Source of the DNA: Phycisphaerae bacterium
GTDB taxonomy: Bacteria > Planctomycetota > Phycisphaerae > UBA1845
Assembly: GCA_029260025.1 (NCBI GenBank)
Contig: JAJDDZ010000312.1
Span: 1-41,748, forward strand
Length of the DNA: 41,748 nt
Direction: 5' to 3'
The notes below the pieces were generated by a model that did not search any database, was not told where the DNA came from, and saw nothing but the letters and a program-made list of their open reading frames with translations. This document shows, in pieces, positions 1-41,748 of the stretch. The translations under genes were made by a program, and so were the position numbers. Every line of letters begins with the position of its first letter. Position 1 is the first letter of the stretch.

Positions 1-67
1 GCGGCGCGGCAATTTCGATCTCAAATTCATACTGGGCTACTTGAGCCCCGACGGCGGCTGTTGGCAT
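1..67 (-). CDS. SRPBCC/AHSA1-type protein, N-terminal fragment (runs off left edge)
   Basis: Reverse complement reads MPTAAVGAQVAQYEFEIEIAAP..., resembling the first strand of SRPBCC proteins; its ATG overlaps the ArsR stop codon (TAATG). Not in the ORF track because it is truncated. Confidence 0.5.
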   Translation of the reverse strand, partial: MPTAAVGAQVAQYEFEIEIAAP

Positions 68-453
68 TATGTATTCCTTCCTGATTCCACGGCGTCCAAT
101 TCGTCAACCTTGATTTCGACAACCTCCTTCAGATGGCGCAACGCGGACGTCATCTGCCGTCGCCGTCCGTCAATCCACCGGCGTGAGATTGTATCGATGG
201 GTACTGGGTTGAAATGGTTCCAGCGAACACGACCGTCCCATCGGACGACAACAAGTTCAGCGGCGACCAATACTTCCAGGTGCTTCATGACGGCCGTTCG
301 GCAGAGGGGTTGGAATTTTTCCACGAGCGATCCTGTGGTCCTTGGCGCCTTCGCCAAGAAGTCCACCATGCCTCTACGGCGCTGATCTGCGAGGGCTCGC
401 CAGACACGATCGTCATTGGAGGCTGGCTGTAGCATGTCACTATAATATGACAT
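67..453 (-). CDS. ArsR-family winged-helix transcriptional regulator (alternative start at 435, MLQPASNDD)
   Basis: Translation VWRALADQRRRGMVDFLAKAPRTTGSLVEKFQPLCRTAVMKHLEVLVAAELV is a typical ArsR HTH of the type often paired with SRPBCC proteins. Confidence 0.85.
   Translation of the reverse strand: MSYYSDMLQPASNDDRVWRALADQRRRGMVDFLAKAPRTTGSLVEKFQPLCRTAVMKHLEVLVAAELVVVRWDGRVRWNHFNPVPIDTISRRWIDGRRRQMTSALRHLKEVVEIKVDELDAVESGRNT
434..453. repeat. Perfect 6-bp inverted repeat ATGTCA-N8-TGACAT at the ArsR gene start
   Basis: Read directly: atgtca ctataata tgacat; the spacer contains TATAAT on the + strand. Confidence 0.6.
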
Positions 454-604
454 AATGCCACTTTGTCAAGTCCTCTGGCCCTTGAGGTCTGTAAACAAGG
501 GGCGATTCGAGAGGGTGGGTGATCTGCATCGGGGCGCCTTTGGTTCATCTTGGACAGTTCTGCAGCGCGTTCTCCGATCGGGGATGCGGTTTACGGATTG
601 GGTT

Positions 605-1648
605 CTAGCGCTTGGCGGCGAAGCGGTTGAAGCTGACGCGGGGGGTTGTGTAGTTGTCTTTTTCGGGTTCGTCGCGGCAGAGGTCGGTGGAGAGATACTT
701 CTTGTTTGAGTCGGGTAGGACCGTTACGACGGTTGCCTCTGGTCCGTAGCGTTCACAAAGCTGGATTGCGCCGATGATGTTCGCGCCAGATGAGATCCCG
801 ACTGCGAGACCTAATTCTGCGCATAGCTTTTGTGCCATCAAGATAGAGTCGCCGTCCCATGCGTCAGTGATGTCGTCGAGTTCGTTGAGATGGACGATGG
901 CCGGGATAAATTCGTCGGAGATGCCTTGGATGCGGTGCTTGCCGACTTTGCAACCCGTTCGCAGGGTGGGTGAGTTGGCTGGTTCTAGCGGATGGACGTG
1001 TACGGGCCGCCGCCTGCCACGGAGATAGTCACCTACGCCCATGACTGTTCCGCCGGTTCCGACGCCTGCGACAAATACGTCAGCGCTGCAACCAAACATG
1101 GCTAATTGTCGCTCTATTTCAGGCCCGGTGGTTAGCAAGTGCGCTTCGGCGTTTGCCGGGTGGGCGAACTGTCGAGGGAGAAAAACGTGATCGTGTTCGA
1201 TTGCGTACAGTTCGGCTGACTCGATCGCTCCGACAAAGCCGCCCTGTTCTCGCGAGATGGGGACGACCCATGCGCCGAAGTTGCGAATCAGTTGAACGCG
1301 TTCTCTGCTCATCCAGTCGGGCATGAATATGCGAACGGGATGTCCCAAGGCGCGGCCGATTGCTGCGAAGGATATACCGGTGTTGCCGCTGGATGTTTCT
1401 ACGATGGTGTCGTTTGGTTTGAGCATTCCGGATTGGTATGCTCGCCGAATGATGTGGGCGGCCATCCGGTCCTTGATGCTGCCGGTCATGTTCATCAGTT
1501 CGTATTTGGCGAAGATGCGCCCTGGTCTGCCGTCGATGTCGTAGCTGATTTCGAGAAGGGGTGTGTTTCCGATCAGCGCGGCGAGTTCGTCGACCGATGA
1601 GATGCTTTTTGTTGATGTGGCCATCGGTCGCATTTTGCCCAAACCCAT
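605..1648 (-). CDS. PLP-dependent cysteine synthase / cystathionine beta-synthase-like protein (probable start 1624, MATSTKS)
   Basis: IGNTPLLEI, MTGSIKDRMA (PLP lysine), ETSSGNTGISFAAIG, VGTGGTVMGVGDYLR, VGISSGAN motifs. Confidence 0.9.
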   Translation of the reverse strand: MGLGKMRPMATSTKSISSVDELAALIGNTPLLEISYDIDGRPGRIFAKYELMNMTGSIKDRMAAHIIRRAYQSGMLKPNDTIVETSSGNTGISFAAIGRALGHPVRIFMPDWMSRERVQLIRNFGAWVVPISREQGGFVGAIESAELYAIEHDHVFLPRQFAHPANAEAHLLTTGPEIERQLAMFGCSADVFVAGVGTGGTVMGVGDYLRGRRRPVHVHPLEPANSPTLRTGCKVGKHRIQGISDEFIPAIVHLNELDDITDAWDGDSILMAQKLCAELGLAVGISSGANIIGAIQLCERYGPEATVVTVLPDSNKKYLSTDLCRDEPEKDNYTTPRVSFNRFAAKR

Positions 1649-1907
1649 CGAAAGTCGCTGCGCGCTTCGATTCCTCGTGATGCCCCCTGCAATTAGGGTG
1701 CCAGGAGAGAATTGACGGTCGTAATACTGGGGTGGCCTGTGATTTTCCCCCTGTCAAGGTCCTCCTCGACAGTGAAAGATGATCGTAGCTGGCCAACGAG
1801 TCGGTCGTTGATCGCTATCGACGATCGAAAACGGCGTTTTCGTGATCTCAAGCGTCCGGTAATACCGCTCGATACATTGGGGGGATCATGCGCGCGGACG
1901 AGCAGAT

Positions 1908-3677
1908 ATGAAAGCCTTTTACGACAACCAAGCTGGAATTGCTGAGATTTTCCAGGGCCGGTCCGCGCGAATGGGCGGGGGCGTGTGGGTCTACGCTGGT
2001 CTTGGGGTCATCCTTGTGCTTGGTGGATGGATTCGGATTGGTGGGGTGGATCGAGTTGGGATTCGGTTTGAAGACGAGGCGATGTATTTCGTGGACGCTC
2101 GTTTGTGGAATCGCGTCGCTATGGTCGCGACCGATCCGGTTACGGTGGCCGCGGTTATCACGGGTTCAAAGGAGATACTTCGCGATCGGATTGTTCGAGC
2201 TGAAATTCGGTTTGGGGATCGCAATCGAAAGCCGTCTCAGGGGTACACGTTCCTTGGCGCTGCGATGATGTTCGTTGTAGGCGAAGGGGCTGTCGCGCTG
2301 GTAACGCTTAACGCAGTCGCGGGTACGGTGAGCCTTCTCTTGGTCTACTTGATCGGCGCGGCGCTTTGCGGTCGGTCCGTTGGGCTGATTTCGGCGGCGT
2401 TTCTTACCATCTCGCCTTACCACCTTCTTTATTCGAGGGGTGCCCTACCGGACTCGACAGCGATGATGTTTTCGCTTTTTGGGGTTTGGTGTTGGATTCG
2501 CGCCGGTCGAGAAGTGTATCGTGGTCGAACGGCGGTGATGTTGGCGGGGCTTTCGTTTGGGTATGCGCTGACGTGTCATTATCGAAGTGGTTATCTGATC
2601 TGCGTGTTGGCGCTTGTGGAAGGGATCCGTTACCTATCGGGTTCAACTCCATTCGCGCTAGATCGTTTGAAGCCGTTTCTGTCGCGGTGGGTGATTTTCG
2701 GGTGCATGGTCCTAGCTCCAGCGATTTCGATTGAGCTGCTATTCAGATTTGGTCAGCTAGCCGCCTGGGTGTGCGGCGGGGACTTGCCGCTTCGTACCTA
2801 CTTCGAGTCGGCGTACGATCATGCGGTGTTGGAGCACACGGTTGGTGCGACCGCTCGGGGCGGGGCGTTTTGGGGGCTAAACGTTGCAGCGTTGAGGGCG
2901 TTTGCGGAATATGTGAGCAAGTTGGAAGGATTCCCTGCTTGTGGGCTTTGCTTGGTTGGGATGATGGCACTCGTGCGACGCCGAGGAATTAGCGTGCTGC
3001 CGGTGGCGGTTCTTCTTGTGACGATTGGGCTACTTCTCTGTCAGCCATACGTTGTCGCGCGGGGATTCTCCTTCGCCGTTCCATTTTTCTCGATCTGTAC
3101 CGCGGTCGGGATCGTCTGGGTTTCGACGTGGATGGCGAGACGCCGAGGCATTGCTTTGACGGTGGTTTCTTTTGCGCTTGTGGGGGTAGTGGTCGGTTCC
3201 GTCATCGATAGCACTGCCAAGATTCATGGTCGGGTGAGTCAGATTGATGATGCTTGTGCGTTTTTGTCGTTTGAAGGGGGGGGTCGAGCTGTTGTGGCAG
3301 AGGATCCTCTGAAATATGAGGCGTTCAGCGACGGGGGGGTGAAGTTGGTCGAAGGCCGTCGTTACCGCGCGAGCGGCAGCCCCGCGGAAATGTTGGAGAA
3401 GATGCGTGCGGATGGGATTCGTTGGGTAATTGCTGATCCTCAGCGATGGCACTATCGAGATGCGAATTTCGCTGCTCGTGACGGTATTTTTTTCTGGTGG
3501 CAGGAGTTGGAGGAGCTTTTGCGCGACCGGGCGAAGCTTGTTTTCGAGGCCGAGCATATCGCGGGTGATCCCTGGGAATTCTTGGCGGAAGGTCCTGGAC
3601 TGATCTACCTTGAGGAGATGCACCAGCGCGGTGACGGGGCGATTCGCATTTACGAATTGTCGTCGATCGCTGGGTGA
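1908..3677 (+). CDS. GT39/ArnT-like multi-pass membrane glycosyltransferase
   Basis: Multi-TM protein with FEDEAMYFVDARLW near the N-terminus, PSQGYTFLGAAMMFVVGEGAVALVTLNAVAG and LTISPYHLLYSRGALPDSTAMMF, typical of dolichyl-phosphate-mannose-transferase-like proteins. Confidence 0.75.
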   Translation: MKAFYDNQAGIAEIFQGRSARMGGGVWVYAGLGVILVLGGWIRIGGVDRVGIRFEDEAMYFVDARLWNRVAMVATDPVTVAAVITGSKEILRDRIVRAEIRFGDRNRKPSQGYTFLGAAMMFVVGEGAVALVTLNAVAGTVSLLLVYLIGAALCGRSVGLISAAFLTISPYHLLYSRGALPDSTAMMFSLFGVWCWIRAGREVYRGRTAVMLAGLSFGYALTCHYRSGYLICVLALVEGIRYLSGSTPFALDRLKPFLSRWVIFGCMVLAPAISIELLFRFGQLAAWVCGGDLPLRTYFESAYDHAVLEHTVGATARGGAFWGLNVAALRAFAEYVSKLEGFPACGLCLVGMMALVRRRGISVLPVAVLLVTIGLLLCQPYVVARGFSFAVPFFSICTAVGIVWVSTWMARRRGIALTVVSFALVGVVVGSVIDSTAKIHGRVSQIDDACAFLSFEGGGRAVVAEDPLKYEAFSDGGVKLVEGRRYRASGSPAEMLEKMRADGIRWVIADPQRWHYRDANFAARDGIFFWWQELEELLRDRAKLVFEAEHIAGDPWEFLAEGPGLIYLEEMHQRGDGAIRIYELSSIAG

Positions 3678-3883
3678 GGGTTTCGCCATCCATGGAATTG
3701 GGATAGTGGCTGATCTGGTTGGGTTCGGATAGAATATGTCCTCGTGCGGGCGGAGTTGCCCGTCGGGTCAGATAAATTAGAACAAGCACTATTCTGCTGC
3801 AGTATCTGGTGGTTCGTATTGCCCGGAGAAGCCTCGCGGAGGTCCGTTGCATCTGAACTGTCGGTGCTGCGGGGCGGTTAGCC

Positions 3884-6268
3884 ATGAACGAAGTATCGAA
3901 TCCACGCGGCGGGTCCTCCTCTGGTCGGCGGCGTAGTCCTGTCACGGTTTTTCTAGATCTGTTCAGTGTTTGGACGGGGGTTGCGCTCGCTGGTCTCCTT
4001 TTTCTGTACTGCTCTATCGGTAGCGGCATGCCTCAGGTGCGCCAGCGTCCTGAGTTGGAGATGACGGAGTTCGAATGGTTTCATTGGTGGCCCTTCGTTT
4101 GGTTGATTGGGCTTTTTACGGTCAACATGATCGTGATTACGGTTCGGAAGATCCCTCTTCGCAAGATCAATGCTGGCGTTTGGTTGATTCACACTGGGAT
4201 CATCATCATGACGCTGGGCAGTTACTACTATTTTTCGACGAAAATCGAGGGAGATGCGCCTGTCTTTCGTCGGCAGGTAAAGATTGAACTTCCGGGAATG
4301 GATGAGCCGCGGACCTTGGTTGCGCTTCCTGGTAGTCATACGCATGCGTCGACCGGCGGAAAGACTTGGGAGTTTCAAGTTCAGAGCACGAACACGGATT
4401 GGCCTATTCTTTCTGACGAAAACAAGGGCGAAATTGCGTACGCGGTAAACGTGATGGTCACTCCGCCGGACGGTGAGCCTTTTATTCGGCAATTGCTGGG
4501 GGGGTATCCTCAGTACACCGAGGACGTAATTCCTGGGAAGGGTCGGGCGATCAAATCGACTGGGAAAAAGCTGTTGCGTGATGAGCTGGAGCTTTCGCTT
4601 GAGTATCATTCGACAGAATATTTTCATGTGATGGATACGTCGGCGCTTTTTGTTCGGCGGGTCGGGGAGAGCGAGTGGGTCGAGAGGCCTATCGAGCGTT
4701 TGCCTCGGTATAATGAGCGGATTGCGTCGCGCGATCAAGTTTTCTTTGATCCCCATCACCCAATACCACTTCGATCGATTGATATTGAGGTTCCGCCAGC
4801 AGTTGGTGGCGATGCGTTGTCTGATGCGTCGGTTCATGTAACGGGTTTTCTACGTTACGCGCATATGGAGCGTCGATGGCGGGGTGGCAGCGATCGGTTG
4901 AATCCGGTTTTGAACATTTCTTTGTTGTCGGATCGGGCAGCGACGGAATCTTTTGAGCTTGCAGCGCTTGACCCCGCTCGTCGAACTGCGGGAAATGGGA
5001 ACATAGAGTTTTCGTGGTTGCGAGATGCGTCGCAGGTCGCGTCTCTGCCGACGGACTCTCGGGCGACGTTGCGAATTAAGTTGTCGGACGTTGCGGATGA
5101 GATTGTTGTGCCAATTACGGCCGAGTCCCTCGGTGGCGGTTTTCTACCGATCGGCGAAAGCGTATTTTCTTATCGTATTAAGAACATTCAAGATCGGCTG
5201 ACGATTCCTGGTCGGGAGATCCCTGTTTCGGTTGCGATCGTCGAACTGAAGACGCCTGAGCGGACGATCACGCGGTGGGTTGCGGATCAGCCTGGTATGT
5301 CGCGTGACATGGATGCTGGGCAGAATGATCCGCACGCCAATATTCCAGATGCTGGAATGTCGCCGACAACTCCAATCGAGCCGGATTCTCGGGTTGTCAT
5401 GACGTATCAACCTGGGTCTGCTCCGCTGATATTTGCTGGTTATCCGGGCGGTTTGCATTTTATTTTCAATGGTGCTGAGGGGCGTGCGATCAGTCGTGAC
5501 GTTCGCCCGGGTGAGTCGATCGAGGTGATGGAGGGGTTGACGCTGCGTGTCGATGGATTTTTCGCGAATGCGACTGCTGAGGTTAAGCCGTTTGTTGTTC
5601 CGCCCAATTCACGGCAGCGGGGCGTCGGCGATCTTTTTTCGATGATTCGTCTAGAGGTGAATACGGGCGGAACTGCACAAACCAAGTGGGTTTCATTTAA
5701 TCGCTACGTGTTTCCCGATAGTCAGTACGCGTATCAAGGGCGGTTCGCTTATCTTCCGTATCGGTTTAGGTTGGTTGATGGCGGGGAGGTCGAAGTGATG
5801 TTCTCTCGCGAGCGACGAAAGCTTCCCGCTGCGATTGGACTTGATGATTTCGAGATTGACGCCCATCTCGGCGGTTATACGGGGAGCACGTCTACGATTC
5901 GTAATTACGTGAGTCACTTGCGATTTAATGACGGTAGCGGTTGGACAGAATCCGAGCCGATTCAGGTCAATGCTCCTACGGAGTTTGGTGGGTATTGGTT
6001 TTTTCAATCGACCTGGGATAAGCCGCAGGACACCAATCCTAGCGGGGCGATGAACTATACCGGTCTTGGGATCGGAAATCGCAACGGTGTCTATGTGCAG
6101 CTTGCTGGTTGCTGTATTGCGGTTGTGGGAATGCTGTTTGCGTTTTATGTGAAACCGATGATGAAGCGGAAGCGGGCGGCGCAGTCACGGGCGAAGGTGT
6201 CGCAATCGACTGTCGCTTCTGGTCGTGACGAGGTCGCTGCTGATTCGAAGCACACGGTGGGTGTGTGA
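3884..6268 (+). CDS. resB: Cytochrome c biogenesis protein ResB-like
   Basis: N-terminal TM helices (VWTGVALAGLLFLYCSIGSG), AGVWLIHTGIIIMTLGSYYYF, large periplasmic domain, C-terminal TM helix; followed by a CcsA gene. Confidence 0.8.
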   Translation: MNEVSNPRGGSSSGRRRSPVTVFLDLFSVWTGVALAGLLFLYCSIGSGMPQVRQRPELEMTEFEWFHWWPFVWLIGLFTVNMIVITVRKIPLRKINAGVWLIHTGIIIMTLGSYYYFSTKIEGDAPVFRRQVKIELPGMDEPRTLVALPGSHTHASTGGKTWEFQVQSTNTDWPILSDENKGEIAYAVNVMVTPPDGEPFIRQLLGGYPQYTEDVIPGKGRAIKSTGKKLLRDELELSLEYHSTEYFHVMDTSALFVRRVGESEWVERPIERLPRYNERIASRDQVFFDPHHPIPLRSIDIEVPPAVGGDALSDASVHVTGFLRYAHMERRWRGGSDRLNPVLNISLLSDRAATESFELAALDPARRTAGNGNIEFSWLRDASQVASLPTDSRATLRIKLSDVADEIVVPITAESLGGGFLPIGESVFSYRIKNIQDRLTIPGREIPVSVAIVELKTPERTITRWVADQPGMSRDMDAGQNDPHANIPDAGMSPTTPIEPDSRVVMTYQPGSAPLIFAGYPGGLHFIFNGAEGRAISRDVRPGESIEVMEGLTLRVDGFFANATAEVKPFVVPPNSRQRGVGDLFSMIRLEVNTGGTAQTKWVSFNRYVFPDSQYAYQGRFAYLPYRFRLVDGGEVEVMFSRERRKLPAAIGLDDFEIDAHLGGYTGSTSTIRNYVSHLRFNDGSGWTESEPIQVNAPTEFGGYWFFQSTWDKPQDTNPSGAMNYTGLGIGNRNGVYVQLAGCCIAVVGMLFAFYVKPMMKRKRAAQSRAKVSQSTVASGRDEVAADSKHTVGV

Positions 6269-6323
6269 CCTCAAGAATACTTTCAGAGACTTGGCCGGGG
6301 CGAAGAAAGAATCGAGCTGGATC

Positions 6324-8291
6324 ATGAAACTTCGTGTTCGAGTGATTGATGTGATGGTGGTTCTCGCGATCGTTTTGTATGCGGGATACGTGTCCATTGG
6401 GGGAGTTGCGACGAAGCAAGATGAGGTTGGGAGCTTCGCCAACGAAGTCAATCTGGATCCATTGTTTGGGACGGCGGTGCAGGCGGATGGGCGTTTGCGG
6501 TCGTTCGAGTCTCATGCCAAGACCTTCATGGGGCTTGTTAGTGGTCCGCGCGTGATACATGGTCAAGCGTATGCGTTTACGTATCTTGATCTGATGTTTC
6601 GCCCGGAGGCGTATCGCGATGTTGATCTGATTTACGTTAAGAACAAGGACGTTCGGCAGCAGCTTCTTGCGGCAATTTCGCCGAATGACGAGATGAGCTT
6701 GGAGCGCCGAGAAGAGGTCCAAAAGGTTGGGCTCTTTCCGCAGAGCGTTTTCGCGACGCAGCCCGTCGGTGTTCTCTTGCAGAGGTTGGGGAAGGATCTC
6801 ATTCGCACGGCGAAAGAGGTTGATGCGATCAATGTCGCGTTGTCGGTGGCGAATCCGAACGTCCTGGCTAATAATCTTCGACTCGTTGCGTCTCCGAGCG
6901 GCGATATTCAAGATCAGTGGTTCACGATGGATGCACTCGTTTCGGCGGGCGGTGCGCCGCAGGACAACGTCCACGCTGCGATTGCCAAGCCAGCGGCGAT
7001 ACCCGGTCTTGACGCCGAGCTGCAAGCGAAACTGGCTGATTCTTGGTCGAAGTTGCGGGCGAGTTGGCGCCTCGAGGATATCCCTGGGATCAATGAGCAC
7101 CTTGCGTCGCTTGCGGGGCTGCTGCCGACTGTCGCGCCGGGTCTCTATCCGTCGTCGGATCGCCTCTCGATGGAGAGCTGGTATTTTCGCAATAAGAGCA
7201 TGACCTGGGTTTGGTTGTTGTATCTTGTGGCTGTCGTTCCGCTCTTGATGTCGGTGATTTACAAGTGGGATGGTGCACGAACGACGGGGATGGTTCTTTT
7301 TGTTATCGCGTTCTTGGCACAGACGTCGTCGATCGGGATTCGGTGGTACATTTCGGGAAGGTGGCCTAATTCGAATATGTTTGAGGCGGTAACGACTGCT
7401 GCCTGGATGGGCGGGGTGCTTGCGATGATTCTCGAATACGTCGTGAGAAAGAGCGATTTTCGTAATCTTTTTGCGTTGGGTTCCGCAGTCGTTTCGATGG
7501 GCGCCTTGATGGCGGCGTATTTTCTGCCGGCTGCGCTTGATTCAGGGATTGGAAACAAGATGGCGGCGCTTAACGATGTTTGGCTTTACATTCATACGAA
7601 CATGATCATCTGGGGATATGCGGTGATTGGACTGGCTTGTATTCCGGCGCTTCTGTTGCTTCGGCACCGCTGGTGTCGGGCGTGGGACGAGGGAACGATT
7701 CCGAAATTCCGGTTGATGCTGCTGCCGATGGCCTTGACGGTCTTGAACTACGCGGCGTACCTGTTGCTCATGCATGTGATCGCTTACGAGAAGTTCGGTC
7801 TTTCGCAGAACGCACTCTTGGGGACGGCGGGCGCTTTTTGGGGGTCGCTGTTTGTTGTGATGCTGGAGGCGTTGGGTGCCCGCGAGCGACGACTTTCTGG
7901 AATGAAAGTGGAGCGAGCGGCGAGCGGCGGGGCGTCTGCTCTGATGGCTGGAGGCGGGGGGATGCTTTCAAATGAGAAGCCGACGGCTGCCCAGGTATAT
8001 GATGGTGCGACGATGGTTCTGGTTGAGCTGTCCTTCATTATGCTTTGGACGGGGATTGTCATGGGAGCGATCTGGGCGGATCACTCCTGGGGACGTCCTT
8101 GGGGTTGGGATCCGAAAGAGGTTTTTGCACTCAATACGTTTTTGATTTTTCTTGTTCTGATTCACGTTCGACTGAAGGTGAAGGATCGAGCATTTTGGAC
8201 GGCGATTCTGGCGCTTGTTGGGTTTGAGGTGATGATGTTCAACTGGATCGCGGTTAACTTTGTGATTACCGGTCTGCACAGCTACGCTTAA
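6324..8291 (+). CDS. ccsA: Cytochrome c assembly protein CcsA/ResC (WWD family) with long N-terminal extension
   Basis: NSNMFEAVTTAAWMG, WADHSWGRPWGWDPKEVFALNTFLIFLVLIHVRL (WWD motif) and a C-terminal multi-TM core. ORF track starts at 6225 (GTG); ATG at 6324 is the likelier start. Confidence 0.9.
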   Translation: MKLRVRVIDVMVVLAIVLYAGYVSIGGVATKQDEVGSFANEVNLDPLFGTAVQADGRLRSFESHAKTFMGLVSGPRVIHGQAYAFTYLDLMFRPEAYRDVDLIYVKNKDVRQQLLAAISPNDEMSLERREEVQKVGLFPQSVFATQPVGVLLQRLGKDLIRTAKEVDAINVALSVANPNVLANNLRLVASPSGDIQDQWFTMDALVSAGGAPQDNVHAAIAKPAAIPGLDAELQAKLADSWSKLRASWRLEDIPGINEHLASLAGLLPTVAPGLYPSSDRLSMESWYFRNKSMTWVWLLYLVAVVPLLMSVIYKWDGARTTGMVLFVIAFLAQTSSIGIRWYISGRWPNSNMFEAVTTAAWMGGVLAMILEYVVRKSDFRNLFALGSAVVSMGALMAAYFLPAALDSGIGNKMAALNDVWLYIHTNMIIWGYAVIGLACIPALLLLRHRWCRAWDEGTIPKFRLMLLPMALTVLNYAAYLLLMHVIAYEKFGLSQNALLGTAGAFWGSLFVVMLEALGARERRLSGMKVERAASGGASALMAGGGGMLSNEKPTAAQVYDGATMVLVELSFIMLWTGIVMGAIWADHSWGRPWGWDPKEVFALNTFLIFLVLIHVRLKVKDRAFWTAILALVGFEVMMFNWIAVNFVITGLHSYA

Positions 8292-8334
8292 AAGTACGAC
8301 TACGCTTGGAAATGCCACGGAAGGTTCGCATGTT

Positions 8335-10041
8335 ATGGCACAATTGGATTATCCACGTAAGTTTGTCGCCACTGATGAGGTGTTAGACTCCTGGGAGAAG
8401 ATCGCCCCCTATTTCGATCGACTTGGGAGTGCGCCGATCGATTCGGTGGAGGAGCTGGCGTCTTGGCTTGAGAATTACAGTGAGCTTGTAGCCGGGGTTT
8501 CGGAAGTTGGAACGGATCGTCATGTAAAGATGACGTGTCAGACTGACGACGAGTCGCGGAAGAGAGCGTTCTTAGATTTTGTTGAGAATATTGCGCCGCA
8601 GTTCAAGGTCGCGTGTCATTCGCTTGATATTCGGTACACGGAGTCGAAGGCTGCCGGTGCTCTGGCTCCGGATCGTTATGCGGTTTTAGACCGCAGCGTT
8701 CGTGCGGGTGTTGAGGTCTTTCGCCAGGAGAATGTTCCTCTTCAGACGGATGAGACGAAGCTTGAGCAGGAGTATCAGGAAGTCAGCGGCGCTCAGATGG
8801 TCGAGTTTGACGGGAGAGAGCAGACCATGCAGCAGCTTGGTCTCTATGCGGAGAAGACGGATCGAGCCATTCGGCAGGGGGCGTGGGAGGTTGAGTGGAA
8901 CCGTCGCAGTCAGGACGTTGACAAGCTCGAAAGCATTTTCGATCAGCTGATCGCGCTTCGTCAGAGGATGGCTGGGAATGCGGACTGTGCGGATTATCGC
9001 GAGTACGCGTTTAAGGTGAAACAGCGGTTCGATTATTCGGCGGACGACTGCATCGCGTTTCATGATGCGGTGGAGCGGGCGGTCGTTCCGGCGGTTCGGG
9101 AGCTGCAGAAGCAGCGGGCGGCGACGCTTGGGCTGGATACGCTTCGTCCTTGGGATCTGGCGGTTGATGTGAAGTCGCGTCCGCCGCTTCGACCTTTCAC
9201 CGAACCGAGCGATCTTTGTGAGAAGGGGTCTCGGGTCTTTCATCGAGTTGATCCTGTGCTGGGCGGTCAGTTTGACGATATGCAAGCCAAGGGATATTTG
9301 GACCTCGCAAGTCGAAAGGGGAAAGCGCCGGGTGGTTATCAGGCGACTTACGACGAGGGGCGTCATCCGTTCATTTTTATGAATGCGGTTGGGTTGCAGC
9401 GTGATGTTAGTACGCTGATTCATGAAGGTGGGCATGCTTTTCATAGTTACGCGGCCCGGGACGATGCGCTGTTGAATTATCGAAGCAGTCCGATTGAGTT
9501 TGCTGAGGTCGCTTCGATGGGGATGGAGCTCTTGGCGGTTGAATTTCTCGACGAGTTTTATGATGAAGAGCAAATGGCTCGGGCGAAGCGTCAGGAGCTT
9601 GAGGGGTTGATCGGTTTGTTTCCTTGGGTGGCGACGATTGATGCCTTTCAACATTGGATATACACAAACCCGACGCACGATCGCGGGTCGCGGAAAGACC
9701 ATTGGTTGTCTTTGCATCAGCGGTTTGGCGGGATAGCGGATTTTACGGGTTATGAAGATGCCCTTGCTTATCGATGGCATAAGCAACTTCATCTGTTCGA
9801 GGTTCCGTTCTATTATATTGAGTACGCCATAGCGCAGCTCGGCGCTATGCAGGTTTGGCGAAATTCAAAGAACGATTATTCGAGAGCGGTTACTCAATAT
9901 CGAAAAGCGCTTGCACTTGGCGGTTCGCGTCCATTGCCGGAGCTTTTTGAAAGCGCGGGAGCGAAGTTTGATTTTTCATATGATACGCTCGCCCCGTTGG
10001 TTGAAATGATTCAGTTGGAACTTGGGAAGCTGCCAGCGTAG
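8335..10041 (+). CDS. M3 family oligoendopeptidase
   Basis: HEGGHAFHSYAARDD zincin motif, GYQATYDEGRHPFIFMN upstream, EFAEVASMGMELLA downstream. Confidence 0.92.
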   Translation: MAQLDYPRKFVATDEVLDSWEKIAPYFDRLGSAPIDSVEELASWLENYSELVAGVSEVGTDRHVKMTCQTDDESRKRAFLDFVENIAPQFKVACHSLDIRYTESKAAGALAPDRYAVLDRSVRAGVEVFRQENVPLQTDETKLEQEYQEVSGAQMVEFDGREQTMQQLGLYAEKTDRAIRQGAWEVEWNRRSQDVDKLESIFDQLIALRQRMAGNADCADYREYAFKVKQRFDYSADDCIAFHDAVERAVVPAVRELQKQRAATLGLDTLRPWDLAVDVKSRPPLRPFTEPSDLCEKGSRVFHRVDPVLGGQFDDMQAKGYLDLASRKGKAPGGYQATYDEGRHPFIFMNAVGLQRDVSTLIHEGGHAFHSYAARDDALLNYRSSPIEFAEVASMGMELLAVEFLDEFYDEEQMARAKRQELEGLIGLFPWVATIDAFQHWIYTNPTHDRGSRKDHWLSLHQRFGGIADFTGYEDALAYRWHKQLHLFEVPFYYIEYAIAQLGAMQVWRNSKNDYSRAVTQYRKALALGGSRPLPELFESAGAKFDFSYDTLAPLVEMIQLELGKLPA

Positions 10042-10074
10042 TAAGTGTCAGCATTGCGGACTTGAAGACCGAAA

Positions 10075-11355
10075 ATGATCGCTTCATCTGCGAATCTAGA
10101 ATTACGAGCGAAGATCGTCGCGGGCGAACAGCTTTCGGCTGAGGAGGGTCTTGCGCTCTACGAGTCGCCTGACCTCCATACGCTGGGCGAGTTCGCCAAT
10201 ATCATTCGCGAGCGTTTACATGGTCGCAAGGCTTACTTCAACATCAACCGCCACATTAACTACACGAATTTTTGCGTATTGCGATGTAAGTTTTGCTCGT
10301 TCTATCGGCCTTATGTGAAGACGGGGGAGGGCGATGAGTCTGCGGCGCCCGAAGAATCTTCGCTGGCTGCTAGCGATACTTACGAACTCTCCGTCTTCGA
10401 GATCGTTGAGCGGGCGAAGGTTGCTTATGCTCGTGGCGCGACGGAAGTGCATATCGTTGGTGGACTACACCCAAAGCTGCCGTTTACATATTACACGCAC
10501 ATGTGCAAGGCGATTCGCGAAGCGTGCCCCTACATGCACATCAAGGCGTTTACTGCGATTGAGATTATTCACTTTTCGCGCATCGCCAAGCCTCGCTTGT
10601 CGATTGCCCAAGTTCTTTCACAGCTGCGCGATGCTGGCTTGGGGAGTCTTCCCGGCGGTGGTGCGGAAATATTCGACGATCGCGTTCACGAAGAAGCTTT
10701 TATGAACAAAGTCGGCGAGGAGGAATGGTTCGAGGTTCATCGCACAGCCCATAAACTCGGGATTTTCACCAACGCAACCATGCTCTACGGTCATATCGAG
10801 ACCCCTGCTGAGCGAATTGCGCATCTGGTCAAGCTTCGCGAGCATCAGGAAGAGAGCTTGCGATCCCGGATGGCGCATTTTAATTGCGTGATTCCACTTT
10901 CATTTATACCGGATGGTAGCGACCTTTCTCATCTGCCAGGTCCGGATGGTTTGACCGACCTGAAGACGCTTGCGATTTCGCGGGTCATGTGCCCGAATAT
11001 TCCGCATATTAAGGCGTTTTGGATCATGCAGACGCCGAAGCTCGCTCAGGTTTCGCTCAGTTATGGCGTGGACGACTTTGATGGGACGGTTGTCTACTAC
11101 GATATCACCAAGCGGGAGGGGGCTGGCACGACGCATCAAGAGTTGACGGTGGATCGACTCAAGCGATTGATGGTAGAGGCCGATTGTACTCCGGTGGAGC
11201 GCGATACGCTTTATCGCAGAATTGTGCGCGATGAGAAGAGTTGGCACGTCGAAGGTGAATCGTGGCTTGTCCCTTTCGAAGCGATGCCTGCGGGTGACGC
11301 TTCGGACGCAGCCACTCAAGAAACGGTGCAGCTTCGGATCGCCAGCAACGACTAA
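10075..11355 (+). CDS. mqnE: Aminofutalosine synthase MqnE (radical SAM)
   Basis: INRHINYTNFCVLRCKFCSFYR (CxxxCxxC), GLGSLPGGGAEIFDDRVH, menaquinone futalosine-pathway family signature. Confidence 0.88.
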   Translation: MIASSANLELRAKIVAGEQLSAEEGLALYESPDLHTLGEFANIIRERLHGRKAYFNINRHINYTNFCVLRCKFCSFYRPYVKTGEGDESAAPEESSLAASDTYELSVFEIVERAKVAYARGATEVHIVGGLHPKLPFTYYTHMCKAIREACPYMHIKAFTAIEIIHFSRIAKPRLSIAQVLSQLRDAGLGSLPGGGAEIFDDRVHEEAFMNKVGEEEWFEVHRTAHKLGIFTNATMLYGHIETPAERIAHLVKLREHQEESLRSRMAHFNCVIPLSFIPDGSDLSHLPGPDGLTDLKTLAISRVMCPNIPHIKAFWIMQTPKLAQVSLSYGVDDFDGTVVYYDITKREGAGTTHQELTVDRLKRLMVEADCTPVERDTLYRRIVRDEKSWHVEGESWLVPFEAMPAGDASDAATQETVQLRIASND

Positions 11356-11399
11356 CTCCGTCGGCGTTCGTGGGCACCCTGGACACGGATGTTTGATCA

Positions 11400-12146
11400 A
11401 TGCAAGATATTTATCCCTACCTCGGTGACCTTCATGACGAGCTTTCTCCTCACTGGGCTGGGTTGGTATTGGTTTTCGTATCAGTCCTGTGTGGGATGAT
11501 CGTTGGGGCGGAACGCCAGATCAAACAAAAGTCTGCGGGGACTCGAACACTTACGTTGATCTGCGTTGGAAGTACGATTTTCACGCTCGCGTCCATCCTT
11601 CTGGCCGGCGGGTCGGCAATGGCAGATCGGACGCGCATCGCAGCTCAAGTCGTTACCGGAGTCGGATTTCTCGGCGCTGGGGCGATCATTCGTCATCGTG
11701 GCGCGGTCGTCGGTCTTACAACTGGCGCAACAATCTGGGGGGTGGCAGCCATCGGCGTCCTTGTCGGCGGAGGGTACGCAGCTGCGGGGATTGTGCTGAC
11801 GCTGCTGGTTGTAGGAATGCTCGTTGCGGTTCAAAAACTGGAACGTAGCGTTCTAGAGCCATGTCAGTACGCCGAGTGCAAAGTTGTTTACAATCCGGAG
11901 TCAGGCAAGACGCGACTTCGATTGCTCCGTGTGCTTGATGACTACAAGATTTCAGATGGCGCTTGGCAGGTCTACGAGAAGGGAAACAGCGAAACGATGA
12001 CGATTCGGTATTGCCATTATCATCGCGGCCATCGTTCGTTGCTATTTGAGATCGTCGAGATTCCTGGGGTGGTAGAGATTGCACGCGAGCGTGCTCCTCG
12101 GCAATCCTATGGGAGCGTTTCTTCCAAGAAGAGTGGGGCGGGATAG
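11400..12146 (+). CDS. MgtC/SapB family membrane protein
   Basis: GMIVGAERQIKQKSAGTRTLTLICVGSTIFT and QVVTGVGFLGAGAIIRHRGAVVGLTTGATIW. Confidence 0.93.
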   Translation: MQDIYPYLGDLHDELSPHWAGLVLVFVSVLCGMIVGAERQIKQKSAGTRTLTLICVGSTIFTLASILLAGGSAMADRTRIAAQVVTGVGFLGAGAIIRHRGAVVGLTTGATIWGVAAIGVLVGGGYAAAGIVLTLLVVGMLVAVQKLERSVLEPCQYAECKVVYNPESGKTRLRLLRVLDDYKISDGAWQVYEKGNSETMTIRYCHYHRGHRSLLFEIVEIPGVVEIARERAPRQSYGSVSSKKSGAG

Positions 12147-12167
12147 GAACCGGCGGGGCGTTTTCTT

Positions 12168-12530
12168 CTAATCTTCGCTTTCTACGCCGCTGTGCTCTGC
12201 GGTGATTGTGGTGTTGATTCCCCCGCGGACTGTCCACCGCGATTCGACTTGCATCCAATCTGGTTTGCAGGCGGCGACTAGATCGTTGAGGATCACGTTA
12301 GTCACGTCTTCGTAGAAAATCCCCTCGTCTCGAAAACTCTGTAGATAAAGCTTGAGGCTCTTGAGTTCCACGCACTTCTCGGCCGCGATGTAACGGATGC
12401 TCATGGTGGCGAAGTCGGGTTGCCCTGTCTTTGGGCAGACGCTGGTGAACTCGTTGACCTCGTGCTCGATAGAATAGTCTCGCGAAGGGTGGGAATTCGG
12501 GAACGTTTCGATTGTTGGTTTCTCACTCAT
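12168..12530 (-). CDS. queF: NADPH-dependent 7-cyano-7-deazaguanine reductase QueF (short, unimodular type)
   Basis: EFTSVCPKTGQPDFATMSIRYIAAEKCVELKSLKLYLQSFRDEGIFYEDVTNVILNDL. Confidence 0.95.
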   Translation of the reverse strand: MSEKPTIETFPNSHPSRDYSIEHEVNEFTSVCPKTGQPDFATMSIRYIAAEKCVELKSLKLYLQSFRDEGIFYEDVTNVILNDLVAACKPDWMQVESRWTVRGGINTTITAEHSGVESED

Positions 12531-12584
12531 GATTGGCGAGACTCTATCTCAGAGCGTGTTGCACGACAAGGTCTTTCTGACGGG

Positions 12585-13190
12585 TTACTCGGCGAAAAGC
12601 AGTTGTTGCCCAGGTTGCTCTGGCGTTCTGGGGAGCAGGGGGGTGCGGGCTGCTTTCACACTTCGCCGCTTATCCTTTGCGGCGGCGACGAAACCATCGA
12701 GATCTTGAAAGTTCCATGATTCTCGAGGGATGGGGCGGTTGTCGCCGTCTCGAATGGGTGCGCCGAAGTGATCGACCAGGAATCGGGCAGCGAAACGGTC
12801 GCACATAGACTCTTTTTGTCGGGTGTTGCGTCGGGCGCGCTTCACGAGCAGGTGATACAGTTCGTGCATGAAAATAAACATTGCCAATTCGTAGGCGTCG
12901 CGCGTTTCGATCGTCACGAGCTGTCTGCGCCAACCACGTCGGACGACCTGGACCTTGGCGAGGTTGGTGGCGAGCTTGTAGGGGAACTTAAGATGTCGTC
13001 CGAGATTGATATAGATACGGCAGTCGGCGTAGAAGCACGTTCCGGAAAAATCTGCGCCGCGACTGTACCTCACTCGAACAGTAAGCGTTCCGACCGACCA
13101 TCCGTCGATCCCGTTTTTGAACATGGATTCGAGGCGCTCGTCGCAAAGCGAGGTTGAGTTGGCAAAATCCATTCGCGACACAGAGTCCAT
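12585..13190 (-). CDS. Putative zincin-like metallopeptidase (HExxH), family not assigned
   Basis: AMFIFMHELYHLLVKRARRNTRQKESMCDRFAARFL: HExxH followed by E-x-x-C-D-x-F-A. Start set at ATG 13190 (MDSVSRMDF); the track ORF start at 13475 lies inside the XerC/D coding region. Confidence 0.65.
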   Translation of the reverse strand: MDSVSRMDFANSTSLCDERLESMFKNGIDGWSVGTLTVRVRYSRGADFSGTCFYADCRIYINLGRHLKFPYKLATNLAKVQVVRRGWRRQLVTIETRDAYELAMFIFMHELYHLLVKRARRNTRQKESMCDRFAARFLVDHFGAPIRDGDNRPIPRESWNFQDLDGFVAAAKDKRRSVKAARTPLLPRTPEQPGQQLLFAE

Positions 13191-13249
13191 TCCTTTTGAT
13201 TCGGCGCATGCCCGGTCCGTGCCATGATACAGGGAAGTGCGAGACGATG

Positions 13250-14173
13250 CTAAGGGCGTGGGTGGAACTGGGTGTGGACTCGTTTGAGCTGTGCTTCGTC
13301 CACGTGGGTGTAGACCTGGGTTGTAGTAACGTCGGCGTGACCCAGCAGTTCTTGGACGATGCGCAGATCTGCGCCGCCAGCGAGCAGATGCGTCGCGAAA
13401 CAGTGGCGAAGCGTGTGTGGCGAAAGCGGGTTGTCGATCCCAGCTGCGTAAGCATACTTTCGCACGAGTCGCCACATATTGGTTCGATCAAGCCGGCGAC
13501 CTGTCCTCGAAAGAAAAATGGCGTCGCTGGTTCGACCAGCCAATAGTCGATCGCGGAGATCTTCGATATACTCGCCCACGGCTTCTCTCGCGGCACGACC
13601 CACCGGGACGATTCGCTCTTTTCGACCTTTCCCGAAACAGCGGACGTAGCCAAGCTTAAGGTTTACTTGTCCTAGATCCAAGTCTACCACCTCCGAAACG
13701 CGCATTCCGGTGGCGTACATTAACTCGAGAAGCGCTTTGTCGCGGAGGTAGAATTCGTCTTTTGGATCAGGAGCGTTTAGTAACGCCTCGACTTGCGAGT
13801 GATGGACGGTCTTGGGGATCGTGCGCCATTTTTTGACCGACTCGATCAGTGACGCGACGTCGCGGCGCATTACGCGTTCGGCGAACAAATGTCGCAAAAA
13901 GACCTTAATCGATGCGAGGTGTCGGGCGATCGACGAGACGGCGAGTCCGCGCTGTTGTAACGCGATGAGGTGCCTCTGCACTTCATCTATCGTGATGTCA
14001 CCAGGCTCGACGTCGTCGGCGATCAAGAAGTCCCAGAACTCGTTGAGGTCGCGTTGATAGGCTGTGACGGTCGAACCGGCGAGTCCGCACTCGATAAACA
14101 AGTAGTCGAGGAAACGCTTTACCAAAGGCGCTGGTGCTTTGGGTTTATTCGCGGGTTGGGTTGCAACTAGCAT
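13250..14173 (-). CDS. xerD: Tyrosine recombinase, XerC/XerD family
   Basis: MLVATQPANKPKAPAPLVKRFLDYLFIECGLAGSTVTAYQRDL N-terminal SAM-like domain; LELMYATGMRVSEVVDLDL, HTLRHCFATHLLAGGADLRIVQELLGHADVTTTQVYTHV catalytic core. XerC versus XerD is not resolved by eye. Confidence 0.9.
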   Translation of the reverse strand: MLVATQPANKPKAPAPLVKRFLDYLFIECGLAGSTVTAYQRDLNEFWDFLIADDVEPGDITIDEVQRHLIALQQRGLAVSSIARHLASIKVFLRHLFAERVMRRDVASLIESVKKWRTIPKTVHHSQVEALLNAPDPKDEFYLRDKALLELMYATGMRVSEVVDLDLGQVNLKLGYVRCFGKGRKERIVPVGRAAREAVGEYIEDLRDRLLAGRTSDAIFLSRTGRRLDRTNMWRLVRKYAYAAGIDNPLSPHTLRHCFATHLLAGGADLRIVQELLGHADVTTTQVYTHVDEAQLKRVHTQFHPRP

Positions 14174-14610
14174 TTCGTAAGCTCTTCCTCTCACTTCGGC
14201 GCGTGCGTCTTTATCACAAGTGACGCTCACTGTCACCAAATGCAGAAGTAGGACCCCCGCAAAGGCGCTCGCCGCTCTCCTTTGTTGGCATCTATTGTAC
14301 TCCAACGCGAGTTGAGGTCCAAGGGCTGCGGGGTTTTACGGGGCACGCCGAAATCGTTCCAGCAGGGACAATATCGGACTCACGCCGAGTTCCTGTTTAT
14401 CGCTGCTTCTCAAAGCGCCGAGTGTGACGAATTTCACGGTCCACATGTGGTATCTGCGCACAAATTGCGCCGCCCCAATAAGTTATTAGGAAAGTCGAAC
14501 GAAGAGATCTGGACTGTCGTTTTTGGACCTCAACCCGCGAACCGATTCCCCGGGGTTTGACTGAATTCACTCTTCCCGCAAAAATGCTCGAACAATCGAA
14601 GGCGATCGTA

Positions 14611-14694
14611 GCCGGAGTGGCGGAATTGGCAGACGCGCGGGATTCAAAATCCCGTCCTGGCAACAGGGTGAGGGTTCAAGTCCCTCCTTCGGCA
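14611..14694 (+). tRNA. tRNA-Leu (anticodon CAA)
   Basis: 84 nt; acceptor GCCGGAG/CTTCGGC, anticodon arm CGGGA-TTCAAAA-TCCCG, T arm AGGGTTCAAGTCCCT region, long variable arm; no encoded CCA. Confidence 0.95.
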
Positions 14695-14813
14695 TATGTT
14701 GAGGATCGTGGGGTTCGGATCTTGGTGGCCGTTTAGACTCCCGAGCCTAGTCCGGACCCTTCGTTCCTAGACCGGAGTCAGGCGGACCAATCGCTCGGCT
14801 GGAGGCCGCGGTT

Positions 14814-17030
14814 TTACTCGCTTTCGCCACAAGTTTCCAAATGCGCGAGCACTAAGCGGATTTCTCCGTACGAGACGCTTTCATTGAGGTGTTCATAAAT
14901 CGGCTTTAATAGTTTCGAGTCAACTTCGCACGCGGCGTGTGCGACTGCTTCGTAGTGCGCCTTGCTTATCCACTTCTCGATCGAAGCTGGTTGAGTGGAT
15001 GCGACGAACTCACCTAAGTATCCGAACACTGTGGTTTTCGCGCGATCAAGAGAGGTGGCCACCTTGTCTACGGAGGCGCCTTTCTCGAATAGACTGAAGG
15101 CGGCGACTTTCGCCGGTGATTCCGTCGCTCTCATGACTGGCGTTGCTTGGTCCCGCGCGTTGTTGAAACTATTGGTCGAAAGGTCGTGTCGTTCGCAACA
15201 CGAGACGACCTCATTGAGGAATTGTCGCCCATACTTTTCCCATTTCGCGTTACCGACACCGTGGATCTTTCTGAAGTTATTTTCGGTGGTGGGGCGGTTT
15301 CGGGCGAGTTCACGAAGCGTCCGGTCGCCGAAGACGACAAACGCTGGGACATGCTGCTTCTCAGCAATCTTGCTTCTCAGAGTACGAAGTTGGCCAAACA
15401 GCCCCTCGTCGACGCCATCCCACGAGATCTCCCCGGCGCGTGTCTTCTTGATTTCTTGTGAAGGCGGGCGGACCAACTGGACCCGTCGCTCGCCACGCAT
15501 CACTTCCCAGGATGCCCGGTTGAGCGCTAGAACGGGTCTATCATCCAGGCTTTGCGACAAGAGTTCTTGATCAACAAGCTGGTAAATTAAATTCTTGATT
15601 GATTGCTTAGGCGTACCCTTAAGTAATCCATAGGTCGTCACCTGATCGTGCCCGCGCTTGCGTACCGCCTCTGTGTTTGCCCCTGTGAGAACGTCGGCTG
15701 TGTGGGCGACCCCGAAAGCGAAACCGCTCATCCTTTCCATGCGCGCGATGTTCGAGAGGATTTTTTGCGCCGTCTCGGTCGCATCTTCGACTCCTTCGGT
15801 CTCGTTAAGGCAGACGTCGCACGCTTCGCAATCATCCTTTGGGAATTTCTGACCGAAGTGCTCCGACAGAGCGCGGTGGCGACATTGTGGAGCGCTGCAG
15901 TAGCGTCGGACTTGCTCAATCAATTGCTGATGGGCCGCCACGACCTCGGCGGATGCGTCAGCTTCCGCCGCGCTCTTGGCGATCAGCGCTTTCCATCGTA
16001 TCGGGTCCGCCGCGGAATAAAACAAAACGCACTCAGCCTCAAGTCCGTCACGTCCCGCTCGCCCGGTCTCCTGCTGATAATGGTCGACTGACTTGGGCAT
16101 TGTTGCGTGAAGAACGCATCGCACATTGCTCCGGTCGATCCCCATCCCAAAGGCAACAGTCGCTGCCACAACATCCAGCGATTCGTTCGCGAAGGCTTCT
16201 TGCGTTCTTAGTCGATGCTTGGCGTCTAGGCCCGCGTGGTAAGAGGCTGCGTTGACGCCTGCTTTCCGTAAGGCCGCGGCCATCGCTTCGGTGTCCTTGC
16301 GACTCAAGCAATAGACGATCGCGCCCTCGTTCTTGTGTCGCCTGAGTACTTCGACGGTCTGCGCATAGACGTCTGTCCTAGGTACGATTCGGTACGTCAG
16401 GTTCGGGCGATCGAAAACGCCTACGAGCATCGCAGGGTTTTCTAGTTGCAACTGGACGGCGATATCTTCGCGAACGCGCTGTGTTGCGGTTGCGGTGTAA
16501 GCGTGGACGCTTGCTTTTGGGAAATCTTGTTTCAAGAGGGCGAGCTGGCGATATTCGGGACGAAAGTCGTGCCCCCACTGACTGATGCAGTGGGCTTCAT
16601 CGATCGCAAACGAGCGAATGTCGAGTTCTCGGGCAAGTCGCAAGAAACTCGAAGTCAATAGTCTCTCGGGTGATACAAAAATGAGTCGCAAGTGTCCGTC
16701 GCGGAGGTTCTGAAAGGTCTCGGCGTTCTCGGCTGGCGTGTGTCCACTATGGATTGCGGCGGCGGGGTAGCCGCAGGTGAGCAGGCCGTCTACCTGGTCT
16801 TTCATCAATGAGATAAGCGGCGAAACCACAACGTGGGTGCTATCGCTAAGCAGGGGCGGTACTTGATAGCACAGGGACTTCCCGCCGCCCGTTGGCATGA
16901 CGACGACCGAGTCGCGGCCATCAAGTGACGCCTGAATCGCTTCTTCCTGAAGTGGCCTAAGCGCGTCGAAACCCCAGTAGCTGCGGACTTGTTCAAGGAT
17001 TTGTGAGAGCAGAGAACCCAATTCGACCAC
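14814..17030 (-). CDS. recQ: ATP-dependent DNA helicase RecQ
   Basis: MPTGGGKSLCYQVPPLL, DEAHCISQWGHDFRPEY, ATVAFGMGIDRSNVR, QETGRAGRDG, C-terminal Cys cluster and HRDC-like region. Confidence 0.96.
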   Translation of the reverse strand: MVELGSLLSQILEQVRSYWGFDALRPLQEEAIQASLDGRDSVVVMPTGGGKSLCYQVPPLLSDSTHVVVSPLISLMKDQVDGLLTCGYPAAAIHSGHTPAENAETFQNLRDGHLRLIFVSPERLLTSSFLRLARELDIRSFAIDEAHCISQWGHDFRPEYRQLALLKQDFPKASVHAYTATATQRVREDIAVQLQLENPAMLVGVFDRPNLTYRIVPRTDVYAQTVEVLRRHKNEGAIVYCLSRKDTEAMAAALRKAGVNAASYHAGLDAKHRLRTQEAFANESLDVVAATVAFGMGIDRSNVRCVLHATMPKSVDHYQQETGRAGRDGLEAECVLFYSAADPIRWKALIAKSAAEADASAEVVAAHQQLIEQVRRYCSAPQCRHRALSEHFGQKFPKDDCEACDVCLNETEGVEDATETAQKILSNIARMERMSGFAFGVAHTADVLTGANTEAVRKRGHDQVTTYGLLKGTPKQSIKNLIYQLVDQELLSQSLDDRPVLALNRASWEVMRGERRVQLVRPPSQEIKKTRAGEISWDGVDEGLFGQLRTLRSKIAEKQHVPAFVVFGDRTLRELARNRPTTENNFRKIHGVGNAKWEKYGRQFLNEVVSCCERHDLSTNSFNNARDQATPVMRATESPAKVAAFSLFEKGASVDKVATSLDRAKTTVFGYLGEFVASTQPASIEKWISKAHYEAVAHAACEVDSKLLKPIYEHLNESVSYGEIRLVLAHLETCGESE

Positions 17031-17317
17031 CTTCGTTTACCGCGCCAGACGACCCATTTGTGCGATTCCGTTTGCGACAGCGTATCGACAGGGCGTTCTT
17101 CGACAAGTTTTTAAGGACCATACTTGGCGGTGGGGCGATTCATTGCGGCACATCGATCGAATGATTGTCATACTTGTAACATTCCTGGGAAGCGTTGGGA
17201 CACCGATTCGGGACAAAACGCCATTCTCCGGGTATGGTCTCTGTGGTCGCTATCGCTCGGGCTGGCGGTTTCGTGGAAATTATGGGGGATCGTTGTGTCC
17301 ATAGCGAGAGGGCAGAG

Positions 17318-19591
17318 ATGTTGAATCCGGATCCAGCAGCCATCGTCAAGTTGATTCTTGTTGGAGTCGCGATCGGCGCTCTCCCATTTCTCGCGGCGAC
17401 GCCGGTGTCTGCGTCTGGTACGTCCGTTCGTAAGCCGCTACCCGGACCCGATGAGATCAAGAAACTCCCCAAAGATGGCGGACCCAACTACAACCGACTG
17501 ATCTTCGAGAAGAGTCCATACCTACTTCAGCATGCCGCAAATCCTGTGAACTGGTACGCGTGGGGCGAAGAGGCTTTTGAAGCAGCCCGCAAACAGGATA
17601 AACCTATTTTCCTCTCTATCGGATACTCAACCTGCCACTGGTGTCATGTCATGGAGCATGAGTCTTTTGAAGACAACGAAGTCGCTACCGTCATGAACGC
17701 GCATTTCATTGCTGTCAAAGTCGATCGCGAGGAGAGACCTGACATCGACAACGTTTTCATGAAGGCATGCCGAGCGCTGGGTAAGCGTGGGGGTTGGCCC
17801 CTGACGATCATGATGTCCGCGGACAAGATTCCGTTTTTTGCCGGAACGTATTTCCCCAAAACGAGCAGGTTCGGTCGCGAAGGAATGATGGAGCTCATCC
17901 CTCGGATTGGAGAGGAATGGCGTAATGGGCGTAACGGGTTGCTGGATGCGGGGAAAAAGGTGCTCGCTCGCATCAAACCGCGCGTCAGTAACCGATCCGG
18001 AGCGGACCTCGACGAGTCCGTCTTGGCAAAAGGGTTTTCGCAACTCAGCCGGAGCGTTGATTCTGTCAATGGCGGTTTCGGGAAGGCGCCGAAGTTTCCA
18101 ACGCCTCATCGACTCAGCTTCTTACTTCGATACTGGCGACGGAGCGGCGATCCGGTTGCGCTGAAGATCGTCGAGCAGACGCTGCAGTCCATGCGTCGGG
18201 GCGGTATTTACGATCATATCGGGTTTGGGTTTCATCGCTATTCGACGGACGCGAATTGGCTTGTGCCTCATTTCGAGAAAATGCTTTACGACCAGGCGAT
18301 GTTGGTGATCGCTTTTGTCGAGGCCTACCAGGCAACAGGGAAAACAGAATACGCAGACACAGCGAGAGATGTCCTCGACTACGTTCTTCGGGACATGACC
18401 GATGCGAAAGGCGGGTTTTACTCGGCGGAGGACGCGGACAGCGAGGGCGTCGAGGGTAAGTTCAATGTCTGGTCGGCTGATGAAGTCCGGAAAGTGCTCG
18501 GGGGTGACGCGGACCTGTTTATCGAAGCGTACAACATTTTTCCCGGGGGTAATTTTAAGAATCCTCACACACCACCCACGACGAACATTCCGCACCTCAC
18601 GCAGACGTGGTCTGAGTTGGCGGCGGAATTCGGGATGGGCGAGGCTGATCTTCGCGGTAACCTCGAAGCGTCTCGATTGAAACTGTTTGCCGTGCGTGAA
18701 AAGCGCATCCATCCATATAAGGATGACAAAATCTTAACAGATTGGAACGGTCTGATGATCGCGGCGATGGCGAAGGCTGCGCAAGCGCTCGAAGCTCCGG
18801 AATACGCGGCTGCTGCCCAGCGTGCGGCGGACTTCATCTGGGATCATGTTCGAGATTCGCGCGGGCGACTGCTCAAAAGGCATCGCGGAGGCGCCTCGGC
18901 GCTGCCCGCTCATGCGGCTGATTACGCCTTTATGATTTGGGGTCTACTCGATTTATACGAAGCGAACTTTGATGTTGGGAATCTAAAGCGTGCGATCGAG
19001 TTGAACGACCAGCTTCTTACGCACTTTTGGGACGACCCTGCCGGCGGACTATTCTTCACCGCGGACGATAGCGAACCACTTCCCGTGCGGTCGAAAGAAG
19101 TGTATGACGGCGCGATCCCCTCTGCCAACTCCGTCGCCATGTTGAATTTTTTGCGGATCGCACGAATGACGGGCGACACCTCGCTCGAAGAAAAAGCGGC
19201 AGCCATCGGGCGTGCGTTCTCGGCGGGCATCTCAGGCGGTCCCTCGTCTTACGCGCAGTTGTTATGTGCCCTTGATTTTGGTGTTGGTCCTAGTTACGAG
19301 GTCGTCATCGTCGGTTCCCGCGATAGTGAAAGCACCAAGGCAATGATTTCGTCGCTACGAAAGACGTTTGCCCCAAACAAGGTTGTGCTGTTTCGCCCCG
19401 ACACCGATTCTCCAGAAATAACCGAGATCGCGACGTTCACCAAAAACCAAAAGGCCAAGGGCGGTACGGCGACAGCCTATGTATGTCGAAATCACCGCTG
19501 CAAGTTGCCCACAACAAACCCGAGTTTTATGGTTGAGAACTTGCTTGAAAAACCCGCAGCCACCAAGAAGGTCAAAGAGGCGGGGAACTAA
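17318..19591 (+). CDS. DUF255 thioredoxin-fold/SSP411-like protein with predicted signal peptide
   Basis: [58 protein letters not shown] 17318 gives [34 protein letters not shown]. Track start 17195. Confidence 0.9.
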
Positions 19592-19618
19592 TCTCGGCGC
19601 CATCGACGGATAGAATTC

Positions 19619-22600
19619 ATGAAAGCAATTGAAGTAACGCTACGCAATCCGCATCTGGTTGTTGTACTCGTACTTGCGACCGCGGTCGTCGGTTTTCGGG
19701 CGATGATGGACATTCCCGCAGACCTTCTTCCGCAGTTCGAAACGCCGGCGGTGCAGATCGTGACGTTCTATCCGGGCATGCCGCCAAAGGTGATGGAAAA
19801 GGACATCATGAGTCGCCTCGAGCGGTGGACCGGACAGTCTGTCGGTATCGAGCATCAAGAGGCGAAGGCGATGCTCGGCGATTGCATCGTCAAGGACTTC
19901 TTTCGCGAGGATATCAGCTTCGACACAGCGATGTCTCAGGTCACGTCGTACGCGATGTCGGATATGTTCTACCTGCCGCCGGGGACGATCCCGCCGATGG
20001 TCATGCCTTTCGACCCGACCGCATCGGTACCGCTTTGCTTGGTCGGCGTGTCGAGTCCGACGATGTCGGAGCAGCAACTCTACGACGTGGCGTACTACGA
20101 ATTAAGAAACAAACTACAGGCGATCCAGGGAGTTATTGCGCCTGCAGTCTATGGCGGTGTTCTCAAACGGATTCTCGCCTACATCGATCCGATGAAGCTA
20201 TCGGTTCGCGGGCTCGCACCGATGGACATCGTTGACACGCTGAACAAACAAAGCGTGTTCATCCCAACGGGCAACGCGAAGATCGGAGACATCGATTATC
20301 AGATCGTTTCTAACGCGATGACGGAGACGGTCGAGGAAATGAACGAGTTCCCGGTCAAGGTTGACGGCGATTCGGTCGTTTTCATGCGCGACATCGGCGA
20401 GGTCAAGAACGCCAGTCAGATTCAGTCCAACAAGGTCCGCATCAACGGACGCACGATGGCCTACATTCCGATCTATAGACAACCGGGCGCGAACACCCTT
20501 GAGATCGTTTCCTCGATCAAGGAGAAGCTCCAGCGAATCGGCTCTCAACTCCGCGAAGAAAAACCTGAGGCGAAGGACCTTGTACTCGGCGTCGTCATGG
20601 ATCAGTCGCTGACGGTGCAAAAGTCGGTGAAGTGGCTTCAAGTGTCAGCTGCGCTGGGGGCGATCCTCGCCGGGCTTGTAGTCTTGGTTGCGCTTTGGAG
20701 TTTGCGCCTGACGTTCATCGTCGTTCTTGCGATTCCGCTTTCGATTCTTGTGACACTGATTGGACTGTTCTATACCGGGGATACGCTCAATAGTATGACG
20801 CTTGGAGGGCTGGCACTGGCGATTGGCATTCTGGTTGACCAGTCAATTGTCGTCCTTGACAACATCGTGCGTCATCTTGACATGGGCAAGACCAACGAAC
20901 AAGCCGCCCTCGATGGTACTCGCGAGGTCTCGCTGCCGGTGCTTGTTTCGACAATTACATTTATTATTGTCTTCTTCCCCGTTGTCTTTCTCACGGGAAT
21001 TCCACGGTTCTTGTTTGAACCGCTTGCCCTTACGGTTAGCCTCGCCGTCGTCGCGAGTTATTTGATTGCGATGCTGGTGATCCCGGCGTTTTCTGCGAAG
21101 TTATTGCGCCGCCGACAGCAGGATGAAGGTACTAAGCGAAAGAGTGAAGAGCGACGAGTCGCGTTCTCAGGCCTGTTTGGAAGAATCATCGCATCCCGCC
21201 ACGTCGTGGTCCTCGCGTCGTTCGGTTTGGTGATCGCGGCTGGGTTTATTGGCTGGACGGGTTTAGGACGCGAGCTGTTTCCGCCCGTTGATTCGAACCA
21301 GTTCATGATCAACGTGCGGTTGCCGTCCGGGACTCGCATCGAAAACACCGAAGCGGTCGTTGCCGAGATCGAAAAGAACATTACGGATCTCGTCGGCTCG
21401 CCGGACCCGGATTTTCCCGAGGCGGAAAAAGACGCGGACTCGAACTTGGTGATCCTGATTTCGAACATCGGCGTTCTCATGGATTGGCCCGCTGCGTATA
21501 CGCCCAACAACGGACCGATGGACGCGTTCCTGCTTGTACAGCTAAAAGGCAAGTCAGGACACCCAAACACGTTCGCGACGGTCGATACGTTGCGTGAACG
21601 GTTGAATCGAGAGTTTCCCCAGGCGAATTTCGCGTTTGACACGGGCGGGATGATGACGGCCGCGATGAACTTCGGTTTGCCGTCGCCGATTCAGGTTCAG
21701 GTGCGCGGTAGCGATTTGAACACGTCGATGCAAATCGGGACTGAGATTCTCCAGATCGTGCAATCGGTACCCGGTACGACGGACGTTCGTATCGCGCAGC
21801 GAATGGATTATCCGCAGATCGGTATCGATGTGGACCGTGTCCGAGCGGCGCAGCTAGGGCTCACTCAAGACGACGTGATTAAGAACGTCGTTACGGCGCT
21901 CAACTCTAGTATCGGATTTGATCCCGCTTTTTGGATTACGCCAAGCGGTGGTCACTATTTCATTGGTGCTCAATACGCTGAGGCGGACATCAACTCATTG
22001 GAAACCATTCGCGATATTCCGATTAGCGGCGCGAACAGCAAGGTACCCGTTCCGCTTCGAAACGTGGCAGATTTCTATCGTTCAACGGGACCGGCGGTTA
22101 TCAATCACCACAACATTACGAAAGTCATCGACGTCTACGCGAACGTTGCGACCGGGGTCGACGCGGGTTCGGTCGCAGAAGAGATCGAGCGGCGACTTGC
22201 AGAGTCCACGGTGCTCGCGCCGAAGGCAGAGACCGATGCGCGAGGAACTTTCTACGGGGTCAACGGCGACTACGCGGGTCGCGGTTATTCGTTCAAGGTC
22301 AAAGGCGAGACGGAGACGATGAGAAATGCGTTTTCCCAGTTCGCCGCCGGTCTCGGGATCGCCGCGATTCTGGTTTACCTCGCGATGGTAGCCCAGCTTC
22401 GATCGTTCACCGTTCCGTTTATTATTATTTTGAGCGTCCCGCTTGCACTCGTTGGAGTGGTCGCAGCCCTGTTTGTCACGGGGACGAATCTGAACATCCC
22501 CGCGTTCATGGGAATTATCATGATTACGGGGATCGTTGTTGAATACAGCATTATTCTCCTTGAATTCGCCGACAAGCGCGTGCGCGAAGGCGTCCCCGTT

Positions 22601-22843
22601 CGCAAAGCTATCGAAGAGGCGACGTTCATTCGACTTCGCCCGATTCTGATGACGTCCTTAACAACCTGGCTGGCGCTGATCCCCATGGCGATCGGAGCAG
22701 CCGGCGGCGAGGCGAACGCTCCCCTGGCACGAACGATCATCGGCGGCGTCTTGGCAGCGACGCTGCTTTCGCTCATCGTGATTCCTTGCATGTATGTGAT
22801 GGTCAAACGCGCACCGGAAGGTTCCAAGGCGGTGGCGTCGTGA
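19619..22843 (+). CDS. RND efflux transporter permease (AcrB/MMPL-like)
   Basis: 1074 aa; GGLALAIGILVDQSIVVLDNI, FFPVVFLTGIPRFLFEPLALTV, two 6-TM repeats. Confidence 0.94.
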   Translation: MKAIEVTLRNPHLVVVLVLATAVVGFRAMMDIPADLLPQFETPAVQIVTFYPGMPPKVMEKDIMSRLERWTGQSVGIEHQEAKAMLGDCIVKDFFREDISFDTAMSQVTSYAMSDMFYLPPGTIPPMVMPFDPTASVPLCLVGVSSPTMSEQQLYDVAYYELRNKLQAIQGVIAPAVYGGVLKRILAYIDPMKLSVRGLAPMDIVDTLNKQSVFIPTGNAKIGDIDYQIVSNAMTETVEEMNEFPVKVDGDSVVFMRDIGEVKNASQIQSNKVRINGRTMAYIPIYRQPGANTLEIVSSIKEKLQRIGSQLREEKPEAKDLVLGVVMDQSLTVQKSVKWLQVSAALGAILAGLVVLVALWSLRLTFIVVLAIPLSILVTLIGLFYTGDTLNSMTLGGLALAIGILVDQSIVVLDNIVRHLDMGKTNEQAALDGTREVSLPVLVSTITFIIVFFPVVFLTGIPRFLFEPLALTVSLAVVASYLIAMLVIPAFSAKLLRRRQQDEGTKRKSEERRVAFSGLFGRIIASRHVVVLASFGLVIAAGFIGWTGLGRELFPPVDSNQFMINVRLPSGTRIENTEAVVAEIEKNITDLVGSPDPDFPEAEKDADSNLVILISNIGVLMDWPAAYTPNNGPMDAFLLVQLKGKSGHPNTFATVDTLRERLNREFPQANFAFDTGGMMTAAMNFGLPSPIQVQVRGSDLNTSMQIGTEILQIVQSVPGTTDVRIAQRMDYPQIGIDVDRVRAAQLGLTQDDVIKNVVTALNSSIGFDPAFWITPSGGHYFIGAQYAEADINSLETIRDIPISGANSKVPVPLRNVADFYRSTGPAVINHHNITKVIDVYANVATGVDAGSVAEEIERRLAESTVLAPKAETDARGTFYGVNGDYAGRGYSFKVKGETETMRNAFSQFAAGLGIAAILVYLAMVAQLRSFTVPFIIILSVPLALVGVVAALFVTGTNLNIPAFMGIIMITGIVVEYSIILLEFADKRVREGVPVRKAIEEATFIRLRPILMTSLTTWLALIPMAIGAAGGEANAPLARTIIGGVLAATLLSLIVIPCMYVMVKRAPEGSKAVAS

Positions 22844-22861
22844 TACGAGTCTCTTGACGAT

Positions 22862-24169
22862 ATGGAAACAAAGATGAAAACCTCAAGAACCGCAACGACT
22901 CATCGGCATATCCCCGTGATAACGACCTTTCTGGTCGCATTGTTGTCGTTGTTTTTTGCGCAAGCGCGCGCGATCGGACAACAAACCAAACCAAACACAG
23001 CCGTCAGAGCGGAGGTCGTGAAACCCGCAAGTCGTCCGCTTCTACGTAAGGTGACGCTTCCGGGGAGTATCCGGGCTGAAGAATTGGTCGATCTTTATTC
23101 GAAGGCAAGCGGTTTCGTTGGATCGATTAACGTAGACATCGGAAGTCGCGTCAAAAAGGGCGATGTTCTTGTGCAGATCGACGTGCCCGAGATGCAGGAC
23201 GAACTGCGTCAAGCGAAATCGTTGGTCCAAGCCAAAGAGGCCAAGGTCAGTGCTCTTCAAGCGAAAGCAGGACACGCGGAGCAAGAGATTCTGACAGCTT
23301 CTGCCGACGTTCAGCAATACGAAGCGAAGTATACGCTTAGTCAAATGAATCTGAAGCGCAAGCAGGAACTTCGCGAAGGCAACGCGATCCCCGAGCAAGT
23401 ACTCGATCAGGCGCAGAGCGATCACGCAGTGGCTGGGGCGCAGGCGGAGATGGCGCGGATCAACGTTGCCGCCGCCCGCGCACAGAAACAAGCAGTAGAA
23501 GCTGATGTAGAGGTCGCCAGGGCGGACGCAGGCGTGGTTCGCGCCGACGTAGCAAAACTGCAGACGCTGATGGCGTACGCCCAGATCAAAGCGCCGTTCG
23601 ACGGTTTGATTACGATGCGTAACATCGATCACGGCGCATTCGTGCGCTCAGCCGCTGAGGGTGCCACCATGCCGCTGCTGCGAATCGCCATGAACGATCG
23701 CGTGCGCATCGTCATGGAGATTGCCGAGGGGGATGCGCCTTATGTTCGTGCGGGAACGGCTGTCACCGTCACGATCGCCGCGCTCGGCGGCGACCCGATC
23801 TCCGCGACCATCGCTCGGACGGCGGGTGCGCTCAATCCGAGTACACGCACCATGCGAGCGGAGGCGGACCTTGATAACGCCGACAATAGGTTGACCGCTG
23901 GTATGTACGCGATCGTCGCGGTGAATCTTGAGTCCAAGCAGCAAACGATGATGATCCCGTCCAAGGCAATTCGCACCGTAGGAGAGGATACGGTTGTGTT
24001 CGTGATTGATGGCGGCGTCGCGACTGCGAAGCCGATCACCATGGGATATGACGACGGGATCTGGGTTGAAGTGCTATCGGGACTCGACGGAAGCGAAGCA
24101 ATCATCACTGCCACCAACGGTGCGGTTACCATCGGGATGGCGGTCGCTGCTGTGCAGGCTGGTCTTTGA
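22862..24169 (+). CDS. RND efflux periplasmic adaptor subunit (HlyD-like)
   Basis: GSIRAEELVDLYSKASGFVGSINVDIGSRVKKGDVLVQIDVPEM, coiled-coil hairpin, AQIKAPFDGLITMRNIDHGAFV. Confidence 0.93.
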   Translation: METKMKTSRTATTHRHIPVITTFLVALLSLFFAQARAIGQQTKPNTAVRAEVVKPASRPLLRKVTLPGSIRAEELVDLYSKASGFVGSINVDIGSRVKKGDVLVQIDVPEMQDELRQAKSLVQAKEAKVSALQAKAGHAEQEILTASADVQQYEAKYTLSQMNLKRKQELREGNAIPEQVLDQAQSDHAVAGAQAEMARINVAAARAQKQAVEADVEVARADAGVVRADVAKLQTLMAYAQIKAPFDGLITMRNIDHGAFVRSAAEGATMPLLRIAMNDRVRIVMEIAEGDAPYVRAGTAVTVTIAALGGDPISATIARTAGALNPSTRTMRAEADLDNADNRLTAGMYAIVAVNLESKQQTMMIPSKAIRTVGEDTVVFVIDGGVATAKPITMGYDDGIWVEVLSGLDGSEAIITATNGAVTIGMAVAAVQAGL

Positions 24170-24201
24170 TTCGCGCGATCATCCAAGGGAGTGGAATAAT
24201 A

Positions 24202-25869
24202 ATGGCAAACTCAAACATTTCTTGTTGCACCGTACCTGACGATCGTCGTTCCGATCCGCGAACAGCGAGGAGCATCAGACCGCATCAGCTGCGCGACTAT
24301 CGCCTGCTGCTCGCGCTGTTCACGCTTGCCTTTGTTCCGATTGGCTGTCAAAAGCCGACGATGGACCTCCTGCCGCCTCGTCCGAGTCTTGCTTCCACGG
24401 AAGTTACCGGCGACCATGAACCCCTTCGTCTCGACGCCTCGCATATTCGCCCAATGTACACCGAGCTGCTTCCGATCGACTTATCGACGGTCGCTCGCGT
24501 TGCAACGGCAGAGAACTTTGACATTCGCCTCGCTCGGTCCGCCGTTGAAGCGTCACTCGGTCAATACGAGAGCACCGTTGGCAGCGCCTTCCCAGCGATC
24601 GTACCTACCGCGGTTTTCGAGCATGTCGAGGGAACAGTTCGAGCGACCGAGGGCAATCTCGTCGGCGTCGGTTTTGATACGTTTCAGGCTTCGGCTGCGA
24701 TCCAGTGGGTTGTCAATCCGGGGCGCGTCATCTACGACATCGTCGCCGCTAAGAAAAGGCTTTACGCTTCCGAGCGTCAAGAGCAGGCTGTTATTCAGAA
24801 GACGCTTCGGCGGGCTGTCGTTGGGTATTACTCGCTCGCGTTTGCCCAAGCGAGCGTTTCCGCCGCGAATCAAGGTGTGATCGAGGCAGACGAGCTGCTT
24901 CGCATAACCAAAATTCGTGTGCAGACCGGAACCGGCGTCCTTGCTGATGAACTTCGGGCGGACGCGAGACTAGCTGAGCGAAAGCAGGATCTCGTCTCCG
25001 CGCTCAACAACCTATACCGCGAGTCGGTCGCATTGTCGTTGACGTTGCATCTGGATTCCACGGTGACGCTCTTGCCGAGTGCGAGCGAGCTTCCGCCGAT
25101 CGGGCTCGTTCGCGACGATCTTGAGATTGATGAATTGCTCGGTTTCGCCATGGCCTTCCGGCCAGACCTCGAAAGCTTCCGGCAGATCGCCCAGGCTGCT
25201 GAGGCTGACGCGGGGAGTACATGGTGGAGCGGATTCGGCCCCGAACTTGCGCTGAGTTATCAATACGGCGGGATCATGGCCCAGGCTGATAGTGTAGAAA
25301 GCGCCGAAGGCATCCCGTCAAACCTCATCGTGAATCCCGGATCGGCGAACGGCTCATTTTCTGGGAATCCGGTCGCCAACGGGTTCATTCGCGAAGGCAT
25401 TTCGAGGGGGTCAAAGCGGCTAGATGGTCGCGATAACAAGAGATACGGATTCAGTGACCAACAGCGAGGAAGGGCGGGCGTGGGTTGGCGTTTGAGTCTC
25501 GCGACGTTTGGTCAAGTAAAGTCAGCCAACGCCGCCAACCAGCAAGCGATTATCCGGGCCGAGCAAATGCTCGACATGGTTCGCGCCGAGGTCGTCACCG
25601 CCGCCCAGATGAGCAAGACTCAAGAACAATTAGTCGCCTTAGCTCGCCAGCAGGTGACGTCCGCCGAAGAAGCACTGAGACTTAGCGAGGCGAATCTCAG
25701 CGCGGGTGCGATGACAACCCTCGACGTTCTCCAGGCTCAAGACGCCGCAACCCAGGCAAGACTTCGATACGCTCGCGCTGTTGTTGGGTACAACCAGTCG
25801 CAGGTGAACCTGTTGGCTTCGCTGGGATTGTTGTCAGAAGAGTCGCTTTTGCTACAAAACGACTCTTAG
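24202..25869 (+). CDS. TolC-family outer membrane efflux protein
   Basis: Repeated OEP-like helices (NFDIRLARSAVEASLGQYES, AEEALRLSEANLSAGAMTTLDVLQAQDAATQARLRYARAVVGYNQSQVNLLASLGLL). Track start 24166 is TTG; ATG 24202 preferred. Confidence 0.88.
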   Translation: MANSNISCCTVPDDRRSDPRTARSIRPHQLRDYRLLLALFTLAFVPIGCQKPTMDLLPPRPSLASTEVTGDHEPLRLDASHIRPMYTELLPIDLSTVARVATAENFDIRLARSAVEASLGQYESTVGSAFPAIVPTAVFEHVEGTVRATEGNLVGVGFDTFQASAAIQWVVNPGRVIYDIVAAKKRLYASERQEQAVIQKTLRRAVVGYYSLAFAQASVSAANQGVIEADELLRITKIRVQTGTGVLADELRADARLAERKQDLVSALNNLYRESVALSLTLHLDSTVTLLPSASELPPIGLVRDDLEIDELLGFAMAFRPDLESFRQIAQAAEADAGSTWWSGFGPELALSYQYGGIMAQADSVESAEGIPSNLIVNPGSANGSFSGNPVANGFIREGISRGSKRLDGRDNKRYGFSDQQRGRAGVGWRLSLATFGQVKSANAANQQAIIRAEQMLDMVRAEVVTAAQMSKTQEQLVALARQQVTSAEEALRLSEANLSAGAMTTLDVLQAQDAATQARLRYARAVVGYNQSQVNLLASLGLLSEESLLLQNDS

Positions 25870-25913
25870 TTGTTCAAGGTTAAATCCTGCGAATCGCAGA
25901 CAGATCGGACGCA

Positions 25914-26465
25914 CTATCGCGGGTCCGGCGGTCTCAGAATCGACAGATACGCTTTCCACGGTCCAACCTCATTCTCAAGCTGAAATGCCATCGCTTTCGC
26001 CATTTGTGAGATATGGTTGAGATCGTGAACCACCCACGCGGATAGCAATTCGCGAAGCTTTACGCCTCCAAGCGCCGGATGCAATCCGCGACTGTTGAGT
26101 TGCTTTTCAGAAAGATTCATCGCGAGGAGCGACTCGATATTCTCGGCACGAAGTCGTCCAAACTCGGCCAACAAATCGGAGATCTTTTTTCCTTGACTGT
26201 CCTTCACCTGCGCAAAGCGATCGAAGGGCTCAAATGGTTGTGACTCACCATGTTCGAGGACGATTCGCATGCGCGGAATCCAGTCCGTTCTCTCGCCGTG
26301 AATCAGATGCCCCACAATGTCAAACGCGCTCCAAGTGTCCGCGCCGTAGTTGTTTTCAGACCACTCCTGACTCAGGCCACGCAACATCATTTTCAGCACG
26401 TCGGGCGTGTTGGATAGAATCTCAACCGTCCGTTGTACGGAGTACTCCACCACGCTTCCTTTCAC
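25914..26465 (-). CDS. DinB-family protein
   Basis: Four-helix protein with VGHLIHGERTDWIPRM and WVVHDLNHISQMAKAM metal-binding histidines. Confidence 0.85.
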   Translation of the reverse strand: MKGSVVEYSVQRTVEILSNTPDVLKMMLRGLSQEWSENNYGADTWSAFDIVGHLIHGERTDWIPRMRIVLEHGESQPFEPFDRFAQVKDSQGKKISDLLAEFGRLRAENIESLLAMNLSEKQLNSRGLHPALGGVKLRELLSAWVVHDLNHISQMAKAMAFQLENEVGPWKAYLSILRPPDPR

Positions 26466-26510
26466 CAGTCCGTATTCTGATGTTTGAACTGTTCGACGCT
26501 TCGGCGTTTC

Positions 26511-28604
26511 CTACGACGACGGCTTATCCTCACTCGGCTTTTCCGCATCCTCCGCGGGCGTCTCAAGGATATACCGATCGAACCACGCGACGTCCCATTC
26601 CATCTTCGCTTTGCGGTGCTTGTACGTTGTTAGCCCGTGACCTTCGCCGGGGTAGACGACCAGTTCGGTGGGAACGTTGAGGTATTGTTTGAGTCCGCGA
26701 TAGAGAGTCTTCGAGTGTGCGACGGGAACTCGTGCATCATTTTCGCCAACGTGAATGAGTGTCGGCGTCTTGACCTTGTGCAGGTTATACAGCGGCGACC
26801 CGGCTCGGTACTCATCGAGATTCCCCCACGGTTGTGCGCCCTTCATGAAATTAATCACGTGGCCTGGCGTGTCTTCGACGCCCCATTGAATGACTTGATC
26901 GACAACGCCCGCACCGCTGCTCGCCGCCTTGAATCGGTCGGTCGTCGTTATCAAACAGTTCGTGAGAAACCCGCCGTTGCTCCAGCCCATCACGCCAAGT
27001 CGATCCGCATCGGCCACACCGCTCGCGACGAGCGAATCAACGCCCGCAAGAATGTCTTGCACCTCGATGTCATTCTCGTGGCCAATCAGATCGATCATGA
27101 ATTTGTCGCCGTATCCGGTTGACCCGCGATAGTTGGGACTAATGACCGCGTAGCCTTTCGCTGCGAGCATGGTCCGCCCGTAGATCCAAAAGCGCATCCG
27201 AAACTTGCTGGCTGAGGTCGGTCCGCCGTGAATTTCGACCACCATCGGAAGCGGGTCGTCACCTTTCTTGTAGTCCGGCGGTAGTTCGAGAACGCCCTCA
27301 ACCTGAGAACCATCCGGCGCTTCCCATTGCACGAGTCCAATCTGCGGAAGTTTCCACGTATCGACCTGCGGGTTGACCTGCGTCAGTCGATCGAGCTTCC
27401 CGTCATTTCCCACAAGATAGACGTCCGGCGGATCGGTCAGCGTGCTCGTGATGACGGCTTGTGTCTTGCCGTCGGGGGAGAAGTGATAGCTATCAACAGT
27501 AATGTCGCCCGGCGTTAGCGTCGTAAACGAGCTCTGCGTTCCGCCGCGAACGTTGGTGATGGCATACACCCGCGTTCGCGCATGGTCGTCACCTTCAAAG
27601 CAGAGGTCGCGTGTTTCTCCTCGCCAGCGCAGTGTTCCCCCAACGACCGAAACAACGTCAGGGCGCTTCAGCTCAGCGAGTTTTGGAGAGTCTCCCATCC
27701 ACTCTGCCACAAAAATCTGCGTAGGAAACCCATCGAATGAGAGCGTAAATCCTAGCGCCAAGCTATCCGCCGACCACGCGATATCGTCAAGCCATCCATA
27801 TGGCGACGCATGTGAAGCGCGCCAACCGTCTTCGGTCACGATGCTGACTTCCTTCGTCTCGGCATCGTAGACGTCCACGCGCGACCAACCCTCGTTGTGG
27901 ACGAGTTCGTTGTCCGGCGTCGTAATCATCCCAATGCGGCGCTCGTCGGGCGAGACTTTCATGGAACCAACCACGCGATCTTCGTCGATGATTTTTTCCG
28001 CGCGCCAGTTGACTAGGTCGAGCTTCCAGATCTGCGTGTACTTCGAGATTCCGTGGCCGTAGGTCAACGTGGAGTGCGAATCGCGCATCTCCTTCCACTC
28101 ATCCTCCTTGCCTTCGTGGGTGACGGCGTAGTAGAGAGATTTTCCGCTTGACGATAGTTGATATTGTCCCACGCCGTCTTTCACGCGAGTGACAGCCGTC
28201 GGTTCGCCGCCAGTGGGCGAGATTCGCCAAACTTGTCCCTTACCATCGAGTGGCGGCTTTTCCTCGCCGGCGCGCTTGTGGCCTGCTTTGTAGTAGATGA
28301 ATTTTCCGTCGGGGCTCCACTGGATGCTGCCCTCGTTCGCTTTGTCGAAGGTGAGTCGGTTCGGTTGCTTCGTCGCGGTGTCAACAACCCAAAGGTCGGT
28401 GTTTCGGCGATCCTCCGGCGGTTCCCAACGTGTCTCGGTGAAGGCGACGGTCTTACCGTCCGGTGAAACCGCGACGCTGCTGACAACGCCGATAGTAAAG
28501 TAGTCTTCGGGTTCGATGTCGTGGTCCCTCACCGGCGAATCAGCGTCCGCGAGCGGCGAGAACAGTAGCGAGATCGAAATTGCGATGAAAAATAGACGAA
28601 TCAC
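26511..28604 (-). CDS. S9 family (prolyl oligopeptidase-like) peptidase, secreted; GTG start with AGGAGGT RBS
   Basis: N-terminal propeller repeats (VAVSPDGKTVAFTE, IQWSPDGKFIYY), nucleophile elbow GVMGWSNGGFLTN, catalytic HVGENDARVP and GEGHGL; signal-like N-terminus MIRLFFIAISISLLFSPLADA. Confidence 0.93.
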   Translation of the reverse strand: MIRLFFIAISISLLFSPLADADSPVRDHDIEPEDYFTIGVVSSVAVSPDGKTVAFTETRWEPPEDRRNTDLWVVDTATKQPNRLTFDKANEGSIQWSPDGKFIYYKAGHKRAGEEKPPLDGKGQVWRISPTGGEPTAVTRVKDGVGQYQLSSSGKSLYYAVTHEGKEDEWKEMRDSHSTLTYGHGISKYTQIWKLDLVNWRAEKIIDEDRVVGSMKVSPDERRIGMITTPDNELVHNEGWSRVDVYDAETKEVSIVTEDGWRASHASPYGWLDDIAWSADSLALGFTLSFDGFPTQIFVAEWMGDSPKLAELKRPDVVSVVGGTLRWRGETRDLCFEGDDHARTRVYAITNVRGGTQSSFTTLTPGDITVDSYHFSPDGKTQAVITSTLTDPPDVYLVGNDGKLDRLTQVNPQVDTWKLPQIGLVQWEAPDGSQVEGVLELPPDYKKGDDPLPMVVEIHGGPTSASKFRMRFWIYGRTMLAAKGYAVISPNYRGSTGYGDKFMIDLIGHENDIEVQDILAGVDSLVASGVADADRLGVMGWSNGGFLTNCLITTTDRFKAASSGAGVVDQVIQWGVEDTPGHVINFMKGAQPWGNLDEYRAGSPLYNLHKVKTPTLIHVGENDARVPVAHSKTLYRGLKQYLNVPTELVVYPGEGHGLTTYKHRKAKMEWDVAWFDRYILETPAEDAEKPSEDKPSS

Positions 28605-28847
28605 GGATCCACCTCCTATGGGGATTGGGAGTCAAAAACTCAATCACATGGAGCAGTCGAACGACCGCAAATATCAGGCGCCTGCGCTCCACCTCGCACC
28701 GCTGTGTCATTTTGCGGGGATTGTGGACACAGGACAAGCGGTGGGGCCGTGCGATTTTGGGTTCATCAGGCGTTGCTCCCGGCGAAACAGCCACTAAACT
28801 AATGCCGCACGGGCGGAAGATGTCGCCCAAGACATTTTCGTGCACCG

Positions 28848-28934
28848 GGAGGAGTGGCCGAGCGGCTGAAGGCGACGGTTTTGAAAACCGTTTGGCGGGA
28901 AACCGTCACGGGGGTTCGAATCCCTCCTCCTCCG
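28848..28934 (+). tRNA. tRNA-Ser (anticodon UGA)
   Basis: 87 nt; acceptor GGAGGAG/CTCCTCC, anticodon arm ACGGT-TTTGAAA-ACCGT, long variable arm, T arm GGGGG-TTCGAAT-CCCTC, discriminator G. Confidence 0.95.
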
Positions 28935-28974
28935 GTGGTTGGGACGGTACTGTTTGGGGAAAGGATCCAATCCG

Positions 28975-30222
28975 ATGAGGTTTACGAACCGGCGATCGTC
29001 TCGTCTCGCGTTTTTCGCGGCTACAGCTCTTCTACTAAGCTTTCCTCCGGCCACCGCCCGCTCTGCCCCACCAGAGGTCAATGGAAGGGTCGAGCAAATC
29101 GGAGAGTTCCGCCTGCTCCGCGTCTGGGGGACGCCCGAGGAGATGGGGTTCGCTCACGGGTATCTATTAGCTGATGGCGTCGTGACCGTGATCAATGCGT
29201 CATGCGATTCGCTCGCGAAACAGGGTCGCGCTAGCTTCGACGACGTTCTTGCTCAAATGCTTCCGTTCGTGGAGATTCCGGAACGCTACTTGCGTGAGCT
29301 CAAAGGCATCATTGCCGGAATGAAAGCCAGGAAGGGATCGCTCCCAACTCTAAAGGCGCTCGGACGACCGATCCGGCTCGATGATTTGATCTTCCACAAC
29401 GCGGGCGACATGATTCGCGCGTTCGGTTGTTCTGGGTTTACGGTCTGGGGCGACCAGGCAGGCCCACTCGGCGTCATGACGACCCGGAACTTCGATTACC
29501 CCATCGCTAGTCCAGCGATGCACGCGGAGCACCTTCTGATCGTTCGGCAACCCGAGGGCAGACGACAAGTCCTTAGCATCGCCTGGCCAAGCTATCTTGG
29601 GACGTTCACTGGGTTGAACGACGATGGCGTTAGCGCTTTTATGCATGATGGAACTGGCGGCGCGATCCGAAAACCCGACCGAAAACGTGTGCCGCTTCCG
29701 TTGGTTCTCGCCGATGCTCTTGAACGCAGCACCAAGAGCGACGCTGCCAAAAACATAAACACATCGCTAAGGACTTTGCAAACGTACCCATTTAGCTACA
29801 TGGTCCGGGTCGCCACCTCCCGAGTTGAGGATGACGTCCCGGCCCATGTGTTTCGGATCGACAAGAGCGGCGTCGGCGAGAATCCGCTAGGTATGAATCG
29901 ATGTATTACCACAAATCATTATCTCACCCGAAATGGAAAGCCAGCAGCCCAAGCTTACAAAGGCTCCCTCTCGCGATATCAGAAGCTCGAAGACCGACTT
30001 TCGACAACCATGACGCGTGAAGCCGCGTGGGCAGCCCAGGCGGTCGTCGCATCGGACAATCAGGATTTTCCAACCCTCCATACGTTAGTTGTTTGCCCGG
30101 AAAAGCGGCTCATCGATCTTGCTTTCGCCAAGTGGAAGAGCGGGAAGGTTGTCCCTGCAACCAAGTTCAACCCAACGACCATCAATTTCGACGAGCTATT
30201 CCCGAAACAACCCGACCCGTAG
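28975..30222 (+). CDS. C45-like / linear amide C-N hydrolase (NTN hydrolase), with signal peptide
   Basis: GTPEEMGFAHGYLLADG, FGCSGFTVWGDQAGPLGVMTTRNFDYP (candidate N-terminal nucleophile Cys), NRCITTNHYL. Track start 28939; ATG 28975 gives MRFTNRRSSRLAFFAATALLLSFPPATARSA. Confidence 0.75.
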   Translation: MRFTNRRSSRLAFFAATALLLSFPPATARSAPPEVNGRVEQIGEFRLLRVWGTPEEMGFAHGYLLADGVVTVINASCDSLAKQGRASFDDVLAQMLPFVEIPERYLRELKGIIAGMKARKGSLPTLKALGRPIRLDDLIFHNAGDMIRAFGCSGFTVWGDQAGPLGVMTTRNFDYPIASPAMHAEHLLIVRQPEGRRQVLSIAWPSYLGTFTGLNDDGVSAFMHDGTGGAIRKPDRKRVPLPLVLADALERSTKSDAAKNINTSLRTLQTYPFSYMVRVATSRVEDDVPAHVFRIDKSGVGENPLGMNRCITTNHYLTRNGKPAAQAYKGSLSRYQKLEDRLSTTMTREAAWAAQAVVASDNQDFPTLHTLVVCPEKRLIDLAFAKWKSGKVVPATKFNPTTINFDELFPKQPDP

Positions 30223-30237
30223 TCGCAAAGCAAGATA

Positions 30238-30693
30238 CTACCCAGCCTCACCCGCAAGTGTTGCCGGTTGAACACAAGATTCTGCCCGAACGAGGTATCC
30301 CAGGAAACCGCGCGTGCAGTGACCGACCGTCGCCTCGATTGCTACACGGCAACCTTCCACGTCAACAGTCCAAACCGAAACACTGTTCCCGACGCGTAGT
30401 CGTTTTCTCACCCAAGACGCGATGCCACTATCTGACACGTTGCGCAATCTTGCATTCGTAGTGCGTTGCGGAAGCGACGCTTCCATCCCATCAGTTCGAG
30501 GAAGGGAGGCCGTAAACCTCAGGATATGACGCTTGCCCATGTACGGATCAGTCGTCCCCAGTCCACGAGCCGCACGGAAGATCACTTGGAAATGATCCTG
30601 CTGCACTATGTCGAAACAAGGTTGGGCTACAAGCTTCTTTTTTTCCTCTACTTTCTTCTCGACCTTGCCGGTTCTCGGAATCGGAGTCCCCAT
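30238..30693 (-). CDS. PilZ-domain protein (paralog A)
   Basis: RHILR (RxxxR) and NVSDSG (N-x-S-x-x-G) PilZ motifs, ending GHCTRGFLGYLVRAES. Confidence 0.65.
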   Translation of the reverse strand: MGTPIPRTGKVEKKVEEKKKLVAQPCFDIVQQDHFQVIFRAARGLGTTDPYMGKRHILRFTASLPRTDGMEASLPQRTTNARLRNVSDSGIASWVRKRLRVGNSVSVWTVDVEGCRVAIEATVGHCTRGFLGYLVRAESCVQPATLAGEAG

Positions 30694-30866
30694 CCTGTGA
30701 GACGCGCCCGGCTGTCAAGCGTTGGTGTAGGACTATATTCTGGGAAGGTCTTTGCAGGGAGGTGCGTTATGGTTGAAGAGTCTTAGTTCGCGCGTGGTCA
30801 TTTTAGTCTACGGTTCCAAGTGGGATGTCGTAGAATCTTCAGCATGGGATGATGTGAAAGATGTGC

Positions 30867-31274
30867 TTACTCAGCGGCTTCAAATTGAAACTCGACACCA
30901 ACGAGAAACCCCATAATTCCGCTCGTGCAGTGGCAAACCTTAGCAGGAAGCCAGTCCGTCGGAGTCCCGTCAACGAAGCTACGGACGAAGACCCGACGTT
31001 TGAGAGCGAGTCGCTTCTTCGCCCAGAAAGATAGGCCTCCTCTGGAGACGTTGTGCATCTTAGCCCAAGAAACGCGACCGTTTGCATTCGGATCGAAACT
31101 GAATTCGAGAGAGGTCGAAGACCGAAAACGCTGAGCCTTCCGCTTCCCGTCTATACCGTCCGACGACCCGGTCTCGCGAGCATTTCGAACAAGCCGGCGA
31201 ACCAGAAGCTCTCTACTCTCCCGAGATGTTTCAGTTGTATTTGGCAAAAGTTCCCGGTCCATGCGACACCCCAC
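30867..31274 (-). CDS. PilZ-domain protein (paralog B)
   Basis: RKAQR (RxxxR) and NVSRGG (N-x-S-x-x-G) motifs, ending CHCTSGIMGFLVGVEFQFE; co-linear similarity to 30238..30693. Confidence 0.7.
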   Translation of the reverse strand: MGCRMDRELLPNTTETSRESRELLVRRLVRNARETGSSDGIDGKRKAQRFRSSTSLEFSFDPNANGRVSWAKMHNVSRGGLSFWAKKRLALKRRVFVRSFVDGTPTDWLPAKVCHCTSGIMGFLVGVEFQFEAAE

Positions 31275-31556
31275 GTAGAGACCCGCCTATACACACTAAT
31301 ATTACAATTTCTCTTTCATTGAGCAGGGCGGTACTGAGAAATGCTGAAATCATCACGAGTCCGAAAAATAACGGATTGTCGGATGGCGCAACGCGCGCCT
31401 GGCCGGCGTGGCGTCGCCAACACCACTGAGGCGCCTTCCTGGACCATCTTCCGCGAACGAGGACGAGCCTCACAGCAACCCCCTAAAAAAGGCCAAACTT
31501 ACCGGACCCTCGCTTGCGCCTGCCGTTTCGTCACGTCCATCGAGTTCTATCGCGTC

Positions 31557-31715
31557 CTAGGGACGCCGCGACCCGCCAATGAAGAACAGCGGAATACCCG
31601 CCAAAATCATGCCCGAACCGAGCATGTTGAGCGGATCGCCTCAGCAGTACGCAAATCTCAGTCCCAGTCCAGCCAGGGGCAAGGCAAGGGCGACCCAGCG
31701 AAGTTTCCCCGTCAT
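31557..31715 (-). other. Small two-TM protein gene interrupted by an in-frame UGA (recoding/selenoprotein candidate or nonsense pseudogene)
   Basis: Codon-by-codon reading: MTGKLRWVALALPLAGLGLRFAYC(UGA)GDPLNMLGSGMILAGIPLFFIGGSRRP then TAG. AGGAG lies 7 nt before the ATG. UGA is at 31641..31643. Confidence 0.5.
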
Positions 31716-31892
31716 TTTTTCACTCCTGATTCATTCCCACGGTATATCGACCATCCAACCCCGGCCTGTTACATTTTGACATCGTTCGCACGCCCGGTAA
31801 CAATATCTCGTCGAGTCGGAGTCCTAATGCGACGGATATGGGATTGCTTTCGGGACCGGGCTGAGATTCCAAAATGGATGGATTGATCAATC

Positions 31893-32324
31893 GTGAACAA
31901 CGACAAACCCGCTGAGATGCGCGTTGAAATACTCAAATCAAAGCTGCACCAAGCGTGCGTCACACAGGCAGACCTTCACTACGAGGGAAGCTTGGGCGTC
32001 GATGTCGAGCTAATGGAAGCGGTCGGACTCTATCCGCACGAAAAAATCCTCGTTTCCAACATGAACAACGGCGAGCGCCTTGAAACGTACATCATCCCCG
32101 AACCATTCGGCTCGCGCCGGATTATCCTAAACGGGGCTGCAGCTCGCAAAGGGACCGTCGGCGACCGGGTCATTATCATGTCGTTTTGTCATGTGGATGA
32201 ATCCGTTGTTCGCGAAGGCAAGCACAAACCGCGCGTCATAAGGCTTGACGAAAAAAACGAACCCGTCATGCCAATTCCCAAAGCACCGACGACCGAAGAA
32301 ATCGCTGCCATGCTTGAAGACTAA
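31893..32324 (+). CDS. panD: Aspartate 1-decarboxylase PanD (GTG 31893 or, by family length, ATG 31917)
   Basis: LKSKLHQACVTQADLHYEGSLGVDVELMEAVGLYPHEKILVSNMNNGERLETYII with the G-S self-cleavage site; NGAAARKGTVGDRVIIMSF. Confidence 0.95.
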   Translation: MNNDKPAEMRVEILKSKLHQACVTQADLHYEGSLGVDVELMEAVGLYPHEKILVSNMNNGERLETYIIPEPFGSRRIILNGAAARKGTVGDRVIIMSFCHVDESVVREGKHKPRVIRLDEKNEPVMPIPKAPTTEEIAAMLED

Positions 32325-32396
32325 CGAAAGGCGAAGCCCTAAGTTCAAGTCCTTTGCCCTCCGTTGCCAACGCCGGTTCATGACGCTATCGCCACA

Positions 32397-33377
32397 ATGA
32401 CCGAACCAACAACCATTAAAAACGTCCTCGTCACGGGCGCGACTGGGTTCGTCGGTAGAAACATCGTCCGCGAACTTCTACTGCGTGGCTACAAGCCCAT
32501 CTGCCTCGTGCGAGACGCTGCCAAGCTCCGCAAGCAGCACCCAACAGTCGATCCCGACAGAATCACCCCGATCATTGGCAGCTTGCGCGACGAGAAAGCG
32601 CTCCAACACGCCGCCGACCTTAGTCAAGCTGCGATCCACCTGGTAGGAATCATCATCGAAAGGCGCTTGCGGGGAAGAACATTCGATCGCATTCATGTAC
32701 GCGGCACGATAAACGTCGCAAACGCCGCCAAGCGCGCTGGCATCAATCGTTTCCTCCACATGTCGGCACTCGGCGCAAGACCAGACGCCGTATCGAAATA
32801 CCATCAGACAAAATGGACCGCCGAACAGTACGTCCGCGACACAGACCTCGATTGGACCATATTCCGTCCCAGTCTAATCCACGGACCAGACGGCGAATTC
32901 ATGCAGTTGATGAAGCGGTTCACCTCCAAGCTCATCCCCCCAGTGATTCCGTATTTCGGTTCAGGCGAAGCGAAATTGCAGCCAGTTTATGTCAAAGACG
33001 TCGCAAGATCTTTCGTCGCAGCGCTAAAAAACGATGAAGCGATTGGCCAAGTAATCCCTCTTGGTGGACCTCGTCAATACAGCTGGAAACAGCTCTACAC
33101 CGTGTGTCGAGCAATCATTCCAGAATCCAAACTCTGGAAACCGATCGTCTCTCAGCCTATCCCGATCGCCAAGCTTCTCGCCGCAATATCCGGACCACCC
33201 TTAGCCCTCGCCGAAATCGCGATCCCTTCGGTGGGCCTGCTGCGTTTCGATAAGGGGCAAGTTCAGATGTCACAAGAAGACTGCACCTGCGACCACACCG
33301 TTGCCGAGAAGTCACTGAGCATTACGATGCGAGACTTTGAGGAAGAGCTGGCGATTTACGCTGGCAGAATCAACTAA
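32397..33377 (+). CDS. NAD(P)-binding Rossmann protein, NDUFA9/extended-SDR-like
   Basis: VLVTGATGFVGRNIVRELLLRGYKPICLVRD, NVANAAKRAGINRFLHMSALGA, YHQTKWTAEQYVRDTDLDWTIFRPSLIHG. Track start 32364 is TTG; ATG 32397 preferred. Confidence 0.87.
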   Translation: MTEPTTIKNVLVTGATGFVGRNIVRELLLRGYKPICLVRDAAKLRKQHPTVDPDRITPIIGSLRDEKALQHAADLSQAAIHLVGIIIERRLRGRTFDRIHVRGTINVANAAKRAGINRFLHMSALGARPDAVSKYHQTKWTAEQYVRDTDLDWTIFRPSLIHGPDGEFMQLMKRFTSKLIPPVIPYFGSGEAKLQPVYVKDVARSFVAALKNDEAIGQVIPLGGPRQYSWKQLYTVCRAIIPESKLWKPIVSQPIPIAKLLAAISGPPLALAEIAIPSVGLLRFDKGQVQMSQEDCTCDHTVAEKSLSITMRDFEEELAIYAGRIN

Positions 33378-33402
33378 ACAAGCAAAGCGAAGGACAGGGC
33401 TA

Positions 33403-35019
33403 ATGTCCGAACAGCATCGACCGATCGTCATCATCATTCGCGACGGGTGGGGGGCGAACCCGCATCCAGAGTGGAATCACGCGAATGCAGTCCATCTTGC
33501 GAGAACCCCTGTCGATACCCGACTGATGAATACGTACCCCCATGTGCATATCAAGACATGCGGGAATGACGTCGGTCTTCCAGATGGCGTCGCCGGTAAC
33601 AGCGAGGTAGGTCACCAGAACATCGGCGCAGGTCGAATTGTCGAGCAAGAACTCATGCGGATCACCGCTTGCATTCGCGACCAGTCATTCTTTGCAAACC
33701 CCATGCTAATTGAGGCATTCGCCAGAGCCAAGAAAACCGGTGGCGACGTTCACATCATCGGTCTAGTCAGCGATGGGCGTGTTCACAGTGACCCCGAACA
33801 CCTCGAAGCCATTCTCGATTTAAGCAGAATGCTCAGCTTTCCCGGTGAGCGTGTCTTCGTCCACGCTTTCACAGACGGGCGCGATACATCTCCGAATAGC
33901 GGTATCCAGCACGTTGGCCGGGTCGAAGAAAAATGCAAACAGCTCGGAATCAATCCCGTCGCGTCAGTAATCGGACGATTCTATGCGATGGATCGCGATA
34001 ACCGATGGGATCGAATCCAGGTTGCTTATCGTCTACTAACGCAAGGTCGCGGGAAGCAAGTCGCCAGCGCAGGCGATGCGATAAGAGATCACTACGACAA
34101 CCCAACCACTCAGGACCAACAGGGCGACGAATTTGTCCCGCCAAGCATTGTCACACGAGACGGAAACCCAACCGCGACGATCAAGAATGGCGACACGGTC
34201 ATCTTTTTCAACTACCGAGGCGACAGACCTCGCCAGTTAACCAAGGCGTTCACCTTCGACGAGTTTCCGTTTCAAACTCCGGGATCAACAAACGAGACCC
34301 TCGGATTTGATCGCAAAGAAAAGCTGGACATTCACTTCGTCACAATGACAGCCTACGAATCAGGTCTACCGGTGAGGGTCGCTTTCAAAAAACCGCCAAA
34401 GATGAAAAACATCCTCGGCAGGTGCGCCGCCGACCAAGGATTGAAGCAGTTCCGCTGCGCCGAAACGGAAAAATACGCCCATGTGACGTTCTTTTTCAAC
34501 GACTACCTAGACGAACCATTTCCGGGCGAGGACCGAAAAATCGTCCCCTCGCCGCGTGACGTCACCACGTACGATCAGAAACCAGAAATGGCAGCGATTG
34601 CGCTAACCCAAGCAGTTCTCGATCGCATCGACGCAGCTAAGGACGATCTCATCGTCCTCAATTATGCAAACGGAGACATGGTTGGCCACACCGGAAATCT
34701 GAGCGCCGCGGTTCGCGCAGTCGAAACTGTCGACGAATGCGTGGGGAAGGTTGTCGAGGCTGTCATCGCGCGAGGCGGCGGACTCATTGTCACAGCAGAC
34801 CATGGAAACTGTGAACAAATGATCGACCCAGAGACCGGGGGACTACACACGTCGCACACGAACTTCGACGTCGAACTCATTGTCGTCGATGATCGATACA
34901 GAGGGTGCTCGTTGCGCCAGGGCGGAAGACTCGCAGACATCGCCCCCACAGCCCTCACGATGCTTGCGCTCGAAAAACCAACTGAAATGACCGGCGAGTG
35001 TCTAATCCACAGCGAATGA
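33403..35019 (+). CDS. gpmI: 2,3-bisphosphoglycerate-independent phosphoglycerate mutase
   Basis: VIIIRDGWGANP, LPDGVAGNSEVGHQNIGAGRIVEQEL, HAFTDGRDTSP, TADHGNCEQMIDPETGGLHTSHT. Confidence 0.95.
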   Translation: MSEQHRPIVIIIRDGWGANPHPEWNHANAVHLARTPVDTRLMNTYPHVHIKTCGNDVGLPDGVAGNSEVGHQNIGAGRIVEQELMRITACIRDQSFFANPMLIEAFARAKKTGGDVHIIGLVSDGRVHSDPEHLEAILDLSRMLSFPGERVFVHAFTDGRDTSPNSGIQHVGRVEEKCKQLGINPVASVIGRFYAMDRDNRWDRIQVAYRLLTQGRGKQVASAGDAIRDHYDNPTTQDQQGDEFVPPSIVTRDGNPTATIKNGDTVIFFNYRGDRPRQLTKAFTFDEFPFQTPGSTNETLGFDRKEKLDIHFVTMTAYESGLPVRVAFKKPPKMKNILGRCAADQGLKQFRCAETEKYAHVTFFFNDYLDEPFPGEDRKIVPSPRDVTTYDQKPEMAAIALTQAVLDRIDAAKDDLIVLNYANGDMVGHTGNLSAAVRAVETVDECVGKVVEAVIARGGGLIVTADHGNCEQMIDPETGGLHTSHTNFDVELIVVDDRYRGCSLRQGGRLADIAPTALTMLALEKPTEMTGECLIHSE

Positions 35020-35030
35020 ATCCCACGCCG

Positions 35031-37691
35031 TTAATCCAGTGAACCGTCAACGGTTGCCGTGATGGCTACGCGGTCTTCTTGGGTGCCCTCGTTTGCAGTG
35101 TCCGCGCTATCTGGGTCCTCAGAACGAAAACGATCGAACTCGTCTTGATTTCGGATAAGCGCATCGACCACAACCGGGTCAAACTGAGTCCCAGAAGCTT
35201 CAAGAATCAAAGTAATCGCCTTTTCGTGCGAGATCGGCTCCTTGTAAGGCCTCCTTGTCGTAATCGCATCGTACGCGTCAGCTACGGACACGATTCGACC
35301 GACCAGCGGAATTTCCTGCCCCGAGAGTCCGTTCGGATAACCCGCACCGTTGTACCACTCGTGATGCGAACGCGCGATTTCCTCAGCGATTTCGAGCATC
35401 GCGAAGTTAGGAGACTGCAAACGCACGCTCCGAATCGTGTCCGCGCCGGTGTTTGCGTGCTTTTTTACGATCGCCATCTCCTCTTCCGTCAGCTTCCCCT
35501 TCTTCAAGAGAATACGGTCGGGGACAGCCACCTTACCGATGTCGTGAAGCGGAACACCTCGCTCAAGGTCATACAGCAACCGGTCCGAAATCTGATCGCG
35601 ATAATCGGGTGTCTCACGAAGGGACGTCGCCAGAGTTACAGAGTATCTCGTAACCCGTTCGACATGACGGTACGTCGCGTCGTCGCGGTGCTCAGCCAGT
35701 TTTGCAAAAGCGATCATGATTGCGTCACGCGCACAGTCGCGGGCCTCAGCCGTCGCGATCCCATGGAGGGCCGTCGCAGCAACTCCGATTACAAGATCAA
35801 CCGAGTCGAGGATCCGTTGGTCAAAAGAAAGCCCAGTAACGCGGCTCCCCACGGCAATGACCGCGCCAATCGAGTCCCGCACAGGAACAGCCACAAACAG
35901 TTGTGGAACCTTACCGTCAAACCAAGAATGCGTTTCGCCGCGCCGCGCCGGAGATGAAAGCTCGTCGTTCAAAACAACAGTCCGCCCAGTCGCCAGAACA
36001 TCCGAAACAACCGAATCCGCAACCTGAGTGGATCCTTCAAATCCAGGATCAAACCCGGATGCAGCCTCCACTTCCACCGAATTGTTGCCTTTGCGCGGCA
36101 CCAGCGCCGCGACTTGCCGGCATCCGGTGATCGCACCAATCGTCTCGACCGTTTCTTCTAGGACTTCCGCCCGAGATTGACGGTCAACAAGATCACGGCA
36201 AAACTCGAAGAGTAGCATCAAGATACGGGTCTGTTCGCCTCGGTTATCATAGCTTGCTGCAAGCGTTTGTCGGTCCGTCGATCGCTGCACCGCGTATCGA
36301 ATACGTCGTTCGATCTCCGTCGGACACATACAAAAGGCGACGCATTCGTCAGCTCCGGCAGCCCCGAAATCCCGCAGATCATCAGGTGAAATCTCAGGAC
36401 AGATAACGATCACAGGCGTGTTGCTCTCACCGGCCAATTCTCGAACGCAGCGCGTGAGTCTAAGAGCGCCCTCGTTGGGAAGGGATGCATCCAGAACGAC
36501 TGCATCTGGGTGCGTTCGCGTGATAGATTCGAACGCCGCAGCTTCAGACGCTGTATCAGAAACCGAATATCCATCTGCCTCAAGAGTCGCGCGCAAGTTG
36601 AAACGCGCTGTTTGATCTGTCAGAACCAATAGAATTTGCCCAGAAGGACTCGTCGCTGGAAGAGAAGAATCGAATCCAGCAGCCGCGGCATAAGCGTCTT
36701 GTAACGCGGTCTCATTCGCCGCTGCATCTGGAATATCTTTATCGCAGCAGACGCGATTTCGACCTGATTGTTTTGCCGCGTAAAGGGATTCGTCAGCGAT
36801 TCGTAGGACCGACTCCCAACCGTCGTCGCCAGACACCGCAGCCCCGAGGCTAATCGTCACGTGATTCGCCACCGTGCTCGCAGGGTGTTCAATTTCGAGT
36901 GCCGCGACAGCTGCGCGAACTCGTTCTCCCAGCAAGAGCGCCGATTCGAGATCCGATTCCGGCGCGAGAATGACAAACTCCTCTCCCCCATACCGTCCAA
37001 CCACATCCGTCGTCCGGCAGCTTTTCGTTAGGCATTCAGCCACCGCTTCAAGACACCTGTCGCCAGCTTGGTGTCCCAGCGTGTCATTGTAGGTCTTGAA
37101 CTGGTCAACATCGATCATGAGAATCGAATACGCCGACTCGTGTCGAATATGCCGGTCGTGTTCAGTTGTGACGCACTCCTCCCAAGCTCGTCGGTTAAAA
37201 AGGGACGTTAGCGAGTCGGTCCGAGCTTGTCGTGCAAGCTTGAGATTCGTCTCCGCAACCACCTGAGACATTTTCTCTAATCGAAGGTTACGATCGACCA
37301 GAGCGCTCTGGGCATTTTGAAGGCTGAGGTGGACGGAAACTCGGGCACGAACCTCGCTGAGACGAAATGGCTTGGTAACGTAGTCACATCCACCAACGGC
37401 GAACGCACGTTCGATATCTTCCGACTCGGACTTTGCCGTCACGAAAATAATCGGAATCTCTGAAGTCTCCGCGTCGGCCTTGAGAATCTCGCAGACCTCA
37501 AATCCGTCTCGCCCGGGCATCATGATGTCCAGAAGCAGGAGCGAAGGGTGACGCTCATGCACAAGATCAACCGCCAGGAAACCGTCGGCCGCTTCCCGGA
37601 CGTCATACCCGTCCTTCTCGAAAGCTCGTACGAGAATCTTGCGATTCGTAGCATTATCGTCAACTACAAGAATATCGTGTTTCGTATTCAT
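35031..37691 (-). CDS. Multidomain c-di-GMP enzyme: REC-GGDEF-REC(degenerate)-GAF-HD-GYP
   Basis: HDILVVDDNATNRKIL...LLLDIMMP...VTKPF (REC); RTTDVVGRYGGEEFVIL (I-site RxxD 5 residues before GGEEF); VVLDASLP (second REC-like); GAF-like region; VPLHDIGKVAVPDRIL and HHEWYNGAGYPNGLSGQEIPL (HD-GYP). Confidence 0.92.
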   Translation of the reverse strand: MNTKHDILVVDDNATNRKILVRAFEKDGYDVREAADGFLAVDLVHERHPSLLLLDIMMPGRDGFEVCEILKADAETSEIPIIFVTAKSESEDIERAFAVGGCDYVTKPFRLSEVRARVSVHLSLQNAQSALVDRNLRLEKMSQVVAETNLKLARQARTDSLTSLFNRRAWEECVTTEHDRHIRHESAYSILMIDVDQFKTYNDTLGHQAGDRCLEAVAECLTKSCRTTDVVGRYGGEEFVILAPESDLESALLLGERVRAAVAALEIEHPASTVANHVTISLGAAVSGDDGWESVLRIADESLYAAKQSGRNRVCCDKDIPDAAANETALQDAYAAAAGFDSSLPATSPSGQILLVLTDQTARFNLRATLEADGYSVSDTASEAAAFESITRTHPDAVVLDASLPNEGALRLTRCVRELAGESNTPVIVICPEISPDDLRDFGAAGADECVAFCMCPTEIERRIRYAVQRSTDRQTLAASYDNRGEQTRILMLLFEFCRDLVDRQSRAEVLEETVETIGAITGCRQVAALVPRKGNNSVEVEAASGFDPGFEGSTQVADSVVSDVLATGRTVVLNDELSSPARRGETHSWFDGKVPQLFVAVPVRDSIGAVIAVGSRVTGLSFDQRILDSVDLVIGVAATALHGIATAEARDCARDAIMIAFAKLAEHRDDATYRHVERVTRYSVTLATSLRETPDYRDQISDRLLYDLERGVPLHDIGKVAVPDRILLKKGKLTEEEMAIVKKHANTGADTIRSVRLQSPNFAMLEIAEEIARSHHEWYNGAGYPNGLSGQEIPLVGRIVSVADAYDAITTRRPYKEPISHEKAITLILEASGTQFDPVVVDALIRNQDEFDRFRSEDPDSADTANEGTQEDRVAITATVDGSLD

Positions 37692-39733
37692 TCACTCGTC
37701 CCCGATCCCAGAGCTACTTTGTTCGCGCCCGAGATTCCCAACTCGTCTACAACAGTCCTCTTGTCCGGCGCGACACCACCTTCGGCACGTGGTAGCTGCA
37801 GTCGAACAATGAAAGAACTTCCGCAACCAGGCGCGCTCTCAACCCAGATCTCGCCACCCATCAGTTCGATGAGTTGTTTGGAAATCGCAAGACCAAGTCC
37901 TGTCCCGCCGTATTCACGAGTCGTCGCCCCGTCAGCTTGCGTGAAGCTCTCGAAGATCGCGCTCAATCGATCTGGAGATATCCCGATCCCCGTATCCTTG
38001 ACGCAGACTCGAACAGTCGCCGAGTTTTCCGAAATCTTCTCGGGAACGGCACTCACGATGACCGATCCGCGCTCCGTAAACTTGACCGCGTTGCTCATGA
38101 GGTTCGTCATGACTTGACGAAGTCGATGCGGGTCGCCAATAAGGTCGCCGGGAATCTCTTCGCTAACTTCAGCGCTAAGCGTAATCGATTTCTCCCGAGC
38201 ACCTGGCCCCAAAACGTCAAGCACCGATCGAATGCAACCCTTCAGATCCAAGGCAACAGACTCCAGCTCAAGTTTTCCGGCGCCAATTTTCGAGAAATCC
38301 AAGATGTCGTTGATCAAAACGAGTAGCGACTCAGAACACTCCATCACAATCTCAAGATTCTCGCGTTGTTCGTCTTCAAGATCATAGTCCAGGGCGATTT
38401 GCGTCATCCCAATGATCCCATTCATTGGTGTCCGGATTTCGTGGCTGATGTTGGCGAGGAATTCGCCCTTCGCCTTGTCGCCAGCCTCCGCTCGTTCTTT
38501 GGCGATACGGAGTTCTTCGACTTTCGCCTTCGCATCGGTAATATCTCGCGTCGACGCCAAATGGGCCACGACAGACCCATCCGCATCCCTGAGAGGAACG
38601 GCATGTGTTTCCATCCAGCGGATATCACCGCTGAGAATTCGGACTTCAAACTGAAGAGACAGTGATTCACCATCAAAAACGCGACGATTCAAATCCTTGA
38701 AAGCGCCGTGGTCTTGTGCGCAGATAAAGTCGTAGACTGAGGCACCTTCGATACTCTCTTCCGGATCCATTCCTAAGATGTTTCGCCCTGCAGGGTTCAT
38801 CGCGATAACTCGCCCTTCCCGGTCCAAGGTTTTCACGCACTCAGGCTGTGAGGCAAGAACCGTACGAAGATGAAGCTCCTTCTCAGCAAGCGCAGCCGCG
38901 GACCGGGTGAGCTCCGAAGTACGCTCGCGAACTTGGTTTTCAAGATCCTCCGTGTTCTCGCTCAGAGCTTGCGCCATCCGATTGAAGGACCGCGATAGCA
39001 CGCCGATCTCACCAACCGAGTTTTCGCTAGCACGATGGTCGAGATCGCCCTCCGCCAGGCGAGTCGTCGTTTCCACTAAGTCTTCAACAGGCAAGAGTAG
39101 CTGTCGGACGGCAAGCACAGTGATCCCTGCGCAAAGTGCAATCACAAGTGCCAACACCAAGAGGCTAAAAAGGATGTCAGAGTTTGTCTGCGCCTGAAGA
39201 TCGTCGAGTCGATGCGTGATACTAACGGTTCCGATCGGAAGTCGATTGTCTAGATCAGCCTCCGAGTCCTCTCCGTCACCAAGGTCAAGTTCAATTACGT
39301 CACCGCTCAGCCAAACCGGCAATGTAACAAAGAGATAATCTGCCGTGCGTAATAATTCAGGTTTGGCGTCACGCTTCGGTGTCGTCGATAGAGGAAACTC
39401 GCATGAGCAATTGGCCGGGTCCGTATGCCCAGCGCGACAGAAAAGAGCGATCGCCTTCCCGCTTGAGTCATGAACGCGAACGTTCGAAATCTCGCTGTCG
39501 GGGGAAAGCGTCCGTACGATCCGAGTGAGCGCTTTCTTGTCGCCCAAGAGAATGCTCGGCTCGGCGTTGTAAGCGAGACTATGGCATTGCCGAACAGCTT
39601 CCTTCTCAAGCGTCGCAACGGCCTTTCCTTGCGTTCGCCAGACCAGTGCGGTCGTAATGCACACTCCCGTCCCGAGCACCAACAAGATGCAAAGGAGGAT
39701 TGCTCTACCTTTAAGTCCAAACGCGCTCAGCAT
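37688..39733 (-). CDS. Membrane sensor histidine kinase (periplasmic domain-HAMP-PAS-HisKA-HATPase)
   Basis: Two N-terminal TM segments, HAMP (RQLLLPVEDLVETTTRLAEGDLDHRA), PAS, FLANISHEIRTPMNGIIGM (H box), MTNLMSNAVKFTERG (N box), DTGIGI, GGTGLGLAISKQL. Confidence 0.95.
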   Translation of the reverse strand: MLSAFGLKGRAILLCILLVLGTGVCITTALVWRTQGKAVATLEKEAVRQCHSLAYNAEPSILLGDKKALTRIVRTLSPDSEISNVRVHDSSGKAIALFCRAGHTDPANCSCEFPLSTTPKRDAKPELLRTADYLFVTLPVWLSGDVIELDLGDGEDSEADLDNRLPIGTVSITHRLDDLQAQTNSDILFSLLVLALVIALCAGITVLAVRQLLLPVEDLVETTTRLAEGDLDHRASENSVGEIGVLSRSFNRMAQALSENTEDLENQVRERTSELTRSAAALAEKELHLRTVLASQPECVKTLDREGRVIAMNPAGRNILGMDPEESIEGASVYDFICAQDHGAFKDLNRRVFDGESLSLQFEVRILSGDIRWMETHAVPLRDADGSVVAHLASTRDITDAKAKVEELRIAKERAEAGDKAKGEFLANISHEIRTPMNGIIGMTQIALDYDLEDEQRENLEIVMECSESLLVLINDILDFSKIGAGKLELESVALDLKGCIRSVLDVLGPGAREKSITLSAEVSEEIPGDLIGDPHRLRQVMTNLMSNAVKFTERGSVIVSAVPEKISENSATVRVCVKDTGIGISPDRLSAIFESFTQADGATTREYGGTGLGLAISKQLIELMGGEIWVESAPGCGSSFIVRLQLPRAEGGVAPDKRTVVDELGISGANKVALGSGTSE

Positions 39734-40063
39734 GAAACAGTTTCCGGGAGTTCGAGCACGCTACGATCTATGACCAGCAGCGTCGAAACCCCTCTCAAGA
39801 CAATTCTTCTGGATCCTCAATCGATACAAGCGGGAACGCCCGCTCGACATTGATTCATCGGAAACCATCTAGACGTGTTCCAGAACCACCCAAATACCCG
39901 TGCGACCGATAATAACGACACCTATTGCCCGTCAAGATGGTACCTCAGTGACTCCGAGTGTCGCCCATAACAAAGCGAGCAACGCAACAAGCCGATAAAA
40001 ATGAGATAGCACGCACCGTTCTAAAGGACGTGGCTGCTTGCAGATTCACATGACGCTTTTTTC

Positions 40064-41068
40064 ATGGACATTAACTGTTTGAAAGTACTGTCGGAAACCA
40101 AGAGCTCCTGGCGCTCGATTTTGATACTTATCGCGCTCACGGCGATGACTTTTACAGCAGATTCCGCGCTCGCGAAGGGCAATCCGAAAACGAAATCAGT
40201 CGCAATCCTCTATTCAGCCAAAACCAGATACCTCAGCGCAGCCACAGCAATCGAAACGAAGCTTCGGTCTCAAGGACTTGATATACGCGCGATCGAGCTT
40301 CCTCCAAAGTCCAAGGGCAAAGAGTTCGCCGCTGCCGTCGCAGAATTGAAGAAGTTCAATCCGACCGTCGTAGCGACAGGCGGACGCGCCGCGACCGAAG
40401 TCGCGCTTGGTGAAATACCCAATGCAAAAGTCGTTTTCTTCATGGTTCCAAACGCGCTCGATGTCTCCTTCGATGATAGTAGTTCGCAAGGAGGCAGACA
40501 GATCGTGGGTGTTACGTCGGATATCGCCCCCGACGAACAGCTAAGATTGATCAAGAATCTCACCCCAGGAGTGACACGCCTGACGATTCTCGCAAGCGAT
40601 CGAACCAAGAAAACCGCCACTGCGATTTCCCAAGCGGGTACCAGGCTCGGCGTCGAGCTCCAAGTACTGATCGCCAGCCGCAACGAATTCCCCGCGACCA
40701 TCGACAAGCTGACAGCGAGCGGAACAGATGGTGTCATCATGATCCCCGACGCCAACATTTACAACTCAACCACCGTGCAACGTCTATTAGTATGGGGAGC
40801 GCGCAAACACAAATCCGTATGGGGGTTCTCCCCAAATATCGTTCGAGCAGGTGCGATAGCGGGGATCTTCTCAGACGCGGAGTCGGTTGGAAAACAAACT
40901 GCCATCTTGATCGAAAGCGTCCTGAGGGGCGAAGAAACCGAGTCTATCGGGCTTCACTATGCGACAGAAGTCCAAATAGCGATCAACGATAGAACAGCAC
41001 AAGTGATCGAAGTCAGTATCGAAGAACGGCATTTAAGCGCAAACACTGTGAGGTATGGTGACCAATGA
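40064..41068 (+). CDS. ABC-type substrate-binding protein (PF04392/DUF534-like), secreted
   Basis: Signal peptide ILILIALTAMTFTADSALA; KSVAILYSAKTRYLSAATAIETKLRSQGLDI, PTVVATGGRAATEVAL, IVGVTSDIAPDEQLRLIKNLTPGVTRLTIL. Confidence 0.82.
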   Translation: MDINCLKVLSETKSSWRSILILIALTAMTFTADSALAKGNPKTKSVAILYSAKTRYLSAATAIETKLRSQGLDIRAIELPPKSKGKEFAAAVAELKKFNPTVVATGGRAATEVALGEIPNAKVVFFMVPNALDVSFDDSSSQGGRQIVGVTSDIAPDEQLRLIKNLTPGVTRLTILASDRTKKTATAISQAGTRLGVELQVLIASRNEFPATIDKLTASGTDGVIMIPDANIYNSTTVQRLLVWGARKHKSVWGFSPNIVRAGAIAGIFSDAESVGKQTAILIESVLRGEETESIGLHYATEVQIAINDRTAQVIEVSIEERHLSANTVRYGDQ

Positions 41069-41748
41069 TTATCAGGACAAAACCAGACTCGACCAATCAA
41101 GACGACGGCTCTTGCGATCGCCAACCGCAAGACCCACGCGTCCCAGCCCCGAATCGTACGATGCAAAGGATCCTCGTTCGCCGTGGGCCGCGCCAATCGG
41201 CCTTCGTCGCCGACCCGACATCATACCGTCGCCCCGTGCGAGCCTCGCTCATCCTGGCTATCGCATGCGCTAATCTTGCTCCGTTTCACGGCGCTTCAGC
41301 TCAACTCCTGGCAGAGGAAAAAGAACCCGCACCAGATTCTGATCTAGTTGCGGACGCTGAGGAATTCGACGACATAGACCTGTTCGACCTGGACGTCCCG
41401 ATTGTCGTGACGGCTTCGCGAAAGGCCCAGTCCCTCGCTAAGGTGCCGTTTGCGATGAGCGTTGTCACCGCCGAGGACATTCGACGAGCCGGCGCAAGGT
41501 CGATTCCGGACGCACTTCGCTTGGTTCCAGGTGTCGATGTTGCCGAGCTTACCGACGGAAACGCGGCGGTTTCCCCCAGAGGATCCCACAGCTTTACTTC
41601 GCGTGCCGTACTCGTTTTGATTGACGGGCGACAGATTTTTGACTCATTTTTCGGCGGAACCCTCTGGGGAAGCTGGCCAATACAAATCGAGGACATCGCT
41701 CGAATCGAAGTCATTCGTGGTCCAGGCGGCGTCTCATGGGGGGCAAAC
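41065..41748 (+). CDS. TonB-dependent receptor, N-terminal part including plug domain (runs off right edge)
   Basis: Frame-1 reading from ATG 41065, open to the end: MIIRTKPDST...DLFDLDVPIVVTASRKAQSLAKVPFAMSVVTAEDIRRAGARSIPDALRLVPGVDVAELTDGNAAVSPRGSHSFTSRAVLVLIDGRQIF...IARIEVIRGPGGVSWGAN. Overlaps the upstream stop by ATGA; absent from the ORF track because it has no stop in the window. Confidence 0.9.
   Translation, partial: MIIRTKPDSTNQDDGSCDRQPQDPRVPAPNRTMQRILVRRGPRQSAFVADPTSYRRPVRASLILAIACANLAPFHGASAQLLAEEKEPAPDSDLVADAEEFDDIDLFDLDVPIVVTASRKAQSLAKVPFAMSVVTAEDIRRAGARSIPDALRLVPGVDVAELTDGNAAVSPRGSHSFTSRAVLVLIDGRQIFDSFFGGTLWGSWPIQIEDIARIEVIRGPGGVSWGAN

Follow-up and report, generated by a model that had tools for sequence, protein, structure and literature searches.

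The window, a stretch of 41,748 nucleotides from a Phycisphaerae bacterium, carries on its minus strand a 52-codon gene with an in-frame UGA at codon 25, and sequence comparison strongly supports its identification as a gene whose UGA is decoded as selenocysteine (Sec). The product would be a small selenoprotein integral to the membrane, and the sources searched contain no earlier description of its family; we regard the Sec decoding, and that part of the claim alone, as almost certain. This kind of UGA decoding is known, while the protein family appears to be new. Selenocysteine had been proposed at this position in an earlier note made from the letters of the DNA, and the proposal is supported by the conservation of the UGA, by the conservation of the hairpin that follows it and by the presence of the sel genes in the genome.

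The gene and its homologues

Checking the sequence base by base bore out the gene structure given in that note. The ATG at 31715-31713 (-) is preceded by AGGAG at a 7-nt spacing and is followed by 24 codons, the in-frame UGA at 31643-31641, 27 further codons and TAG at 31559-31557, up to which the frame stays open; the conceptual translation of 31715-31557 (-) reads MTGKLRWVALALPLAGLGLRFAYC-U-GDPLNMLGSGMILAGIPLFFIGGSRRP. The features of the locus are the following:

31557..31715 (-): probable selenoprotein gene, 52 codons including Sec codon 25, then TAG (base-by-base check; 60 homologous UGA genes)
31723..31727 (-): AGGAG Shine-Dalgarno (SD) sequence, 7 nt 5' of the ATG (base check; SD-like 4-mer in homologues)
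31641..31643 (-): predicted Sec UGA codon, residue 25 (TGA in 60/60 listed homologues; TGC in the lone Cys copy)
31644..31646 (-): Cys24 codon, partner of Sec25 in a C-U pair (Cys in 51/59)
31608..31626 (-): putative SECIS hairpin, 7-bp stem 31626-31620 / 31614-31608, loop GGUUC 31619-31615 (covariation, folding and silent-site constraint)
31650..31712 (-): predicted transmembrane helix 1, residues 2-22 (AlphaFold2 model and hydropathy)
31572..31634 (-): predicted transmembrane helix 2, residues 28-48 (AlphaFold2 model and hydropathy)

An SD-like 4-mer was present upstream of the start in 49/59 homologues. A loose motif combining the UGA context and the hairpin occurred once in the window and in 0/100 shuffles; since, in addition, 60 homologous genes keep the UGA, the arrangement is not attributable to chance. 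The divergent neighbour at 31893-32324 (+) appears to be panD-like, judging from a reading of its sequence.

When 200 relatives were searched in tblastn fashion, codon 25 of the query being set to X, more than 40 matches with one in-frame TGA were retrieved. With a profile, built at first from the first 30 homologues, 48 of the order's 114 genomes yielded 53 matches, of which 52 have TGA at the Sec codon and 1 does not. In a 392-genome sample of the phylum this profile recovered the gene of the window together with matches in 8 other genomes, each of them with TGA, and an enlarged profile contributed two more clear TGA matches (G449 and G471). Leaving these two aside, the family comprises 60 homologous UGA genes in 56 genomes (48/114 in the order and 8/391 sampled elsewhere in the phylum), a count of individually parsed genes that takes in the gene of the window and leaves out the Cys copy. 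Neither TAA, TAG, Trp nor any other non-Cys sense codon was found at the Sec position among the parsed homologues (60 UGA, 1 Cys), and the family seems to be almost entirely Sec, with one Sec/Cys exchange. A scan with the single protein found no relative, and the DNA pattern of the family, searched in viral contigs, gave no match.

Read as a single sequence, the gene would be explained most simply by an ordinary TGG->TGA nonsense mutation, or a sequencing error, in a pseudogene, one of two simpler alternatives that the earlier note had raised. The homologues refute it and leave it a negligible probability: they reach past codon 24, the same codon is UGA in 60 genes and Cys in one, none has Trp, and purifying selection persists 3' of the UGA. 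The Sec reading is supported by the same comparison.

The sole Cys copy was found in G053, where TGC occupies the Sec codon (ATYCCGHPLAAIG) and the gene, with a probable TTG start, is directly followed, on the same strand, by a TGA paralogue (NYCUGHPLAAVG; L117:7913-8545, G053:C1). This copy is without the conserved GGT of the hairpin loop and bears a His-rich tail, HDHKHGHG...HDHDHDHE, which suggests metal binding. Two tandem Sec copies are present at L110:7990-8614 (G100:C101), which hints at homo- or heterodimers. At L126 and L129 (G035:C113 and G005:C38, respectively) lie divergent paralogues in which the residues around Sec are changed (CASUGGS and ADVUCTP); both genomes have the standard copy too.

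Constraint on the protein and on the RNA around the UGA

Judging from the substitution ratios, purifying selection is acting on both sides of the UGA: in 27 closer pairs pN/pS was 0.33 before it and 0.37 after it (0.39 outside the hairpin). No other stop interrupts the sense frame from -22 to +21 codons in 59/59 homologues. Conserved residues flank the UGA, namely Gly16, Cys24 (51/59), Sec25, Gly26 (57/59), His/Asp27, Pro28 (52/59), Leu32 and Gly33, and the residue at U-5 is Lys or Arg in 22/22 short-form members.

These data bear on the second of the simpler alternatives, that of a 24-residue protein ending at the UGA, with the downstream conservation originating from an RNA element or an antisense gene. 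The antisense strand is indeed partly open in the window, where an ORF spans 31341..31886 (+), but none of the antisense frames is kept intact throughout the 59 homologues (interrupted in 24, 31 and 45, by frame); furthermore, the downstream conservation is codon-structured (pN/pS 0.37-0.39), with the sense frame free of stops in 59/59, and the UGA is never replaced by TAA or TAG. The short protein and the antisense gene are ruled out on these grounds as hardly credible, so that the homologues exclude both of the simpler alternatives to a Sec-decoded gene.

The hairpin, CATGCTC-GGTTC-GGGCATG, consists of a 7-bp stem starting 14 nt after the UGA and a 5-nt loop, GGUUC, starting at 21 nt, and its position as described in the earlier note was confirmed at 31626-31608. 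The bSECIS model specifies a loop of 3-9 nt, a stem of 4-16 bp, G in the first two loop positions, a UGA spacing of 16-37 nt and an MFE <= -7.5 kcal/mol (PMC13188914). The hairpin of the window agrees with the model on every count, the surrounding 42-49 nt folding at -14 to -21 kcal/mol, and its loop at 21 nt falls within the 16-37 nt, in keeping with the range that the earlier note gave for bacterial SECIS elements. For the 49-nt segment the folding energy is -20.7 kcal/mol (z = -2.8), which 2/200 shuffles matched.

The spacing of the hairpin is identical in 59/59 homologues, in a gap-free alignment. In these 59 sequences 91.5% of the cells of the seven-pair helix can pair, compared with 79.6 +/- 1.1% in shuffles and 29-52% in slid versions, two-sided compensatory changes occur in 5/7 stem pairs and covariation scores 0.418, compared with 0.207 +/- 0.016 in shuffles, the relatedness of the sequences inflating these pairing and covariation counts. 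RNAalifold independently predicted the inner five stem pairs. The clearest covarying pair, columns 17/31, is U-A in 32 sequences and C-G in 23; because this pair joins codons 31 and 36, the amino acids encoded there co-vary as well (Met/Leu with Met, and Ala/Pro/Thr with Ala/Val/Gly). Parsimony gave 9 changes at each position and only 1 supported independent contrast, on a protein tree whose resolution is too low for independent compensatory events to be counted formally.

Synonymous constraint is evidence separate from covariation. Silent differences were depleted about six-fold in the codons of the hairpin (pS 0.092, while the upstream codons have 0.57 and the downstream codons that are not part of the hairpin 0.59). 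The Leu codon of the stem is CTC in 53/53 genes and the Gly codon of the loop is GGT in 51/54, where 23% and 14%, respectively, would be expected from the same genes; all four codons are in use for the conserved glycines outside the hairpin. Thus the conservation of the hairpin, which had been named beforehand as support for Sec, is borne out by compensatory changes and by silent-site constraint.

Selenocysteine machinery and the decoding of the UGA

The search for selA, selB, selD and tRNA-Sec that had been suggested in the earlier note found them all in the genome of the window. The tRNA-Sec has the anticodon TCA (66 bits), selA and selB are adjacent, and selD has an in-frame UGA at its known Sec site, reading LTDYATCAGUAGKLP. 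This SelD in its Sec form (CAGUAGKLP; L141, G000:C388:25813-26736) serves as a positive control for UGA decoding. A tRNA within the window, at 28848-28934 (+), scored 42.9 bits with the tRNA-Sec model and was rejected as a tRNA-Ser (TGA anticodon).

Throughout the order, the family keeps to genomes with SelB or a good tRNA-Sec (48/48) and is present in none of the 13 genomes lacking both (48/101 vs 0/13, Fisher p = 5.8e-4). Six of the 48 (G016, G020, G023, G031, G033 and G102) are without a good tRNA-Sec match and two (G056 and G100) are without SelB, several of these being incomplete assemblies; no family genome lacks both. Outside the order, all eight family genomes carry a tRNA-Sec of at least 70 bits.

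Hairpins can stimulate readthrough, and it is conceivable that this one promotes a programmed readthrough of the UGA in which Trp or Arg is inserted and selenium has no part. However, Cys is the sole sense substitute, the hairpin conforms to the bSECIS geometry and its loop opens with GG, and only genomes with SelB or tRNA-Sec contain the family; given the Cys exchange, the geometry and the co-occurrence with the machinery, we rejected this explanation as very improbable. In the Sec decoding that we favor, the ribosome would reach the UGA 25 codons into the gene, and SelB, carrying Sec-tRNA(UCA) and attached to the hairpin that starts 14 nt later, would bring about its decoding as selenocysteine.

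The protein, its possible role and its relation to known systems

The AlphaFold2 model (pLDDT 78, pTM 0.51) is a helical hairpin of residues 2-22 and 28-48 that places the C-U pair in the turn between the two helices, as anticipated in the earlier note, where a two-helix hairpin with a polar C-U-GDP turn was perceived. About two thirds of the members (37/59) have a long form, for which a third, C-terminal helix is predicted (pLDDT 80). Cationic residues cluster after helix 2, and from the basic C-terminal tails and the positive-inside rule we infer that both termini of the short form are cytoplasmic and that its C-U turn is periplasmic or outside. Searching Pfam and NCBIfam with 30 members gave no consistent or significant match, a PDB sequence-profile search found no relative, and a fold search with the 52-residue model returned helix pairs only, none of them significant (best E = 3).

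The predicted product is best pictured, from its model, as a helical hairpin of 52 residues whose turn exposes a Cys-Sec pair beside the conserved Arg/Lys20, Gly26, His/Asp27 and Pro28, and this vicinal pair may alternate between a thiol/selenolate and a selenenylsulfide. A redox relay at the membrane surface, or a peroxide reductase, would be its most likely role, to which we assign about an even chance. Most characterised selenoproteins are redox enzymes, and since, moreover, Sec is nearly always kept over Cys in this family, a redox role seems somewhat likelier than the binding of soft metals.

The gene neighbourhoods are mostly unconserved, most genes being alone or in lineage-specific surroundings, with synteny in small clades only. 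In a clade of five genomes (L125, L127, L128, L130 and L131) with the motif F-G-U-G-G, in which Gly replaces Cys24 before Sec, a lipoprotein of ~105 residues is encoded downstream on the same strand; it contains CATCALRMDG...HFCSAHCKETC and shows a weak zf-FCS resemblance (E = 0.005, below the cut-off). The Cys-Sec pair, the His-rich tail of the Cys copy and this lipoprotein are leads to thiol/selenol or metal chemistry.

The main rival reading, which we consider less likely, is that in the same selenoprotein the vicinal Cys-Sec pair serves at the membrane as a binding site for soft metal ions such as Cu(I), Hg(II) or Ag(I), the protein being a small metal-binding or transport hairpin that acts like the Mer membrane proteins. 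The best local match, of C-U-x-x-P to the C-C-x-x-P of transmembrane helix 1 of MerT/MerF, would fit such a function, as would the His-rich tail of the sole Cys copy and the CxxC...HFCSAHC motif of the lipoprotein encoded by the next gene in one five-genome clade. On the other hand, profile comparison gave probabilities of 0.5% (MerF) and 1.2% (MerT), that is, no detectable homology, no mer genes were recognised among the recurrent neighbours, and the lipoprotein partner is limited to one clade, whose members have Gly and not Cys before Sec.

A broader reading, which we hold tentatively and at somewhat less than an even chance, is that of a nearly Sec-obligate family of two- or three-helix membrane proteins whose Cys-Sec turn carries out a chemistry for which Cys almost never suffices, the candidates being soft-metal handling, or a reduction whose substrate is either membrane peroxides or an oxidant soluble in lipid. 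If true, it would also account for the family's escape from discovery methods that depend on Cys homologues.

An inventory from 2026 of 119 prokaryotic selenoprotein families has no entry with this motif and build (PMC13188914), the main text of a paper on planctomycete selenoproteins mentions no such family (PMC4807772), and a text search of the literature for CUGHP, with bioRxiv, subscription papers and RefSeq annotation outside its scope, gave nothing relevant. The authors of deep-Sep point out that their method may misidentify selenoproteins without Cys homologues (PMC12013277). The absence of the family from the catalogues would be explained by the reliance of such methods on Cys homologues, which it almost lacks. 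The family enlarges the bacterial selenoproteome by proteins of a kind that must escape any catalogue compiled from Cys homologues; this suggests that genomes contain more very small Sec-only membrane proteins that go unnoticed, being taken for 24-residue fragments or not recognised at all. As a helical hairpin of ~52 residues whose turn holds a single Sec, the protein would be a minimal system for the role of selenium at the membrane.

The gene shares with the bacterial selenoproteins decoded through SelB and a bSECIS, such as FdhA and SelD, the in-frame UGA and a hairpin after it whose loop has G among its first positions at a distance of 16-37 nt, and selA, selB, selD and tRNA-Sec are likewise present in the genome. 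In contrast to the listed bacterial families, to which no sequence relation was found, the new family is a tiny membrane hairpin for which Cys homologues are nearly absent (1 Cys against 60 Sec found). SELENOK and SELENOS are also small, membrane-anchored and Sec-containing; they are eukaryotic single-pass proteins with Sec near the C terminus and a eukaryotic SECIS. MerT and MerF, too, are helical membrane proteins of small size, and their C-C-x-x-P motif has a counterpart here in C-U-G-H/D-P, with Pro in 52/59; the resemblance is one of motif only, as hhalign gave no profile homology and no mer genes were recognised nearby.

Vicinal Cys and Sec are known from thioredoxin reductase, in its GCUG tail. 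SaoC, SaoL, HgcA and KCU-star are listed as vicinal Cys-Sec selenoproteins in a family table (PMC13188914), and the new protein had no family match to the NCBIfam models. All of these have in common with it adjacent Cys and Sec residues capable of forming a selenenylsulfide or acting as soft ligands, whereas in the new family, with proteins of ~52 residues, the pair is internal and would occupy the turn that joins two membrane helices.
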